A stretch of DNA of 64,000 bases from Candidatus Zixiibacteriota bacterium (GTDB taxonomy: Bacteria; Zixibacteria; MSB-5A5; GN15; FEB-12), in the NCBI GenBank assembly GCA_040756055.1, contig JBFLZR010000002.1, forward strand, positions 1-64,000, given 5' to 3'. The translations under genes and the position numbers were made by a program. The notes below the pieces were generated by a model that ran no database searches, was not told the DNA's origin, and worked only from the letters and a program-made list of their open reading frames with translations. Position 1 is the first letter of the stretch. Every line of letters begins with the position of its first letter. This document shows, piece by piece, positions 1 to 64,000 of this stretch.

Positions 1-20
1 CAGGATAATAATCCTGCCTT
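1..20 (-). terminator. Intrinsic terminator after peptide gene 1 (cut by window edge)
   Basis: This is the 5' arm, the AATA loop and six bases of the second arm of the hairpin that is seen complete at 215-238. It lies 38 bases past the stop of the peptide gene at 59-130 on the minus strand. The missing bases and the T-run would be left of the window. It is called by identity with the complete copy. Confidence 0.7.
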
Positions 21-58
21 GAAGCTTTCATCCGCCGGTCCTTAAGACCTCCGGCAAC

Positions 59-130
59 TTAGCCGTCGGTACCGTACTTGGACGGAGCGACGCGGGCTTC
101 CAGCTCTTCCAACTTCAGTTCGTATACCAT
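59..130 (-). CDS. Micropeptide gene 1, 23 aa (putative RiPP-like precursor)
   Basis: I do not recognise the family. The 23-codon frame opens MVYELKLEELEAR, then has Val14, then APSKYG, and ends TDG before TAA. A strong AGGAGG (138-143) lies 7 bases before the ATG. A second copy at 277-348 differs at three residues only (14, 21, 22), while several codons differ silently, so the frame itself appears conserved. The N-terminal half is acidic and helix-like, as in leader peptides. The tail is small and polar with Lys-Tyr-Gly. There is no signal peptide and no Cys. The genes directly follow an M50 protease/HlyD fusion with a PqqD-like N-terminus on the same strand, which suggests the peptide is its substrate (inference). 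It is not PqqA: the E-x-x-x-Y crosslink motif is absent. Confidence 0.8.
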   Translation of the reverse strand: MVYELKLEELEARVAPSKYGTDG

Positions 131-173
131 CTCAAAACCTCCTGAAACTGTTTATTTTCTGCTTTCACCAGTC

Positions 174-183
174 ATATTTGCCA
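174..183 (-). promoter_or_regulatory. Degenerate copy of CGTCAAATAT element before peptide gene 1
   Basis: The minus strand reads TGGCAAATAT, matching 8 of 10 positions of the element found exactly at 392-401 and 2858-2867. Its gene-proximal edge is 44 bases from the start codon, the same distance as in the other two. A promoter or regulator role is inferred from the fixed spacing. Confidence 0.4.
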
Positions 184-210
184 GGCCATTGAATTCTTAC
201 AGGCATTAAC

Positions 211-238
211 AAAAAAGGCAGGATAATAATCCTGCCTT
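211..238 (-). terminator. Intrinsic terminator between the two peptide genes
   Basis: On the minus strand AAGGCAGGAT, a four-base loop and ATCCTGCCTT form a perfect 10-bp stem, followed by a run of T (complement of 211-216). It lies 38 bases after the stop of the peptide gene at 277-348. It should end most transcripts before the second peptide gene, so each copy probably has its own promoter or depends on partial read-through. Confidence 0.9.
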
Positions 239-276
239 GAAGCTTTCATCCGCCGGTCCTTAAGACCGCTAGCGAC

Positions 277-348
277 TTAGCCGTTGGCGCCGTATTTGGA
301 CGGAGCGATGCGGGCTTCCAGCTCTTCTAACTTCAGTTCGTATACCAT
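277..348 (-). CDS. Micropeptide gene 2, 23 aa (putative RiPP-like precursor)
   Basis: Paralogue of the gene at 59-130. It has the same opening MVYELKLEELEAR, then Ile14, APSKYG and the ending ANG before TAA. The changes Val14Ile, Thr21Ala and Asp22Asn sit at the middle and the extreme C-terminus, with the block between them unchanged. The AGGAGG ribosome site lies at 356-361, 7 bases before the ATG. It is the first copy downstream of the M50/HlyD fusion gene (498-2813), 149 bases after its stop. As in many peptide systems, the precursor is duplicated and the processing gene is single. Product fate, modification and function are unknown. Confidence 0.82.
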   Translation of the reverse strand: MVYELKLEELEARIAPSKYGANG

Positions 349-391
349 CTCAAAACCTCCTGAAACTGTTTATTGTCTGCTTTCACTTTTG

Positions 392-401
392 ATATTTGAC
401 G
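392..401 (-). promoter_or_regulatory. CGTCAAATAT element before peptide gene 2
   Basis: This exact 10-base element recurs upstream of the M50/HlyD gene (2858-2867), and a degenerate copy is at 174-183. All three end 44-45 bases before a start codon. It may be part of a shared promoter (AAATAT as a -10-like box) or a regulator site; no convincing -35 box was seen. Confidence 0.45.
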
Positions 402-497
402 AAGCAGCAGATTCTTACCAGACGATCAGAATGTTTTTGAGACTTTCGCAAGAAGCTTAGAGGAGTAGTCAGACCTAAGATATTGATAGATAATGAA

Positions 498-2813
498 TTA
501 CCACAAGGACCAGAATTCGACCCTGATAATCGATGCTACTTTTCTCATCGCCAAGCCGAAAAGTGATTTCCGGCCGACCTCAATTTTGGCATATCCAGTC
601 ATGCCTTTGTGGAGCAGATTGTTCTCGTTGGCCACAACGGCGGAGACATGAAAACGGGCTTCACCGTCATCGGAGACTATCGCATCCTTTGGGATATGTG
701 CCACCGTACCTTCGAACAGGCGGTTGGTATAAGAACGCACCTTGAGTCTTACTTCCTGTCGGGGCTTGATCAGATCAATGTTGAAATCTGAGACTGGTAT
801 CAGGACCTCGACCTGACGATTCTCGGTCAGGCAGAGAACACACTCGTCATTTTGGTTCATCACCACGGTACCGGATATGGGAGCCAGGATAGACTGGTTG
901 TCCATCTGCGTCTGCAGGAAGTCTATATCGGCCAATTGCTTTTGAATCTCAGACTGGATCACTGCCTCTTCTTGCGGTTTTGGCGGGGATTTCAGCAATC
1001 GGACTCGCGCCTTCTTGTTTTCCAGTTCAGCTCTGGCTACTGCGGTAGCCGAATGTGCTGCCTCGAGTTGTTCTCTTGAAGCCAGATCCTTGGCCGACAA
1101 TTCCTTGAGACGATCTTCTTCGCTCAGCCGTTGTTCGTATATGGCGTTGGCGGCAGAAATCTCAGCCTGAGCTTCCTCGATTTCCTCTTTCTTTGGCGGC
1201 GATTTCAGCAGATCCAGGTCCTTTTGCAGTTTGTCCAGCGCTGATCTCGCGGCGACCAACTCGGTACTGACCTGGTTTGATATAAGCACGGCCACTGTGT
1301 CACCGGCGGCTACCTGCTGCCCGTCTCTGACATAGGGCACGAGATCAAGCGAAGCCATGTTGTCGGTGGAGGCCATCTGAAGGTAGCTGGATTTGCTCTG
1401 CGAGTCCTCTCCCCCGCGCCTGAACCGCTTTTCGAGCAGGCCAAAATCGTTAATGAGCAGGCTGAATTCCGCAATCGGGCGAACGACCACCTCGCCAGTC
1501 ACACGGTGAGGGAAGTCAATCACGAAGACCAGCAGGATGAAGGCTATGGTGATAATGATATATGTTATCAGACGGACGGGGCTTTTTAGAATTTGCTTCA
1601 TAAACTTGAAATGCTGGACAGTTCCCTTGCAAACGTTGACGATATTCGAGCGTAAAGTAAGAAATAAAATAACGGACAACAAGAATAATCCGGTCGCTCC
1701 CATTTTGGCGTGCAGAAACTCTCCCAAAAGGTAGAACAGATATGTCAGCAGGGAGACTGAATAGATAATCGCTGCGACAGCATAGACTAAGTATATCTTG
1801 CGCTCGCGTGTCGTAACGATGATTCTTCTAACCGGCCAGCTTAGCAGACGACGCTGGATGACATTCTTGAAATAGTCGAATGATTTTTGACGAAGGTTCG
1901 GGATTTCCAGCCAATCGGAAAGCATGTAGTAACCATCGAGCTTTATTAGCGGGTTGAAATTGAACAACTGGGTGACCCAGATGATAATAGCCACCAGGCG
2001 AGCCAGTTCGCTGACGAAGGACTCGGGAACGGTAACGCGCCAGACGAATACCGCCAGAGCAAGCAGCAGGAAACTGAAATAGGGACCGGCAAAGGTGACT
2101 GCCAGGCGATGCTTCTTGTCCCTGAACAGCCAGGCGTCGGAAACATCACAATAGAAGCAGGGCTGGAAATACAGCAGCAGCATGCCCATCTCCTTGACCT
2201 CGCCGCCATAATAGCGGCATATCAGTCCATGAGCGAATTCGTGCATTACGATAACGGTAAAAAAAGCCAGTACAATAGCGGCAACCGAACCGAGGTTGAA
2301 GACTTCGTAGAACCGGACAGAAAAGTAGGATGAGTTAGCCAGCAGTATGCCAATCGCGTAGACGATGAAAATGATTTCGATGGTAATCCAGAAGGGGCGA
2401 TGGAAAGGGCGGTAGAACTTCGTGACAACGTCAAGCATGGGACCGGGATTAAAGGCCTTGATTCTTACTGAAAGAAGGCGTGAGAAGAGCGAGTTTTTGT
2501 CATCGCGCCCGTAGCTCTTACGCGAAACAGCCTGTTCGGCCCGTTGGTCTTCCAGAAAGAACTTTTGCTCCAACAGTGTGACAAATTTCTGGATATTCTC
2601 TACGCCTATTTCCATGCCGAATTTGTCGCGGAAACGAATGTTGAGTTCGTCGTAAGAAGTTTTGCCATCAAGTTGACTAATCAGCCAGAACTCCGGCTCA
2701 CGAAGGCGGAAGTAGTTGCCTGTTATGGGGTCTTTAATATTGTAGACTGTCTGACCATCTATTTCAGCCGGTGCCGAAACGAGGTCAGTTCGTAGTTTGG
2801 CGTAAGTAGACAT
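498..2813 (-). CDS. PqqD/RRE-like + M50 site-2 protease + HlyD-type adaptor fusion
   Basis: 771 aa in three parts. Residues 1-95 resemble a PqqD/RRE peptide-recognition fold (REPEFWLISQLDGKTSYDEL). Residues about 135-440 are a polytopic M50 metalloprotease with zinc motif HEFAH at 191-195, the second motif NPLIKLDG at 287-294, and a Cys pair in PCFYCDVSDAW just after the active site. Residues about 440-771 form a HlyD-like arm: a lipoyl half-motif, a long coiled coil (about 540-640), a second half-motif (APISGTVV) and a beta-barrel region. Members would bind a peptide leader, cut it in the membrane and help its release; this is inferred from the domains and from YydH-type M50 proteases in epipeptide loci. 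The tandem micropeptide genes follow directly. No radical SAM or ABC partner is in the window. No clear Shine-Dalgarno precedes the ATG. Confidence 0.85.
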   Translation of the reverse strand: MSTYAKLRTDLVSAPAEIDGQTVYNIKDPITGNYFRLREPEFWLISQLDGKTSYDELNIRFRDKFGMEIGVENIQKFVTLLEQKFFLEDQRAEQAVSRKSYGRDDKNSLFSRLLSVRIKAFNPGPMLDVVTKFYRPFHRPFWITIEIIFIVYAIGILLANSSYFSVRFYEVFNLGSVAAIVLAFFTVIVMHEFAHGLICRYYGGEVKEMGMLLLYFQPCFYCDVSDAWLFRDKKHRLAVTFAGPYFSFLLLALAVFVWRVTVPESFVSELARLVAIIIWVTQLFNFNPLIKLDGYYMLSDWLEIPNLRQKSFDYFKNVIQRRLLSWPVRRIIVTTRERKIYLVYAVAAIIYSVSLLTYLFYLLGEFLHAKMGATGLFLLSVILFLTLRSNIVNVCKGTVQHFKFMKQILKSPVRLITYIIITIAFILLVFVIDFPHRVTGEVVVRPIAEFSLLINDFGLLEKRFRRGGEDSQSKSSYLQMASTDNMASLDLVPYVRDGQQVAAGDTVAVLISNQVSTELVAARSALDKLQKDLDLLKSPPKKEEIEEAQAEISAANAIYEQRLSEEDRLKELSAKDLASREQLEAAHSATAVARAELENKKARVRLLKSPPKPQEEAVIQSEIQKQLADIDFLQTQMDNQSILAPISGTVVMNQNDECVLCLTENRQVEVLIPVSDFNIDLIKPRQEVRLKVRSYTNRLFEGTVAHIPKDAIVSDDGEARFHVSAVVANENNLLHKGMTGYAKIEVGRKSLFGLAMRKVASIIRVEFWSLW

Positions 2814-2857
2814 GGGACCAATCAGGTTCAGGGCGTTGCCCGATGCTTTCTTGATAT

Positions 2858-2877
2858 ATATTTGACGTGGCCGTCAA
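2858..2877 (-). promoter_or_regulatory. Upstream element of the M50/HlyD gene: CGTCAAATAT plus inverted repeat
   Basis: 2858-2867 holds CGTCAAATAT (minus strand), identical to the element before peptide gene 2 and at the same distance from the start (45 versus 44). It overlaps a perfect inverted repeat TTGACG-TGGC-CGTCAA at 2862-2877, which could be a dimeric regulator site or include a -35 box. The region lies between the ClC stop and the M50 start, so the M50 gene can be transcribed independently. Confidence 0.45.
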
Positions 2878-2880
2878 TCC

Positions 2881-4665
2881 TTACACCCGCCTCAGGGTGT
2901 CAAGCAGCCGTTTGTTATAGTACTCAATCAACTCATCACGGCGAACCACACCGATGACCTTATCACCCGAATACGGGTCAACCACCGGAATGAGACTCAG
3001 GTCTTTTATCCCAAAGAGTTTATAAGCTTTTTCGAGGTCGTCATCGAAATTGAGTACTTCGGTATTTTCCTTGACGAGATCCTGCGCTATCACGAGATAG
3101 TCGAGGGTGTGCTGACTCAGCACGCTCCGGATGTCCTGGAAAGATATAACGCCCTTGAGATGACCCTCGTTATCGTTGACGACGAAATAGGATTCGTTAG
3201 AGCTTTCTATTGCGCGGAATATCTGGGCAAGAGGGGCGGTCGAGTTGATGGTCTCGAAATTTCGGTCCATAATTTCTCTCACCTTATGCGATTTGAGGAC
3301 GTTGATATCCTTTCCCCCCTTAATCTCTATGCCGCGCTTGGCCAGTTTGGCCGTGTAGATCGAGTACTTGAAGAGTCGTCCGGCCACGAGCGCCGAAAAC
3401 ACGACAGTGACCATCAGGGGAAGGATAATTCGATAGTCGGAGGTCATTTCGAATATAATCAACATTGCCGTCATCGGGGCGTGCGTCGTAGCCGCCACCA
3501 TACCAGCCATACCGACCAGGGCGTACGCGCCGGGTGTAGCTGTTATTTCCGGGAAAAGCATATTGATCAGAAAGCCAAAGGCGCCGCCGGCCACGGCGCC
3601 CATAAAGAGCGACGGGGCAAAAATTCCGCCGGAATTGCCCGATCCCAGGGTAAGCGAAGTGGCCGCCAATTTCATGAATATCAGGACAACCAGCAACATT
3701 ATGCCCATATTCCCATAGAGCGTCAATTTGATAGTCTCATAGCCATCAGCCAGAACTTGAGGATAAAAGATCGCGATCACACCCAGCAGGAGTCCCCCCA
3801 GGGCCGGTTTTAGCACTGGTTTGATTTTCATTTTCTCGAAGAAATCTTCAAAGGCATCCAGGACTTTTGTGAAGAATACTCCGTAGCCGCCAAGGATGAT
3901 TCCCAGGATTACATAAAGTGGAATCTCCCAGGCCGACACCAGCGAATAGCTCGGCACGGCAAAGGCCGGGTGATTCCCCATGAAACTGCGGGTCACGACC
4001 GACGCAACAACCGATGAGAGGATTACCGGGGAGAATGTCTTGATGGCGAAATCACCAAGAATAATCTCCAGGGAAAAAATCACACCGGCAATGGGGGCAT
4101 TAAACACCGAGGAAATCCCGGCGGCGGCACCGCATCCGACGAGGATTTTAACGCGGTCACCAGACATGCGGAATACCTGGCCGATGGTCGAGCCGATGGC
4201 AGACCCAATTTGCACGATTGGTCCTTCGCGCCCTGCCGATCCACCCGAGCCGATACAGATGGCCGAGGCTATGGTTTTTGCGGCGGCCACACGGGGACGG
4301 ATAATCCCTCCCAAGCGAGCTACGGCGTTCATCACCTCGGGAACTCCGTGCCCTCTCGCTTCCGCCGCGTATTTATAGACTATAGGACCAACCAGCAAAC
4401 CGCCGAGCATCGGTATAATCGGAAACCAGAATTTAAAACCTCGTTCACCTATGGTTTCAGTCAATAGCTGGTCGGTCAGTCCGAAGAACAAGTCGTTGAA
4501 GTACCTGATAAGATATACAAAGCCAATTGCCCCCAGGGCGGTAGAGAGCCCGACAAAAACGGATAGAATGATAAGAACATTGGTTCCGGATATGCTCAGC
4601 CGTTTTACCAGGTCGTCAAAATACGGTACGTGCATAACGGTAGTCAATCTATCGTGTTTTATCAT
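2881..4665 (-). CDS. ClC chloride channel/transporter with two CBS domains
   Basis: About 594 aa. The membrane part carries the ClC signatures: a GHGVPE selectivity stretch (variant of GSGIP), GREGP with the gating glutamate, and GGIFAPSL (GxFxP). The last about 130 residues form a CBS pair (DRNFETINSTAPLAQIFRAI; ISFQDIRSVL), which usually binds adenine nucleotides and tunes transport. It would move chloride across the inner membrane as a channel or as a proton antiporter. ATG at 4665 is preferred; a TTG three codons upstream is the alternative. It runs in the same direction as the M50 gene, 67 bases downstream, but has no obvious functional link to it. Confidence 0.93.
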   Translation of the reverse strand: MIKHDRLTTVMHVPYFDDLVKRLSISGTNVLIILSVFVGLSTALGAIGFVYLIRYFNDLFFGLTDQLLTETIGERGFKFWFPIIPMLGGLLVGPIVYKYAAEARGHGVPEVMNAVARLGGIIRPRVAAAKTIASAICIGSGGSAGREGPIVQIGSAIGSTIGQVFRMSGDRVKILVGCGAAAGISSVFNAPIAGVIFSLEIILGDFAIKTFSPVILSSVVASVVTRSFMGNHPAFAVPSYSLVSAWEIPLYVILGIILGGYGVFFTKVLDAFEDFFEKMKIKPVLKPALGGLLLGVIAIFYPQVLADGYETIKLTLYGNMGIMLLVVLIFMKLAATSLTLGSGNSGGIFAPSLFMGAVAGGAFGFLINMLFPEITATPGAYALVGMAGMVAATTHAPMTAMLIIFEMTSDYRIILPLMVTVVFSALVAGRLFKYSIYTAKLAKRGIEIKGGKDINVLKSHKVREIMDRNFETINSTAPLAQIFRAIESSNESYFVVNDNEGHLKGVISFQDIRSVLSQHTLDYLVIAQDLVKENTEVLNFDDDLEKAYKLFGIKDLSLIPVVDPYSGDKVIGVVRRDELIEYYNKRLLDTLRRV

Positions 4666-4768
4666 ATTGTTCAAGGGATTATTCCCCTGCCGGGTGCGGA
4701 GAGCCGCCCGCGAATGACAAAACTACCAATTGCCCTTGACTTTAGGGTGATATTACGTAACTTCCATT

Positions 4769-4784
4769 AGTGAAAAAGTTCACT
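4769..4784. promoter_or_regulatory. Inverted repeat AGTGAA-N4-TTCACT upstream of FAD oxidoreductase
   Basis: A perfect 6-4-6 inverted repeat, 30 bases before the start at 4815, in the divergent gap between the ClC and oxidoreductase genes. The position suits a repressor or activator site; the regulator is unknown. Confidence 0.35.
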
Positions 4785-4814
4785 TAAATCGGATCTCTGG
4801 CAGAGGAATAGGCT

Positions 4815-5963
4815 ATGCGAAATACATCAGATGCGGTAATCATTGGCGGGGGAATAATTGGCCTGGCGGTGGCTTTCTACCTGGCAAAAGCGAAGTATGG
4901 TCAAATAACCGTGGTTGAAAAAGAGCCGTTTCTGGGCGCCGGGGCGACCTCGAAGGCGGCTGGTGGAATCAGGGCGCAGTTTGCCACGAAAGACAATGTT
5001 CAGATGTCAATGTTATCTGAAAAACTCTTCGCTAACTTCAAGGAAGAGACCGGATCCGAGGCCTTGTTCGACCAGGTCGGATACATGTTTCTTTTGCGCG
5101 ATGACGAGGAAGTCACGGCCTTCAAGCAGGCTTATGAGATGCAGCGCGGACTGGGTCTGGATGTAAAACTGCTCACACCGGATGAAATCCCGCAATTCGC
5201 TCCGCACGTTTCTCTCGAGGATGTTCAACTTGCCACGTTCTGCAAAGACGATGGACTTGGCGATCCCCATGAATTTCTTTCCGGATACGATCATGCCGTT
5301 CGCAAAATGGGTGTTGAGATATCGTTCGAAACGGAGGTGACGGGCATCGGCGTCAACAGTGGCAAAATAACTGACGTAAAAACCGCTAAGGGAACAATCA
5401 GTACTCCGCTGGTGGTAAACTGTGCCGGACCTTATGCTAAGGTTATCGGAGAGATGGTCGGTGCTGATGTAAGGGTTGAACCGATAAGACGCCAAATTGT
5501 CACTACCGGGGAGCTGGATTTCGTCAAACCGTTTTTCCCGATGGTGGTTGATGTACGATCGGGACTTTATTGTCACAAAGAGTCCAAGGGTATGCTCTTG
5601 GGGTGGGCGGACAAGTCGGTGGAGCCTTCTTTTGATGTCTCGGTGGACCCGGACTATACTGACGCGATCCTGGAGCGCGCCTTGGAGCTTATGCCTCAAC
5701 TTGAAGAAGCCGAGGTTGCCAATCAATGGGCCGGCCTGTACGAAACAACGCCCGACCACCGGGCCATTATCGGATGGGAGCCGTCGGTCAAGGGCATGTT
5801 TCACGTAACCGGTTTTTCCGGTCACGGTTTCATGCACGCTCCCGCGGCAGGTGTGGTGACGGCCGAGGTCTTAAGCGGTAAGAAACCCTCGGTGGATGTC
5901 AGCAGTTACTCCCCTGACAGGTTTGCCAAAGCGGGGCTGGTAGAGGAAACAAATGTTATATAA
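4815..5963 (+). CDS. FAD-dependent oxidoreductase, DAO family (sarcosine/amino-acid oxidase-like)
   Basis: 382 aa. The N-terminus has the Rossmann dinucleotide motif GGGIIGLAVAFYLA and the family stretch VVEKEPFLGAGATSKAAGG, as in SoxB, HcnC and glycine/D-amino acid oxidases. The C-terminus has the flavin-contacting GMFHVTGFSGHGFMHAPAAG. It is expected to oxidise a secondary or alpha amine using FAD. The substrate cannot be told from the sequence, and no SoxA/D/G-like partner is nearby. It is a single-gene unit: a GAGGAA ribosome site precedes the ATG and an intrinsic terminator follows at 5989. Confidence 0.88.
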   Translation: MRNTSDAVIIGGGIIGLAVAFYLAKAKYGQITVVEKEPFLGAGATSKAAGGIRAQFATKDNVQMSMLSEKLFANFKEETGSEALFDQVGYMFLLRDDEEVTAFKQAYEMQRGLGLDVKLLTPDEIPQFAPHVSLEDVQLATFCKDDGLGDPHEFLSGYDHAVRKMGVEISFETEVTGIGVNSGKITDVKTAKGTISTPLVVNCAGPYAKVIGEMVGADVRVEPIRRQIVTTGELDFVKPFFPMVVDVRSGLYCHKESKGMLLGWADKSVEPSFDVSVDPDYTDAILERALELMPQLEEAEVANQWAGLYETTPDHRAIIGWEPSVKGMFHVTGFSGHGFMHAPAAGVVTAEVLSGKKPSVDVSSYSPDRFAKAGLVEETNVI

Positions 5964-5988
5964 GCGGGTCATGATATAACTTGGTGTC

Positions 5989-6019
5989 ACGGCGGCAAAC
6001 TTGCCGCCGTTTTTTTTTC
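5989..6019 (+). terminator. Intrinsic terminator after the FAD oxidoreductase
   Basis: ACGGCGGCAA and TTGCCGCCGT form a 10-bp GC-rich stem, followed by nine further T. It lies 26 bases past the oxidoreductase stop. Confidence 0.95.
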
Positions 6020-6069
6020 GTTTATAAATGTCCGCCCGTTACATATATTCTTAGCGAAAGGAGACAGTT

Positions 6070-6855
6070 ATGAAACAGATGATTTGTGTTTTGTCTTTGC
6101 TCCTTTGTCTGACCCTGTCTGCCAATTCTCAGCAAAGCGCCAAGGTATCAAAACTGCACGGTACCGAATATACCATAAAGACCTCCGACGGCCTGGAGCT
6201 GCACGCATGGTACACGCCATCCCCCTTCGAGAACGCGCCGCTTTTTGTGATGCTGCCGATGATGGGGTACATACACACGAGTTATAATCCTCTCATAAAA
6301 GCCATTTATGAGCGATTCAAATCGTCTGATTCGACGGTTAAGGCGGCAGTGTTACCTGGCATGCTCTGCTTTGACCTGCGCGGACACGGCGCATCGACAA
6401 AACTCGGCGACAGAAGCCTCAGCTATCGCACGATGGAAGCGGAGGATTTCCATCACTATCCTTCCGATGTCGAGGCCATGATCAAGCACGTCCTCGAACA
6501 GAATAATCTACAGCAACAGAATCTCAAGATGATAATAATCGGAGCCTCGATTGGAGCCAACACCGCCGTTATGACCGCTGAGCTCCTGGGTGGCGTGGCG
6601 AAGGTTGTGATGCTTTCTCCCGGCGAAAGCTACCGGGAGTTGGAACCGGCTGCGTCGCTTATCAATTACAAGGGTAAGGCGCTCATTTTCGCCGCTGAAG
6701 AGGACAGCTACTCCAGAACATCGTCGGAGAAACTGGCCGCACTGAACAAGCAACACAGCCAGGTCAAAATTTACCCGGGACCATTTCACGGAACGGACAT
6801 TCTGGATAACAACCCCGAGGCAATGTCATTTTTGGTGAATTGGCTTATTAAGTAG
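6070..6855 (+). CDS. Secreted alpha/beta hydrolase
   Basis: 261 aa with a signal peptide (MKQMICVLSLLLCLTLSANS). The hydrolase fold is shown by FDLRGHG at 101-107, the nucleophile elbow GASIG with Ser160, an acidic segment AAEED, and a late His in PGPFHG that would complete the triad. The natural substrate is unknown; dienelactone-hydrolase-like or peptidase-like esterases share these features. An AAGGAG ribosome site lies 6 bases before the ATG. It converges with the GAF-HisKA gene. Confidence 0.85.
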   Translation: MKQMICVLSLLLCLTLSANSQQSAKVSKLHGTEYTIKTSDGLELHAWYTPSPFENAPLFVMLPMMGYIHTSYNPLIKAIYERFKSSDSTVKAAVLPGMLCFDLRGHGASTKLGDRSLSYRTMEAEDFHHYPSDVEAMIKHVLEQNNLQQQNLKMIIIGASIGANTAVMTAELLGGVAKVVMLSPGESYRELEPAASLINYKGKALIFAAEEDSYSRTSSEKLAALNKQHSQVKIYPGPFHGTDILDNNPEAMSFLVNWLIK

Positions 6856-6875
6856 CTTGAGGGAGATAAAGCGGA

Positions 6876-7643
6876 CTATTTGTTTTCGTCTTCTTCGGAG
6901 ATATCGACCATTTTGGTGCCGTCGCTATACTCGACACTTCGTGGTGTTGTAAGGCGCATCAACCGCTGAGTAACATCTTTGATTTTCATGGCCGAGGCTT
7001 CGATAGTCTTGAGTTTGCTTTTGAGCTCCTCATCGAGGTCCTCGCGTTTTAATAGCAGTAGTTGCACATTACCCAAAATAGCGGTTAGCGGATTGTTGAC
7101 CTCGTGATTAACTGTCACCGCGGTTTCAATGATGGCGGCCAGTCGTTCCTTGTCGAGCAACTGCTGATCCGCAGCCCGGAGGCCGTCTTTTGCCTGGGCG
7201 GCAAAACTTATAGACAGAACGGAAGCAAGGGCTTCGAGAAATACGTCTTCAGCAACGATAGTCCTCTTGCCTTGCTGAAGACCAACAATAGCCCCGAACG
7301 GCCTGTTTTTCTGAAGCAGCGGCATCGAGAAGGAATGATAGGGAACATCCCCGCCAAAAGACATGTAGGCGGACAGGAGCTTTTTGTCGCGACGGAGTCG
7401 GGCAAAGAGTTCTTCTTCGAGCCCAGCCAAACGCCCTTTGTTGTCGCTTGTATCGGCGTAGCTCACGTTGAGGGTGACCTCCAAGTTGTCGTCCCAGAGA
7501 TATAGTGCGGCAGCATTTAGCCCGACATAGTGCGCCGCGGCCTCCAGCGCCATTTGAGTGGCGCCGGTGAGGTCCTCTCCCCTGGCTCCGGCAACGGCCA
7601 GTACCCTGAGGATATCGAATTTGTTATTATCTTCCTTGCTCAT
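6876..7643 (-). CDS. GAF + HisKA protein lacking a histidine-kinase ATPase domain
   Basis: 255 aa. Residues about 15-150 look like a GAF sensor domain. Residues 170-235 are a dimerisation/phosphoacceptor helix pair with the H-box HEVNNPLTAIL (His180) and a following helix KLKTIEASAMKIKDVTQRLMRL. The protein then ends within about 25 residues in an acidic tail, with no N, G1, F or G2 boxes, so it cannot phosphorylate itself. The stop is clean and no ATPase remnant follows, so it is probably a real short form: a phosphotransfer or dimerising partner rather than a recent truncation. No response regulator is adjacent. Confidence 0.8.
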   Translation of the reverse strand: MSKEDNNKFDILRVLAVAGARGEDLTGATQMALEAAAHYVGLNAAALYLWDDNLEVTLNVSYADTSDNKGRLAGLEEELFARLRRDKKLLSAYMSFGGDVPYHSFSMPLLQKNRPFGAIVGLQQGKRTIVAEDVFLEALASVLSISFAAQAKDGLRAADQQLLDKERLAAIIETAVTVNHEVNNPLTAILGNVQLLLLKREDLDEELKSKLKTIEASAMKIKDVTQRLMRLTTPRSVEYSDGTKMVDISEEDENK

Positions 7644-7921
7644 AATTACGACACCCGGTCGGAAAGTATTTGAGCAAATAGGATGCCCTTATCATTTAAA
7701 CTTCTCATCAGGCGAGTAATCCGGTGGTATTACGTAAAGTACTTATAAAACAGTGCCTTAGCAACGAGCTTTTTTGCGCAAAAGTTGAACAGGGTCTCAT
7801 GCAGGCTTTCAAGCCTGCATAAATGTTCACAGCTTGTCTGCAAATTATACCCGATTTCCGTTTGACAATCAGAGAGAAACTGAATAAATTCGTGGTTTCT
7901 TCCAAGCTTAGGAGGAGCAAA
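7644..7921. other. 278-bp divergent gap between GAF-HisKA gene and purF
   Basis: No gene is supported here. An in-frame ATG at 7823 extends purF on paper but lies upstream of the purF promoter. The gap contains a perfect 10-bp inverted repeat at 7799-7820 (ATGCAGGCTT, two bases, AAGCCTGCAT) with no T-run, of unknown role. It also contains the purF promoter and ribosome site. Confidence 0.6.
7862..7890 (+). promoter_or_regulatory. Sigma-70-type promoter of purF
   Basis: A perfect TTGACA (7862-7867), 17 bases, then TAAATT (7885-7890). Transcription would start near 7897, giving a leader of about 25 bases before the TTG at 7922 and excluding the ATG at 7823. Confidence 0.75.
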
Positions 7922-9322
7922 TTGTTAGACGCGATGGTCAATGACAAGTGCGGGGTGTTCGGGATTCTTGGCAATCCCAAGGCGGCTGAACTGACCTACT
8001 TCGGCCTTTACGCCCTGCAGCACCGGGGGCAGGAATCCGCTGGAATAGTAACGGCCAACGGCGGAAAAATCAATTTACACAAAGGAATGGGTCAGGTTTC
8101 CGAGGTGTTCTCAAGCCGGAGCACCATGGCCCGTCTCACCGGCAGGATCGCTATCGGACATACGCGTTACAGCACCACCGGAGCGTCTTCGCTGATTAAC
8201 ATACAGCCCTTCATAATCACGAACCGTTCGAAGTACCTTTCGATAGCCCACAACGGCAATTTGACAAACGCTCTCGAACTGAGAACCAAACTTGACCGTA
8301 GCGGCTCCATTTTCCAGACGACGTCTGATACGGAGATCATTTTACACCTGGTGGCCAAATCAAAAAAGCGGACTCGAATCGAGCGTGTCTGCGACGCTCT
8401 TTCTACCGTGAGGGGCGCGTTTTCGCTTTTGTTTCTCACCGAGGATTCGATAATAGCCGCCCGCGATCCGCGCGGATTTCGGCCGCTCTGCCTTGGGAAG
8501 TTTAAGGGTTCGTATGTAGTGGCTTCGGAGACGTGCGCTTTCGATATTATAGGCGCCAGATACATTCGCGATATCGAACCGGGCGAGGTTCTGGAAATCA
8601 CCCAGAAGGGACTGAAGTCATATTTCCCCATGAAAAAAGCCAAACACGCTTTTTGCATTTTCGAGTATATCTATTTCGCCCGGCCCGACTCGCGGATTTT
8701 TGGCGAAAATGTCGACAAGATCCGGCGCCGCCTCGGGCGTCAATTGGCCAGGGAGCATCCTGTCGAAGCGGATATAGTGATCGGTATCCCGGACTCAGCC
8801 AATACAGCCACCCTGGGATTCGCGGAAGAATCAGGTATTAAATTCGAGATAGGTCTGATCCGCAACCACTACGTGGGGAGGACTTTCATAGACCCACAGC
8901 AGAATATCCGCGACCTCGATGTAAAAGTGAAATTCAACCCCGTTAAGGGGGTTCTTCGCGGCAAGCGAGTAGTGGTGGTCGACGATTCGATCGTGCGCGG
9001 GACAACTTCAAAGAAGATGGTCAAGATGATTCGCGACGCGGGTGCGAAAGAGATTCACTTCCGGGTATCCTCTCCCCCGATTATATCACCGTGCTTTTTC
9101 GGCATTGATATGCCGACCAAGGAGGAATTGATAGCCTCCAGCAAATCCGTTGAGGAAATCGAAAAGTATCTTGAGGTGGACTCACTCAGGTATCTTTCTC
9201 TCAAGGGTATGCTGTCCATTTCCTCACTGCCCGACACAACTTTCTGCTCGAGCTGCTTCTCGGGGAAATACCCGATGAAGACACCGGAAATTGACGGCAA
9301 ATACCGGTTGGGCAAACCGTAG
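7922..9322 (+). CDS. purF: Amidophosphoribosyltransferase (PurF), [4Fe-4S] type
   Basis: 466 aa from TTG at 7922. It makes 5-phosphoribosylamine from PRPP and glutamine, the first step of purine synthesis. After a nine-residue propeptide comes the nucleophile Cys10 in CGVFGI, matching the self-cleaved type known from Bacillus. The glutaminase region has GHTRYSTTG. The PRPP loop is VVVVDDSIVRGTTS. Four cluster ligand cysteines are visible in the contexts AFCIFEYIY, SPCFFGID and FCSSCFSGKY, so the product is oxygen-sensitive. The TTG start is chosen because AGGAGG (7910-7915) lies 6 bases upstream; ATG at 7934 would be too far from it. A terminator follows at 9355. Confidence 0.96.
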   Translation: MLDAMVNDKCGVFGILGNPKAAELTYFGLYALQHRGQESAGIVTANGGKINLHKGMGQVSEVFSSRSTMARLTGRIAIGHTRYSTTGASSLINIQPFIITNRSKYLSIAHNGNLTNALELRTKLDRSGSIFQTTSDTEIILHLVAKSKKRTRIERVCDALSTVRGAFSLLFLTEDSIIAARDPRGFRPLCLGKFKGSYVVASETCAFDIIGARYIRDIEPGEVLEITQKGLKSYFPMKKAKHAFCIFEYIYFARPDSRIFGENVDKIRRRLGRQLAREHPVEADIVIGIPDSANTATLGFAEESGIKFEIGLIRNHYVGRTFIDPQQNIRDLDVKVKFNPVKGVLRGKRVVVVDDSIVRGTTSKKMVKMIRDAGAKEIHFRVSSPPIISPCFFGIDMPTKEELIASSKSVEEIEKYLEVDSLRYLSLKGMLSISSLPDTTFCSSCFSGKYPMKTPEIDGKYRLGKP

Positions 9323-9354
9323 CGGTTTTGGGATTATCTTCTGATAAAATGTAG

Positions 9355-9380
9355 AAGGCGCTCGGGAAGAGCGCCTTTTG
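9355..9380 (+). terminator. Intrinsic terminator of purF
   Basis: AAGGCGCTC, a five-base loop and GAGCGCCTT form a 9-bp stem, followed by TTGTTTTT. It sits in the convergent gap with nuoN. The minus-strand side lacks a T-run. Confidence 0.88.
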
Positions 9381-9407
9381 TTTTTATGGAACCTGTTACT
9401 TGTCGGC

Positions 9408-10853
9408 TTACAAAAACGCGAAGATAGCGGAACGGGACAACTGAAGTAACTGCTGCGGGAAAAAGCCCATCGCCAGAGTCCCGAAAGCTGTTACAGCGAT
9501 GACTATCATTATCGCGGGAGAGTACTTGACTGGCACAAAAGTCGTCTGGGCCTCGTCAAAATAACTCGTCTTAATAACTCTCAGGTAATAATAGACTGAA
9601 AGGAAAGAGTTCATAACGCCAATTACGGTGAGCCAAATATAACCTGATTTGACGGCCGCGGCGAAGATGTAGAACTTGCCGAAAAACCCGACAGTGGGAG
9701 GGAAACCGGACAGGGCAAACATGAACAGCGCGAGCGTCGCCGATAGATACGGGTGAGCTTTTGCGAGTCCCGCCAGTTCAATGAAGTCCGATTTGCATCC
9801 CGAACGAGTCTCCAGCAGAGTCACAACCGCGAAACCGCCGAGATTGAACAGCGCGTAGGCGATAAGATAGAAGATGGCGGCGGATGTCCCGTCGGCCCCG
9901 CCCGCCACAAGAGCGACCAGAATATAGCCGGCGTGGGCAATTGACGAATACGCCAGCAGGCGTTTGACGTTGCTCTGGCGTAGCGCCAGGACGTTTCCGA
10001 CCGTCATGGTCAAAATAGCCAGAACCTGAAACACCGTGGACATGAGAGCGATGTCCGCGAAACCGAACATGAAAATGCGCAGTAGGGCGGCAAACCCGGC
10101 GGCTTTCGGGCCAACCGAGAAAAAGGCCGTAATCGGGGTTGGCGCTCCCTGGTAAACATCGGGAATCCAGCTATGGAACGGAACGGCGCCGACTTTAAAT
10201 CCGAATCCGACCAGAAGCAGCGACACGCCCAGGAGCATATACGGCTGCGAGTGAGACATGATGAAGTTGAAATCGGCGACAATTCTCCTCAAGTCCGTTG
10301 TCCCGGAGGCGCCGAAGATAAAGGCGATCCCCATCAACAAGAACGCGCTGGCGAAAGCTCCCATGATGAAATACTTGATTCCGGCTTCGTTGGACTGAAG
10401 CGAGCGCCGGGCCATACCGGCCATCACATAAAGCGGCACCGACATAACCTCGAGACCCAGGAAAATGACCACAAGGTCGGTCGTGTTGGCCATCACCATC
10501 ATGCCTGCCGTCGCAATCAAAAGCAAACCGTAAAACTCGGGGCGCTGGATACCTTTTACCGTAAAATAACGATGGCCCATAAACATGGTCAGAATTGACG
10601 TCAGTACGAAAATCATCTTGAAAGCGACTCCAAAATTGTCGCATGTGACCATGCCGAAGAACCCGGAGTGCTGGACGCCCCACTGCCCGAAAACAGCCAC
10701 AGCCGACACCACCATTCCCAGAAAGGCGACTATGGGAGCGAGTCTGGACGGTAGCTTGAAAAACGGCATTACCAGAATTACAAACGAGGCAATCAGCAGG
10801 CTGATTTCCGGGTACAGTATGCTAAAGTCAATTGATGCTGACGTAGTATCCAT
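9408..10853 (-). CDS. nuoN: NADH-quinone oxidoreductase subunit N
   Basis: 481 aa, about 14 membrane helices, one of the three antiporter-like proton-pumping subunits of complex I in the inner membrane. Family stretches include FKVGAVPFHSWIPDVYQGAPTP and SVKRLLAYSS-type sequence (here SNVKRLLAYSSIAHAG), with conserved Lys in the discontinuous helices. It is the last gene of the nuo operon, separated from nuoM by the small selenoprotein gene and its SECIS hairpin. Confidence 0.97.
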   Translation of the reverse strand: MDTTSASIDFSILYPEISLLIASFVILVMPFFKLPSRLAPIVAFLGMVVSAVAVFGQWGVQHSGFFGMVTCDNFGVAFKMIFVLTSILTMFMGHRYFTVKGIQRPEFYGLLLIATAGMMVMANTTDLVVIFLGLEVMSVPLYVMAGMARRSLQSNEAGIKYFIMGAFASAFLLMGIAFIFGASGTTDLRRIVADFNFIMSHSQPYMLLGVSLLLVGFGFKVGAVPFHSWIPDVYQGAPTPITAFFSVGPKAAGFAALLRIFMFGFADIALMSTVFQVLAILTMTVGNVLALRQSNVKRLLAYSSIAHAGYILVALVAGGADGTSAAIFYLIAYALFNLGGFAVVTLLETRSGCKSDFIELAGLAKAHPYLSATLALFMFALSGFPPTVGFFGKFYIFAAAVKSGYIWLTVIGVMNSFLSVYYYLRVIKTSYFDEAQTTFVPVKYSPAIMIVIAVTAFGTLAMGFFPQQLLQLSRSAIFAFL

Positions 10854-10869
10854 ATTCTTTACCAGTCAT

Positions 10870-10889
10870 CGCGCGACGACCGTCGCACG
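10870..10889 (-). promoter_or_regulatory. Bacterial SECIS hairpin for the glutaredoxin-like selenoprotein
   Basis: On the minus strand CGTGCGAC, loop GGTC and GTCGCGCG form an 8-bp stem (one G-T pair) capped by a four-base GGUC loop. The loop starts 22 bases after the in-frame TGA at 10904-10906. Bacterial SECIS elements place a G-containing apical loop about 16-37 bases after the UGA, and the E. coli fdhF SECIS has GGUC at its tip. The hairpin lies beyond the TAA, in the short gap before nuoN, so it is free of coding constraint. Confidence 0.8.
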
Positions 10890-10894
10890 TTTAG

Positions 10895-11116
10895 TTAGAA
10901 TCCTCATCCTCCGCCGAACCCGGCCGTGACCTTTCCATTCTCTACGATAACCGGCACTATTCTCTGTCCCTTCGTGAGTTCGAGAACTTTGTCTTTGGCG
11001 CCAGGAGTCTTGTAAATATTAATCTCTTTGAAGGATATTCCCTGCTCGCGGTAGTGTTTCAGGGCAGCCGCGCAGTAGGGACAACCGTCTTTTACGTAGA
11101 TTGTCACATCACTCAT
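10895..11116 (-). CDS. Glutaredoxin-like selenoprotein (Uxx-star type), TGA read as Sec
   Basis: 73 aa if the TGA at 10904-10906 is decoded as selenocysteine. Residues 1-70 are a small glutaredoxin fold with the redox motif CPYC near the N-terminus and a late VPVIVENGKVTAGFGGG. TGA then GGA TTC TAA follow, giving an ending Sec-Gly-Phe. From memory this matches the Uxx-star family, in which Sec or Cys is the third-last residue. A SECIS hairpin with GGUC loop lies at 10870-10889. ATG at 11116 is chosen since AAGGAG lies 6 bases upstream; the start overlaps the end of nuoM by 8 bases. Its place inside the nuo operon suggests a redox role linked to complex I, which is inference. If Sec is not inserted, the product ends at Gly70. 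No selA, selB or tRNA-Sec is in the window. Confidence 0.82.
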
Positions 11117-12701
11117 CGCCGTCTCCTTCGACACTCAATGTCAACTCCTTCGGATCGACATCCTCCGCGGCCAACTTCTTGATAATCTCGAAATTTCCGT
11201 TCACCTCGACTGTCTGCGCTTTCCCCACCTGATTTATAACGCTTTTCACAGCCGGCTCTATTCTTTCGAAGAACGGTTTGGGATAAACACCGATCCAGAA
11301 TACGAACACGACCAGAGGAATGAGGATTATTCTCTCTCTCCAGTCTATATCGAGAAGCTTTTTGTTTTCTTCGTTGGTGACTTTGCCGAAGAATACGCGC
11401 TGGTACATCCAGAGCATATAGCACGCGGCAAATACAACGCCGCTGGCGGCGATAATGCCGTAAACCGGATTTGCTTTGAAAGCCCCGAGCAAAATCAGAA
11501 ATTCGCCGATAAAACCGTTCGTGAACGGCAGTCCAATCGACGACAGCGTGATAATCATAAAAAATGTCGCGAACACCGGCATCACTTTGGCGATGCCACC
11601 GAACTCTTCGATCAAGCGGGTGTGGCGGCGTTCATAAATCATTCCGACCAGAAGGAACAACGCTCCCGTGGAAATCCCGTGATTGATCATTTGCATGACC
11701 GCGCCTTCGATGCCCTGAAGGTTGAGGGCGAACATACCGAGCATGACAAAACCCATATGCGATACCGACGAAAACGCCACCAGCGATTTGACGTCCTTTT
11801 GAACCATTGCCACCAGCGCGCCATAAATAATTGCTATCACCGACAGGATACAAATGTATGGCAAATAGGTAATCGTCGCATCGGGGAACAGCGGCAAGCA
11901 GATGCGGATAAAACCGTAGGTCCCCATCTTAAGAAGCACGCCGGCAAGAATCACCGACCCGGCGGTGGGCGCCTGTACGTGGGCATCGGGCAACCAGGTA
12001 TGAAACGGGAACAGCGGCACTTTGATAGCAAAGGCCAGCGCGAAAGCCCCGAACAGCCACAGCTGAGCCTGGTAGGTCAGCGGGAGTTCCGCGATGATCT
12101 TCATCATATCGAAAGACAGCTCGCCGGAGAATTTCTGGTATTCAAAAAGAATATAAATAATGCCAACAAGCATCAACAGCGAGCCGAACATGGTAAACAG
12201 GACGAACTTTATGGCAGCGTACACCTTTCTCGGCCCGCCCCATACACCTATAATGAAATACATCGGCACCAGCATAACTTCCCAGAAGACATAGAACATG
12301 AACAGATCCAGCGCGCAGAAAACGCCGATCATGCCTGTCTCGAGAAGCATCATGGAAATGTAGTACCCTTTTACGCCGGTCTTGATGGAGTTCCATGAGG
12401 CGAGAATCGACAGGAACGTGAGAATGGTCGTCAGCATTATCAGAAGCAGCGAGATACCATCAATACCCATATGATAGCTTATGCCCATAGAAGTGATCCA
12501 CGGAACATTCACCACGAGCTGCATGCCGTTAGCCATAGGATCGAACATCTGGTAAACCCAGACGGAAAAGAGAATTGTCACGAAGGAGACGATAAGGGCG
12601 AAACCTTTAATGCTATCCTCGCGATCCTTGGGCAAAATCATGAGCATCAGGACGCCCACCAGCGGGAAAAATGTGACCAGGGTGAGTATTTCTCTTTCCA
12701 T
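11109..12701 (-). CDS. nuoM: NADH-quinone oxidoreductase subunit M
   Basis: 530 aa, polytopic antiporter-like proton-pumping subunit of complex I. Conserved stretches are FPFHTWLPDAHVQAPTAGSV and SVSHMGFVMLG, plus the helix around EVMLVPMYFIIG with the conserved Glu. The C-terminal 60 residues are a hydrophilic tail after the last helix. Three bases separate it from nuoL. Its end overlaps the start of the selenoprotein gene. Confidence 0.97.
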   Translation of the reverse strand: MEREILTLVTFFPLVGVLMLMILPKDREDSIKGFALIVSFVTILFSVWVYQMFDPMANGMQLVVNVPWITSMGISYHMGIDGISLLLIMLTTILTFLSILASWNSIKTGVKGYYISMMLLETGMIGVFCALDLFMFYVFWEVMLVPMYFIIGVWGGPRKVYAAIKFVLFTMFGSLLMLVGIIYILFEYQKFSGELSFDMMKIIAELPLTYQAQLWLFGAFALAFAIKVPLFPFHTWLPDAHVQAPTAGSVILAGVLLKMGTYGFIRICLPLFPDATITYLPYICILSVIAIIYGALVAMVQKDVKSLVAFSSVSHMGFVMLGMFALNLQGIEGAVMQMINHGISTGALFLLVGMIYERRHTRLIEEFGGIAKVMPVFATFFMIITLSSIGLPFTNGFIGEFLILLGAFKANPVYGIIAASGVVFAACYMLWMYQRVFFGKVTNEENKKLLDIDWRERIILIPLVVFVFWIGVYPKPFFERIEPAVKSVINQVGKAQTVEVNGNFEIIKKLAAEDVDPKELTLSVEGDGDE

Positions 12702-12704
12702 ATC

Positions 12705-14642
12705 TTAATCCAGCACTATATAGGCAATTAAAAGCACGACACCGAAAACAAACACGGTGGCGTAGGTTCTTACACGACCGGTCTGGCCGGTGCGTACAAA
12801 CTCGGATATTTCCTGATAGAATGAAGCCAGTCCGTTCAAAAAGCCATCGATAACCACCACGTCGAATACCTTCCATAAAAAGAGCGAGAAATATACGACT
12901 GGTCTGACCACTACCGCCCCATAGAATTCGTCCACATAATACTTATTCAACAGCACTTTGTGCACGCCGGAGAACTTCTCTCTCAAGGAGGTTGACAGAT
13001 CGGTTTTCTTCTTATAAAGCAGATGGGCGAAGTATATGGAGATAAATACTAACCCGACGGAGGCCGCCATCAATCCCCATTCCATGCCGGTATTCCCCGC
13101 CGCCGACGCAAGGGCGTGGGACTCGGGCAAATGTTTACCGGCCGCCATAACAGGTTCAAGCCACTTTTCAAAATGGTTTGATCCTCCGAGAATATGAGGC
13201 ACGCCCACAAAACCGCCAAATAGCGAAAGCACGGCGAGCGCCATTAGAGGAACGGTCATAGATTTCGGAGATTCATGGATGTGCGATTTCGTTTTGTCGT
13301 CCATCCGCTCCTTGCCGAAGAAAGTCATAAAAATGAGTCGGAACATATAGAATGCGGTCAGTCCCGCAGTCACGAATCCCAGGACCCAGAAAATGGGATG
13401 GCCGTAATCCGAAGAGAAAGATTTCCACAGGATCTCATCTTTCGAGAAAAAGCCTGAGAAGCCGGGTATCCCTGATATTGCCAGGGTGGCGGCCAACATG
13501 GTCATGAAGGTAATCGGCAGATGTTTTTTCAGGCCACCCATATTGCGCATGTCCTGTTCGTTGGACATGGCGTGAATAACGGAGCCGGCCCCAAGGAAAA
13601 GCAGGGCTTTGAAGAAGGCGTGAGTCATCAGATGGAAGATACCGGCGGTAAAGGAAGCTACCCCGCAGGCGAGGAACATATAACCGAGCTGGCTGACAGT
13701 AGAATAGGCCAGTACTCTCTTAATATCGTTTTGGGCCAATCCGATGGTCGCCGCGAACAGCGCTGTCAGTGCGCCCACGATAGCCACTACCATCAGGGCA
13801 TCGGGAGCCATTATAAACAGCGCATTGGTCCGCGCCAGCATGTAAACACCGGCGGTCACCATGGTAGCGGCGTGAATCAACGCGGATACCGGCGTTGGGC
13901 CCTCCATGGCGTCCGGCAACCAGACATACAGCGGTATCTGCGCCGACTTACCGGTAGCTCCGACGAAAAGGAGTATACAGGTCGTCGTAATCAGCGCGCC
14001 ACCGGCCATGAACACACTCGGGGCCATCTCTGAAACGGTCAGGAAATCGAGTGATTTCACCTGCCAGAAGATTATAAACATGCCGATCAAGAAGCCAAAG
14101 TCACCGATACGGTTGACGATGAACGCCTTCTTGCCGGCATCGGAGGCAGACTTCTTCTCGAACCAGAAACCAATCAACAGGTAGGAGCAAAGCCCGACGC
14201 CTTCCCATCCGACGAACATGAGCAGAAAGTTGTCTGCCAGGACCAGAGTCAACATCGAGAAAGTAAACAGGTTCAAATAGGTGAAGTAGCGGCCGTATCC
14301 GGGATCATGGTGCATGTAACCGACGGAATAAACGTGAATCAGAAAGCCCACGCCGGTAACGACCAGAATCATCACCGCGGACAGCGGGTCCAGAAGCAGG
14401 CCAATATTGACGTGGAAATCTCCCGATGGTACCCATTCGAACAACACCTGCTGGAGTATGCGGAAATCCGCCGGCATAGCCTTCAACTCGAAAAAGACCA
14501 TAACGGAAAGGATGAGCGACAGACCAACCGAGGCACATCCTACGAACGAGATCACCGGCCGCGGCAAGCGTCCCAAAAGCAAACCGTTGGTCAGAAAACC
14601 AATTAACGGAAACAGGGGCACCAAAAACAGATAATCGGACAT
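12705..14642 (-). CDS. nuoL: NADH-quinone oxidoreductase subunit L
   Basis: 645 aa, about 16 helices, the distal proton-pumping subunit of complex I with the long lateral helix at its C-terminus. Recognised by LLMFVGWEGVGLCSYLLIGFW, QIPLYVWLPDAMEGPTPVSA and STVSQLGYM. It is slightly longer than the usual 610-620 residues because of a hydrophilic segment around residue 440-560. It sits between nuoK and nuoM in the standard order. Confidence 0.97.
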   Translation of the reverse strand: MSDYLFLVPLFPLIGFLTNGLLLGRLPRPVISFVGCASVGLSLILSVMVFFELKAMPADFRILQQVLFEWVPSGDFHVNIGLLLDPLSAVMILVVTGVGFLIHVYSVGYMHHDPGYGRYFTYLNLFTFSMLTLVLADNFLLMFVGWEGVGLCSYLLIGFWFEKKSASDAGKKAFIVNRIGDFGFLIGMFIIFWQVKSLDFLTVSEMAPSVFMAGGALITTTCILLFVGATGKSAQIPLYVWLPDAMEGPTPVSALIHAATMVTAGVYMLARTNALFIMAPDALMVVAIVGALTALFAATIGLAQNDIKRVLAYSTVSQLGYMFLACGVASFTAGIFHLMTHAFFKALLFLGAGSVIHAMSNEQDMRNMGGLKKHLPITFMTMLAATLAISGIPGFSGFFSKDEILWKSFSSDYGHPIFWVLGFVTAGLTAFYMFRLIFMTFFGKERMDDKTKSHIHESPKSMTVPLMALAVLSLFGGFVGVPHILGGSNHFEKWLEPVMAAGKHLPESHALASAAGNTGMEWGLMAASVGLVFISIYFAHLLYKKKTDLSTSLREKFSGVHKVLLNKYYVDEFYGAVVVRPVVYFSLFLWKVFDVVVIDGFLNGLASFYQEISEFVRTGQTGRVRTYATVFVFGVVLLIAYIVLD

Positions 14643-14663
14643 GCTACATTACTTCCTGTACAA

Positions 14664-14966
14664 TCACCACTTTAGAATATTGAACCGGTCGATATTTATT
14701 GTCTCTCTGTTTCTAAACAGCGTAATGACCATAGCCAATCCCACGGCGGCTTCTGCGGCCGCGATAGTCAAAACAAGGAATACGAAAACGTGTCCATCGA
14801 GCACGTTCAACGTCTGCGAAAAGGCGATCAATGTCAGATTGGCGGCATTCAGCATCAGTTCGACGGACATAAACAGGACGATCAGATTGCGAGAGATCAT
14901 TACCCCGATGGTGCCGATGCCGAACAGGACCGCGGCTACGATGACATATGCTGATAACGGAACCAT
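14664..14966 (-). CDS. nuoK: NADH-quinone oxidoreductase subunit K
   Basis: 100 aa, three membrane helices, an MrpC-like subunit in the proton path of complex I. The typical stretch is LIVLFMSVELMLNAANL with the buried Glu, followed by VFLVLTIAAAEAAVGLAMV with the second Glu. It shares one base with nuoJ and ends 21 bases before nuoL. Confidence 0.97.
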   Translation of the reverse strand: MVPLSAYVIVAAVLFGIGTIGVMISRNLIVLFMSVELMLNAANLTLIAFSQTLNVLDGHVFVFLVLTIAAAEAAVGLAMVITLFRNRETINIDRFNILKW

Positions 14967-15556
14967 TATTTGCCCTCCGCTTTGAAATCGACTTTCCCGG
15001 CATCTTCATCGGCACCAGCCGCCGGAGATTCGTCTTCCGAGGGGTTTCTGGTCATTACGACAGCGCCGACGATAGCCGCCAGCAGCAGAACGCCGGCAAG
15101 CTCAAACGGGTAGAGATATTTAGTAAACAGCAGCGTCGCCACAGCTTCTACCGAGCCAAAATCGGGAGCCTGCTCGGTCATAATACCGACAAGGGGGTCA
15201 GCGCGGGAAAAGCCGGTTCTTACCACCAAGATCAGTTCGACAACAAACAGGATTGCGAGAATATATTTTGAAAACTTGCTCATAGGCCCGGAGCCTTCAC
15301 CGAGGTCCTCACTTCCCCTTAGGTTGAGAAGCATAATGACAAACAGAAACAGCACGAGTATGGCGCCGGAGTAAACGATAATGAGGACAGCTCCCAGAAA
15401 CAGCGCACCGAGTTGAACATACAACACGGCCTGCGCCACCAGCGAGAGGATCAGATATAGCACCGACAACACTGGATTGCGCTGGGCGATCATCATGGTC
15501 GCGCCGAACACCGCTACCACGGCGGAAATCAGAAATATGACAGCATCAAGACTCAT
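14966..15556 (-). CDS. nuoJ: NADH-quinone oxidoreductase subunit J
   Basis: 196 aa, five membrane helices with the family core LGAVLIIVYSGAILVLFLFVIMLLNL (Tyr in helix 3, near the pi-bulge of complex I). The soluble C-terminal tail is acidic. It overlaps nuoI by four bases, a sign of coupled translation. Confidence 0.96.
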   Translation of the reverse strand: MSLDAVIFLISAVVAVFGATMMIAQRNPVLSVLYLILSLVAQAVLYVQLGALFLGAVLIIVYSGAILVLFLFVIMLLNLRGSEDLGEGSGPMSKFSKYILAILFVVELILVVRTGFSRADPLVGIMTEQAPDFGSVEAVATLLFTKYLYPFELAGVLLLAAIVGAVVMTRNPSEDESPAAGADEDAGKVDFKAEGK

Positions 15557-16059
15557 ACTTGCTTATCCGTTACTCCGTAAACTTTTCTCACCCGGCGGTA
15601 CATACGTTTGAAGGGATTGTCCTTTCGTGGATGTGGCACGAGCATCTGCTCTTTGGTATAGATAAACGAATCGCGGGTGTCGGCCGAGAACTCGTACTCA
15701 TGTCCCAGGAATATGGCTTCTTCCGGGCAGGCTTCTTCGCAGAAGCCGCAGAAGATACACCGTAACAAATTTATCTCGTAGATTTTCGCTTTTCTTTCGC
15801 CTTTTTCGGTTTCTTCCGGCTCCATGTATATAGCATCCGCCGGGCAGGCTGCCGCGCAAAGGCCGCAGCACACGCAGCGTTCGGTGCCGTCATCGTAGCG
15901 CTCCAGGTAGTGCAAGCCGCGGTATCTCGGAGCCATGGGCTTCTTCTTACGCGGGTAGTCGAGGGTGACCGGTTTTTTGAACATGTGCTTAAAGGTGACC
16001 ACAAACCCTTTGGGCATCTTCAAGAACACGTTTCCGATAGCTTTCAGTACTTCGTTCAT
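15553..16059 (-). CDS. nuoI: NADH-quinone oxidoreductase subunit I
   Basis: 168 aa from ATG at 16059. It carries two ferredoxin-type [4Fe-4S] clusters (N6a, N6b) that pass electrons to NuoB. The motifs are CVCCGLCAAACPADAIY and CIFCGFCEEACPEEAI. GGTAGG lies 6 bases before this ATG, which favours it over the TTG two codons upstream. Confidence 0.96.
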   Translation of the reverse strand: MNEVLKAIGNVFLKMPKGFVVTFKHMFKKPVTLDYPRKKKPMAPRYRGLHYLERYDDGTERCVCCGLCAAACPADAIYMEPEETEKGERKAKIYEINLLRCIFCGFCEEACPEEAIFLGHEYEFSADTRDSFIYTKEQMLVPHPRKDNPFKRMYRRVRKVYGVTDKQV

Positions 16060-16071
16060 ATTCAACCTACC

Positions 16072-17094
16072 TTACAACCACCCCAGTACAACAAACAGCC
16101 CGGTTACCATAGTGTTTAAAAGCGCCAGAGGCAACAGCACTTTCCAGCCGAAATTCATTAACTGATCGTATCTGAAGCGCGGGAACGTTCCTCTCAGCCA
16201 GACATAACAGAACATGAAGACAAAAACCTTGAAGACAAACCAGAATATGCCCAGCAGAGGGAAGGTTTCCACGAACGGCCCGTGCCATCCCCCGAAGAAC
16301 AGGGTGGCGGCGACGGCGGAAACGGCCAGCATATTGGCGTACTCGCCGATAAAGAACATCGCGAACCGCATCGATGAATACTCGGTGTGATAACCACCGA
16401 CAAGCTCCGACTCGGCTTCGGGCAGGTCAAACGGCAGGCGATTCGTCTCCGCGATAGCGCACGTTATATATATCAGGAAGCCGAGCGGCTGTTTCCACAC
16501 AAACCAGTTGGAGAAAAACCAGATAGAGTCGGTGGTCTGCTGGCTTACCAGTTCTCTCAGTGACAGCGTATTCGCGATAAGCAGCACTCCGATGATAGAC
16601 AGTCCATAACTCACTTCATAGGAGATCATCTGGGCCGACGAACGAATTCCGCCCATCAATGAGTACTTTGAGCCCGATGACCAGCCGGCAAGCACAATTC
16701 CATATACGCCAAGCGATGTGATGGCAAATACGAAAAGGATACCTATATTGAGGTCAGACAGAACCATCTTGACATCATAACCGAATACCGTCATATCCAT
16801 GCCGAACGGCACGACCGCAAAGGTCAACAGGGCAGGCGTGAAGGATATGATTGGAGCCAGCGCATAGGTCGCCCTTTCCACCTTATCGGGCATGATATCT
16901 TCTTTGAACATCAGCTTGACCGCATCGGCAATCGGCTGCAGAAGGCCGAATGGCCCGGCATAGGACGGACCGATACGGTGCTGGAGATGCCCGACAACTT
17001 TCCGTTCAAGCCAGGTCGAGTAGGCACATCCGGTCAGGACCGCGATCACTACAAAAAGGACCTTGATCGATGATGCTATAATGATCTCCAGCAT
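16072..17094 (-). CDS. nuoH: NADH-quinone oxidoreductase subunit H
   Basis: 340 aa, eight-helix membrane subunit forming the quinone cavity with NuoB and NuoD. Recognised by ERKVVGHLQHRIGPSYAGPFGLLQPIADAVKL and the acidic loop ETNRLPFDLPEAESELVGGYHTEY region (about residues 210-235). It lies between nuoG and nuoI, the usual order. Confidence 0.97.
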   Translation of the reverse strand: MLEIIIASSIKVLFVVIAVLTGCAYSTWLERKVVGHLQHRIGPSYAGPFGLLQPIADAVKLMFKEDIMPDKVERATYALAPIISFTPALLTFAVVPFGMDMTVFGYDVKMVLSDLNIGILFVFAITSLGVYGIVLAGWSSGSKYSLMGGIRSSAQMISYEVSYGLSIIGVLLIANTLSLRELVSQQTTDSIWFFSNWFVWKQPLGFLIYITCAIAETNRLPFDLPEAESELVGGYHTEYSSMRFAMFFIGEYANMLAVSAVAATLFFGGWHGPFVETFPLLGIFWFVFKVFVFMFCYVWLRGTFPRFRYDQLMNFGWKVLLPLALLNTMVTGLFVVLGWL

Positions 17095-17099
17095 ACTTG

Positions 17100-19670
17100 C
17101 TACTCATCCACCTTTGTCAGTTTAACCCGGTCGACTCGCCTTTTGCGCATCAAGAGCGACGTCACCGATTTCGACGGGAAATTGCGCGGCATCAGCACGA
17201 CATCGCTTTCCAGATGCTCCGATATCCTGGCGGGCAGGACGACTTTAGCGATTTCCGAAGCCACCCTGACGGAATCTCCATCTTCGATCTTGTATCTCGA
17301 CGCCAGTTCCGGCGAAATTTCAATATACGGCTCGCTCGCGAAGTTGGCAAGCGATGTCGCTTTCTCGGTTAAGTGCCCGCAATGGTGCGGATCATCAATT
17401 ATATACAGCGGCAGGATATATTCTTCGTTGACGGCAACATCATCCAGCGGCTTTGCTTCCACAAAATCATCGGGATATGGTATTACGGAATCAGCCTTGA
17501 GCAGTCGCTGAATATCAGAGTGCATTTGTTCATTACTCATCCAGTGGTCATCACCGAGAGCTTCGGAAACCAATTTACAGATTTCATGACCGGGCTTCGC
17601 CTCTCCGACCGGTTTTACCGCCTGTTCGGCTTTTTGCGCTTTGCCCTCAAGATTTACGTAGTAGCCTTCATACTCTGCCCAACTCGCCAGAGGCAATACC
17701 ACATCAGCCAATTCTGTAGTCGCAGTCTCGAACAGGTCACACGCGACCAGGAATTCCAGTTTTTCGAGCCCCTCTTTGACAAACTCGCGGTCCGGGTAAA
17801 GCATCATTGGATTGGCTCCGAGAATGAAGAAACCTTTGATTTCCTCTTTTTTGACCAGAGCCATCATAGCATCGGTATTGTTTGGCTCCGCATCGGGATA
17901 CTCACCCCAAATAGCGGTCATTTCATCAACGAGCGCCTTGCGCGGCTTCGGAAGCAAACCGAGTTTCTCGGCGCCTTTGGAGTTGGCATATCTGGCCAGT
18001 ACTGCCATCTGCCCCTTCTGCGGCAACTGGAGCGCCATGGAGAGATTTAACAGCGCGGCGCCGATAACATCACGCGCCTTGGAGCGCGTAACAAGCTCAC
18101 CGGCAAGGAACGTGACTCTCCGGCCCTCGTAGAGAGCCTGAGCGATAATTTTCAGGTTGTCGGCGTCAACCCCGCACGCAGCGGCCGCGGCACTCAAAGA
18201 GGCCGGAGCAATTTTGGATTTCAACTGCGTCGCGCGATCCGGGGCGACAGCGCCAATCTCGATCGCGGCAAGACAGATGCCGTTGACGACTATCTCTTCC
18301 GTCCCCGGTTTATAGATCAATTCAAGATCAGCAACATCGGCCGACTTAACCGCGTAAGGATTTATCGAGTAAATTTTGGCATTGCCGAAATTGCGCGCTT
18401 TGCGAATGCGCAGATACTCGTTGGGATGCTCACGAACCAGATCCGAACCGAAAGTGACAATCACATCGGAGCTGTCGATATCAGCTATTTTGAACGGCTG
18501 AGAGGCCAGAGTCATATAAAGCGACTCCGGCTCCGCCGGCAGCATTCTATAATCGCCCCTGAAATCGATATTGTTGGACTTGAACGTGGTCCGCATCAGC
18601 CTCGACGCGGCATACAGAGAAGCGTTGTCAAGATTGGGGGCGACCAGACTGCCGACACAAACGCCGCCGAGTTTTTCTTTTATCTCGCCAAATTTCTTGC
18701 TGATCACTTCAAGGGCTTCTTCCCAGGTAGCCTCTACCTGCTTGCCTTCTTTTTTGACAAGCGGTCTTTTCAGACGGTCGGGAGCGTTGACAATCTGGTA
18801 GCCATAGCGCGTGATGTCCGGCAACCAGCCATCGTCTATTTCGTCGTTTCTTCTGGAGGTCGTACGGAAAATCTTATTCTTATGATCCTCTTTGTAGAAG
18901 AGGATATTGGTGCCTGAGCTGGTGTAGTTGCAGATTGAAGGCGTTGTTTTGGTCAACCAGACCCTGATTTTATAGCGCCAGTCGGTGTTGGTAAGAGCGC
19001 CGACGGGGCAAATTTCGACCAGGTTGCCCGAGAAGGGATTGTCAACCTGTTCGCCGGGAGCGGCATTGATCTCGGCGATATTGCCTCGTTCATATACTCC
19101 CAGATCGTACTCGCCGAACGCTTCTTTGTTGGCCCGGACACATTTATAGCACAGGATACACCGGTTTCTGTTCAGAATTATTTCGGGACCGATACGTTTA
19201 TCATCGAAAGTGGTGGTCATACCGTCATCGACGAAGCGGTATTTCTTAAAATCAAAACGGCTGTCATCGATACCGTGGGCGAAAGTGAGATTCTGCAAAT
19301 CGCATTCTCCACCCTTGTCGCAGGTTGGGCAGTCCAGCGGGTGGTTGAGAAGAATAAACTCGATTACGGCCTTGCGCCCCCGTTTGACAAGGTCGGAGTC
19401 GGTGTACACGACCATACCGTCCATGGCCTCAAGCATACAGGAAACCTGCAGCTTGGGCATCTTCTCCACCTCGACATAGCACATGCGACAGGCGCCGACC
19501 GACTTCAATTTCGGATGCCAGCAGAAGGTCGGAATGTGGATGCCAATCTCGCGGGCGGCGTTGAGGACGGTAGTGCCCTTCGGGACCGTCACTTCACGGC
19601 CATTGATTGTAAATGTCACCGTCGGGATAGCGGCTTTTGTCTGTATGTCTTTATTCGTTGCGTCTGCCAT
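17100..19670 (-). CDS. nuoG: NADH-quinone oxidoreductase subunit G
   Basis: 856 aa. The N-terminal ferredoxin domain carries the [2Fe-2S] ligands in CWHPKLKSVGACRMCYVE plus a later Cys. The His-ligated N5 cluster is in HPLDCPTCDKGGECDL. The next [4Fe-4S] cluster uses CILCYKCVRAN and CPVGAL. The large remainder is a molybdopterin-oxidoreductase-like domain, catalytically silent in complex I. A further Cys set in the N-terminal third for the extra N7 cluster is not evident. Five bases separate it from nuoF and nuoH on either side. Confidence 0.96.
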   Translation of the reverse strand: MADATNKDIQTKAAIPTVTFTINGREVTVPKGTTVLNAAREIGIHIPTFCWHPKLKSVGACRMCYVEVEKMPKLQVSCMLEAMDGMVVYTDSDLVKRGRKAVIEFILLNHPLDCPTCDKGGECDLQNLTFAHGIDDSRFDFKKYRFVDDGMTTTFDDKRIGPEIILNRNRCILCYKCVRANKEAFGEYDLGVYERGNIAEINAAPGEQVDNPFSGNLVEICPVGALTNTDWRYKIRVWLTKTTPSICNYTSSGTNILFYKEDHKNKIFRTTSRRNDEIDDGWLPDITRYGYQIVNAPDRLKRPLVKKEGKQVEATWEEALEVISKKFGEIKEKLGGVCVGSLVAPNLDNASLYAASRLMRTTFKSNNIDFRGDYRMLPAEPESLYMTLASQPFKIADIDSSDVIVTFGSDLVREHPNEYLRIRKARNFGNAKIYSINPYAVKSADVADLELIYKPGTEEIVVNGICLAAIEIGAVAPDRATQLKSKIAPASLSAAAAACGVDADNLKIIAQALYEGRRVTFLAGELVTRSKARDVIGAALLNLSMALQLPQKGQMAVLARYANSKGAEKLGLLPKPRKALVDEMTAIWGEYPDAEPNNTDAMMALVKKEEIKGFFILGANPMMLYPDREFVKEGLEKLEFLVACDLFETATTELADVVLPLASWAEYEGYYVNLEGKAQKAEQAVKPVGEAKPGHEICKLVSEALGDDHWMSNEQMHSDIQRLLKADSVIPYPDDFVEAKPLDDVAVNEEYILPLYIIDDPHHCGHLTEKATSLANFASEPYIEISPELASRYKIEDGDSVRVASEIAKVVLPARISEHLESDVVLMPRNFPSKSVTSLLMRKRRVDRVKLTKVDE

Positions 19671-19675
19671 AATCT

Positions 19676-21013
19676 CTATTTGAACTCAAAGTGAGAGTTC
19701 ACCATACATTTCTTGTGATCGATATGGTACTGCCATTCGTCTCGCCAGTGCTTGATCGCAGACTGGATGGGCATGACCGCTGCGTCACCCAGAGGACAGA
19801 TAGTGCGACCCAGTATATTGCCGCAGACATCCTCTATTTTTTCTATGTCCCCGGGCATTCCCTGCCCGCGCTCTATTCGATTTATGACCTGCTCCAGCCA
19901 GCCGGTACCCTCCCGGCACGGCGTACATTTTCCGCAGGACTCGTGGCGGAAGAAATGGATAAGCTTTTTGATCACCCACACGATGCAGGCATCTTCGTTG
20001 AACACGATGATGGCGCCCGAGCCGAGCATCGATCCGACCGTCGTCAGCGACTCGTAGTCAAGACCGATATCGATCTTATCCGGAGTCAAAAACGGTGTCG
20101 AAGCACCGCCGGGGATAACGCCTTTCAACTTCTTGTCTCCCAGCATACCGCCGCCATACGCGGGATCATATATCAACTTCTTGAGATTGAAGCCAAGTTC
20201 TACTTCGTAATTGCCGGGGCGCTTCACGTGCCCGGAAAGCGAGAATATTTTGGTCCCTTTGGATTTCTCGGTTCCCAGCGAGCTATACCAGTCGGCGCCT
20301 CTATTTATTATGTGCGGCACGGTTGCCAACGACTCTACGTTATTGACGATAGTCGGGCAGGCATAAAGTCCCTCAATAGCCGGGAATGGCGGGCGCATGC
20401 GCGACATACCGCGTTCCCCTTCAACGGAATTCAAGAGGGCGGTTTCTTCTCCACATATGTAGGCGCCACCGCCCGTGTGGACGATCATATCGAGATCGTA
20501 GCCGCTGCCGTAAATGTTCTTACCCAGATGTCCTTTGGCGTATGCCTCGCCCATGGCCTGTTCCATGCGAGCGTGGCAATGTTCGAACTCACCGCGGATG
20601 TAAATGAACATCAGATGACAACCTATAGCATACGCTCCGATAGCCATACCCTCGATAACGGCGTGCGGATCGCGCTCCATGAGCACACGATCTTTGCAGG
20701 TACCCGGTTCGGATTCGTCGGCGTTGCAGCAAAGATAACGCGGCTTGGGCGAATTTTTGGGCACAAAGCCCCATTTCATACCGGTGGGGAATCCAGCGCC
20801 GCCGCGACCACGAAGACCCGATTTCTTGACCTCATCGATCACCTGATCGCTCGACATACCCGACAGGACCTTCTGCCACGCCTTGTATCCACCGTGAGCG
20901 ACAAAGGTGTCGATCTTGTGCTGATTCGGGTCCTCCACGTACTTAAACAGGTGGAGATTAGGGTCTTTGGCGACCTCTGCCGCGTTTGTTATCACCGGTG
21001 AGTAGAACGTCAT
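19676..21013 (-). CDS. nuoF: NADH-quinone oxidoreductase subunit F (NADH- and FMN-binding)
   Basis: 445 aa, the electron entry subunit. GRGGAGFPTGMKW binds NADH/FMN, GAYICGEETALLNSVEG is the FMN region, and cluster N3 is held by ESCGKCTPCREG and a later Cys in GRTICPLGDAA. It overlaps nuoE by four bases. Confidence 0.97.
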   Translation of the reverse strand: MTFYSPVITNAAEVAKDPNLHLFKYVEDPNQHKIDTFVAHGGYKAWQKVLSGMSSDQVIDEVKKSGLRGRGGAGFPTGMKWGFVPKNSPKPRYLCCNADESEPGTCKDRVLMERDPHAVIEGMAIGAYAIGCHLMFIYIRGEFEHCHARMEQAMGEAYAKGHLGKNIYGSGYDLDMIVHTGGGAYICGEETALLNSVEGERGMSRMRPPFPAIEGLYACPTIVNNVESLATVPHIINRGADWYSSLGTEKSKGTKIFSLSGHVKRPGNYEVELGFNLKKLIYDPAYGGGMLGDKKLKGVIPGGASTPFLTPDKIDIGLDYESLTTVGSMLGSGAIIVFNEDACIVWVIKKLIHFFRHESCGKCTPCREGTGWLEQVINRIERGQGMPGDIEKIEDVCGNILGRTICPLGDAAVMPIQSAIKHWRDEWQYHIDHKKCMVNSHFEFK

Positions 21014-21486
21014 GCTTTAGCCTTCAAATCATTCAATATCGAGTCGACTTTTTCTTTGGTCAGGTTCTCGTAATAGTCGTGGTTAATCTGCATCATCGGG
21101 GCGGTAGAGCACGAGCCGAGACATTCCACCGTAATGAGAGTGAACATCTTGTCCGGTGTCGTTTCGCCTTTTTTGATGCCCAGCTTTTCTTCGAGGTAGC
21201 CTATCAATGAATCGGCGCCCAGCAACGCACAGGAGATATTGTGACAAACCTGTATCAGGTATTTCCCTCTCGGCTCTTTGGGAAACATGGTATAAAAAGT
21301 GGCCGCTTCGGCTATCTCCACGTGGGGGACACCGATGACTTTGGAAATAGCCCGGTAAATTTCCTCATCGACATAGCCAAGTTGTTTATACGCCACGGTC
21401 AGAGCCGGAAGGATAGCCGACTTCTTGCGCGGATATTTGGCCGCTTTCGCCTTAATTTCCTTGATCGATTCTTCAGTCAGAATCAT
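21010..21486 (-). CDS. nuoE: NADH-quinone oxidoreductase subunit E
   Basis: 158 aa, thioredoxin-like [2Fe-2S] subunit (cluster N1a). The ligands are in CHNISCALLG and CLGSCSTAPMM. It forms the NADH-oxidising module with NuoF and NuoG. Coupled by four-base overlaps on both sides. Confidence 0.97.
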   Translation of the reverse strand: MILTEESIKEIKAKAAKYPRKKSAILPALTVAYKQLGYVDEEIYRAISKVIGVPHVEIAEAATFYTMFPKEPRGKYLIQVCHNISCALLGADSLIGYLEEKLGIKKGETTPDKMFTLITVECLGSCSTAPMMQINHDYYENLTKEKVDSILNDLKAKA

Positions 21487-22658
21487 CTATCTACTTCTCC
21501 CAGCACGATATCAATAGTCCCGATTGCCGCCACTACATCCGAGAACAGCCTGCCTTCGACCAGTTTTGGCAGCGAAGCCAGATTGATAAACGACGGTGGG
21601 CGCACTCTCACACGATTTGGCTTGTTGGTGCCGTCGCCCTGAATAAAATAACCAAGTTCTCCCTTGGGAGCCTCGATCGCCTGATACACTCCGCCGCACG
21701 GAGCCTTGAAACCTTCGGTAATAATCTTGAAATGGAAAATCATCGATTCCATTTTGTAGAGGACATCTTCCTTCGGCGGCAGCACTACTCCGGGCACATG
21801 GGCACGGTACGGCCCCTCAGGCATGCCGTCAATCGCCTGCTGAGCAATCCGCAGTGACTGGCGCATTTCTTCGAGGCGCACCAGATATCTATCATAAGCG
21901 TCGCCGTTCTTACCGAGAGGTATGTCGAAATCGAACTTTTCATAGCCGGAATACGGATTGGCTTTTCTCACGTCATAGTTGACGCCACTCCCGCGAATCA
22001 TCGGGCCGGAGAGCGAAAAGTCGATAGCATCCTCAGCAGAGATGATGGCGACGTTTCTGGTTCTATTAATGAAAATTTCGTTGTTGGTCAGCAGGTCCTC
22101 GTAATCCTTTATCCCCTGATTGACCTGTTTTATCACGTTTCTTACCAGTTTGTCGAAGTCTTTCGGAAGTTCCTGCGCCAGTCCGCCGATTCTAATATAG
22201 CTGGTCATCATCCGCTGTCCGCCACAGGCTTCGTAGACATCGACGATAGATTCGCGCTCTCTGAAAGCGTACAGCAGCATCGACATCGCTCCCAGGTCGA
22301 GAGCATGAGTGCCGAGCCAGACGAGATGCGATTTTACGCGCGTCAACTCCGCCAGACAGACCCTGGCCCACTTGACCTTTTCCGGGACCTCGATATCCAT
22401 GAGCTTCTCGACCGCCAGGCAGAAACCCAGGTTGTTGGACATCGGGGACAAATAGTCCATGCGATCGGTGGCCGGTAAAGCCTTATAGTAAAGCTTACTC
22501 TCCATCGTCTTCTCAATACCGGTATGGAGATAACCCAGTACGGGGGTAGCCTTAACAACCCGCTCGCCATCGAGCTCAAGTATAACCCTGAGCACGCCGT
22601 GCGTGGACGGGTGCTGTGGCCCCATATTAATAGTTATGGTTTTGCTCTCGGGGCTCAC
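21483..22658 (-). CDS. nuoD: NADH-quinone oxidoreductase subunit D
   Basis: 391 aa, the hydrogenase-large-subunit-like protein at the quinone site. It opens with the family hallmark MGPQHPSTHGVLR and has the closing RPPSFINLASLP and DIVLGEVDR. It starts at GTG (22658) that overlaps the nuoC stop as GTGA. It is separate from nuoC, not fused as in E. coli. Confidence 0.97.
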   Translation of the reverse strand: MSPESKTITINMGPQHPSTHGVLRVILELDGERVVKATPVLGYLHTGIEKTMESKLYYKALPATDRMDYLSPMSNNLGFCLAVEKLMDIEVPEKVKWARVCLAELTRVKSHLVWLGTHALDLGAMSMLLYAFRERESIVDVYEACGGQRMMTSYIRIGGLAQELPKDFDKLVRNVIKQVNQGIKDYEDLLTNNEIFINRTRNVAIISAEDAIDFSLSGPMIRGSGVNYDVRKANPYSGYEKFDFDIPLGKNGDAYDRYLVRLEEMRQSLRIAQQAIDGMPEGPYRAHVPGVVLPPKEDVLYKMESMIFHFKIITEGFKAPCGGVYQAIEAPKGELGYFIQGDGTNKPNRVRVRPPSFINLASLPKLVEGRLFSDVVAAIGTIDIVLGEVDR

Positions 22659-23170
22659 TTGATAACCTCCGGCGGGTCGTTTTTATTCCAGCTGAACGTC
22701 GGCTGTTCATATGTGAGCGGGTAGTCCTTGCGAAGAGGATGACCATCGAGCTCATCAGGAGTGAGAATCTTGGTCAGATTGGGATGTCCTTCAAAGACGA
22801 CACCCATCAAATCGTAGACTTCTCTTTCCATCCAGTCCGCGGCAGACCACAGATCGGTGAGTGATGCAACGCGAGGATTTTCGCCGGGAAGTCTGACCTT
22901 TATGAAGAAACGGTAATGGTTCGCAAGTGAATAAAGATTGTAGACAACTTCAAATCGGCCGTCCTTTTCCTGCGGGTGATTGAGCCAGTCGAGCGAGGTT
23001 ATATCGGAGAGATAGTTGATTTTCAACTGGGAATCATCAAGCAGGGCCTGGCAAATCTCGACCAGAAATTCTGGCTTTATATAAAAGGACTGCTGGCCTC
23101 TGAAGTTATCCTCGCGGATAATGGCTTCAGTGAAGCGGGAGTTTAAGAGTGCTCTGACCTTATCTTCCAT
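22655..23170 (-). CDS. nuoC: NADH-quinone oxidoreductase subunit C
   Basis: 171 aa from ATG at 23170 (a TTG six codons upstream is possible). The 30-kDa-subunit signature is seen as REVYDLMGVVFEGHPNLTKIL and PLRKDYPL. It is a structural peripheral-arm subunit next to NuoD. It has no clear ribosome site and lies 67 bases after nuoB, the largest gap in the upstream half of the operon. Confidence 0.95.
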   Translation of the reverse strand: MEDKVRALLNSRFTEAIIREDNFRGQQSFYIKPEFLVEICQALLDDSQLKINYLSDITSLDWLNHPQEKDGRFEVVYNLYSLANHYRFFIKVRLPGENPRVASLTDLWSAADWMEREVYDLMGVVFEGHPNLTKILTPDELDGHPLRKDYPLTYEQPTFSWNKNDPPEVIK

Positions 23171-23237
23171 CAGGATAGCTTGTTCCAATTTTCACAAGGA
23201 CCGAAGTCTTACTTTTCTTTTACCTTTTCGCAAGAGC

Positions 23238-23741
23238 TTAGACCGCCTTGCGTCCCCACTCGTCGTGTTTGTCTTTGAGGGATTCTTTTTCCACTTTAGC
23301 ATGCAGCTTCAGGATACCATCCATAAGCTGCTCCGGACGGGGAGGACATCCGGGTACATACATATCGACAGGAATAATCCTGTCAACTCCCTGCAGAAGG
23401 GCATAGTTGTTAAAAACGCCGCCACAGGAGGCACAGGCGCCCATAGCTATAACCCACTTCGGGTTTGGCATCTGTTCATAGAGCGTTCTTACGACGGGGG
23501 CCATTTTCATAGAGACTCTTCCCGCGACAATCATCAGGTCCGCCTGACGAGGAGAAGGCCGGGCTACTTCCATGCCGTAGCGCGCCAGATCGAAATGCGA
23601 GGCGAAAGTGGAAATCATTTCGATCGCGCAACAGGCCAGCCCGAACGAGAACGGCCACATCGAGCGCTTACGCGCCCAGTTGACAACCTTATCAAGGGTG
23701 GTCAATATAATTGAATCAGGAATTTTTTCTTCTAATCCCAT
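23238..23741 (-). CDS. nuoB: NADH-quinone oxidoreductase subunit B
   Basis: 167 aa, holds the terminal [4Fe-4S] cluster N2 that reduces quinone. The four ligands are in [15 protein letters not shown] and [10 protein letters not shown]. Its start overlaps the end of nuoA by 10 bases. Confidence 0.97.
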
Positions 23742-24088
23742 TTGAAGGCTCCTCGGCCAAGTTCATACAGGTAACCGATGAGAATCACGCCCACAAAAAC
23801 AGCAATGGCCCAGAAGCCGTACATGCCGAGATCGCGAGATACGACCGCCCAGGGATAAAGAAAGATAACCTCGATATCAAACAGGATAAAGGAAATGGCA
23901 ACGAGGTAGAACTTTACCGGGACGGGGTCTCGGGTGGTTCCTATCGGCTCTACACCGCACTCATAGGGGTCGCTTTTGCGGCCAAGTTTGGTTCGACGCC
24001 CCAGAAAAAGCGAAAGGAGAACGAATACAATTGCGATAATCGCAGCCAGCATCAGAAGCAATAAGATTGGGAAAAAAGTCTCAAACAC
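23732..24088 (-). CDS. nuoA: NADH-quinone oxidoreductase subunit A
   Basis: 118 aa, three membrane helices, with the conserved loop [13 protein letters not shown] and [13 protein letters not shown]. The start chosen is GTG at 24088: AAGGA (24098-24102) lies 9 bases upstream and the promoter -10 box at 24121-24126 leaves room for a short leader. A TTG at 24109 would lie almost at the transcription start. It is the first gene of the nuo operon. Confidence 0.94.
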
Positions 24089-24120
24089 AGCTGATATTCC
24101 TTTAGCCAAATAATTTGGTA

Positions 24121-24149
24121 ACTTTAAGCGTTATACGGACATTTGTCAA
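24121..24149 (-). promoter_or_regulatory. Sigma-70-type promoter of the nuo operon
   Basis: On the minus strand a perfect TTGACA (24144-24149), 17 bases, then TAAAGT (24121-24126). The predicted transcription start is near 24114, about 26 bases before the nuoA GTG. It explains the 190-bp gap between nuoA and the next gene; no operator-like repeat was seen there. Confidence 0.8.
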
Positions 24150-24299
24150 GATATTTTGGAATAAAAGCCGGATAAAATGATTCCCGCTCTTTTTCGCCGA
24201 ACATGTTAAGTTATTATTTTAAGGGAAGTTGCGAAATCAGGTTCCTCGGGCACCGCAATCACACCAACAGCTACAATAAGATAAGGTCATGTCGCGGCA

Positions 24300-24728
24300 T
24301 CAGTCGTCAAAGTCGACCAGATAGTCCGCAAAAGAATTCGTGGTCCGCAAAAGATATAGTATATCTTGCCTGTCGAAGCCGCCGTAAGCCGTGGAATATC
24401 CATAGAAGCGAACAGTTTTTTCCGATATGTTTTCTTCAAACCACCCTCCCCCTATCACTCGGTAAGAATCAGTCAGGATTTCATACATATCGGGCTTTTT
24501 GGCCCACCCGGACGGTATATCACTGAGGTCGCAAAATCGCTTCACAAGATCAGCGTGGTATCCGTAATCGTCTATTGGGCCATAAGCCATAGCAAACTCA
24601 TCGGGCCCGTTTATCAGGATGAACTTCCCCACCATTCTAACGGGAGCATCGATGGTACCGACTTTTTCGCCCGCGGTGTCGGGCGTATCAGAAAGGAAGA
24701 TTATGGTGGTTTTTGTCGGTGCGGTCAT
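24300..24728 (-). CDS. PHPT1/Janus-Ocnus-like protein (putative phosphohistidine phosphatase)
   Basis: 142 aa. The middle and C-terminus match the eukaryotic 14-kDa phosphohistidine phosphatase layout: a YHAD-type motif (YGYHADL, His58, the position of the catalytic His in PHPT1), then VIGGGWFE and VRFYGYSTAYGGFDRQDILYLL (compare GGGRI and YGYSMAYG in PHPT1). It is therefore a plausible protein-histidine phosphatase, a family mostly described in animals. It lies 3 bases after a PHP-domain gene on the same strand. The call rests on motif memory, without an alignment. Confidence 0.7.
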   Translation of the reverse strand: MTAPTKTTIIFLSDTPDTAGEKVGTIDAPVRMVGKFILINGPDEFAMAYGPIDDYGYHADLVKRFCDLSDIPSGWAKKPDMYEILTDSYRVIGGGWFEENISEKTVRFYGYSTAYGGFDRQDILYLLRTTNSFADYLVDFDD

Positions 24729-24731
24729 CTG

Positions 24732-25781
24732 TTACATGTCAACACGGATGTGATTGGAGAAAATCCACCCCCGGCTGCCTTTCCAGGCTTCAACACGGTA
24801 GATTCCCTTTCTAATCTCGCTGAAATCCAGAGCATCGGTATCAGCCTGAACTATGGTCTCTCCGTTGTGAACGAGCCTGAGGTCGGCCGTTGAGGGCAGG
24901 TTCACAATCAGGCGAGCGCCATTGGGTGAAGTCAACGTCCCACCACAGGTTACTTTTTCCGAACCGGATTGAAGATAAAATTCAAAGTCATCCGCCGCTC
25001 CCCACCGCATGTTCGAGAAATACAGACGGCAGTCGCGGATGGCATCATAGAGTTGCCGCTTCGCCGTATCGAAATCATCGGAGAACCTATCGGCCATAAT
25101 GATGTGAGTTCTCAAGCATCTGAAGTGTACTTTATACGGGAATATCTCGACCGTGAACGGACCGACTTTGACTGGAAAAGCATGGGCATCGACTCCGGCT
25201 ATACCGACTACTTTGCGATTCATGTTGAGTTCATCCCACGTCTTGAGAATTCGTTCGGTCGGTCCGGCCATCGATTTGCGAGGCGACAGCGACATAAGGA
25301 GCTTGTTGTAGCGGGTGAGCTTTTCCATCCATTCCGACATCTGGTTCCACAGCTCGATTCCGACAAACCCGTCGACCGACCAATCAGTCCACGGGTAGGC
25401 GGGATGTTCTCTCAGAGCGGTCCTGATTTCATCGGGGTGCGCCAGAATACCCAGGGCGCCATCTTTGGCGCCCGCTGCCACATACTCAGCGGCCGTCATA
25501 TGCTTCGGGTAGACGCCGGGCGAATCAAACAGCAGATAGTGATGATGATCGTTCTGGTCATTGTGTTCATAACCGACAGCAACGAGAGTGTCGCCATAGA
25601 AACCCTCGAGGCCGTTCTCACGATTATTTAGGTTCATGTGGTCGGCGAACATCATGAACTCAAGTCCTGCCCTGCGGCCGATAGAGACAACCTCTTCAAG
25701 AGACTTGGTTCCATCAGATTCGGTCGTGTGAATATGTATGGCCCCGGTGTAAACGTACCAGTCGCCGATTTTCTTAGGCAT
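24732..25781 (-). CDS. PHP-domain metal-dependent hydrolase (CehA/McbA-like)
   Basis: 349 aa. The N-terminal PHP motif HIHTTESDGTKSLEE and the later FADHMNLN and GILAHPDE supply metal ligands, and VAGVDAHAF is the fourth motif. The C-terminal about 90 residues look like a beta-sandwich accessory domain (VTCGGTLTSPNGARLIVNLP). It is probably a phosphoesterase of unknown substrate. It overlaps the upstream MFS gene by 8 bases. Confidence 0.8.
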   Translation of the reverse strand: MPKKIGDWYVYTGAIHIHTTESDGTKSLEEVVSIGRRAGLEFMMFADHMNLNNRENGLEGFYGDTLVAVGYEHNDQNDHHHYLLFDSPGVYPKHMTAAEYVAAGAKDGALGILAHPDEIRTALREHPAYPWTDWSVDGFVGIELWNQMSEWMEKLTRYNKLLMSLSPRKSMAGPTERILKTWDELNMNRKVVGIAGVDAHAFPVKVGPFTVEIFPYKVHFRCLRTHIIMADRFSDDFDTAKRQLYDAIRDCRLYFSNMRWGAADDFEFYLQSGSEKVTCGGTLTSPNGARLIVNLPSTADLRLVHNGETIVQADTDALDFSEIRKGIYRVEAWKGSRGWIFSNHIRVDM

Positions 25782-27099
25782 TGTCGCTCCCGTGAGTGTC
25801 GGGTACTTTCCTGAATATATATAGACCGAACAGCATCATCAAACTCAGTGATAATACGGCAATCTTGTAAGGCAGTTTGATATAGTCGGATGGCTGGATA
25901 TTGAGCCACTCGATTGCCGTTCTCCCAAGATATCTATCGGCATAAAAATAGTACACGACAGCGGTCCAGATAAGCGGGCCTATGATGGCCGCGGCGCGGC
26001 CGGAAAGCGAGAACAAACCGAAAAATTTCCCCAGTTCCTCGCGGGGCACGAGTTCGGCCAGCATTGGACGCGATGTTGTCCAGAGTCCCCCGAGAAGTAT
26101 ACCGACAAATGAGCCGAGGATCCAGGTAACCACGGGATAATCCAGAAAGACAAAGGCCATCAAGGATACTACCCAGCCGATTACGATCGAGCGCAGCAAC
26201 TTTTTGAGGGACCACTTCTGCGCAATCTTGCCAATCAGAAAGGAGCCGGCCACGGCTGAAACGGTGGAGACAATCAGAAATCGCGTGATATCCGTCTCAG
26301 CGAAGCCGATGACAATGGAGCAGTAAAGACCAATATTAATGATAACGGTGGTAGCAGCGTCTTCGAAGAAATAATCGGCTATCAGAAAGCGCAGGACGCC
26401 GGGATATTTTTTCGTAGCCGTTATACCTTCCCACACCTCCCGATACGCCTTTCTCAGATTCACTTTTCCCGGTTTGGTTATGGGCGCTTCGCGCACCCAC
26501 CAGAAGAGCGGCAGGGCGAAAAGGAAAAAGAGAACGGCGGTCGGCACGAACGAACCGGTCTTCCCTCCACCTTCAATAAGCGGGACATCGAAAGAAAAAA
26601 TATTCCCCGTCACGAACGCCAGACCCACGACCATACCCGCGACCGAACCCACATAGCCCAGTGCGACGCCTATGCCAGAGACGAATCGCGCCCTCTTCCC
26701 TTCCGCCACCGAGTACAACAGAGCGTTGTAAAACGGCTGTCCGGCTTCGTAGGCGAAATTGGCGATAATAAAAAGTATCACGACCACAAGTACGGCCTGA
26801 GGCGGCACCGCGGCCATTAATCCCACCGCCATGCAACACGTCAGCGTGAACAAAAACAGAAATATCTTCTTTTTGCTGGAATGATCGGAAACGGCTCCAA
26901 GCGCCGGTAAGAGCAAAGCGGCAATGACCATAGATATCGAAAACGGGATATCAAAAAAGCGGTCGTCCTTACCGAGATCTTCGACGATATACCGCTTGAG
27001 GTAAAGCGAGACGATGTTCATGGAGTAGATAGTGTTGGCGAAATCATAGAGAGTCCAGCCGACTATATCTTTTCTCCACAGGGAGGTCGCATTATCCAT
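25774..27099 (-). CDS. MFS transporter, UMF1/Atg22-like
   Basis: 441 aa, 12 predicted helices. The N-terminus GWTLYDFANTIYSMNI is the UMF1-family hallmark, a group related to the yeast vacuolar amino-acid effluxer Atg22. It would export or import a small solute across the inner membrane; the substrate is unknown. ATG at 27099 is preferred to a TTG one codon upstream. It follows the HD gene with 3 bases between and overlaps the PHP gene. Confidence 0.85.
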   Translation of the reverse strand: MDNATSLWRKDIVGWTLYDFANTIYSMNIVSLYLKRYIVEDLGKDDRFFDIPFSISMVIAALLLPALGAVSDHSSKKKIFLFLFTLTCCMAVGLMAAVPPQAVLVVVILFIIANFAYEAGQPFYNALLYSVAEGKRARFVSGIGVALGYVGSVAGMVVGLAFVTGNIFSFDVPLIEGGGKTGSFVPTAVLFFLFALPLFWWVREAPITKPGKVNLRKAYREVWEGITATKKYPGVLRFLIADYFFEDAATTVIINIGLYCSIVIGFAETDITRFLIVSTVSAVAGSFLIGKIAQKWSLKKLLRSIVIGWVVSLMAFVFLDYPVVTWILGSFVGILLGGLWTTSRPMLAELVPREELGKFFGLFSLSGRAAAIIGPLIWTAVVYYFYADRYLGRTAIEWLNIQPSDYIKLPYKIAVLSLSLMMLFGLYIFRKVPDTHGSDNA

Positions 27100-27102
27100 C
27101 AA

Positions 27103-27663
27103 CTATAAACCAAGTGTATCTGAAATAGTCAACATGCCATCACGAACGAGGAGCATGAACTGTTCCAATTCCAGACCCAGGTTGGAACAGGCTGCCATAT
27201 TTTCCCGGGTGGCGCCGGCGGCGAACCGTTTTTCTTTGAATCGGCGGAGCATGAACTCGCCATCGACCGAGGCAATCTTCTTATCCGGATGCATCAGGGC
27301 GCAGGCGACGATAAATCCCGTGGTCGGATCGACCGAATAGAGAGCCCAATCCAGTTTGGATCGGCACGGCACATGACCCGGATGAGCGTGAATGGCATAG
27401 ATCATATCATCCGGCAAATCGTACTCTTTGAGCCACTCCTCGGTGATGTAGGTGTGATTGGAGGCGTCGTCTTTGGTCTGGTTATAATCCAAGTCGTGCA
27501 GCAAACCGGTCAGCCCCCAGTACTCAACATCTTCACCCATATGTTCAGCGAGTTTGCGCATGCCCGCTTCGACGGCCAATATGTGCTTCAAGAGGTTATT
27601 GACGCCTATCTTCTTTTCGACCAGTTGATAGGCTTCGTCTCGCGTCAGTGTTAGTTGCGACAT
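27103..27663 (-). CDS. HD-domain hydrolase
   Basis: 186 aa from ATG at 27663 (an in-frame start 14 codons upstream is possible; an AAGGAG lies between the two). The HD pattern is seen as HILAVEAGM, then LLHDLDYNQ, AIHAHPGH and a late Asp in LYSVDPTTG. Such proteins hydrolyse phosphomonoesters or nucleotides with a bound metal. The substrate is unknown. It starts a four-gene unit (HD, MFS, PHP, PHPT1-like). Confidence 0.82.
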   Translation of the reverse strand: MSQLTLTRDEAYQLVEKKIGVNNLLKHILAVEAGMRKLAEHMGEDVEYWGLTGLLHDLDYNQTKDDASNHTYITEEWLKEYDLPDDMIYAIHAHPGHVPCRSKLDWALYSVDPTTGFIVACALMHPDKKIASVDGEFMLRRFKEKRFAAGATRENMAACSNLGLELEQFMLLVRDGMLTISDTLGL

Positions 27664-27726
27664 ATCTCGAATAAATCCAGATTCGCTCCTTAAGTCAAGG
27701 AGCATCTTGACGGTCGGTCGTCCGCT

Positions 27727-29733
27727 TCAATTGAGAAAATGCCAGGTGATTCCGAAATAGCTGTAGCGGCCGGGGTTCACAAAGTAGTCGCGCGGAGAAT
27801 ATACTTTACTCAGAGCGTTCTGTTGCACCCAGTGAAAACGGAAGTCTTTTATTCTGAAAGAAAGTTTCGTGTTGATCACAGCGGCATTACCAAGATCGGG
27901 CTCTTCGTAGCCGATATATTCTCCGGTATAGACAACTTCGGCATAGGCATAGAGGTGAATATTCCTCTGCGGCCAGAACTGATGAAGCTCCGCACCGGCA
28001 AAAGCCTCGTATTCGGGCTGGTATGGTCTCTGCTCGAACCGTTCATATTCAATGCGATGATACGCCCCGCCCGCCGTCAATCGCAGGGCATCGCCCAGAC
28101 GGAGCCTTTGCTGAAGGCAGACATCGAGAAAGTCAAAATTGATATTTGCGGGAGAAAACAAGGTGTAGCTGACAAACACGGAATCCCTGAGTTCAGTCGT
28201 GATCCAGTCGATGCCGTTAAATACTCGCCCGGCGGTGACAGTCAGGCGTGCACTGGTGGAGACACCGCCGAGTTCCATCATAGCGCTACCGACAACCTGT
28301 CTCTCCTTTACGAGATCCTTATTGCCCGTATCGGCGTAATCATCCGCCTCAGAGGAGCTAAGCGAGGCCCGCTGATAACGCAGATTCAATTCGTGAAGCG
28401 ATGGAGCGCGTTCGTGATACCCGGCCGATAGCAGAAAAAATGATTTCTCGTTGTCGGAGAAAAGCATCAGCGATGCCGACGGCATGGCGCTGAAACCTTG
28501 GACCTTTTCGACGCCGCCGATCATCGCCCAGCGCAAACCGGGGTTCAATCGCGCCACGCGAATAGTGGCCTTTCCCCCGTTGCGATCGAATTCATCGAAG
28601 CCATCCTTGAAAATCTTCCTGTCCCCCTCGATTTCGGCGGTAAAGATCGAATTGCCGGAGGACCACTCACGAACCAAAAACAAGCCATCTCCGTTTATGT
28701 CGAACCTGCCTTTGTAGGTACCATCTATGTTTGACCCCTGCTTGAGATAGCTGTAACCGATTTCCGTTCGAACGGTGTGTTCGGGGTTGTGTTTCTCCAG
28801 AGCGATCTGCGCCTTGCGGTCAATACGGTTGCGTTCGAGAACGGCGCCCGCTTCTTCGGGCTTCACGCGGAAGAGTCCGCCACGACTGTAAAGCTGCCCG
28901 GAAAATCTGATGCCATAATCGATGCCCAGCGGCTGAAACAGTCGGCCGGTGTATTGGTATTGATCGTCCCTGCCGGCGGGGATGAGACCGGAGGTATTGC
29001 GATACCCAATTGACAGATCAAGGTCTCTGCCTGAAATGAACTTCTTCGAATATTTCCCCCGCACATAGTTGTAATCGAACGATCCCTGGTCGACCATGAA
29101 AGCGCTCTCGGGCGTATAGGTGTCCGGCTCTTCGGGTAATGTCACCATCGTCGCGATTGCCTGGTCGCCCCCGAATAACTGACCGGCAGGGCCGGGCAAT
29201 ATATATATGTGATGATCAAGCTCCATGGGAATATCGTTGAAATCTATCATTCCATCGGGCTGGACAACATGCTCAAACGGTGAGAGCGCCAGTCGATTGG
29301 CGACCACATTGAGGCGGTTACCGGTCAGACCGAAAGGCTGAACGGTCTTGCGCATTGGTGTCGCACTGTAATCACGAACCGTGTATGATGGGTTGAAACG
29401 AAAGTAGTCACCGGCATCGTGATAAAACGAGCGGTCCACTTCATCGCGCAGATCGAGCCTCGGAGTCGTAAAGTAGGTGAGAACGCTATCGAAAAAGACA
29501 ATCGATGGCTTTCGCTCCTTGCGGCTCTCCTGAAAATCTTCGCGCTTCTGCTGGAATTCGAGGATGGACTTCTGGGCGCCTGTCAGGCTGTCAGTCATAA
29601 TCAGACTGTCTGCCATAGTTGAGTCCAGCGGCAAGGCCTCTTGGACCGGGGGGACGTACAAGGTATCTTCCTCCTGCGCGGCAATGCCGGAGACAACAAT
29701 AAGCGATGACATTAAAATCAGAATGCGTTTCAT
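27727..29733 (-). CDS. TonB-dependent-receptor-like outer-membrane beta-barrel protein
   Basis: 668 aa with a signal peptide (MKRILILMSSLIVVSGIAA). After a low-complexity region of about 100 residues comes a short plug-like stretch (IPMELDHHIYILPGPAGQLFGGDQ), then many alternating amphipathic strands, ending in aromatic-rich YSYFGITWHFLN, typical of barrel insertion. A canonical TonB box and carboxypeptidase-like domain are not evident. It overlaps an ECF S-component gene by four bases, which suggests that both handle the same vitamin or metal. Confidence 0.7.
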   Translation of the reverse strand: MKRILILMSSLIVVSGIAAQEEDTLYVPPVQEALPLDSTMADSLIMTDSLTGAQKSILEFQQKREDFQESRKERKPSIVFFDSVLTYFTTPRLDLRDEVDRSFYHDAGDYFRFNPSYTVRDYSATPMRKTVQPFGLTGNRLNVVANRLALSPFEHVVQPDGMIDFNDIPMELDHHIYILPGPAGQLFGGDQAIATMVTLPEEPDTYTPESAFMVDQGSFDYNYVRGKYSKKFISGRDLDLSIGYRNTSGLIPAGRDDQYQYTGRLFQPLGIDYGIRFSGQLYSRGGLFRVKPEEAGAVLERNRIDRKAQIALEKHNPEHTVRTEIGYSYLKQGSNIDGTYKGRFDINGDGLFLVREWSSGNSIFTAEIEGDRKIFKDGFDEFDRNGGKATIRVARLNPGLRWAMIGGVEKVQGFSAMPSASLMLFSDNEKSFFLLSAGYHERAPSLHELNLRYQRASLSSSEADDYADTGNKDLVKERQVVGSAMMELGGVSTSARLTVTAGRVFNGIDWITTELRDSVFVSYTLFSPANINFDFLDVCLQQRLRLGDALRLTAGGAYHRIEYERFEQRPYQPEYEAFAGAELHQFWPQRNIHLYAYAEVVYTGEYIGYEEPDLGNAAVINTKLSFRIKDFRFHWVQQNALSKVYSPRDYFVNPGRYSYFGITWHFLN

Positions 29734-30254
29734 GCGGCCCTCTCCCTGTTATACACAAATCGGGCCGGCCGGAACAACAATGAAAAGATGATCATGTTAG
29801 TTACCAGTGATATCAGCGACCACAGCATGCCCGCCACGAACCGGGGCCAGAACGGCCTGAACACCCAGGCATCGACAATATTCACCGGCAGGTAGAACAA
29901 AAACGTGCAAGCAGTCGCGCTGATGATAAGAGCGTAGGTAAGCTTCCTTCCGGCAAGTTCCACATATCCCAGACGGTGGAAGAATGCCCCCACCAATCCG
30001 CTGAGAGACGTCCCGGCAACTTGAGCGACCATAATCGGCGGCGCGGCAGGACCGAACGGATTGAGGATTGTCCAGAGGGCCATCCCCATCGCTCCAACGA
30101 GAAGCCCCGGACCAACGCCCCACATCACCCCCGCCAGAAAAACTATAAAGAATATCAGGTTGACATTAGGCAGGTATGACAAACCCCACGACAGCACATA
30201 AATAAGCGCTGAGAACAGCGCTATCCGGGGTATCAGCCGCAGCCTTAAACTCAT
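29730..30254 (-). CDS. ECF transporter S component-like membrane protein
   Basis: 174 aa, five or six helices with the S-component pattern: IALFSALIYVLSW, FLAGVMWGVGPGLLVGAMGM, then LNPFGPAAPPIMVAQ. S components bind vitamins or transition metals and dock to an energising A/A'/T module. No EcfA or EcfT gene is in the window, so it would use a shared module. It overlaps both neighbours by four bases: protease gene upstream, outer-membrane barrel downstream. Confidence 0.75.
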   Translation of the reverse strand: MSLRLRLIPRIALFSALIYVLSWGLSYLPNVNLIFFIVFLAGVMWGVGPGLLVGAMGMALWTILNPFGPAAPPIMVAQVAGTSLSGLVGAFFHRLGYVELAGRKLTYALIISATACTFLFYLPVNIVDAWVFRPFWPRFVAGMLWSLISLVTNMIIFSLLFRPARFVYNRERAA

Positions 30255-32326
30255 CTGATCACAAGGACCTTTGTTTTTTCTTCGGTCAAAAGAACCTTAT
30301 CGTCTCGGCTCGCGAAAAGCTGCGCTACCGCTATGTAGACGCCGGAGGCAACCTCTTTGCCGGAGGCGTTTCGAAGGTTCCATTCAATCCAGTACTCGCC
30401 AGTCTCAGGATCGGAATCAGCGATCTCGTCGATGCGGCCGACGTGATCGCCGGCAACGCTGAAAATATCGCAGACAATGTATGGATCGTCAGTATAGTAC
30501 CCGTAAATAGGAACCCCCAGCGAGTCGGTCGGCACCTGAAACTTGAAACTAATTCCGTTGTCGCCCAACTCACTCGCTACAGCCGGATTCGGATAAGGCG
30601 TGAACATAGCGGCCGGCAGGTTCAGACGAGTGGAGTCAAGGACGGTGCGCTCCGATTCTACCGAGTAGCTTATCAAAAACAGGTTGAAAGGATTATACAG
30701 GTCGTTGATCGGCGACGCCGGCGCAAACATCATGGTTGCCGAACGGTATCGCTGCAAGTCGCTTATATAGAAAGAAAATTCATGGTTCGTTGCTGTAGTA
30801 AGGGTCGATTCAGCAACAACGGTGGAGTCGATATTCTCCTGCAACTGAAAAACGGTATTGAATCCCCAATCGTAAGGAAAATCCGAATCAAGATCAACCG
30901 TGATGGTAAATACCGAGTCGACGTGCACAATGTCATAATCACCGGGGGGTCCGTCAACCTGAACGGAATCATTACAGGCCGGGAATGTTCCATCAAGACA
31001 TGCCCAGTAAGTGGTATCCGGAACAAGGTTCTGCAGGCCATTCAATTTCAGATAGAAAGCGCCGTTGTGGTCAGGCGAGAAAATATTCTCCCATTCGCCA
31101 ACGTTTATCGGCTCCGTGTAGTCGGTGTGAACAGCCATGTTGCTGTCACCGGGCAGTTCCAGAAATTCCTCGAGATAGCTGTTTCGCTCGGAATAACCGA
31201 TACCGTCAGGAGCCATGTGGGCTCTTGAACCGGTATAGTAGTTCCACAGCATAAATTCATGGAACGAAGAGGCAAAAGATTCGTCTCCCCCGGTATACGT
31301 ACTGATGACATTGTCGGTTGATTCCAGGAAGTCATCGGTCCCCATCCCGAGGGTAGCGCAGCCAAGCCAGATATCTCTGATTAGATTCGGACTGTACTTT
31401 TCAGACAGAAACAGCGGATAGAGCATGCTCGAGTAGGGATGGAGGTCGAAGCTGTTTATGAATCTTCGAATCGAGGCATAGGGTTCACGAAAGAAGAACG
31501 GGAGATAGAAGTAATAGTCATTGATCTGGTCGTACATTTCTTCTTCCATCCAGGTCGCCGACATTTCCATCCAGGCACTCCGGTAGGCAGTTGTGTCGAG
31601 AGAGACGAAAGCGCCTTCGGTGAAATCTATGCCGTACTGAACGACGTGAAAGAATTCGTGGGCGCAGGTGACTCTAACGGCGTCGAGCGGGCGGTCTTGA
31701 TATTCACTGAATTCGGCGTAGTCATTATCTATCAGCATAAAAGCTGTGGCCCTGCTACTGGCCGTGGTACCGTCGATATGAACCGAGTCCAAATAGGTCA
31801 TTCCGTATACGGCGAAACTGAAATTGACCAAATATACATCGAACTCCGGTCCGGCGGGGTCGTAAGAGCCGTCACTCGGTGGCGGCGGATAGCCGAGGTC
31901 GTCCACCAGATGCGAATAGACTTCGTCGAAGATAGCTGCAACCGATTCGGGGTAGCCGCTGGCAACGGCGTTGTCGCCCGATGTCGTGTAGTGGACGCGA
32001 AAAATCCCTGACGGTGACACTAGTGATTGATCCAAACCGGCCGGGCGCTCCGCTGCCTGCGTTCCCAGTTCCTTGAGAAGGTTGGGGTCGAGCTTATCCT
32101 GATTCAGAACGAAATCCCTGATTGCGGGCGTGCCGCACTTGACGGGAAGTTCGCCCATTTGCTCAAAGGCCGTACTGAGTGATGTTGCCTGGCTTCGGCT
32201 CATCTGGCCGGTAGCATACATGTATGCCTGAATAATCTCAACCTGCGTTTCCCGGCTCAATTGGTCGGCAAAGGCAGCGGCCGCCAGACAGACGAGAGCA
32301 GCGGTGACAATAATGGATACTTTCAA
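30251..32326 (-). CDS. Secreted metalloprotease, MXAN_6640-like, with FlgD-like C-terminus
   Basis: 691 aa with a signal peptide (KVSIIVTAALVCLAAAAFA). A zinc motif HEFFH is at 223-227. Upstream regions match secreted proteases annotated as MXAN_6640 family. The last about 90 residues read as a FlgD/T9SS-type Ig domain: FTPYPNPAVAS near its start, then WNLRNASGKEVASGVYI. The start is TTG at 32326, the only one that keeps the signal peptide, with GAGG 5 bases before it. The PHP gene upstream ends 7 bases before. The gene product is probably surface-attached or extracellular. It is translationally coupled to the ECF S gene. Confidence 0.8.
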   Translation of the reverse strand: MKVSIIVTAALVCLAAAAFADQLSRETQVEIIQAYMYATGQMSRSQATSLSTAFEQMGELPVKCGTPAIRDFVLNQDKLDPNLLKELGTQAAERPAGLDQSLVSPSGIFRVHYTTSGDNAVASGYPESVAAIFDEVYSHLVDDLGYPPPPSDGSYDPAGPEFDVYLVNFSFAVYGMTYLDSVHIDGTTASSRATAFMLIDNDYAEFSEYQDRPLDAVRVTCAHEFFHVVQYGIDFTEGAFVSLDTTAYRSAWMEMSATWMEEEMYDQINDYYFYLPFFFREPYASIRRFINSFDLHPYSSMLYPLFLSEKYSPNLIRDIWLGCATLGMGTDDFLESTDNVISTYTGGDESFASSFHEFMLWNYYTGSRAHMAPDGIGYSERNSYLEEFLELPGDSNMAVHTDYTEPINVGEWENIFSPDHNGAFYLKLNGLQNLVPDTTYWACLDGTFPACNDSVQVDGPPGDYDIVHVDSVFTITVDLDSDFPYDWGFNTVFQLQENIDSTVVAESTLTTATNHEFSFYISDLQRYRSATMMFAPASPINDLYNPFNLFLISYSVESERTVLDSTRLNLPAAMFTPYPNPAVASELGDNGISFKFQVPTDSLGVPIYGYYTDDPYIVCDIFSVAGDHVGRIDEIADSDPETGEYWIEWNLRNASGKEVASGVYIAVAQLFASRDDKVLLTEEKTKVLVIR

Positions 32327-32333
32327 ACTCGCC

Positions 32334-33152
32334 TCACTTTTTCAATTCCTTTAACTTCTCCAGACATTCGTAAGGTACCTTTTGCGAACCTACGGCGTCA
32401 TACCGGGCGTTCAGCCCGTGGAAATCCGAACCTCCGGTAACGAGCAGACGGTGCCTGTCGGCCAGATGGCGATAACGATCCACCTGGGATTGCTGGTGCG
32501 ATGGATGGTACGCCTCAACACCGTCAAGTCCAAAACCAATCAGCATATCAAGATATTTGTCTTTGTCGCCTATCCCGGGGTGAGCCAGAACCGCCAGACC
32601 ATCGGCCTGATGAATAAGCTCCATAGCTCTCTGCGGAGTGAAATTCACCTTTGGCACATAAGCCGGACCATCATTGCCTATATACTTGACGAATGCCTCC
32701 TCATAGGTATTCGTGGCTCCGCGCTGGAAAATGGCTTTCGCTACATGGGGACGACCGACAACCGTGCCGTGCGACTGCTTCAGTACATCGTCGAAGGTAA
32801 TGTCGACACCAAGCTCATTGAGTTTTTCCACCATCAATTTTCCTCGCCGGCTCCGGTGGCTCTGGAAATCATCAAGAGCCTGCCGCAACTGTGAATTGTC
32901 CGGGTCGAACATATAGGCCAGAAGGTGCATGTCGGCGTCATCCACCGTTACGGAAAGTTCAACGCCCGTTATCAGTTCCGGGTCATCTTTGTCCATCAGC
33001 TTTCTGATGGCCCGAAAGCCCTGAAGGGTATCATGGTCAGTGACGGAAAAGGCCTGTATGCGGCTGTTTCTCACAAGCTCCAGCAACTCTTCCGGTTGAC
33101 TCGCGCCGTCAGAGTAGCATGTGTGGAGATGTAAGTCAACATACCGCTTCAT
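32334..33152 (-). CDS. PHP-domain phosphoesterase, TrpH/YciV-like
   Basis: 272 aa. The motifs are DLHLHTCYSDGASQPEELL at the N-terminus, FSVTDHDTLQG, VLAHPG and the late VTGGSDFHGL. The family includes nucleoside 3',5'-bisphosphate phosphatases and RNase AM, which trims rRNA and short RNAs; the exact activity is inferred. The start codon follows the stop of the FtcD gene directly (TAG ATG). Confidence 0.87.
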   Translation of the reverse strand: MKRYVDLHLHTCYSDGASQPEELLELVRNSRIQAFSVTDHDTLQGFRAIRKLMDKDDPELITGVELSVTVDDADMHLLAYMFDPDNSQLRQALDDFQSHRSRRGKLMVEKLNELGVDITFDDVLKQSHGTVVGRPHVAKAIFQRGATNTYEEAFVKYIGNDGPAYVPKVNFTPQRAMELIHQADGLAVLAHPGIGDKDKYLDMLIGFGLDGVEAYHPSHQQSQVDRYRHLADRHRLLVTGGSDFHGLNARYDAVGSQKVPYECLEKLKELKK

Positions 33153-34652
33153 CTACAGTTTGCTTTCTACCCGTTTTTTAATCCTCTGAGCTATCTGCTG
33201 ACCTTCTTTAATGATTTCGTTGGCTTCGCCCTTCATTTTGCTGACGAACTCTTTATCGCTGATTGAGGTGAGGTTTATTTTGACGTTGTACCCGGCGCCT
33301 TCAATAGCCACCATACCCATCAGGCCGGCCACACCGGCATCGCTGATTGAATTTTCGTTGCCTTTGTTGGCGACGATTTCCGTGAGCTTCATGACTTCCA
33401 GGGCTTTCTTCATCACCGTGAGCGGCACGGAAGCGGCCCCTTTGTTGGCCTCTTCTATGATGGCATCATCTTTTGTCTTGAAGGCTTCCATCACCTTGTT
33501 GAAAGCCTCTTTGTCAGTCTCGATTAATGTAGTAAGCTCCGCCCTCAGGGCATCACACTTATCACGTATCTCGGACAGTTCATCTTTGACATCGGCATAT
33601 TTTTTCTTGCCGACCGTCAGACGGCAGACCATTGCTGAAAGGGCGGCCGACAGAACGCCGGCTGAAGCCGCCACCGAACCGCCTCCGGGAGCTGGAGATG
33701 AAGACGCTACTTCATCGTAAAAAGTCTCTTTTGCCGCACCGGAGACCGAACTTGCGGCTTTGAGCTTCTCCTCGAGAATCTGGGCCTTGGAGAAGTTCTC
33801 GAGACGAAGATAGAAATCGCTGACCGCCACCAGGGCGTCATTGGGGACCAGCCCGATGACTTCGGAAGAAGTTACGTTAACCCCATATCGAGCCGCTTCG
33901 GATTTTATCGTCTCAAAAACGCGGAAGATCGGAGTTTTGGTGTACTCGACAAGGTTCATCGAAATCTGAACCTGGTCGCGTTCTTTGATTTCGAAGCCCA
34001 GAGCCTTAACGTAGCGGTAGCCGCCCTTTAATGACCTTACCGCGTCGGCGATATTATCGGCAATCCATTTCTTATTGGTGTCGAGGTAGACGTTGAACGC
34101 CACCAGCGGGAAGCGCACCCCGATAGCGGTGGAACCGGCTTTAAGGTTCATTTTGGAGGGGCCGTAGTCCGGCTTGCGGGATTTGTCGGTCTCGATGCTG
34201 TCGCGGATACCTTCGTACTCTCCCTGGCGAACATTGGCCAGGTTCTTGCGCTTCGATGAAGTAGCGGCGTCTTCGTAAAGATACACGGGAATCTGAAGTT
34301 CCTCGCCGACCCTCTTGCCGAGCTTGTTAGCCAGCTCGATAGCGTCTTCGATGGAGACGTCTGAAATCGGAATGAACGGGCAAACATCGCAGGCGCCCAT
34401 GCGGGGATGCTCGCCTTTATGAGTGGTCATATCGATCAATTCGGCTGCCTTCTGATAACCGCGGAAGGCCGCCTCGACGGCGTTATCCGGGTGAGAGACG
34501 AAGGTTACCACAGCGCGATTATGGTCACGATCCATTTCCTTGTCAAGCAGGACGACTCCGTCGACCGAAGTTATCGCTTCACAGATAGCGTCGATAACCT
34601 CGGGACGACGGCCTTCGGAAAAATTAGGAACACATTCAATTAGCTTAGGCAT
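33153..34652 (-). CDS. ftcD: Glutamate formimidoyltransferase / formimino-THF cyclodeaminase fusion
   Basis: 499 aa. Residues 1-300 are the formiminotransferase (IECVPNFSEGRRPEVI; HNRAVVTFV; GEHPRMGACDVCPF). Residues about 310-499 are the cyclodeaminase helical domain (SSPAPGGGSVAASAGVLSAAL). Together they move the formimino group of formiminoglutamate to tetrahydrofolate and release ammonia, the last steps of one histidine degradation route. No hutH, hutU or hutI is in the window. ATG at 34652 is chosen for the GGAG upstream of it. Confidence 0.95.
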   Translation of the reverse strand: MPKLIECVPNFSEGRRPEVIDAICEAITSVDGVVLLDKEMDRDHNRAVVTFVSHPDNAVEAAFRGYQKAAELIDMTTHKGEHPRMGACDVCPFIPISDVSIEDAIELANKLGKRVGEELQIPVYLYEDAATSSKRKNLANVRQGEYEGIRDSIETDKSRKPDYGPSKMNLKAGSTAIGVRFPLVAFNVYLDTNKKWIADNIADAVRSLKGGYRYVKALGFEIKERDQVQISMNLVEYTKTPIFRVFETIKSEAARYGVNVTSSEVIGLVPNDALVAVSDFYLRLENFSKAQILEEKLKAASSVSGAAKETFYDEVASSSPAPGGGSVAASAGVLSAALSAMVCRLTVGKKKYADVKDELSEIRDKCDALRAELTTLIETDKEAFNKVMEAFKTKDDAIIEEANKGAASVPLTVMKKALEVMKLTEIVANKGNENSISDAGVAGLMGMVAIEGAGYNVKINLTSISDKEFVSKMKGEANEIIKEGQQIAQRIKKRVESKL

Positions 34653-34669
34653 GTTTTTCTCCGGAATGA

Positions 34670-35629
34670 TTAAGACTTGTATTTTCTTTTCAGACCCCAT
34701 GCCAGCAATGGAATCATTATCTCATGGTGGCCAACGAAATTAAAACCGGTCCCTGCCTTGTGAGTGGGACGGTCGACAATGTTAACTTTGGGACGATAAT
34801 GCATGATCATGTCAAAGTTGGCAGTGGTCAGCTGATTTTTGCCCTTGCTGATATTGCGGGCCACAGTCAGCGCTTTGAGAAAGACCTCTGGAAGAATGAC
34901 CGCTGACCCGATATTGGCTACCACGCCACCTTTGTTTATTTCCGTGCAGATATTTGCCAGAACCCGGAAATCCACGTGAGACGCCTCGCCAAGATGCGCA
35001 GCGTTGAAGGTCGGTTGCTGCGAGATTATATCAGTACCAATTCCCATGTGGACGGTGACCGGAAGACCGAGCTTGTATGCCGACGCGAAAAGCGAGTACC
35101 TCGCGTATTTCGCCTTGCGGGTCGAAATAAATTGCCCGCCGGCCTGGCCGAGACCGAGATTTTCATCCGAGGCGATATCCCCGATCGAAGCTATCATCTC
35201 CCCCGTCTCTTTCACCATGCCGAATGAGCCGTCCTGAAGTCCCGCCTGAACATCTTCCGACGTTCCTCCGAAAAAGGCCAACTCAAGGTCATGGATAAGC
35301 CCGGCTCCATTGAAAGAAAGCCCGGTCACCAGACGCCGCTTCATAAGATCTATAATGACCGGTGAGAGTCCCACTTTAATGGTATGAGCGCCCAAAAGAA
35401 GGTGAAACGGACGGCCCTTCTTTCGCGCCTTTATGACCAGATCGATAAATTCGTTGAAATCGGCAGCCTTCAGCATCCTGGGCAGCGACTGAAGAAAATC
35501 AGAACCTGACAGGCCCTTTAAGGGCCGTCCGAAAGAATTCACGGTAGTCCTGTTCTTGCGTAACGCCATTGAATACTGCTTGACCTTATTGAGGTCGATA
35601 GGCTGAATTTTGGGTCTTTTCTGAGGCAT
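34670..35629 (-). CDS. Deoxyhypusine-synthase-like protein of unknown function
   Basis: 319 aa. No family is certain. The arrangement of HLLLGAHTIKVGLSPVIIDLM, LVTGLSFNGAGLIHDLELAFFG and, later, VTVHMGIGTDIISQQP resembles the NAD-binding fold of deoxyhypusine synthases, which in bacteria are often repurposed. There is no eIF5A target in most bacteria, so a hypusine role is unlikely. It has no signal peptide and no membrane segment. The start is ATG at 35629, one base after the DUF3108 stop. The neighbours (FtcD, DUF3108) do not define a pathway. Confidence 0.45.
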   Translation of the reverse strand: MPQKRPKIQPIDLNKVKQYSMALRKNRTTVNSFGRPLKGLSGSDFLQSLPRMLKAADFNEFIDLVIKARKKGRPFHLLLGAHTIKVGLSPVIIDLMKRRLVTGLSFNGAGLIHDLELAFFGGTSEDVQAGLQDGSFGMVKETGEMIASIGDIASDENLGLGQAGGQFISTRKAKYARYSLFASAYKLGLPVTVHMGIGTDIISQQPTFNAAHLGEASHVDFRVLANICTEINKGGVVANIGSAVILPEVFLKALTVARNISKGKNQLTTANFDMIMHYRPKVNIVDRPTHKAGTGFNFVGHHEIMIPLLAWGLKRKYKS

Positions 35630-35630
35630 A

Positions 35631-36485
35631 CTAAAAAACTTCGAGATCACCCAATTGGTAATCGGTCAGCTCAGCGGAAATGGAGCCAACCAGAACTTTC
35701 GACTTCATCAAAACAGGCATTTTGAGGCGGTCATCGGTTAACCATACTGTCAACTGTCCTTCGTGTTTAAACACGCCGACAGACTGCAAAAGCGGTTCCA
35801 CCACCACGCAATCGAAAGTGCCCGCATCGACAGTAATCTGCTCCTTCTTCAGTACCTTGACCTCCAGAGGGTACATCTTTCCGTCCGTAAAATTATCCAC
35901 GAAAATCGATTTGCCCACCTCGAGCTCCCTGGTGCGTACATAGTAAAGCACGGAAAGAGCGTCCTGGATGTAAGGACTGACTTCTATGGTGTCTTTTTCA
36001 AAAAAGACAACATTGTTGCGCTGGTCGAAACTGTACTGCTTGTCGGAGCGATAATTTCCCTCTCTAAGCTTCTTCTCGAAGCGCCAGGAGAATATGCCGA
36101 GGGCATCGATTATGGACTCCACGCTGTCGGCGACCTGGAAGAAGTTGGAAAAGAAACTGTTGGAATAGGCCCTGGTGACAATTTGGTAACAGGGACGGCC
36201 GTTGTACTCAATAAGCCGGGCGACTTCCATCGTGGCGTTACCGGCATTTATGAATCCATAGTTGATATCGAAATCAAATTTCTCATTGACACCGAAAGCC
36301 ACGTTCTCGACATAGCGGTCTATAGAGCCGTAGGCTTCGGTCTGCTGGACACTATCCTGCGAAGCCGCTCTGGCGATACCTATCTCTATTAAGAGAAAGT
36401 AAAACAGTGGGACCAAGCCGATAACGGCGATGACCGACACTATCACACCCGGTATTTTAGATCTGATTTCCACCGACCTTCTCAT
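35631..36485 (-). CDS. DUF3108-domain envelope protein
   Basis: 284 aa with an N-terminal membrane anchor or signal (VIAVIGLVPLFYFLLIEIGIA). The body has the DUF3108 pattern FDINYGFINAGNATMEVA and a long beta-rich region (YPLEVKVLKKEQITVDAGTFDCVVVEPL). Function is unknown; such proteins are periplasmic and beta-rich. Its start lies inside the end of the phosphatase gene (29-base overlap). ATG at 36485 is preferred to the TTG one codon upstream. Confidence 0.82.
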   Translation of the reverse strand: MRRSVEIRSKIPGVIVSVIAVIGLVPLFYFLLIEIGIARAASQDSVQQTEAYGSIDRYVENVAFGVNEKFDFDINYGFINAGNATMEVARLIEYNGRPCYQIVTRAYSNSFFSNFFQVADSVESIIDALGIFSWRFEKKLREGNYRSDKQYSFDQRNNVVFFEKDTIEVSPYIQDALSVLYYVRTRELEVGKSIFVDNFTDGKMYPLEVKVLKKEQITVDAGTFDCVVVEPLLQSVGVFKHEGQLTVWLTDDRLKMPVLMKSKVLVGSISAELTDYQLGDLEVF

Positions 36486-36957
36486 CAATCCTTTTTACAA
36501 TCTCATCGAGAATCTTGCCGAGATGTTCCCCTATCTCAAGGAACGTCTCATTGTATCGATCGAGCGACTGTCCGATCGGGTCAACCACACCCTCGCCGTC
36601 CGCGCCCCCATCGGGAAAGTTCTTAAACAGATATGTTTTGCTTTCCGCGTTTCTTTTCAGCCGGATAATCTCACGGTAGTGTTCGGGGGTCATGGCAAAT
36701 ATCAGGTCCGCCCTGTCAATCAGGGTCGAGCTTAACGGACGTGATAAATGTTGGGACAGGTCAACCTCCCATATCTTTGAGGCTTCGTTGGCATACATCG
36801 TGGCCGGGAAACCCGTCGCGGCAGCCGTACCCGCGGAGACAACTTCAAACTTGCCGGGCCGTTTCTTATCAAGAAGCATCCTGAGAGCCCCCTCGGCCAT
36901 GGGTGAACGGCAGGTATTGCCGGTACAGACAAACAGTATCGTGAAAACGTCGCTCAT
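36457..36957 (-). CDS. Low-molecular-weight protein phosphatase, arginine-phosphatase-like
   Basis: 166 aa. The P-loop is VCTGNTCRSPMAEG with nucleophile Cys11, Arg17 and Thr15; a Thr at this position marks YwlE-type arginine phosphatases as against tyrosine-specific ones. The general-acid motif appears as VVDPIGQ. It would remove phosphate from arginine or tyrosine residues in proteins. No McsB kinase is in the window. It overlaps tsaC by four bases. Confidence 0.85.
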   Translation of the reverse strand: MSDVFTILFVCTGNTCRSPMAEGALRMLLDKKRPGKFEVVSAGTAAATGFPATMYANEASKIWEVDLSQHLSRPLSSTLIDRADLIFAMTPEHYREIIRLKRNAESKTYLFKNFPDGGADGEGVVDPIGQSLDRYNETFLEIGEHLGKILDEIVKRIDEKVGGNQI

Positions 36958-37595
36958 ATCAATTGACTCTTCAGTATCTGCTGGATATCATCCGCGGCTA
37001 TGGCTCCCTCACGGAGAATTACGGCCTGTTCCTGACTGACATCGACAACCGTTGACACGGTGTTATCCAGCACACCGACGTCAATGTACAAATCCACCTT
37101 GCCGCCGAACGCCCTGGCGATTTCATCCACCGTATCGAGATCCTCAGTCCCCGACAGGTTGGCCGAGGTGGCCGTTACGGGAAACGCAACTTCCTTGAGC
37201 AGGGCTTTGATAAACGGCGCCGATGAAAGCCTGATGCCGATTTTGCCATCCACCACCAGCGGTTCGCCGAGATCATGCGTGGCTTCCAAAACCAGTGTGA
37301 GCGGACCGGGCAGAAATCTCTCCGCCAACCGCTTCGCCGCCGGGTTAAAAACAGCATAGGACGAAATATCACGCTGGTCGCGCACAAATATCGCTGTCGG
37401 AAGCTTCACCGGCCGGCCTTTGATGCTATAAAGCCTCGAGACAGCCGAAGGCTGATCGGCACGCGCCAGAAGACCGTAGCGAGTCTCTGTCGGCGCGACG
37501 ACCAGTCCGCCATCCTTCAGCACGGCGGCCGCCTTAGCCACTACGCCTGCATCCGGGACAGCATATTCAACAGCGTCAATTCTCGGGCTCATCAT
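36954..37595 (-). CDS. tsaC: L-threonylcarbamoyladenylate synthase (TsaC/YrdC)
   Basis: 213 aa. It uses threonine, bicarbonate and ATP to make the donor for t6A37 of tRNA. The YrdC fold is shown by GGLVVAPTETRYGLLA, IKGRP and LTLVLEA, then GIRLSSAPFI and ATSANLSG. It lacks the Sua5 C-terminal domain. ATG at 37595 is chosen, overlapping the SPOR gene by 20 bases; the TTG two codons upstream is an alternative. Confidence 0.93.
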   Translation of the reverse strand: MMSPRIDAVEYAVPDAGVVAKAAAVLKDGGLVVAPTETRYGLLARADQPSAVSRLYSIKGRPVKLPTAIFVRDQRDISSYAVFNPAAKRLAERFLPGPLTLVLEATHDLGEPLVVDGKIGIRLSSAPFIKALLKEVAFPVTATSANLSGTEDLDTVDEIARAFGGKVDLYIDVGVLDNTVSTVVDVSQEQAVILREGAIAADDIQQILKSQLI

Positions 37596-38220
37596 TTCCA
37601 ATCACACCTTTCGGTTCTTCAACGGCCGGCAATGAATCTATCGGCTGAGGCGTCAGCAAGTCCTCATAAAGCGGTGTGGCCTCATTAACACGTACCGTTA
37701 CGGCAACGACCCAGGCATCGGTATAACCCGCCTCCTTGACCCTCATCATGTAATCTTCCGCCTTCTCCCGATCACTGAAATTGCCGACTCTGACCTTGTA
37801 ATAAGGCACTTCATAATCGAGAAAAATCGGACGGTCAAAAATCTCTTCGGCCACTTTTACCGAAAACCTGGCGTCCCCATAAACCTTGCTCGTAAAAATC
37901 TGTATTCGAAACGCCTGGTTGTTCAGGGTGTCGATGCTTCCCGCCGTGACATCGGGTTGTTGATAAGAAGTATCCGTGGTAGCATCGGCCTGAACAAACG
38001 CGCTCTGGCCCGCGATATCAGCGGATCTCGGGTGCGTTACCGGCACCACTTCGTGATCCTCCGGCAACTCAAGCGGATCGAATCCGCGGGGGTCAGACAC
38101 CGCTACCGAAGGTCGCTCTTTCTCTTCTTCGGCGACCTCCTTTTTCACTATGCATCCGACCAACAGCAATATGGCCAGCGATATTGCGACCGGTCTATAA
38201 ATAACGATGCGTTTTTTCAT
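37576..38220 (-). CDS. SPOR-domain lipoprotein
   Basis: 214 aa. Lipobox LLLVGC at residues 17-22 predicts a lipid-anchored protein. The SPOR domain is in the C-terminal half (FRIQIFTSKVYGDARFSV; YYKVRVGNFSDREKAEDYM) and binds denuded septal peptidoglycan. The linker between is disordered. It overlaps the end of manC by 26 bases. Confidence 0.88.
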   Translation of the reverse strand: MKKRIVIYRPVAISLAILLLVGCIVKKEVAEEEKERPSVAVSDPRGFDPLELPEDHEVVPVTHPRSADIAGQSAFVQADATTDTSYQQPDVTAGSIDTLNNQAFRIQIFTSKVYGDARFSVKVAEEIFDRPIFLDYEVPYYKVRVGNFSDREKAEDYMMRVKEAGYTDAWVVAVTVRVNEATPLYEDLLTPQPIDSLPAVEEPKGVIGNDEPEN

Positions 38221-39274
38221 TCTCGTCCAATCTCGCCAGAATCTGTTTGATCTGGTCGGCCTTGGTGCGGTGTACCACCAGGGTTATGTCTTTCGACCTG
38301 ACAACCACGAGGTCGGAGACTCCCAGACAGGCAATAATACCCTCGGCATCATTGTAAATGATGGTCTCATAGGATTCCTGTGTCACGGCATCACCAATAA
38401 TCACGTTGCGATCCGAGTCTACATTCTTATACCGCGCCAACGCATTCCAGCCTCCAATATCATCCCATAAAATGTCGGCTTTGACAGTCAAGACGTTCCC
38501 GGCTTTCTCCAGCACGGCGAAATCTATCGAAATCGCGGTGGCCCGCTCATACATCCGCAGGCAAGCGTCGGCTTCGCCTTTGGTGCCGATATGTTTGGAG
38601 TATTCATCGAGAAGTCTGCCGAGGTCCGGTTGATGCTCCGATATCGCCTTCAGAATGCTTTTGGCCGACCAGATGAACATACCGCTGTTCCAGAGATAGT
38701 CATGGCTGTAATAGTATTCGTGCGCCACGGCCAGCTTGGGCTTCTCGGTGAAAGCCGCAACTTTGTAAAAAACGTATTCGCCTTCGTGTTTGTACATGTT
38801 GCCCAATTTGATGTACCCATAGGCGGTTTCCGGACGCGTGGGGACGACACCAATCGTAATCAAGCAATCTTCGGCAGCCGCGATAGCCGTACCGGCCTCG
38901 ATAATCTTGAGCAACTTTTCGGCGGGTCTTATCAAATGATCGGCGGATAACGTTACCATCACCGCCTCTTTGTCCTGATGCAGCAGATGAACGGCGGCCA
39001 ACCCGATTGCTACACAGGTGTTGCGTCCCATCGGCTCACACAACAGATGTCCGCCGTTAAGGTCCTTCACATTGTCATTGATGAAACGCGTCATGGACTC
39101 GCCGGTGACAATTCGGATATTCTCATGCGGTATTAGAGGCAATACTCTGCTGATAGTCTCTTCGAGCATCGTCTTCTCCGATGTCAATCTCAGAAACTGT
39201 TTGGGTCGCTCGGCACGGGACAGCGGCCAGAAACGTTCACCCTTTCCACCCGCTAATATGACTCCGTAGACCAA
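38195..39274 (-). CDS. manC: Mannose-1-phosphate guanylyltransferase
   Basis: 359 aa. It makes GDP-mannose from mannose-1-phosphate and GTP for glycan synthesis. The nucleotide loop is GVILAGGKGERFWPLSR and the substrate region has RPETAYGYIKLG and FTEKP. It lacks a phosphomannose-isomerase domain, so it is the monofunctional form. The start is TTG at 39274 with AAGGAG 6 bases upstream. It is the first gene of the long minus-strand cluster down to 27727. Confidence 0.94.
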   Translation of the reverse strand: MVYGVILAGGKGERFWPLSRAERPKQFLRLTSEKTMLEETISRVLPLIPHENIRIVTGESMTRFINDNVKDLNGGHLLCEPMGRNTCVAIGLAAVHLLHQDKEAVMVTLSADHLIRPAEKLLKIIEAGTAIAAAEDCLITIGVVPTRPETAYGYIKLGNMYKHEGEYVFYKVAAFTEKPKLAVAHEYYYSHDYLWNSGMFIWSAKSILKAISEHQPDLGRLLDEYSKHIGTKGEADACLRMYERATAISIDFAVLEKAGNVLTVKADILWDDIGGWNALARYKNVDSDRNVIIGDAVTQESYETIIYNDAEGIIACLGVSDLVVVRSKDITLVVHRTKADQIKQILARLDENEKTHRYL

Positions 39275-39309
39275 TTCCGGCTCCTTCGTTAAATTCTCGT
39301 AATCTGCTG

Positions 39310-39338
39310 ATAATAATTGACTTAAACTTTTGAGTCAA
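39310..39338 (-). promoter_or_regulatory. Sigma-70-type promoter of the manC cluster
   Basis: On the minus strand TTGACT (39333-39338), 17 bases, TATTAT (39310-39315). It lies 35 bases upstream of the manC TTG start. The -35 box and its downstream neighbourhood form a partial inverted repeat TTGACT/AGTCAA spanning 22 bases, which could serve a regulator. Confidence 0.75.
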
Positions 39339-39365
39339 GAAAAGAATCACCCCGACAGGTATTAT

Positions 39366-39402
39366 GGAAAAAATAGGAAACGGACCACCCTGTTGCGGTC
39401 CG
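39366..39402 (-). terminator. Intrinsic terminator of the ior-buk-ptb operon
   Basis: On the minus strand CGGACC, a ten-base loop and GGTCCG form a stem, followed by a T-rich run. It lies 35 bases after the ptb stop. Confidence 0.75.
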
Positions 39403-39437
39403 CTCAATACTGACATTATTGGCCTTCTTACAGAAAC

Positions 39438-40394
39438 TTAGCCCTCTTTCGATGACGCCACAAGACTGGCCAGGACAATAGAGTGAAAACGGGTTTCGAC
39501 CGAGTCCGAGTACGAGCTTACGACGGCTGGGACCTTTCCGCCATAGATCACCCCGCCCAACTGCGATTTTCCGTAAAGGCTCATCGCTTTATAAATGCCG
39601 TTAGCTGTTTCTATGTTCGGGGCGAGCAGAATATCGGCCTGTCCGGCCACCTTCGAATCGGTGATACCCTTGGATTGGGCCGCGAACATATCCACAGCAA
39701 TATCAAAAGACAGCGGACCGTCAACATAAGCGCCCTTTATCTGCTTGCGGTCAGCCATTTTGGAGATAACGGCCGCGTCCATCGTCACCGGCATCTGAGG
39801 ATAAATGACCTCCACCGCCGCGATCACCGCAACTCTGGGCATATCCACACCCACAATCTTGGCGACCTTGACAGCATTGTCTATCAGCGCCAGTTTGATT
39901 TTCAGATCCGGCTCCATATTCACGGCGGCGTCTGTCAGAAACAGAAGCTTTTTGTATCGTGAAGGTTTAATCGCTGCCAGATGCGAAAGTGTTCTCCCCT
40001 TACCGACAAAGCCACCCGATTTATCCAGCATCAGAGCAAGCAACTCCACGGCAGAGTAGCGCCCCAATACGAACGCGTCAATTTCGCCGGTCATTGCCAT
40101 TTTGAGCGAAGCCTGCACTGCCAGATCAGGTTCGTTGATATCAATGAAGCGGGCTGAGCCAATGTCCAACCCGGCTGATGTCGCTTTCTTGCGGGCAAGT
40201 TTCTCATCACCGACGATGAACGGCTCGATGAGTCCGGCGTCTGTCGCCCGACAGAAAGCTTCGAGGGACTTGCCCTCCGATGGTACGACCAGTGCGCAAC
40301 GTGGTTTCCGATCATCGGCGATTTTATCTTTTGCCCGCTGAATGATATGGTCGAAAGTATGAACCTCGGGGATTGTAAAATTCTTATCACTCAT
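39438..40394 (-). CDS. ptb: Phosphate butyryl/acyltransferase paralogue 2
   Basis: 318 aa from ATG at 40394 (GGGGAG 7 bases upstream). A PTA/PTB-family enzyme exchanging CoA for phosphate on an acyl-CoA. Recognised by CALVVPSEGKSLEA, LLFLTDAAVNMEPDLKIK and VAVIAAVEVIYPQMPVT in the middle and ADILLAPNIETANGIYK near the end. It is a tandem paralogue of the next gene upstream, with which it shares the fold but clearly diverges in sequence; the pair may differ in acyl-chain preference. It is the last gene of the operon. Confidence 0.9.
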   Translation of the reverse strand: MSDKNFTIPEVHTFDHIIQRAKDKIADDRKPRCALVVPSEGKSLEAFCRATDAGLIEPFIVGDEKLARKKATSAGLDIGSARFIDINEPDLAVQASLKMAMTGEIDAFVLGRYSAVELLALMLDKSGGFVGKGRTLSHLAAIKPSRYKKLLFLTDAAVNMEPDLKIKLALIDNAVKVAKIVGVDMPRVAVIAAVEVIYPQMPVTMDAAVISKMADRKQIKGAYVDGPLSFDIAVDMFAAQSKGITDSKVAGQADILLAPNIETANGIYKAMSLYGKSQLGGVIYGGKVPAVVSSYSDSVETRFHSIVLASLVASSKEG

Positions 40395-40396
40395 AA

Positions 40397-41359
40397 TCAG
40401 TTCTCCCCTTTTTCCGTAACACCGTGACTGCTGTAATAATCCGACAGCACACAGGCCAGCGCAAGTGACGCTTTCTTGTTTTTCATGGTATCGGTGCGAG
40501 ATACGAGCGAAACTGGAACCCTGGCCCCCACGATTACGCCGGCGAAGACAGCTTCGGCGAACTGGATCAGGGATTTCGCCACGATGTTGCATTCCTCGAT
40601 AGAATCAACCAGGTAGATATCGGCATCTCCCACGACCATACCTTCGGCCTGTTTTGGATCAGCGGCGGCCTTCGATGTTGCCAGATCGAACGGCAGCGGC
40701 CCCTGAATCGCTATATCTTTGAGCTTCTTCATGGCTCGAGGGATAATGTAATCCATGTCTGATATGGTGTGCGCCAGTTTGGCCGATGGCTTGTCGTGCG
40801 CGCCCGAGACTGCAATCTTGACGGGCGACAAACCGAGTGCTCTGCCAACAAGCACGGCGTTTTCCAGAATCTGTAATTTCTGTTCTTGATCCGGTTTGAC
40901 CACCATTCCACCATCGGTCAGGTTAAGCAATTTGTGATATCCGGGTATATCGAGCACGGCGCAATGCGACAGCGTATTTTTGCCGCGCAGACTATACTGC
41001 TTGTCAAGCACCACTTTGAGTAGCGCGGACGTCGGCAGAAAGCCTTTCATGATCGCCTGTGCCTGTCCTTTTGAAGCCAGTTCCGCTGCCCTGTGTGCCG
41101 CTTTGGTAACATCTTTTTCGTCGATGACTTCAAGATGACCGATATCTATGCCACCGTCCGATGCCATCCTGGTTATCGCCTGCCTGTCACCGACCAGGAT
41201 CCCGTCGAGAAATCCATCGGACGCCGCCTGCGACATTGCTCCGATGACATCAACATCCTGCGCTGCGGCCGCAGCCACAGTCGGCTTGCGTCCCTGGTGG
41301 GCGATGGCAACCGCGTGTTCGATCAAATCATCCGACGAATGAATAGGTTTAGTTGTCAT
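40397..41359 (-). CDS. ptb: Phosphate butyryl/acyltransferase paralogue 1
   Basis: 320 aa. Same family as the gene downstream: KPTVAAAAAQDVDVIGAM, LLNLTDGGMVVKPDQEQK, VKIAVSGAHDKPSAKLAHTI, ADIYLVDSIEECNIVAK. It converts acyl-CoA and phosphate to acyl phosphate for butyrate kinase, encoded 15 bases upstream. Two such genes in a row, one kinase: either a heteromeric or a two-substrate arrangement (inference). Confidence 0.9.
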   Translation of the reverse strand: MTTKPIHSSDDLIEHAVAIAHQGRKPTVAAAAAQDVDVIGAMSQAASDGFLDGILVGDRQAITRMASDGGIDIGHLEVIDEKDVTKAAHRAAELASKGQAQAIMKGFLPTSALLKVVLDKQYSLRGKNTLSHCAVLDIPGYHKLLNLTDGGMVVKPDQEQKLQILENAVLVGRALGLSPVKIAVSGAHDKPSAKLAHTISDMDYIIPRAMKKLKDIAIQGPLPFDLATSKAAADPKQAEGMVVGDADIYLVDSIEECNIVAKSLIQFAEAVFAGVIVGARVPVSLVSRTDTMKNKKASLALACVLSDYYSSHGVTEKGEN

Positions 41360-41374
41360 ATAAGCTCTTTTCGT

Positions 41375-42442
41375 CTAATACCTTTTCAATTTCTCCTGTC
41401 CGGTGAGAAAACGCACACCGGCCGCGGCCAACGCTTCCATCTCGAACTCGCCCGATACCACGGCCACCTTACCCAGAAACGACACATAGGCGGAGATCTC
41501 GTCCACCAAACGCTGCGAGTTGGCCATGCCACCGGTAAGCACGATAGATTCGAAGCTGCCTTTCAGAGCGACCGCGGCCACCCCGATTTCTTTGGCGATT
41601 TGATATGCCATGGCATCGAAGTAAAGCTTCGCTTTGTCGTCTCCCGAGTCGATCATCTTCTCAACTTCGCGTAAATCCGAAGACCCCAGATAAGCGACCA
41701 GTCCCGATTTTTTCGACAGTTTGTCGATCATCTCTTTTTCCGTAAACTTCCCGCTGTAACACAACTTGACCAATCCACCGATCGGGACCGCGCCGGCACG
41801 GTCCGGAGAGAACGGCCCCATGCCCAGAAGCGCGTCGTTGACATCGATTACCCTGCCTTTTTCCAGCGCGGCAACGGAGACTCCTCCGCCCATATGGACC
41901 GCGACGAAATTGACTTCGTCAAGCCGTTTGCCAAGCTTCTTCGCTTCGCGCCGACAAACTTCTTTGATATTTAGAGCATGAACCCGGCACTTGCGTTCAA
42001 TCTCCGGCACTCCGCTGATCCTGGCGATATCAGTGAAATTGTCAACCGTGATGGGATCCGAAATGAGCGACGGCACGCCGTACTTCTCTCCCAGGTGACG
42101 CGCGATAATGGCGCCGAGGTTCGAGGCATGATTCGAATACTTCATCTTTTTGAGATCATCGAGCATCTCATCGCTGATTTCGTAGGAGCCTCCCTCGAGA
42201 GGTTTGAGCGGCGCTCCGCGGCCGACCACAGCAGCCAGGTTGGCAGCCTCACCGGCCAGCGAGTCGATCCATTTATCGATCATGGTCATGCGGTAATCGA
42301 ACTGGTCGGCGACATTGTCAAACCGGCCAAGTTCGGCGCCGTCGTGTCGAACTACCTCTTCGGCAAGTTTCTTTTCTCCATCGAAAAGCGCGACCTTGGT
42401 CGAAGTAGATCCGGGATTGATTATCAGCATCTTCGTCGGCAT
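41375..42442 (-). CDS. buk: Butyrate kinase (branched-chain/aryl acid kinase)
   Basis: 355 aa, ASKHA-fold acid kinase. The N-terminal phosphate loop is INPGSTSTKVALFDGEKKL; further motifs are VAVHMGGGVSVAAL and SIVLTGGMANS. It makes ATP from acyl phosphate and ADP. With two Ptb genes and IorAB it forms an ATP-yielding route from 2-oxo acids; arylacetate or branched-chain acids are the likely products. Confidence 0.95.
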   Translation of the reverse strand: MPTKMLIINPGSTSTKVALFDGEKKLAEEVVRHDGAELGRFDNVADQFDYRMTMIDKWIDSLAGEAANLAAVVGRGAPLKPLEGGSYEISDEMLDDLKKMKYSNHASNLGAIIARHLGEKYGVPSLISDPITVDNFTDIARISGVPEIERKCRVHALNIKEVCRREAKKLGKRLDEVNFVAVHMGGGVSVAALEKGRVIDVNDALLGMGPFSPDRAGAVPIGGLVKLCYSGKFTEKEMIDKLSKKSGLVAYLGSSDLREVEKMIDSGDDKAKLYFDAMAYQIAKEIGVAAVALKGSFESIVLTGGMANSQRLVDEISAYVSFLGKVAVVSGEFEMEALAAAGVRFLTGQEKLKRY

Positions 42443-42448
42443 AGCCTG

Positions 42449-43054
42449 TTATCCTTTCGCCGTACTCAGCTGAATCTGACGTCCCCGGTTGAAAGCCTCA
42501 ACGTTTACATCAACAAACTTCGGTTTCACTTTCTTACGGATAACATCAAGCCACAGTTCGCTGTCGAACGGCAGATAATTTGACATCACGCCCATCAGAA
42601 TGGTGTTTACCAGACGCGGGTTGCCGAGTTCCATGGCGATTTTATCAGCCGGCACGCCGATAACACGGTCAGCCTTCTTTTTCATCTCATCGATCGAATC
42701 ATCCGGATAAGAGAACTGCTTCGAAGATGTCACGATTGCGGGCACAAGCCGCGTCATCGATGCGATAGCGACACCATCCTTTTTCATCCAGTCCATGGCG
42801 CGAAGTCCCTCGGCCTGCTCGAAGGCGACAATAATGTCGGCCTGACCGTAACCAATAGTCGGTGAGTAGACCCTGGGAGCGATACGGACGTGCGAGCTGA
42901 CGATTCCACCGCGCTGGGCCATACCATGAACCTCTGACTTCTTGACATCGAGACCGGCGCCCATCGCGACCTCGGTTATTATCTCCGATGCGAGCAGAAC
43001 ACCCTGTCCGCCGACACCGACAATCAATATGCTGTAGTTGTCTTTTTCTTTCAT
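42449..43054 (-). CDS. iorB: Indolepyruvate:ferredoxin oxidoreductase, beta subunit
   Basis: 201 aa, the gamma-domain-type subunit of the 2-oxoacid:ferredoxin oxidoreductase: ILIVGVGGQGVLLASEII at the N-terminus and VHGMAQRGGIVSSHVRI in the middle. It works with IorA to decarboxylate aryl pyruvates to aryl-acetyl-CoA with reduction of ferredoxin. It lies 10 bases from iorA and 6 from buk. Confidence 0.95.
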   Translation of the reverse strand: MKEKDNYSILIVGVGGQGVLLASEIITEVAMGAGLDVKKSEVHGMAQRGGIVSSHVRIAPRVYSPTIGYGQADIIVAFEQAEGLRAMDWMKKDGVAIASMTRLVPAIVTSSKQFSYPDDSIDEMKKKADRVIGVPADKIAMELGNPRLVNTILMGVMSNYLPFDSELWLDVIRKKVKPKFVDVNVEAFNRGRQIQLSTAKG

Positions 43055-43064
43055 GATCCTTCAC

Positions 43065-44846
43065 CTACCCTTTCACCATCTGGCTCTTAAGTACGATAGC
43101 CTCGGTCGGACAAATCTGCGCGCACAGGGTACAGCCGGTACACAGGGTATCGTCGATCACCGCCTTCGGACGGCCGTGTTCATTGGTTTCTTTGGCGGCG
43201 GCAATAGCCGGACACGAGATACGGAAACAGGCCGAGCAGCCGTTACAGAGCTCAAGGTCTACAGTATAGGGTTCATCCATTATCCGTTTTGGCATGAGGA
43301 CACAGGGACGGTTGGTGTGAATTACCGATGGTCCGGGGTTGGCCATTTCCTCTTTAATGATGTTGAGAATGCCATCGTAATCATAAGGGTCGACCCTGCG
43401 GTAATTCTTGATGCCGAGCGCCTGTACCAGAGTCTCGATATTAATCACGCCCGCTTTCTCTCCCATCAGGGTCCGCCCGGTGGAAGGATGCTCCTGACCG
43501 CCGGTCATTGCCGTAACGCTGTTGTCCAGAATCATAACCGTGACATTGCTGTTGTTGTAGACAGCATCGACAAGGCCGGTGATTCCTGAGTGCAGGAAAG
43601 TGGAATCACCGATAACGGCAACCGTTCCCTTCTCATAGCCCTGGACCTTTTCCATGCCAATGGCGTTGCCGATAGACGCACCCATGCAAATACAGCTATC
43701 GATGGCGTTAAGCGGCTGCAGAACGCCGAGAGTGTAGCATCCGATATCGCCTGTAACCGCTACTCCAAGCTTTCTCAGCGCCATGAAGGCTCCCCTGTGA
43801 GGGCAGCCGGGACACAGAACAGGCGGGCGCGGGAACATGCCCTTCTCAGGCTCGATATCCGAAACAAGTATCTTGTCAACAACACCCGCTTTCTTAAGCC
43901 CCTCGGCAACCCGGTGCGGTGAGAGTTCACCGAGATGACCGAAATATTCCTTTCCGGCCACTTTGATGCCCGCGGCCTTGATCTGTTCCTCGCAAAACGG
44001 TTCGAGTTCTTCGATTACAATCACTTTCTCGTGAGTATCAACAAACTCCGCTATCTTCTTCAGCGGAAGCGGATAAGTGAACCCGAGCTTCAAATAATCG
44101 AAATCGGGAGCAACCTCCTTGGCGTAGTGATAGGACACACCGCCCGTGATGATTCCAATCTTCGAACCATTGTTCTCCACATAATTCAGGGGGGTTTCCT
44201 CGGTAAATTGCCGCAGCTTTTGCAGACGTTCCCTCACGACGACATGACGAACACGAGCGTTGGAGGGAATCATGACGTATTTCGATGGTTCCTTGACGAA
44301 CTTCTTATCAGGTCCCTGCGCCGGATCGCCCAGTTCGACCACGCCTTTGGAGTGTGATATGCGGGTGGTCAGTCGAAGCATGACCGGTGTATCGAAGACC
44401 TCGGATAACTCGTACGCGGTGACAATCATGTCTTTGCACTCCTGGCTGTCGGACGGTTCCAAAAGCGGAATCTGCGCGAAGCGCGCGTAGAAGCGGTTAT
44501 CCTGTTCGTTCTGGGAGGAGTGCATCTCCGGATCATCGGCCGAGACGATGACGAACCCTCCATTGACACCGGTGTAGGCTTGCGTCATGAACGGATCGGC
44601 GGCGACGTTGAGACCGACGTGCTTCATGGTCACCAGTGCCCTGGCGCCGCCGAGCGATGCACCGATACCGACCTCGTATGCCACTTTTTCATTGGGAGAC
44701 CATTGCGCGTAAATCGAACGGTGTCGAGCGGCAATAGTCTCGAGAATTTCGGTTGACGGTGTCCCGGGATAGGAGGCGGCCAGTTTCACACCGGCCTCAT
44801 AGGCACCCCGTGCCACCGCTTCATTTCCAGAAAGCAATTCTTTCAT
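43065..44846 (-). CDS. iorA: Indolepyruvate:ferredoxin oxidoreductase, alpha subunit
   Basis: 593 aa. The N-terminal pyrimidine-type domain (SGNEAVARGAYEAGVKLAASYPGTPSTE), the thiamine diphosphate-binding region GDIGCYTLGVL with the GDSTF...N motif, and two C-terminal ferredoxin motifs (CNGCSACFRISCP; CTGCTLCAQICP) mark IorA. It oxidises indole-, phenyl- and hydroxyphenylpyruvate from amino acids, passing electrons to ferredoxin. First gene of the ior-buk-ptb-ptb operon. Confidence 0.95.
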   Translation of the reverse strand: MKELLSGNEAVARGAYEAGVKLAASYPGTPSTEILETIAARHRSIYAQWSPNEKVAYEVGIGASLGGARALVTMKHVGLNVAADPFMTQAYTGVNGGFVIVSADDPEMHSSQNEQDNRFYARFAQIPLLEPSDSQECKDMIVTAYELSEVFDTPVMLRLTTRISHSKGVVELGDPAQGPDKKFVKEPSKYVMIPSNARVRHVVVRERLQKLRQFTEETPLNYVENNGSKIGIITGGVSYHYAKEVAPDFDYLKLGFTYPLPLKKIAEFVDTHEKVIVIEELEPFCEEQIKAAGIKVAGKEYFGHLGELSPHRVAEGLKKAGVVDKILVSDIEPEKGMFPRPPVLCPGCPHRGAFMALRKLGVAVTGDIGCYTLGVLQPLNAIDSCICMGASIGNAIGMEKVQGYEKGTVAVIGDSTFLHSGITGLVDAVYNNSNVTVMILDNSVTAMTGGQEHPSTGRTLMGEKAGVINIETLVQALGIKNYRRVDPYDYDGILNIIKEEMANPGPSVIHTNRPCVLMPKRIMDEPYTVDLELCNGCSACFRISCPAIAAAKETNEHGRPKAVIDDTLCTGCTLCAQICPTEAIVLKSQMVKG

Positions 44847-45170
44847 CAGCGTCCCACTTTATTCTAATGCGTTATATCCACTTATAGCGGTATGCCAGTA
44901 CTCCCTTGATGTTTGCCGGAGAGTGCGAGCCACTCAAGGCACAAGGGTGTGTGAATTATTTCACAATAATAACGCTTTGGCCAGAGTGGGGCAAGAGCTT
45001 TTTTCCCGGAGGCGCACCTCTAACCTTAGCCGACTGCCCGGCACACCACGCAGCGCTCGCCGACTCAGGCTAAACCCTCCGGTTTAGTACTTGTCTATAA
45101 GATTACGATTTCGTTTATTGAGTTACACCGATAAAGCTAAAACAGTCCGGTTTGATAGAGGAGTGATGGT
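44847..45170. other. 324-bp divergent intergenic region between iorA and the octahaem cytochrome
   Basis: No gene is supported. It holds a perfect CRP-type palindrome at 44950-44965 and a possible weak iorA promoter (minus strand CTGGCA at 44893-44898, 16 bases, TATAAC at 44871-44876). It also has a small hairpin CTAAACC-CTCC-GGTTTAG at 45070-45087, about 85 bases before the cytochrome start, of unknown role. Confidence 0.6.
44950..44965. promoter_or_regulatory. CRP/FNR-family operator palindrome
   Basis: TGTGA-N6-TCACA matches the CRP consensus perfectly, flanked by GT on the left and AA on the right. If the iorA -10 box at 44871-44876 is right, the palindrome centre lies near -93, a known class-I activator spacing. 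It is also about 206 bases before the cytochrome gene. It could serve either or both; which CRP/FNR paralogue binds cannot be told. Confidence 0.65.
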
Positions 45171-47060
45171 ATGAAGCTTCGCAAGATTCTGCTCTGGATA
45201 TTAGCGTTAATCGTGGCGCTGGCAGTTGTGGCCGCGTTGAACTGGTCCACGGTAATTCACATGATGTTGCCGGCCGACAGCCGCCCCGCGGCCATCGAGT
45301 TCCCCTCAGAAAGCATATCGCAGCAACAGTTGACGCAGATCGGCGATGCCTTGAACTCTGGATTCGGGAAGTCGTTTAAACACGTCGAGAGATTTGCCGA
45401 AGCGGGAATACTTTCCTACGAAGGCCCGAAGACATGCCTTGGCTGCCACAGTGAAATCACTTTTGTCGACGCCCATACACAGGTTCAGCAGAAAATGGAT
45501 TTAATGGAGAACCTGACAACATCGGCGCACTACCTGTTCTTCACCATGAAACATCCGAATGTATACGGTTTCAACGGCAGGCTGGCTGACGATTTTCCGA
45601 TGGGTAAGATAAATCGCCCCTGCCCGAAGCCAGGCTCATTCGCTATGACCGCGTGGGCTGAGATAGTCCCGCTCGAAAACGGCGACACTCTCTCCGAGGG
45701 ATGCGGTCAATGCCACATAGGCGGGCAGTATCAGGCTCCGCTCGGTGAGATGATGCCGTTTTACAGCACCACTGACGAGGAGAAAGATGCTATCGATTGT
45801 CTGATCTGTCACGCGGTGGCGTACGACATGAATCGCAAACAGGTCGTTGTCGATACCAACGGGTTGAAACGATGGGATCAGGATAGATCCATGCGGGCAG
45901 CGGTGTCGGTCACGACACCAACCGCCCAGACCTGCCTGAGGTGTCACCAGCACAATTTCGGAGGCGATATCTATGTCGATGAAGCCGATTCATCGTACAT
46001 GCAGAGCATGGTCAATACCGGAACAAACCGCCCCAGGGTGCTCCATCCCGGCTCGAAGCGCGGGACGCCCTATTCGCCGACATGGGATGTTCACGCCGCC
46101 GCCGGAATCTCCTGCATCGAGTGCCATGTGACCGAGGGACACTATATCGCCAAAGGAACCCATACAACAACAATGATGGCTAATGATCTTCCTGATGTGG
46201 AAATAAAGTGCGAGGGCTGTCACACCCTCCAACCGCACGCGGAGGATGCCGAGCTGGCCGAGTATCTGAACGGACATACCGATATCATAGCTTGCCAGAC
46301 CTGCCACATACCGTCGCTGCATCCCGACAACGCCACCATGCGTGATTTCGACCGGACCGTCTTCGAAGAACACCCCGGAGTCTACATTTATGATGATATC
46401 GTAAAAGAGAACATGCCCGGATCAGGCATAGTCTATCAGTGGTGGAACGGCGACGCCACCTTTCTGGGTAACCCTATCGGTGACAATCCCAACGGTGAGA
46501 ATCTTTACCAATTCTATACCGCCAACAGAGTGTGGCCGGAATATCAGGATTACGACTATGATACCTGGTACGAAGACGTAATACGCCCGATAGCGCAGAA
46601 CGGGCGGCCTTCGAAACTCTATGCCATGAAGAAGTTCAACGGCAAACAGCACATTGACCTTGCCAACATGGGTCCGTTCGGCGGCATGTTCGTGCCGTAC
46701 AACCTTCCAACATACTACACCACGGGTGACCCGGATAAGGCAGCCTCGGCCGAGATGGAAAAAAGCATGATGCCGATGATGTACGGCCTCATGTTTAAAT
46801 ACTACATGATGGACAAATTTATGTCATTTATGGCTGTCGATGGATGGAATATCGACTCGTATGAGGATGTCAGACAGATGAAGAACGTGCAGGCGCGGTG
46901 GATTCCCAATGACGCCTCGCTCGAGATCAGCCATGCTATCCGACGCGAGGGCGCTCTGACGTGCGCGAACTGCCACAACCCGCAGGGCGTCCTCGACTTC
47001 GAGGCTCTCGGCTATAGTAAAGATGATATCGAAGCGCTTATTGTCAACCCTGTTGAGTAG
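45171..47060 (+). CDS. Membrane-anchored or exported octahaem cytochrome c
   Basis: 629 aa. An N-terminal hydrophobic segment (residues 7-24) directs export. Eight CxxCH haem sites are visible: CLGCH (89-93), then CGQCH, CLICH, CLRCH, CIECH, CEGCH, CQTCH and finally CANCH near residue 605. No CxxCK site is present, unlike Shewanella tetrathionate reductase, so it is not a straightforward OTR. A gap of about 230 residues separates haem 7 from haem 8 and could form a catalytic or docking region. A periplasmic electron-transfer or reductase role is likely; the electron acceptor is unknown. GAGGAG lies upstream of the ATG. Confidence 0.85.
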   Translation: MKLRKILLWILALIVALAVVAALNWSTVIHMMLPADSRPAAIEFPSESISQQQLTQIGDALNSGFGKSFKHVERFAEAGILSYEGPKTCLGCHSEITFVDAHTQVQQKMDLMENLTTSAHYLFFTMKHPNVYGFNGRLADDFPMGKINRPCPKPGSFAMTAWAEIVPLENGDTLSEGCGQCHIGGQYQAPLGEMMPFYSTTDEEKDAIDCLICHAVAYDMNRKQVVVDTNGLKRWDQDRSMRAAVSVTTPTAQTCLRCHQHNFGGDIYVDEADSSYMQSMVNTGTNRPRVLHPGSKRGTPYSPTWDVHAAAGISCIECHVTEGHYIAKGTHTTTMMANDLPDVEIKCEGCHTLQPHAEDAELAEYLNGHTDIIACQTCHIPSLHPDNATMRDFDRTVFEEHPGVYIYDDIVKENMPGSGIVYQWWNGDATFLGNPIGDNPNGENLYQFYTANRVWPEYQDYDYDTWYEDVIRPIAQNGRPSKLYAMKKFNGKQHIDLANMGPFGGMFVPYNLPTYYTTGDPDKAASAEMEKSMMPMMYGLMFKYYMMDKFMSFMAVDGWNIDSYEDVRQMKNVQARWIPNDASLEISHAIRREGALTCANCHNPQGVLDFEALGYSKDDIEALIVNPVE

Positions 47061-47071
47061 TGGGACGATTG

Positions 47072-47410
47072 ATGCGTTACAAGTTTAGCAGGTGCTTTGC
47101 CATGGAGCACCCCGACCACGAGAATCTGATTACCTTCTACCGTGATGAGATCGGATTGGACCTGGTAGACAAGGGGGCGCCTCAGGCAGAGTTCGACACC
47201 GCTCCAGTGAGACTTTTTGTCGATCAAGGGGATAAGCCGGCGCTGATATTTGAGCTGATCGTAGACAATCTCGAAGCAGCCAAAGAAGATTTGATAGCCA
47301 GGGGATGCGAAATAGTCCGGTGGGAAGGTAAGGGCAAGACATGCTATGTGCGCGATCCTTTTGGCTTCATGTTTAATGTGTGGGAAGAATCACTGCCCGA
47401 CAAAAGCTGA
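47072..47410 (+). CDS. VOC-family protein (glyoxalase/dioxygenase fold)
   Basis: 112 aa. A single beta-alpha-beta-beta-beta repeat pair: FYRDEIGLDLVD near the start and CYVRDPFGFMFNVWEE at the end, typical of glyoxalase/bleomycin-resistance-type proteins. Metal ligands and substrate cannot be assigned. ATG at 47072 is chosen; a GTG at 47060 overlapping the cytochrome stop is an alternative. Confidence 0.8.
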   Translation: MRYKFSRCFAMEHPDHENLITFYRDEIGLDLVDKGAPQAEFDTAPVRLFVDQGDKPALIFELIVDNLEAAKEDLIARGCEIVRWEGKGKTCYVRDPFGFMFNVWEESLPDKS

Positions 47411-47425
47411 CTTAGATTGAGTGCC

Positions 47426-48610
47426 ATGAAACGCTACCGAAGATCACTCGTTTTGTTTTTGACGTTCGTGATCCTCTTCGAACTGCTGGTGATTCTGGCC
47501 GGAAATTACTTCCGTTCCGAATGGGGACACTGGGGCGACGAATGGCACTTCCAGAACACTATTAAGAAATTCGGCGCAGAGATTTCTCTCGAAACATTGC
47601 GGCACTACGAGGAGATGTCAACACCTCTGCCCTTTGTTGTCTATGCTTTGTGGGGACGGATATTCGGCTTCGATCTTTTCCATCTAAGGATTCTGTCCCT
47701 TATAGTGGCTCTAATAACTTACATTGCTTTCCACCGCCTGCTCTTCATCACCGTCCGGGATGAAACCGTCATATTCTTTGGCGCCGCCCTGCTGGTAGCG
47801 CAGCCTTACATGATCGGTTTCAGTATTTTCGTCTATACCGATATGATGGCAATCCTGTTTCTCATCCTGTCGGTAATAGCTCACGTGCGGCGTCGGTTCA
47901 TTTTATTTGCGGTGGCACTTGCCCTGGCGCTTCTCTCAAGACAGTACATCGCCTTCCTCGCGCTGGCGACCGGCTTGTTCCACATAGGCGAGATTCTCAC
48001 TGTGAAGAAACATCACTCGGTTAAAATGCTGCTTGCCTGCGCGCTATCGCTCGTACCATGTGGCCTGTTGTTTCTTTTCTGGGGAGGCCCCAGTCCAAAT
48101 AGCAGCCTTCGAGCGCGGTATCTCGATCAGGGCTTTTTCTTCCATCCCACGATCCTGAGCCTTTATATCTGTCTACTTTTCGTCTACCTCTCTCCCCTGG
48201 CAGTGATCTATTTCCGGCGGTTCTATTCGAGCTGGAGAGTGTGGCTGCTCGTACTGCCTGTGTCCGCCTACTATTGGTTCTTCCCGATTGGACCATCGAA
48301 ACCGTCGGTCGATGTCGGCATACCTACCGTGGGGTTGTTTAATAGAATTCTGCTAACGGTGTTGCCGGATGCCAGGCTGGTACACGGAGTCTTTTATCTC
48401 TGTTTCTTACTGGCAATACCGATTTTGATCTGGGTGGCGAAGGATCTCGTCACCCGCTACCGCAAAGATAATTTTGACACGGAGCTGTTTTTGAGCCTTG
48501 CTATAATCGCATTTTTCGTGGTGATGCCGTTTTCTTACCTGGGATGGGAGAAGTACTTCATGCCGGTGGTGCCGCTTGTTATTTTGAGAATTCTGATGAT
48601 CGCATCGTAG
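47426..48610 (+). CDS. Polytopic membrane glycosyltransferase (GT-C fold, ArnT/Alg10-like)
   Basis: 394 aa, about 10 helices. After the first helix comes an acidic periplasmic loop WGHWGDEWHFQNTIKKFG, the GT-C catalytic DE-type motif, and a later FVYTDMMAILFLIL, reminiscent of Alg10 (YYTD) and ArnT family enzymes that use lipid-linked sugars. It would add a sugar to a lipid or protein on the outer face of the inner membrane. The acceptor is unknown. It starts at ATG 47426 (an in-frame TTG is 3 codons upstream). Confidence 0.65.
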   Translation: MKRYRRSLVLFLTFVILFELLVILAGNYFRSEWGHWGDEWHFQNTIKKFGAEISLETLRHYEEMSTPLPFVVYALWGRIFGFDLFHLRILSLIVALITYIAFHRLLFITVRDETVIFFGAALLVAQPYMIGFSIFVYTDMMAILFLILSVIAHVRRRFILFAVALALALLSRQYIAFLALATGLFHIGEILTVKKHHSVKMLLACALSLVPCGLLFLFWGGPSPNSSLRARYLDQGFFFHPTILSLYICLLFVYLSPLAVIYFRRFYSSWRVWLLVLPVSAYYWFFPIGPSKPSVDVGIPTVGLFNRILLTVLPDARLVHGVFYLCFLLAIPILIWVAKDLVTRYRKDNFDTELFLSLAIIAFFVVMPFSYLGWEKYFMPVVPLVILRILMIAS

Positions 48611-48630
48611 TTACCTTGAGCCGTGACAGA

Positions 48631-49176
48631 TCACAAAATCGTCTTTATTGCCAGCCCGAATAATATCAATCCGCCGAATATTCCCGCCCCCCGACCGAAC
48701 CTAAGGCCAACTGCTTTACCGAAAACCAGGCCGAGCACGGTCATCGAGGCCGCTACGACACCAATTATCAGCGTTGGATACAGAATCTGTATGCCAACCA
48801 GACCCAGGGTAAATCCGGCCGCGAGAGCGTCGATGGAGGTCGCGAGCATAAGTACAATAAGACTGGCGCCGCGGGTGGGATCGCCTTTCCACGAGCGTTC
48901 ATCCGGGTTGAACTGTTCCCAGATAAGACGTCCACCAATAATAACCAGCACCACCGCCGCCATCCATCGGGCGTAACTGCCTACAACACCCGAAACATAC
49001 TCGCCTATGATCCATCCGACTATGGGCATTCCGAACTGGGCGAAGCCGAAATGCCACGATAGGCGAAACACGGTCCATCGATCTATCCGGCCGAGCTTTA
49101 TACCAACGGCGATGGCGACTGCAAAGGCATCGAAGGCCAGAGCAAATGCGAGAAGTACTATGTTGAATAATTCCAT
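48631..49176 (-). CDS. mntP: Manganese efflux pump MntP
   Basis: 181 aa, six helices in two repeats. The metal-site repeats are ALAFDAFAVAIAVG and MLATSIDALAAGFTLGL, with the conserved Asp residues. It exports Mn(II). No yybP-ykoY-type riboswitch was seen upstream. It converges with the glycosyltransferase gene. Confidence 0.95.
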   Translation of the reverse strand: MELFNIVLLAFALAFDAFAVAIAVGIKLGRIDRWTVFRLSWHFGFAQFGMPIVGWIIGEYVSGVVGSYARWMAAVVLVIIGGRLIWEQFNPDERSWKGDPTRGASLIVLMLATSIDALAAGFTLGLVGIQILYPTLIIGVVAASMTVLGLVFGKAVGLRFGRGAGIFGGLILFGLAIKTIL

Positions 49177-49337
49177 GTCTTTGCGTCAGATCCGATCGTT
49201 ATGTCTCAACAAGTTACCTCGTTTTCCGCTCGACCCAAAAGCCCTACTAAACCACCATTTTCAGGTGCTGGAAGGAATCTAAGGAAAATTTGCTGAAATT
49301 GGGAACGTTTTTTTTGGCAGGTCGTTAAGATAAAAAC

Positions 49338-49364
49338 AATACGAATTAGTATAGATTTCGTATT
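49338..49364. promoter_or_regulatory. Inverted-repeat operator upstream of rrf2-suf operon
   Basis: AATACGAA, 11 bases, TTCGTATT: a perfect 8-bp inverted repeat, 44 bases before the rrf2 start. A plausible -10 box (TAGTAT, 49347-49352) lies in the spacer. The layout suits autorepression by the Rrf2 protein, as with IscR and SufR; direct evidence is lacking. Confidence 0.6.
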
Positions 49365-49407
49365 ATATTTATAAAATGTGATGTAAGCACTTGGAAATGG
49401 TGGATTT

Positions 49408-49929
49408 ATGAGAATATCAGCATTGGAAGAATATGGACTCAGATGCCTTCTGTCGCTGGCCCAGGTTGGACCGGGCGGCCAGTTGTCGATTTCTGATATA
49501 GCCGAAAGGGAGGGTATCTCGGTTCCCTATGCTTCAAAACTGCTATCCCTGCTTCGCAAGACCGGTCTGGTTGAGGCGGTTCGCGGCCGAAGCGGCGGAT
49601 TCAGTATCGCTCGGCCAGCTTCCGAGATAACGCTTTTTGACGTAATCACCGCACTGGGTGGACCGCTCATAGATCCGGATCACTGTCGCAAGTATTCAGG
49701 ACACCTGGACAAATGTATTCACACGGGAGATTGTTCGGTTCACCACACCCTTGTCGGACTGTCTCGACTCGTAAGTGATTTTCTTGGAAAAACGACGCTC
49801 GAATCCATTATGAATGGTTCGTGCCAAAGCGATTTGACCTACAGAGACGGCAGATTTTCAATCCCCGAACCGATCAAAGATCGCAAGCATAGACTCATCG
49901 GCGAATCTTCCGTTGACAAGTCGCAGTAA
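49408..49929 (+). CDS. Rrf2-family iron-sulfur regulator (IscR/SufR-like)
   Basis: 173 aa. The winged helix is at residues 1-75 (LLRKTGLVEAVRGRSGGFSIARP). Three Cys at 93, 103 and 109 in the order C-x9-C-x5-C would hold a [2Fe-2S] cluster, close to the C-x5-C-x5-C of IscR. The C-terminal tail is longer than usual. It heads the suf operon and probably represses it when cluster-loaded. A matching operator lies at 49338-49364. Confidence 0.9.
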   Translation: MRISALEEYGLRCLLSLAQVGPGGQLSISDIAEREGISVPYASKLLSLLRKTGLVEAVRGRSGGFSIARPASEITLFDVITALGGPLIDPDHCRKYSGHLDKCIHTGDCSVHHTLVGLSRLVSDFLGKTTLESIMNGSCQSDLTYRDGRFSIPEPIKDRKHRLIGESSVDKSQ

Positions 49930-49980
49930 AGCGAGAACTGAATTGGAATGAAAGAAGAACAATTAAGGAATAAAGCAAAG

Positions 49981-50751
49981 ATGACAGGTAGAAAACCATT
50001 ATTTGAGTTCAAAGGCCTCCACGTCGAGGTCGAGGGGAAGGAAGTTGTCAAGGGAGTGTCTTTAGAAGTCTACCCGGGGGAGATACATGCTATAATGGGA
50101 CCAAACGGGTCCGGTAAGTCCTCGCTCTCCAACGCCCTGATGGGACATCCCGGTTACAGTATCACCAGTGGCACGGCCCTGTTGAATGGTAAGAATATTT
50201 TGGAAATGCAGCCGGAAGAGCGCTCGCGGGCCGGACTGTTTCTGGCCTTTCAGTATCCTCTGGCCGTTCCCGGAGTCACCGTTGCCAACTTTCTCAGGGC
50301 AGCACTGAAATCTCACCGCGGTCCCGATGCCGACATGAGTGATTTCCGCAAACTTCTCAAGAGCGAAATGGAAGCTCTCTCAGTCGATCAGTCGTTTGCC
50401 ACCCGGTATCTCAACGACGGGTTCTCCGGCGGCGAAAAAAAACGCATTGAGATCCTCCAGATGTCTGTCCTCAACCCCAAAATGGCCCTTCTGGATGAAA
50501 CCGATTCCGGGCTCGATATCGACGCCCTGAAAACAGTGGCGTCTGGAATCAATCGTTTCCACAACGACACCAACGGGTTGCTTCTGGTAACCCACTACCA
50601 GCGCCTTCTGAATTATGTCAAACCGCACCACGTTCACGTCATGATGAACGGGCAGTTTGTCAAATCCGGGGGGCCCGAGCTGGCGCTGCAACTTGAAGAA
50701 TCCGGGTATGATTGGATTGAAGTTGAAACAAGACAGAAAGCAGAGGTCTGA
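49981..50751 (+). CDS. sufC: Fe-S assembly ATPase SufC
   Basis: 256 aa from ATG at 49981; ATG at 49948 would add 11 residues, and neither has a strong ribosome site (AAGGA lies 11 bases before 49981). ABC-type ATPase that powers the SufBCD scaffold. Walker [10 protein letters not shown], signature [12 protein letters not shown], Walker [13 protein letters not shown]. It follows rrf2 and precedes sufB by 2 bases. Confidence 0.96.
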
Positions 50752-50753
50752 CA

Positions 50754-52187
50754 ATGTCTGAGACCATCAAACAGCAAAATAAAGAACTCAGCAGGCTCAA
50801 TCAGGATTACGCCACCAAGTATGGTTTTCATGATCCGGTTGACTATTTCCACAAAGGCGCAAGAGGCGTCAGCCATGAAGTTGTCGAGATGATTTCGCAG
50901 ATGAAAAAGGAACCGAAGTGGATGACTGACAAACGTCACGAAGCGCTCGACATATTCTATGCGAAACCCATGCCTAAATGGGGCAACACCAAGTTGCTCG
51001 GTGAAATAGACTTTGACAATATCTACTACTTCATGAAACCGATTGAAAACCAGCAGAAGAGCTGGGACGATGTTCCTGAGTATATCAAGAAAACCTTCGA
51101 CAAGCTGGGAATCCCCGAGGCTGAGAAGAATTTCCTTGGCGGAGTATCGGCCCAGTATGAGTCCGAGGTGGTTTACCATTCCATGAAGGAAGACCTCAAA
51201 GAGCAGGGTGTCATCTTTCTGGACATGGACAGTGGCCTGCGAGAATACAACGATATCGTCAAAAAATACTTCGGTACCGTGATACCATCGACCGACAATA
51301 AATTCGCCGCACTGAACACGGCGGTATGGTCGGGCGGCTCTTTCATCTATGTCCCGCCGGGAGTGGACGTCAAGATCCCCCTGCAGGCCTATTTCCGAAT
51401 CAACGCGGAGAACATGGGCCAGTTCGAGCGAACGCTGATTATCGCCGATAAAGGTTCACGGGTGCACTATATCGAAGGATGTACTGCTCCGATTTACTCG
51501 ACCGATTCGCTTCATTCGGCGGTTGTCGAGTTGATTGCCCTCGATGACGCCTATATCCGTTACACGACCATTCAGAACTGGGCACGTAATATTTACAATC
51601 TCGTCACGAAACGGGCCACCGCGCACAAAAACGCCACCGTGGAATGGGTCGATGGCAACCTGGGCTCCCGGCTTACGATGAAATACCCGTGTATTCAGCT
51701 CGTTGGTGAAGGCGCAAAAGGAGAAATTCTCTCGGTCGCTTTTGCCGGTGCCGATCAGCACCAGGATGCGGGCGCGAAAGTCATTCACGCCGCCCCGAAT
51801 ACTTCATCGCGGATCACATCAAAATCCATCTCCAAGGATAACGGCCGCGCGTCTTATCGCGGTCTTGCCAAGGTCCACAAGAACGCCGTCAATTCCAAAA
51901 TTTCGGTCGAGTGCGATGCGCTTCTGATCGGCGAAGAAGCCAGAAGTGATACCTACCCGACAATGGAGATCGATAGCGAACAGGTCCGAGTCGAACATGA
52001 GGCCCGCGTTTCGAAAGTGGCGGAAGAACAGCTGTTTTATTTAACCAGCCGTGGCTTGAGCGAAGACGACGCCCGGCTGCTCATAGTGAACGGGTTCATG
52101 GAGCCGTTCACAAAGGAACTTCCGCTCGAGTATGCGGTGGAGTTGAACAGACTTATTGAACTTGAAATGGAAGGGTCAATCGGTTAA
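50754..52187 (+). CDS. sufB: Fe-S scaffold subunit SufB
   Basis: 477 aa. The core of the SufBC2D complex on which clusters are built. The right-handed beta-helix region includes [22 protein letters not shown] and [18 protein letters not shown], with the conserved Cys near residue 242, and the C-terminal SufC-binding helix region [20 protein letters not shown]. Strong overall family match. Confidence 0.97.
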
Positions 52188-52210
52188 CCGACCCGGTTGG
52201 ATATGGAAAC

Positions 52211-53527
52211 ATGAACGAAACAACAAACGACATACAGATATCCGAGGTGGCTTCGGAGCTTGAGCGCGGTCCCCTCTGGCTCAGGGATAAACGCCAGTCC
52301 GCCCGCGAAAGCTACAACAATACCCCCGTGCCCGAGCGCGGTCTACACCTGTGGCGATACACCGATCCGGCTCGATTTGTAATTGATCGCGATATCGTTG
52401 CCGATACGGCCTTCGGCGATAACTACGATATTGTCGAAAAACAAGAACTTGAAAATCTGAGCCAGGGACATCTTTCGGCGCTGGTCACCGATCTTGGCGG
52501 GCGAGACATCAATTTCCACGGTACCGACAATCTGGCCAAGTCGGGCGCGGTCGTAATGACTCTCTCCGAGGCGGTAAAGCGGTACCCCGACCTGGTTGAG
52601 AAGTATATTTACCAGTTGGTGAACAATCAGTCCGGCAAATTTGAAGCTATGAACGGCGCGCTGTGGAATGACGGCATTTTCGTTTATGTGCCGGACGGCA
52701 AGACTGTCGCACAACCGATTCATCTATTGCGCGAATCGGGTCTATCCAAGTCGGCCCAGTTCCCTCGACTTTTGGTGGTAGTGGGTGAAAACGCCGAACT
52801 GACCCTCGTCGATGAGTATGGGGGCGGCTCCACGGATGAAAGCGATGGCAACAGCTACACCAATGGAGCGGTGGAGATTTTCGGGCTTGCCGACAGTCGT
52901 ACCCGCTACGTGCTGCTTCAGCGGCAGGCGTCAGCCGCGACATCATATTTGACACATCGAGCTCGCATCGAGCGCGGCGCTAATATGCTGACTATCGCGC
53001 TCGCTTTTGGCGGATCACTGTCAAAAAACAACTTTGGCGTAATTCTCAACGGTCAGGGAGCCGAGAGCAACATGTATGGTTTGCTGTTCGGCTCAAACCA
53101 TCAGCACTTCGACAACCACACCCTGCACGACCACGCCGCGGGACAAACCCGTTCCGACATAGATTTCAAAGTGGTCCTTCGCGACCGGGCCGTATCGGCC
53201 TACACCGGACTGATCCGCATCGACCGTCACGCGAAAACCTGCGAAGCTTACCAGGAAAACCGCAACCTGCTTCTGAACAAAGGAACTCGGGCCGAAACCA
53301 TCCCGGAGCTTGAGATTCTGAATGAAGATGTCCGATGCACCCATGGCGCCACGATCGGACCTATTGACCCGATGATGGTGTTCTATTTGCAGGCTCGCGG
53401 GATCGGCTATCAGGATGCCGTGCGCATGATCGTTTCCGGGTTTGTCAGTGACACCCTCAAGCAGGTTCCACAGGACCTTCAGGAAAGACTATCAGAATAC
53501 GTTTCACAAAGACTGGAGCACATTTGA
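52211..53527 (+). CDS. sufD: Fe-S scaffold subunit SufD
   Basis: 438 aa, paralogue of SufB: VPDGKTVAQPIHLL, DNHTLHDHAAGQTRSDIDFKVVL with the conserved His, and QARGIGYQDAVRMIVSGFV. It ends 23 bases after a gap from sufB and its stop overlaps the start of the Rieske gene (TGATG). Confidence 0.95.
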   Translation: MNETTNDIQISEVASELERGPLWLRDKRQSARESYNNTPVPERGLHLWRYTDPARFVIDRDIVADTAFGDNYDIVEKQELENLSQGHLSALVTDLGGRDINFHGTDNLAKSGAVVMTLSEAVKRYPDLVEKYIYQLVNNQSGKFEAMNGALWNDGIFVYVPDGKTVAQPIHLLRESGLSKSAQFPRLLVVVGENAELTLVDEYGGGSTDESDGNSYTNGAVEIFGLADSRTRYVLLQRQASAATSYLTHRARIERGANMLTIALAFGGSLSKNNFGVILNGQGAESNMYGLLFGSNHQHFDNHTLHDHAAGQTRSDIDFKVVLRDRAVSAYTGLIRIDRHAKTCEAYQENRNLLLNKGTRAETIPELEILNEDVRCTHGATIGPIDPMMVFYLQARGIGYQDAVRMIVSGFVSDTLKQVPQDLQERLSEYVSQRLEHI

Positions 53528-53838
53528 TGGGAGAGTATATCGATGTCGGGGAAATTGATGATATCCCCAAAGGCAAAATGAAGGCTTTTGAAGTAAATCA
53601 CACCCGTATTGTCGTTATCAATGGCGATGACGGTATTTATGCTCTCGCCGATGAGTGTTCGCATGACTATGCTCCCATCAGCAGCGGTCATGTTCGTCGC
53701 GGAGAGGTCGTTTGCCCGAGGCACGGGGCGCGCTTTGATATCAGGACAGGCGAAGTGAAAGCGCCGCCGGCCGTAGTGGGTATCGATACCTACCCGACCA
53801 GAGTCGAAAACGGGCGTATACTCGTTAAGGTTGAATGA
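53527..53838 (+). CDS. Rieske-type [2Fe-2S] ferredoxin in the suf operon
   Basis: 103 aa. Cluster motif CSHDYAP...CPRHGARFDIRTGE, the C-x-H and C-x2-H pairs of NirD/BphF-type Rieske proteins. It may supply electrons for cluster assembly, or protect it (inference). Such a gene lies between sufD and sufS in several actinobacterial-type suf operons. Start ATG overlaps the sufD stop. Confidence 0.9.
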   Translation: MGEYIDVGEIDDIPKGKMKAFEVNHTRIVVINGDDGIYALADECSHDYAPISSGHVRRGEVVCPRHGARFDIRTGEVKAPPAVVGIDTYPTRVENGRILVKVE

Positions 53839-53857
53839 TCAAGAAGCAGAGGGCAAA

Positions 53858-55138
53858 ATGAGACCGGACATAACTAACCTAAATACAGAGCAGGTCGATA
53901 GACTTGGCTTGTGTCTTGACCCTGACAGTATCAGGAAGGACTTCCCCATTCTCAGTCAGACCGTCAATGGCCATCGGCTTGTTTATCTTGACAACGCCGC
54001 GACCACACAAAAACCCCGGGCAGTAATTGACGCGCTGAACGAGTATTATGAAAAAACAAATGCCAATATTCATCGCGGCCTTCACACGCTGGCAGAAAAG
54101 GCTACAGCGGCCTACGAAAGTACGCGCGAGCACGTGGTCAGATTTATCGGCGGTGTCGAACCGGCCGAGGTGATTTTTACAGGTGGAACGACCGAGGCGA
54201 TCAATCTTCTGGCCTATACCTGGGGAGAACAGAATATCGGTGAAGGGGATGAGATCATTATCAGTGAAATGGAGCACCATGCCAACCTGGTGCCGTGGGT
54301 GATACTCTCGCAGAAGAAAAAAGCCATTCTAAAAAGAATCAAACTCTCCCCTTCCGGTCATCTTGACCTGACGGACATTGACAATCTTATCACCACGCGG
54401 ACAAAACTCCTCGCCGTAACCCACATGTCCAACGTACTTGGAACCATCAATCCCGTGAAACATCTCACGGAGCTCGCTCACAGCAGGGGAGTGACTGTTT
54501 TGGTCGACGGTGCCCAGGCGGCACCACATATGCCTGTGAACGTGAAGGAAATAAACGCGGACTTCTATGCCTTCTCGGCGCACAAGATGCTCGGTCCCAC
54601 AGGAGTCGGAGTTTTATACGGCCGAAAAAACCTTCTGGAGACCATGCCGCCATTTAACATGGGCGGCGAAATGATCCGCCAGGTGAGCTTTGACAAAATC
54701 ACCTGGGCCGACCTGCCGCACAAGTTCGAAGCCGGCACTCCCAACATCGCCGGAGTGGTTGCGTTCGACGCGGCGCTGACTTACCTGGAATCACTTGGTT
54801 TGAAACAAATCAGGCAGCACGAGATCGAACTCACCGGGTACGCCATAGAAAAACTCAGTAGCATAGGCGGGATTGAAATTCAGGGGCCGACGGATCCCAC
54901 CCAGCGCGGAGGCGCTATATCATTCACCGACGAGAAAATTCACCCGCACGATATCAGTACTTTTCTCGATTCGCGCGGTATCGCTATCCGGGCGGGACAC
55001 CACTGCGCCCAGACCCTGATGAAAACCCTCGGCAAGGTGGCCACAGCGAGGGCTTCGCTATACATCTACAACGACCGGTCCGATATCGACGCTCTCGTGG
55101 ACGCATTAAAGGAAATGAGGAGGTATTTCGGGCTATGA
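53858..55138 (+). CDS. sufS: Cysteine desulfurase SufS
   Basis: 426 aa from ATG at 53858 (AGAGGG 5 bases upstream; a TTG nine codons earlier is less likely). PLP enzyme giving persulfide sulfur. PLP Lys in FYAFSAHKMLGPTGVG; the HH-C motif IRAGHHCAQ holds the catalytic Cys; N-terminal LDNAATTQKP. It overlaps sufU by four bases. Confidence 0.97.
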   Translation: MRPDITNLNTEQVDRLGLCLDPDSIRKDFPILSQTVNGHRLVYLDNAATTQKPRAVIDALNEYYEKTNANIHRGLHTLAEKATAAYESTREHVVRFIGGVEPAEVIFTGGTTEAINLLAYTWGEQNIGEGDEIIISEMEHHANLVPWVILSQKKKAILKRIKLSPSGHLDLTDIDNLITTRTKLLAVTHMSNVLGTINPVKHLTELAHSRGVTVLVDGAQAAPHMPVNVKEINADFYAFSAHKMLGPTGVGVLYGRKNLLETMPPFNMGGEMIRQVSFDKITWADLPHKFEAGTPNIAGVVAFDAALTYLESLGLKQIRQHEIELTGYAIEKLSSIGGIEIQGPTDPTQRGGAISFTDEKIHPHDISTFLDSRGIAIRAGHHCAQTLMKTLGKVATARASLYIYNDRSDIDALVDALKEMRRYFGL

Positions 55139-55614
55139 GTGATCGACTTGATGACATGTATCGCGAGATTATCCTCGACCATTTCCGCGCGCCCCGGGGC
55201 AAAAAACCGGTGGACCGAGTCGATGTATCTTCCGACGGTCAGAACCCGTCGTGCGGCGACGAAATCGAGCTTCAGGTAACCATGGATGACGGTACGGTCA
55301 AAGATATTCACGTCGATTGTAAGGGCTGCGCCATCTCGGTAGCATCCGGCTCTATGCTGGCCGAATATCTTAAAGGGAAATCCCTGGATGAAGCTATAAA
55401 GATTGCCGAAGTTGTTAAAGAGATGCTCAAAGGAGAGAATACTGAGATACCGAAAGAATACGAGGACCTCGATGCTCTCAAAGGCGTCCGCAAATTCCCC
55501 GTGCGTATCAAGTGCGCTCTTCTCGCCTGGGTGACTCTTATCGAAGGGCTGAAAAACTACGAACAGGGCAAAACCGGCGAAAAGACAGTGGTTTCCACCG
55601 AAGACAGGAACTGA
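55135..55614 (+). CDS. sufU: SufU sulfur-transfer/scaffold protein
   Basis: 159 aa. The three metal-ligand Cys are in NPSCGDEI, CKGCAISVASGSM and IKCALLAW; the insertion between residues about 78 and 98 is the SufU rather than IscU type. It accepts persulfide from SufS, with zinc ligand exchange. Four-base overlap with sufS. Confidence 0.95.
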   Translation: MSDRLDDMYREIILDHFRAPRGKKPVDRVDVSSDGQNPSCGDEIELQVTMDDGTVKDIHVDCKGCAISVASGSMLAEYLKGKSLDEAIKIAEVVKEMLKGENTEIPKEYEDLDALKGVRKFPVRIKCALLAWVTLIEGLKNYEQGKTGEKTVVSTEDRN

Positions 55615-55619
55615 CTCTC

Positions 55620-55931
55620 ATGGCAAATGTCACGAAAGAGAAGATCATTGAGGCTCTAAAGCCAATTCAGGACCCGGAGATCCGCATCGGCGTGGTTGAC
55701 CTGGGGCTTGTGTACGACGTCATGATTGAAGAAGACGGCAAGGTACTGGTAAAGATGACTCTGACAACACCTGCCTGCCCGTACGGTGAGATGCTTTTGA
55801 CGATGGTCCACCGGGCGGTAGAAGAGATCGAGGGAGTCAGCGATGTCGAAGTCAAGCTGGTCTGGGACCCACCCTGGGATCCCAAGGAGATGGCTTCCGA
55901 TCAGGCCAAAGACCTGCTCGGCATTTGGTAG
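55620..55931 (+). CDS. sufT: SufT-like (DUF59/MIP18) Fe-S carrier/maturation protein
   Basis: 103 aa, DUF59 fold with PIQDPEIRIGVVDLGLVYDV and the conserved Cys in TTPACPYGEML. It assists cluster delivery to targets. Starts 5 bases after sufU. It ends the suf operon; no convincing terminator was seen in the next 130 bases. Confidence 0.92.
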   Translation: MANVTKEKIIEALKPIQDPEIRIGVVDLGLVYDVMIEEDGKVLVKMTLTTPACPYGEMLLTMVHRAVEEIEGVSDVEVKLVWDPPWDPKEMASDQAKDLLGIW

Positions 55932-56061
55932 CCTACTGTAAACAGCAGTAACTGAGTCGAATCAACGACAAAAACATCCAAAAAGTAACTTTACATTCCA
56001 TCCGGGGGAGTCTTAATTTACCGGAACCAAATCACCGCAAAAAAGTTTATCTAATAACCGT

Positions 56062-57252
56062 ATGGAACAGAACAATAGACCCGATTTGTCGTCGCTGAAG
56101 ATTGACCGCGACAAAAGATACAGCGATCGCCCCCGCAGCAAAAAAATCTGGGTTGTCGTCTGGGTTCTCGTTGCGGCCGCAGTCGTGGTCGGCTATTTGA
56201 TCACCCGCACCTTCGTCGAGCCATCAACCAAAGTCAATACCACTATCGCCACCTTGCTGTCCGGCTCCGAATCGCAAGCCAGCCTGGTAGCCTCGGGCTA
56301 TGTTGTGGCGCAGCGTAAGGCCGAGGTGGCCTCGAAAGCCACCGGACGGCTCAAGTATCTCGGTTTCGAAGAGGGTGACACTGTGTTGGCCAACCAGATA
56401 ATTGGTGAACTAGAAAACGAGGATATCAAAGCCAATCTGGAGCTGGCCCGCGCGAATCTGGTCAGAGCCATGGCTGACTCTCTGAATGCCGGAAGAAATT
56501 ATCGGCGCCAGGCACAGCTCTATGAAACCGGCTCAATAACCGAAGCGGTCTTCGAGGATGCCGAAACAGCGTACGCCCTTGCAAAAGCCGGCGTGGCCGC
56601 CGCGGAGGCTTCTCTCAAAGCCGCCGAGGTTGACCTCGAGTATACCTACATAAGGGCTCCCTTTTCGGGCACCATACTGACCAAAAACGCCGATGTTGGC
56701 GAGATAGTCGCGCCCTTTGCGTCATCGGCATCATCGAAAGGTTCCATTGTCACCCTGGCCGACATGAACTCGCTGGAGGTTGAGGCGGATGTCTCAGAAG
56801 CAAACATCCACAAAGTCTCGGTCGGCCAAAAGTGCGACATTATTCTCGATGCCTACCCGGGGAGAACTTATCCGGGTGAGGTGAAAAAGATTGTACCCAC
56901 CGCGGATCGAAGCCGCGCTACTGTGCTAACTAAAGTTGCGTTCGACGAAATTGACGACCGGGTGCTTCCGGAAATGTCCGCCAGAGTCAACTTCTTCGAA
57001 GCCGGAAGAACGAAGGACAGCACTGAATACGCAAATGCGGTGGCTGTGGATAACGATGCCATCACCACCCGCGATGGACAGAAAGTTGTCTTCCTTGTCG
57101 ATGGCGAGAATGTCAGGGAAGTCGCGATAGGGACCGGTCGAGGGCTCGGCGACAAAACGGAAATTATCAGCGGGTTGAAACCGGGCGACCGCGTTGTTCT
57201 CTCCCCTCCCGGCAAGATGGCTTCCGGACAGAAAATCGAAGTAACAAAATAG
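56062..57252 (+). CDS. Periplasmic adaptor of ABC efflux (MacA/HlyD-like)
   Basis: 396 aa. One N-terminal helix (about residues 28-50), the lipoyl half-motifs (SGYVVAQRKAEVASKATGRL and IRAPFSGTILTKNADVGE), a coiled-coil hairpin at about 118-190 and a beta-barrel/MP domain. It links an inner-membrane exporter to the outer membrane. Followed after 13 bases by an ABC ATPase and two permeases. The substrate is unknown. Confidence 0.92.
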   Translation: MEQNNRPDLSSLKIDRDKRYSDRPRSKKIWVVVWVLVAAAVVVGYLITRTFVEPSTKVNTTIATLLSGSESQASLVASGYVVAQRKAEVASKATGRLKYLGFEEGDTVLANQIIGELENEDIKANLELARANLVRAMADSLNAGRNYRRQAQLYETGSITEAVFEDAETAYALAKAGVAAAEASLKAAEVDLEYTYIRAPFSGTILTKNADVGEIVAPFASSASSKGSIVTLADMNSLEVEADVSEANIHKVSVGQKCDIILDAYPGRTYPGEVKKIVPTADRSRATVLTKVAFDEIDDRVLPEMSARVNFFEAGRTKDSTEYANAVAVDNDAITTRDGQKVVFLVDGENVREVAIGTGRGLGDKTEIISGLKPGDRVVLSPPGKMASGQKIEVTK

Positions 57253-57265
57253 CAAGGATCAACTG

Positions 57266-57946
57266 ATGGCAGATGTCTTTGTACAGATAAAGAATGTGTA
57301 TAAGTCGTATTGGCGCGACAGCCTTGAAATTCCGGTTCTGAAGAATATTAATCTCGATATCCCCGAGGCCGAATTCGTCGCCCTCATGGGACCATCCGGC
57401 TCAGGCAAGACTACTCTTCTCAATCTGATAGCCGGTATCGACCGACCCTCCGATGGAGATGTAATCGTAGACGGTCAAAGTGTTACGGGGCTATCCGAAG
57501 GCCAGCTGGCAAGGTGGCGCAGCCGCAATATCGGTTTCGTTTTTCAGTTCTATAACCTCATGCCGGTATTAACCGCCTTTGAGAACGTGGAACTGCCTCT
57601 TCTTCTGACCAGACTCAATCGCAGGGAGCGCCGCCGCCAGGTGGAGACGGCACTGTCGACAGTCGGGCTGAGTGACCGCATGGATCACTATCCCAACCAG
57701 TTGTCAGGCGGTCAGGAACAGCGGGTGGCAATTGCCCGCGCCATTGTGACCGACCCGACTCTGATTCTCGCTGATGAACCCACTGGCGATCTTGACAAAA
57801 AATCGGCCGAGGATGTCATGGAACTGCTTAGCCGCCTCAATCAGGAGTTCAAAAAGACCATCATTATGGTTACCCACGATCCCCGGGCCGCCGAGAAAGC
57901 TCACATCCAGCGCCATCTCGACAAAGGGGAACTCAATCACGTATGA
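57266..57946 (+). CDS. ABC transporter ATPase (MacB/LolD-like)
   Basis: 226 aa. Walker [13 protein letters not shown]-loop, signature [14 protein letters not shown], Walker [12 protein letters not shown], and His-switch VTHD. This is the family that powers mechanotransmission by MacB/FtsX-type permeases. It overlaps the first permease by four bases. Confidence 0.95.
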
Positions 57947-59097
57947 AGGTTCTCAAGTTAGTAAGCAGAAACACCACCCGTCACCTTCTGCGATCGTTTC
58001 TCACTGTCCTGGGACTCGCCATCGCCGTCATGGCATTTGCCGTCATCCGAACGGCAATCGATGCCTGGTATGCCGGCGCGAACGCCTCCTCCCCCAATCG
58101 GTTGGTCATTACCAATAGCATCTCGCTGGTTTTCCCTCTACCGCTGGCTTACAAAGAAAAGATCGCTCAGGTCGACGGTGTCACCGGACTGTCGTGGGCA
58201 CAGTGGTTCGGAGGCACCTATGTCGATCCTAAGAATTTCTTTCCTCAGTTCGCGATCGATGATTCCTATCTCGATCTGTATCCGGAATACATAATTCCCC
58301 CGGAGCAGAAGCAGGCCTATTTGGAGGAACGCAGCGCCGTCATTGTCGGTCGCGCGCTGGCGGACAGATTCGGCTGGACGGTCGGGGACCCGGTTCGCCT
58401 GACGGGAACAATCTTTCCTGGCGACTGGGACTTTATCATCCGGGGAATCTACACCGGCCGGGAAGAAACGACCGATGAATCCCAGTGGTTCATGCACTTC
58501 GAATACCTCGACGAGCGCATGAGAATCGAGATGCCGCCAAGAGCCGGGCAAGTCGGCTCTTTTATTGTAAGAATCGCGGATCCGAACCAGGCGGCTGAGA
58601 TGTCGGCCAGAATTGACGGTCTTTTCGCCAACTCACTCGCGGAGACCAAGACACAGACCGAACGCGCCTTCCAGTTGAGCTTCGTCTCCATGGCCAGTTC
58701 GATTGTCACCGGCTTGAGAATAATCTCATTCATGGTCATCGGCATTATTCTTCTCGTGCTTGCCAATACTATGGCGATGACCGCAAGGGAACGTGTGTCG
58801 GAGTACGCCCTGATGAAGACTCTCGGTTTCCGGCCTGTTCACATACTCGGTTTGATTTTCGGGGAGTCACTATTTATAGCCGCGATGGGCGGCCTGCTGG
58901 GTTTGATCATTACTTTTCCAATCAAGAATCTCCTCGCAATGGCTGTGAAGGACTTCTTCCCGGTTCTGAGACTTGATCCCATGACCATGCTTTTCGGGCT
59001 TTTTGCGTCGCTGGTAGTTGGATTGATTGCCGCCATTTTCCCGGCCCTGAAAGCGGTCAGAACGCCGATAGTTGACGGACTACGGATAATAGAATAG
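57943..59097 (+). CDS. ABC transporter permease 1 (MacB/FtsX fold)
   Basis: 384 aa. One N-terminal helix, a large periplasmic domain (about residues 45-250) and three C-terminal helices (IISFMVIGIILLVLANTMAM; LGLIFGESLFIAAMGGLLGL). It ends with the typical ALKAVRTPIVDGLR. It pairs with the next gene as a heterodimer. Confidence 0.93.
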   Translation: MKVLKLVSRNTTRHLLRSFLTVLGLAIAVMAFAVIRTAIDAWYAGANASSPNRLVITNSISLVFPLPLAYKEKIAQVDGVTGLSWAQWFGGTYVDPKNFFPQFAIDDSYLDLYPEYIIPPEQKQAYLEERSAVIVGRALADRFGWTVGDPVRLTGTIFPGDWDFIIRGIYTGREETTDESQWFMHFEYLDERMRIEMPPRAGQVGSFIVRIADPNQAAEMSARIDGLFANSLAETKTQTERAFQLSFVSMASSIVTGLRIISFMVIGIILLVLANTMAMTARERVSEYALMKTLGFRPVHILGLIFGESLFIAAMGGLLGLIITFPIKNLLAMAVKDFFPVLRLDPMTMLFGLFASLVVGLIAAIFPALKAVRTPIVDGLRIIE

Positions 59098-59105
59098 GTC
59101 ACGAT

Positions 59106-60272
59106 ATGACACTGCTGCTGAACTATTCGTACAGAAACATATTTGCCCGCAAGCTGACATCGATTCTGACTGTCTTTGGCATCGCGCTGGTAGTTTTTGT
59201 CTTCTGTGCCGTACTGATGCTGTCCAACGGTCTCAGCACCACCCTCGTTTCCACCGGCGAGGATGACAATGCCATCGTGATAAGAAGAGCTTCCCAAACC
59301 GAAGTCCAGTCTATCATCTACCGCGACATGGCCAATGCCATCAAGGCCGATGAAGCTATTGCAAAAGACGACAACGGAACCCCGCTGGTCACCTCCGAGA
59401 TTCTCGTGCTCATCAACCAGCCCAAGCGCGGAACCGATGAACCCAGCAATGTGCCGGTGCGGGGCGTTGCCGAGATGTCTATCCGGATGCGGCCGGAATT
59501 TAAGATAGTGGAAGGTAGAATGTGGCAACCCGGGACTTCGGAAATTATCGCCGGTAAGAAAGTAGCGGAGTCGTTTCAGGGATGCGGCCTCGGTGAAACA
59601 GTTCGCTTTGGAATGCGAGAATGGACCGTGGTCGGAGTCTTTGAGACGAATGGCTCCGGCTTTGAGTCGGAGTTGTGGGGTGATGTCGATCAGCTCATGG
59701 ATGCTTTCGGACGTCCGGTGTTTTCATCGCTTACCATGAGACTTGCCGATCCGGGAGATTTCGACGCTTTCAAACAAAAACTGGAAAACGACCCCAGGTA
59801 CACAATCGAAGTGATGCGAGAGAAGGATTATTACGAGGAACAGTCTAAGTTCACCACGATTTTCATCAACGCCCTGGGCGTGACTATCTCCATAATATTC
59901 TCCCTCGGAGCGATTGTCGGGGCTATGATCACGATGTACGCCGCTGTAGCTAACAGAACCGTTGAGATTGGCACTTTGCGCGCGCTCGGTTTCAGCCGGC
60001 GCTCTGTTCTGGCTGCGTTTCTTATCGAGTCGCTTCTGATTGCCCTGATAGGTGGCACTTTTGGGGTGTTAGCCGCGAGCTTCCTGAGGTTCGTTCAAGT
60101 ATCAACGACCAATTGGAACACGTTCGCCGAGATAGCTTTCTCGTTTGAATTATCGCCTCAGATAGTCATCGATGCTCTTATTTTCGCCGTCATAATGGGA
60201 TTCGTCGGAGGCTTTCTCCCCGCTGTTCGGGCAGCCCGTTTCCGCATCATCAACGCTCTTCGCGCGAAATAG
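59106..60272 (+). CDS. ABC transporter permease 2 (MacB/FtsX fold)
   Basis: 388 aa, same topology as permease 1: one helix, a periplasmic domain, then three helices (SIIFSLGAIVGAMITMY; ALGFSRRSVLAAFLIESLLIALIGG) and ending FLPAVRAARFRIINALRAK. The two permeases are only distantly alike, as in heterodimeric exporters. It closes the cassette. Confidence 0.93.
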   Translation: MTLLLNYSYRNIFARKLTSILTVFGIALVVFVFCAVLMLSNGLSTTLVSTGEDDNAIVIRRASQTEVQSIIYRDMANAIKADEAIAKDDNGTPLVTSEILVLINQPKRGTDEPSNVPVRGVAEMSIRMRPEFKIVEGRMWQPGTSEIIAGKKVAESFQGCGLGETVRFGMREWTVVGVFETNGSGFESELWGDVDQLMDAFGRPVFSSLTMRLADPGDFDAFKQKLENDPRYTIEVMREKDYYEEQSKFTTIFINALGVTISIIFSLGAIVGAMITMYAAVANRTVEIGTLRALGFSRRSVLAAFLIESLLIALIGGTFGVLAASFLRFVQVSTTNWNTFAEIAFSFELSPQIVIDALIFAVIMGFVGGFLPAVRAARFRIINALRAK

Positions 60273-60334
60273 GTCTGCCACCCGGCCGCTATCAGGTAAT
60301 TTTCACCAAACTATGGCCTCGTGCCAAGTAAATT

Positions 60335-60348
60335 GTACCGGCCGGTAC
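60335..60348. promoter_or_regulatory. 14-bp perfect palindrome GTACCGGCCGGTAC
   Basis: A perfect GC-rich palindrome, 200 bases before the small secreted protein gene. Could be a regulator site; no T-run follows, so it is not a terminator. Confidence 0.35.
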
Positions 60349-60547
60349 GAATTCAGCATTCGGCCGGGCCTGTGGGTACGCTATTTTTGACCAGCCCAAA
60401 AACTGTGCCAATTGATAAGTCGTTGAAAGACGGCTTGCTTCGTAGTACAAGCGAATCTTGGCAAAGCCTTTGCACGTACGACAGACATCTGGCACTAAAG
60501 AACCAGAGCTACTAACCCTCACACCTCAAACGGAGGAGATGATCGAA

Positions 60548-60919
60548 ATGCGTAGAATCAGCACCTTACTTCTGGTACTGGGATTCGCCCTTCTTCTGGG
60601 TTCCGGTAATGCGGTAGCTGGCGACGGAAACTTCTACCAGTGGCTGCATGACGACGACGGTGACGGAATTCCGAACTGCCTGGACCCCGACTGGTATGCT
60701 CCCGAAGATGGTACCGGTTATCAGAACAATAACGGTCAGTTGACCACCAGCACCTTGCCGGATGGTACGCTCAACGGCGATCAGATCAAAGATCAGATCC
60801 AGTTGAAACTGCAGGATGGCAGCTGCCAGGATACCGTTGTGGTTCCTACTTCGCTCGACGGCGATATGGACCGTTTGCAGATTCAACTGAAGCTGCAGGA
60901 CGGAAGCTGCAATCCGTAA
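60548..60919 (+). CDS. Small secreted protein with TSP3-like motif and duplicated QIQLKLQDGSC
   Basis: 123 aa from ATG at 60548; GAGGAG lies 9 bases upstream (ATG at 60539 is possible). A signal peptide (1-24, ending NAVA) is followed by DDDGDGIPNCLDPDW (35-49), similar to a thrombospondin type-3 calcium loop. Two copies of QIQLKLQDGSC sit at residues 83-93 and 111-121. The two copies differ at many third codon positions while the protein stays the same, which suggests selection. There are three Cys: 44, 93, 121. I do not recognise the family. It follows an ABC export cassette after a 275-bp gap. Confidence 0.8.
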   Translation: MRRISTLLLVLGFALLLGSGNAVAGDGNFYQWLHDDDGDGIPNCLDPDWYAPEDGTGYQNNNGQLTTSTLPDGTLNGDQIKDQIQLKLQDGSCQDTVVVPTSLDGDMDRLQIQLKLQDGSCNP

Positions 60920-60969
60920 TTTGACTGCTACGACATTACGCTGAAGACTCTGAATTGAGTCTCGCTAAA

Positions 60970-60996
60970 AAACCCCTCCCGAATCGGGAGGGGTTT
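60970..60996. terminator. Bidirectional terminator between the small secreted protein and fabL
   Basis: AAACCCCTCCCG and CGGGAGGGGTTT form a 12-bp stem with loop AAT. The minus-strand side has a run of T (for the fabL operon end); the plus side has a weaker TTTT. Confidence 0.9.
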
Positions 60997-61024
60997 ATAC
61001 TTTTCGTCAGAGTTCGAACCTGCG

Positions 61025-61771
61025 TTACATCAGCGAATATCCACCGTCGACAATGACAGTCTGACCGGTGATCCAGGTAGCCTTCGGCCCGGCAAGAAAC
61101 ACGACTACATCAGCAACCTCTTCCGGTTTGCCCACCCGCTTGAACGGCGTGCGCTGCGAGACTTCATCGAGCATCTGCTGATAGTTGGGAAAACTCTTTA
61201 GAGCGTTGGTGTCGATAAATCCGCCGGAGACGCAGTTGACCGTGATGTGTCTTGGCGCCAGTTCAATGGCCATATACTTGACCATATTCTCGATTGCCGC
61301 TTTCGAGACACCGATCGACGCGTACCCGGGGATATAACGGATGGAACCGAGCGACGAAAGTGTAACAATCCTGCTGTGATTCGGCATTATCGGCGACGCC
61401 AGCTGCACGCTGTTAAGAAAAGCGCGGGCGTTGGTGTGCATCGACAGATCCCACGCCTTGTCGTCGATGTTCAGCATACTCGTAAACAACCCCAGGGCCG
61501 CGTTCGATATCAGAATATCCAGCTTTCCGAATCGTTCCTTGATTCCTTCGAAAATCGCCGGGATCTGGTCATGATTGCCCATGTTGGCGCGATGCGCATA
61601 AGAATCGACCCCGTAGCTCCTGATCTTCTCCACCGTCTCGTTGGCCGCCTGACGGGAACGAAAATAGTTGACGACCACATGAGCCCCCTGCTCGGCCAGC
61701 TTCTCAGCTATACATCGTCCGATACCTTTGGTACCCCCTGATACAAATGCAACTTTTCCTTTTAATTCCAT
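61025..61771 (-). CDS. fabL: Enoyl-ACP reductase, FabL-type SDR
   Basis: 248 aa. SDR fold with GGTKGIG nucleotide loop and the stretch SSLGSIRYIPGYASIGVSKAA (Tyr and Lys of the catalytic set), then VNCVSGGFIDTNALKSFPN, which is close to Bacillus FabL and not to common FabG. It reduces the trans-2 double bond in fatty-acid elongation using NADPH. It follows lipB by 39 bases. Confidence 0.87.
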   Translation of the reverse strand: MELKGKVAFVSGGTKGIGRCIAEKLAEQGAHVVVNYFRSRQAANETVEKIRSYGVDSYAHRANMGNHDQIPAIFEGIKERFGKLDILISNAALGLFTSMLNIDDKAWDLSMHTNARAFLNSVQLASPIMPNHSRIVTLSSLGSIRYIPGYASIGVSKAAIENMVKYMAIELAPRHITVNCVSGGFIDTNALKSFPNYQQMLDEVSQRTPFKRVGKPEEVADVVVFLAGPKATWITGQTVIVDGGYSLM

Positions 61772-61810
61772 TGTTCGATATCCTTACTCTGTCGGATTGG
61801 TAACCTGCGT

Positions 61811-62515
61811 TTAGATGACGTTGCCGCCGGCCTGTGACTCTATATCCTCGGCGATCTCTTCGAGCCTCACCGGGTAAAATTTTAAGTCGAAAATAGCGGC
61901 ATATTTGTCCAGGAGTGTATCGCCGAAATGCTGCAGATCTATATCCTGGCCCAGAAGGTTTTTCGCGGATGTCATAATTTCGGGAGCGAGTCCGCACGGG
62001 TTGATCGCGGTAAACTCGTTAAGGTCTACATTCAGATTAATCGCCGCGCCGTGAAACGATATCCAGCTTCTGACCGCAACTCCCAGCGATGCAATCTTTT
62101 TTTCACCAACCCATACGCCGGTGTATTCCTCGCCTTTTTTGGCCTCTATGCCATATTCGATGAGTGCCCTTATGATGCCATCCTGTATGTTCGACATGAA
62201 CAGATGAAGGTCCCGCCCCCGGCGTGCCAGGTTGAAAATAAAATAGACCACAAGCTGACCGGGACCGTGATAGGTAACATCTCCCCCGCGTTCGATAAAG
62301 TATGGCTTGGTGGTCAGGTTTTCGAAATTCTCTTTGTGGCCGTCTTTCCCCACGGTGACCACCGGCGGATGCTCGACAAGAATCAGCGTATCTCTGGCCA
62401 TTCCCTCCTTGCGAAGTTTAACCAGCCCATGCTGCCACTCAAGCACTCGCTCAAATTCGATCTTACCGAGCTTCAGGACCCAGCCGGGTGAGGTTTTGTT
62501 CGTCGTCGCAGCCAT
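61811..62515 (-). CDS. lipB: Octanoyltransferase (LipB)
   Basis: 234 aa. Moves octanoyl from ACP to lipoyl domains, such as that of the E2 encoded 3 bases upstream. Motifs RGGDVTYHGPGQLVVY, GVWVGEKKIASLGVAVR and the catalytic INPCGL with its Cys are all present. Confidence 0.95.
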   Translation of the reverse strand: MAATTNKTSPGWVLKLGKIEFERVLEWQHGLVKLRKEGMARDTLILVEHPPVVTVGKDGHKENFENLTTKPYFIERGGDVTYHGPGQLVVYFIFNLARRGRDLHLFMSNIQDGIIRALIEYGIEAKKGEEYTGVWVGEKKIASLGVAVRSWISFHGAAINLNVDLNEFTAINPCGLAPEIMTSAKNLLGQDIDLQHFGDTLLDKYAAIFDLKFYPVRLEEIAEDIESQAGGNVI

Positions 62516-62518
62516 CTT

Positions 62519-63889
62519 CTATCGAAGCTGCAAAAGCAGCTTGCGAGGATCCGCCAGATATTCGTGCACCCGATGCAGAAATTGCACGGCAACATGACCG
62601 TCAATAAGACGGTGATCGAATGAAAGGCCGAAGCTGGAGATATCGCGAATGACAATCTCACCGTCGACGACCCACGGTTTCTTGATTATGGCGTGAACAC
62701 CCAGAATAGCCACCTGCGGCTGGTTGATTATTGGTGTCGAAGCCGCCGCGCCGAACATACCGGCATTGGTTATCGAAAAAGTACCGCCGCTGACATCATC
62801 GGGGGTTAATTGGTTCTTCCTCGCCCGCCTGCCAATCGAATCCAGCTCGACCGCCAGCTCGACTATCGTCTTTTTGTCGGCATCCTTAATTACGGGAACA
62901 ATGAGACCTTCGTCACGGGCCACGGCGACACCGATGTTATAAAAATTCTTGAAGACTATTTCTTTTTCCGTCATCGAGGCGTTCAGTTTTGGAAACTCGT
63001 GCAGCGCCGCGCCGGCTGCCTTGATGATAAAAGGCATATAAGTGATTTTGGCGCCATAGGTATTCACGAAGGAATTCTTGATTTCTTCGCGCAGTTTCAC
63101 CAGTTCCGTAAAGTCGATATCCTCAAAAGTTGTCACATGCGGAGAGGTTTGCACCGACCTGACCATGTGGTCGGATATCACCTTCCTGATACCCGCCAGC
63201 GGTATACGCGTCTCACGCCTGTTGGCCGGCAGCGGTTCAAACGTCGGAATTTCGACTTTCACGAGAGGTTCACGCGGAGTTTCCGGCGCGGCTTTCTGTT
63301 CGGCCGAAGCGGATGGTTTTGAGACCATCGGCAGAGGTGGGGGTGGAATCGGCCCCATCGTAAATCCGGCCGAGGCTGACCTCGCCTCAACTGCCCGCAT
63401 GACATCATCAACCGTCACCCGGCCTTCCTTGCCCGTGGGGGTTATAGTCGAAGGATCCAGGGAATATTCGCGAATAAGAACCTTTACTTTGGGGGACATT
63501 TTCCCCTTGCCGATTTCGGCTGTAGCTTTGATCTCCTGCTGCGGTTTAGGTGGTTTTGCGGGGGCCGGGGCAGCCTTTTCGGCCGCGGGCGTTTCTGCTT
63601 TAGGCGCTTCAGGGGAAGGCTTCGCCTGCGGCCGTGGAGCCGCCTCACCTTTACCGTCGTCAATAACGGCTATCCGGGTGCCCACCGGAACAACATCTCC
63701 CTCCTTGGCAAACTGATGAGTCAGTGTCCCTTCGGCCTCAGCCGGTATTTCCACATTGACCTTATCGGTCATCAATTCCACCAGCGGCTGATTTAGCTTT
63801 ACCGGATCTCCGATCTTGACCTTCCACTCCAGAATCGTGCCCTCCAGGACCGATTCTCCCATCTGAGGGACCAAAACATCTAACGCCAT
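62519..63889 (-). CDS. Dihydrolipoamide acyltransferase (E2) of a 2-oxo acid dehydrogenase complex
   Basis: 456 aa. Lipoyl domain 1-75 with Lys43 in MTDKVNV; a Pro/Ala linker (about 75-125); peripheral subunit-binding domain (about 128-165); catalytic domain from about 225, with SFDHRLIDG (His and Asp). It could be the E2 of pyruvate, 2-oxoglutarate or branched-chain complexes; motif DK(V/I) N(V/T)E in the lipoyl domain fits the branched-chain type, but this is weak. It has one lipoyl domain. E1 and E3 genes are not in the window. lipB follows. Confidence 0.92.
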   Translation of the reverse strand: MALDVLVPQMGESVLEGTILEWKVKIGDPVKLNQPLVELMTDKVNVEIPAEAEGTLTHQFAKEGDVVPVGTRIAVIDDGKGEAAPRPQAKPSPEAPKAETPAAEKAAPAPAKPPKPQQEIKATAEIGKGKMSPKVKVLIREYSLDPSTITPTGKEGRVTVDDVMRAVEARSASAGFTMGPIPPPPLPMVSKPSASAEQKAAPETPREPLVKVEIPTFEPLPANRRETRIPLAGIRKVISDHMVRSVQTSPHVTTFEDIDFTELVKLREEIKNSFVNTYGAKITYMPFIIKAAGAALHEFPKLNASMTEKEIVFKNFYNIGVAVARDEGLIVPVIKDADKKTIVELAVELDSIGRRARKNQLTPDDVSGGTFSITNAGMFGAAASTPIINQPQVAILGVHAIIKKPWVVDGEIVIRDISSFGLSFDHRLIDGHVAVQFLHRVHEYLADPRKLLLQLR

Positions 63890-63945
63890 CTTCGTGTCCT
63901 TCTATCTCGATTTTGAGAATATTTCTTTAGGTTGATAACGTAGGC

Positions 63946-63975
63946 AATATACGGAATGTTCACCATTGTAGTCAA
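63946..63975 (-). promoter_or_regulatory. Sigma-70-type promoter of E2-lipB-fabL
   Basis: On the minus strand TTGACT (63970-63975), 18 bases, TATATT (63946-63951). The leader to the E2 ATG is about 50 bases, and AAGGA lies 7 bases before that ATG. Confidence 0.75.
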
Positions 63976-64000
63976 GATTCCCCCTCACAAATAGAGCCCG

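Follow-up and report, generated by a model that had tools for sequence, protein, structure and literature searches.

Daptide precursors carry the motif ELExMEAP, and daptides are cut right after this leader by an RRE-M50 protease (PMC10036551). In the epipeptide system (YydFGHIJ), an M50 intramembrane protease, YydH/LiaK (NF058609), likewise serves a short peptide, in company with a radical SAM epimerase. Proteobacterial giant exoproteins of the LEPR-XLL (NF012209)/DUF4347 type adjoin a gene of the PqqD-M50-HlyD fusion class, and no description of the secretion pathway of these exoproteins was found in the open literature searched. In RRNPP quorum sensing, the genes link a short processed peptide with a TPR protein of the cytosol.

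Here we analyse one end of a 64,000-nucleotide stretch of DNA (the window) from a Candidatus Zixiibacteriota bacterium, in which two micropeptide genes follow a gene encoding a fusion of this class. The locus points to a system for peptide export, and possibly for signalling, that has not been described before and is related to the antibiotic-like pathway of daptides, and we infer from its sequence that it quite probably constitutes a leader-guided module for micropeptide processing and export. Such a module would carry the RRE-site-2-protease logic of daptides over to Gram-negative phyla, where an adaptor arm is part of the same protein. It would also supply a substrate that can be tested, a predicted site of cleavage and a candidate responder for a conserved fusion that databases name merely by its parts.

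The micropeptide genes and the fusion protein

The features of the locus are as follows (a slash marks the predicted cut).

1-197, minus strand: repeat unit at the end of the contig, sharing 97% identity with the first 197 bases of contig C3 (L004 1-197)
59-130, minus strand: micropeptide gene 2, 23 aa, MVYELKLEELEARVAPSKYGTDG; MVYELKLEELEARVAP / SKYGTDG
215-238, minus strand: intrinsic terminator of micropeptide gene 1, a perfect 10-pair stem, then a T-run
277-348, minus strand: micropeptide gene 1, 23 aa, MVYELKLEELEARIAPSKYGANG; MVYELKLEELEARIAP / SKYGANG
498-2813, minus strand: RRE(PqqD-like)-M50 site-2 protease-HlyD fusion, ORF of 771 aa with seven hydrophobic segments by hydropathy
564-1517, minus strand: HlyD/MacA-type periplasmic adaptor arm, residues 433-750, from Foldseek and a sequence profile
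1644-2444, minus strand: M50 intramembrane metalloprotease domain, about residues 124-390, PF02163 above cut-off
1932-1955, minus strand: second zinc motif NPLIKLDG, residues 287-294, with N287, P288 and D293 invariant
2229-2243, minus strand: zinc motif HEFAH, residues 191-195, with H191, E192 and H195 invariant in 38 orthologs
2523-2801, minus strand: N-terminal RRE/PqqD-like domain, residues 5-97, domain model pLDDT 86.7

The initial annotation had described two 23-residue ORFs on the same strand directly after the fusion gene; both were located there, and positions 14, 21 and 22 are indeed the sole differences between their translations. Gene 1 begins 150 nt past the stop codon of the fusion gene, and each has the strong ribosome site attributed to it (CAGGAGG, 7 nt, then ATG). 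As for the individual terminators, that of gene 1 stands, while the stem 3′ of gene 2 is interrupted by the window edge. Base 1 of the window is also the end of the contig; the array picks up again where contig C3 begins, with copies lying at 68-139, 354-422 and 617-685, the last two of which bear the tails SKYGAG and SKYGTG. The source genome has four to five micropeptide copies or more, including two to three further copies on C3, the count being 4-5 rather than 5 because the first C3 copy is close to window copy 2, from which it differs at 5-6 positions in 197 bp. When the 3.3-Mb genome was scanned with a degenerate leader pattern, all five matches fell at the array, and a reversed-pattern control gave one.

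Comparison of the micropeptide codons yields a pN/pS of 0.15 within the genome and 0.26 over the genus (overall range 0.15-0.29), which shows that the codons, and with them the reading frame, are under purifying selection and that the genes are real. In the window's own genus (g1), the array has expanded to 4-7 copies, again under purifying selection. A short ORF with a strong ribosome site and its own terminator might also be a translated regulatory leader, an attenuator or upstream ORF whose amino acids are irrelevant, but this is very improbable because it is contradicted by the codon-level selection; moreover, the peptide gene lies downstream of the fusion, ends in its own terminator with no same-strand gene after it, and encodes a motif conserved across phyla.

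The three-part architecture proposed for the fusion was recovered. Pfam identifies the M50 domain (PF02163, E 2e-6) and places HlyD just below cut-off (E 1e-3), and the HExxH and NPxxxxDG motifs are invariant in 38/38 orthologs. The RRE of the window copy was not called by plain Pfam, NCBIfam or PDB sequence searches, PqqD staying below threshold in Pfam, and its recognition required orthologs, 25/38 of which match PF05402 (PqqD) at E<=0.1, together with a structural model. In that model, the N-terminus is predicted to adopt the winged-helix RRE fold, in agreement with the PqqD-like fold first supposed: the best solved folds are lasso B1 6jx3 (Z 10.5) and TbiB1 5v1v (Z 10.1), PqqD 5sxy scores Z 8.2, 8vpo also falls within Z 8.2-10.5, and the best-scoring solved RREs were crystallised with leader peptides. 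The whole-fusion AlphaFold model has a pLDDT of 84.5 and a pTM of 0.53, and Foldseek assigns its C-terminal arm a MacA/HlyD adaptor fold (best MacA 9qgy, E 2e-16; 3fpp, E 3e-15), as does the sequence profile (MacA, E 8e-15). The arm is kept in all fusion orthologs.

Pairing across the phylum

Across 97 Candidatus Zixiibacteriota genomes, the fusion occurs as a single copy in 77 (a count that leaves out one HlyD-only match). Fusion and peptide are both present in 76/97 and both absent from 19/97, with two discordant genomes, one each way (Fisher 6e-18, in a test that ignores phylogeny). In families f1-f3 the two genes are often unlinked, and in family f1 part of the co-absence could stem from missing contigs where both genes are adjacent; outside these three families, the figures are 39 with both, 10 with neither and 1+1 discordant (p 9e-9, likewise ignoring phylogeny). 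The pairing holds in lineages where the two genes stand far apart, and the joint absences fall in several separate families and include two single-contig genomes (G095, G096). On this genomic evidence, the peptide nearly always accompanies the fusion across a little-known phylum, and the claim that the fusion's substrate is the peptide finds support both here and in loci beyond the phylum, short homologous ORFs lying next to other fusion copies in both settings. A whole uncultured phylum may thus use a short secreted peptide.

Because giant proteins bearing LE[P/S]R at the N-terminus lie next to the fusion's proteobacterial relatives, the micropeptides might be thought of as decayed, now functionless ends of larger exported LEPR-type surface proteins. 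Selection and constant length contradict this idea, to which we give almost no credence: peptide length and stop position are near-constant across the phylum, and the peptides score about 22-61 bits against a 25-residue profile.

Leader, tail and the relation to daptides

The leader follows the consensus YxLx[I/V]ExLE[A/E][R/K][I/V]AP, a motif for which the literature searched held no relevant paper, and all 55 distinct peptides share L(-7), E(-6) and P(-1), while 52 of them have A(-2). The leader is followed by a tail of 6-9 residues, SKYGANG in micropeptide 1; the form prevailing across the phylum is G-x-S-x-G-G-Q.

The earlier interpretation, which had compared the locus to epipeptides, is partly supported. 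Among known systems, NCBIfam scores place the locus nearest to the daptide RRE-site-2-protease/leader module and not to the epipeptide one: the daptide_HExxH model (NF041824) matches residues 29-387 of the fusion at E 9e-65 and 219 bits (curated cut-off 300), whereas the YydH/LiaK model scores only 40 bits (cut-off 225), and the peptide itself is different. As in the daptide protein MpaP/DapP, an intramembrane M50 protease carries the RRE at its N-terminus, each locus has several short precursors, and L(-7), E(-6), A(-2) and P(-1) are shared with ELExMEAP in register. In contrast to daptides, position -4 is R/K rather than Met and position -3 is I/V rather than Glu, the fusion adds a HlyD/MacA arm, the peptide is linked to a kinase-TPR gene, and the hosts belong to Gram-negative phyla. 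The tails, only 6-9 residues long, end in GGQ, ANG, TD, AE and similar, never in the invariant C-terminal Thr of daptides, and contain no Cys. No genes for an oxidative decarboxylase, aminotransferase or methyltransferase (DapB/C/D/M) or for an ABC exporter occur in the clustered neighbourhoods of the window and its relatives, nor do these loci hold a conserved radical SAM cluster, which agrees with the earlier report of neither a radical SAM enzyme nor an ABC exporter nearby. Because the C-terminal Thr is missing and no tailoring genes lie nearby, the module is not a daptide.

The leader aligns in register with its daptide counterpart, immediately behind which daptides are cleaved, and the most likely role of the fusion is therefore to bind the leader, cut behind IAP and send the tail outward. 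The cytosolic RRE domain would bind the N-terminal leader, the intramembrane M50 site would cut after the IAP motif, the tail (here SKYGANG) would be set free beyond the inner membrane, and the MacA/HlyD-type arm would pass it to an outer-membrane TolC-family channel, genes for which are present elsewhere in the source genome. A cognate inner-membrane transporter was found neither near the fusion in the window, nor on C3, nor conserved in relatives, so this scheme does not explain how the HlyD arm alone could energise export. RRE domains usually serve RiPP enzymes, and the module could instead belong to a complete RiPP pathway in which, as in daptides, the tail is modified by enzymes encoded elsewhere and only then cleaved; at Acidobacterial, Eisenbacterial and related loci, the leader ORF and fusion do have a FemAB-type ligase and unannotated families next to them. 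We regard this as unlikely, given that the clustered Zixibacterial neighbourhoods contain no conserved modification gene and the tails lack both daptide Thr and Cys.

Leader ORFs beyond the phylum

With a search profile built solely from Zixibacterial peptides, a leader ORF was found within 1.5 kb upstream of fusion relatives at 25/52 loci outside the phylum, always on the same strand, compared with 1/46 in more distant sequence and none in shuffled sequence; for about half of these relatives, no leader ORF was detected within 1.5 kb. In Acidobacteria, Rokubacteria, Planctomycetes and other groups, ORFs with LE-x-[R/K]-[I/V]-A-P immediately precede relatives of the fusion on the same strand, and the putative leader-bearing cargo of the three named groups is Gly/Ser/Asn-rich and 50-140 residues long. 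In the proteobacterial LEPR-XLL/DUF4347 cargo, LE[P/S]R occupies the matching register at the N-terminus; in one giant protein it lies upstream of the annotated start, as seen by reading the frame further upstream. However, this cargo often reaches thousands of residues, its loci differ in what they add, with a C-truncated SecA paralog, DUF3467, extra HlyD and TolC among the additions, Zixibacteria have housekeeping SecA only, and NF012209 does not match the window micropeptides at E<=1.

Tentatively, and with rather less than even confidence, we consider that these loci may represent a general, unrecognised bacterial export route in which an N-terminal LE-x-[R/K] leader is read by the RRE-M50-HlyD fusion and of which daptides are one offshoot. 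Its cargo would range from 6-residue signal peptides in Zixibacteria through 50-140-residue proteins to giant LEPR-type surface proteins, the last served in Proteobacteria by a dedicated SecA-like motor, and it would offer a route toward explaining the giant exoproteins.

The kinase-TPR gene and other neighbours

The third partner is a Ser/Thr kinase with TPRs and no membrane segment by hydropathy, whose gene is convergent with the peptide gene in 54 cases (median gap 50.5 nt), has a GAF-PAS histidine kinase as neighbour and is mostly co-inherited with fusion and peptide. This conserved neighbour speaks against the suggestion that the fusion acts alone; as for genes left of the window, those on C3 comprise further micropeptide copies and a histidine kinase, and no exporter. 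Because the kinase-TPR gene is absent from the window's genus and retained in three genomes that lack the other two parts, it is not obligatory for the module.

In families that have the fusion gene apart from the peptide gene, the latter remains beside the kinase-TPR gene, and the kinase could meet the peptide in the cytosol; the peptide might therefore regulate the kinase-TPR/histidine-kinase pair or act as its partner, and the fusion would merely degrade or clear the peptide by regulated intramembrane proteolysis, with no export. This seems quite unlikely, however, as the universally kept HlyD arm would be idle, the array of genus g1 grew although the kinase was lost, and in other phyla the leader ORF adjoins the fusion without a kinase gene. 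Under the export reading, the convergent arrangement and frequent co-inheritance make peptide signalling through the kinase-TPR protein plausible, if speculative, with the tail probably a conserved signal tied to this soluble protein and the neighbouring histidine kinase. The arrangement recalls RRNPP systems, with processing here predicted, but the TPRs are fused to a Ser/Thr kinase and not to a DNA-binding domain, and the genes for peptide and candidate receptor are convergent.

Several other neighbours were set aside as components. A dedicated SecA2-like motor was sought in Zixibacteria, and only SecA of housekeeping size (about 1000 aa) was found. Two genes beside the fusion in family f18, considered as a MacB-type ABC exporter, look molybdopterin-related and are presumably MoeA/MobA-like. 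DUF3467 adjoins the fusion in family f4 and at proteobacterial loci, yet it occurs in 89/97 Zixibacteria, fusion-negative genomes included, and is unspecific. The ClC channel, FAD oxidoreductase, Xaa-Pro peptidase and acetyl-CoA carboxylase neighbours vary by family or are housekeeping.

Pairing of the Fusion with a Short Peptide

The fusion gene and the peptide genes that follow it were located by ORF reading at the start of the window, which is the end of the contig, and the array resumes on another contig of the same genome (L004):

Window 498-2813, minus strand: fusion ORF, 771 aa
Window 277-348 and 59-130, minus strand: two 23-aa peptide ORFs, 150 nt after the 771-aa ORF
L004 68-139, 354-422 and 617-685: further peptide copies, continuing the array

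Each 23-aa ORF in the window is preceded by a CAGGAGG ribosome site, and a perfect terminator hairpin lies 3′ of the first (277-348). The window's first 197 bases recur as a 97% identical inverted copy that opens another contig of this genome. A degenerate leader pattern searched against the whole 3.3-Mb genome gave no match outside the array. The L004 copies are followed on the opposite strand by a histidine kinase gene (790-1995), whose product lacks a GAF domain and has 401 aa versus about 600.

Homologous ORFs of 19–32 aa lie on the same strand about 150–1,000 nt downstream of the fusion in families f1–f3 (as far as about 1,800 nt in the genus arrays), with one copy in most genomes of these families and 4–7 in the window's genus. 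For the peptide codons, pN/pS comes to 0.15 inside the window genome and to 0.26 across the genus. A 25-position profile detected the peptide across the phylum, and among 55 distinct peptides, numbered back from the predicted cut, all share L(-7), E(-6) and P(-1), 52 have A(-2), R or K occupies -4 in 53, and -3 is always I, V or L; the residues past P(-1) are few and mostly G-x-S-x-G-G-Q.

Named relatives identify the phylum as Candidatus Zixiibacteriota. Across 97 of its genomes, mostly metagenome-assembled and some fragmented, 76 carry both fusion and peptide, 19 neither, one the fusion only and one the peptide only (Fisher p = 6e-18, shared ancestry uncorrected); G101, where the match covers only the HlyD part, was counted as lacking the fusion. 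The single-contig genomes G095 and G096 have neither. Several families have the two genes unlinked, for example about 22 kb apart in f4 and on separate contigs in f7 and f10–f15. Outside f1–f3, 39 genomes have both, 10 neither, and one is discordant in each direction (p = 9e-9, again uncorrected for shared ancestry).

Domains of the Fusion Protein

The fusion, present once in the window genome, runs from an N-terminal RRE/PqqD-like domain through an M50 intramembrane protease to a MacA/HlyD adaptor arm. A Pfam search of the window copy did not call PqqD; PF05402 matched 25 of 38 orthologous N-termini at E ≤ 0.1. Predicted alone (pLDDT 86.7), the N-terminal domain is most like RREs whose solved structures include a leader peptide (lasso B1, Z 10.5; TbiB1, Z 10.1), followed by TigE (Z 9.8) and PqqD (Z 8.2). 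Because H191, E192, H195, N287, P288 and D293 are invariant in the 38 orthologs, at identities down to about 30%, protease activity is very likely. By hydropathy the protein has seven membrane segments, and the RRE and adaptor arm are therefore predicted to lie on opposite sides of the membrane.

Relatives outside the Phylum

Relatives of the fusion occur in Acidobacteria, Rokubacteria, Planctomycetes, Verrucomicrobia, Eisenbacteria, Aminicenantes, Armatimonadetes, Gemmatimonadetes and others. With the Zixibacterial peptide profile unchanged and a threshold of at least 12 bits, 25 of 52 such fusions have a leader match in the 1.5 kb upstream, on the same strand every time; the corresponding counts are 2/48 downstream, 1/46 farther away and zero for shuffled sequence. 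For about half of these fusions, the profile detected no leader ORF nearby. The ORFs, often about 50–140 residues long, carry LExxIEELEERIAP or near variants followed by Gly/Ser/Asn/His-rich tails, and some loci include a FemAB-type ligase and unannotated families.

An Aminicenantes locus (L167, 7902-8285) has four tandem near-identical peptides with LEKRIAPTRAAIAMG just downstream of the fusion on the opposite strand, an array independent of, but like, that of the window. In five loci spanning Verrucomicrobia, Eisenbacteria, Rokubacteria and Acidobacteria (L162, L171, L190, L192, L202), the fusion is followed by an unannotated family of ~340 aa ('YLIGRPTLKQFLRFV'). Some of these loci also have, next to the leader ORF, a FemAB-type ligase and a further unannotated family of ~233 aa; these may be modified-peptide clusters.

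Proposed Mechanism and Known Systems

The nearest characterised system is that of the daptides, in which an RRE is fused to a site-2 protease and several short precursors share a conserved ELExMEAP leader motif (PMC10036551). There, the step that the MpaB RRE guides requires L(-7) and M(-4), and MpaP, an RRE-dependent intramembrane peptidase, is credited with removing the leader (PMC10036551); later products were likewise cut immediately behind ELExxxxx (PMC12338566). Aligned with ELExMEAP, the Zixibacterial ELEARIAP agrees residue for residue at -7, -6, -2 and -1. From this agreement and the daptide RRE-protease, we infer by comparison of sequences that the RRE of the fusion would bind the leader, that the fusion would cut after IAP, and that the 6–9-residue tail would be delivered to the periplasm and would then leave the cell by way of the adaptor arm and one of the several TolC-family channels encoded in the window genome.

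Assignment to known classes was considered and rejected in each case: to the daptides themselves, as the peptides have no C-terminal Thr and neither BCDM enzymes nor an ABC exporter lie nearby; to the epipeptides, as no radical SAM gene is conserved in the neighbourhoods; and to classical type I exporters, as the locus has no ABC ATPase. The peptide is not a member of NF012209.

Neighbouring Kinases and a Possible Signal

Most loci in which the peptide was detected have a convergent neighbour that encodes a soluble, multi-TPR Ser/Thr kinase (kinase-TPR). It faces the 3′ end of the peptide gene across a median of 50.5 nt (range 4–507, 54 cases), and a GAF-PAS histidine kinase gene comes after it. 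Kinase-TPR is generally absent where the fusion/peptide pair is absent, with three exceptions (G069, G014 and G027); in the window's genus, the pair occurs without kinase-TPR. This linkage suggests, speculatively and again by comparison, that the peptide is a signal. The window genome itself has lost the kinase-TPR gene and has an expanded peptide array. In family f15 (L138, L139), the peptide gene adjoins several consecutive genes for surface-type proteins predicted to be secreted, possibly cargo or targets.

LEPR-Type Loci of Proteobacterial Plasmids

Fusions of this class are also present on proteobacterial plasmids. In each of six such loci there is a large protein whose N-terminus bears an LE[P/S]R motif (LEPRVLLSAD, LEPRMLFDGA, LEPRVLLNAD, LESRQLFDGA, LEPRLLLAAD and LEPRFMFDAA), carried in Azospirillum by the cluster's second gene; one of two large proteins tested matched the NCBIfam LEPR-XLL model. 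Additional components (a truncated SecA paralog, TolC, DUF3467) vary from locus to locus. As parts of the Zixibacterial system, both DUF3467 and a second SecA were tested and dropped. The SecA-like proteins of L221, L226 and L240, whose genes share a cluster with the fusion and giant LEPR-type proteins, are shorter than SecA (638–660 aa in the two tested), and in one record the protein is mis-annotated as 'prepilin peptidase'. On an Alisedimentitalea plasmid (L241, 1226-1555), an in-frame LEPRLLLAAD lies just upstream of the annotated start of a giant calcium-binding protein, and that start looks too late.
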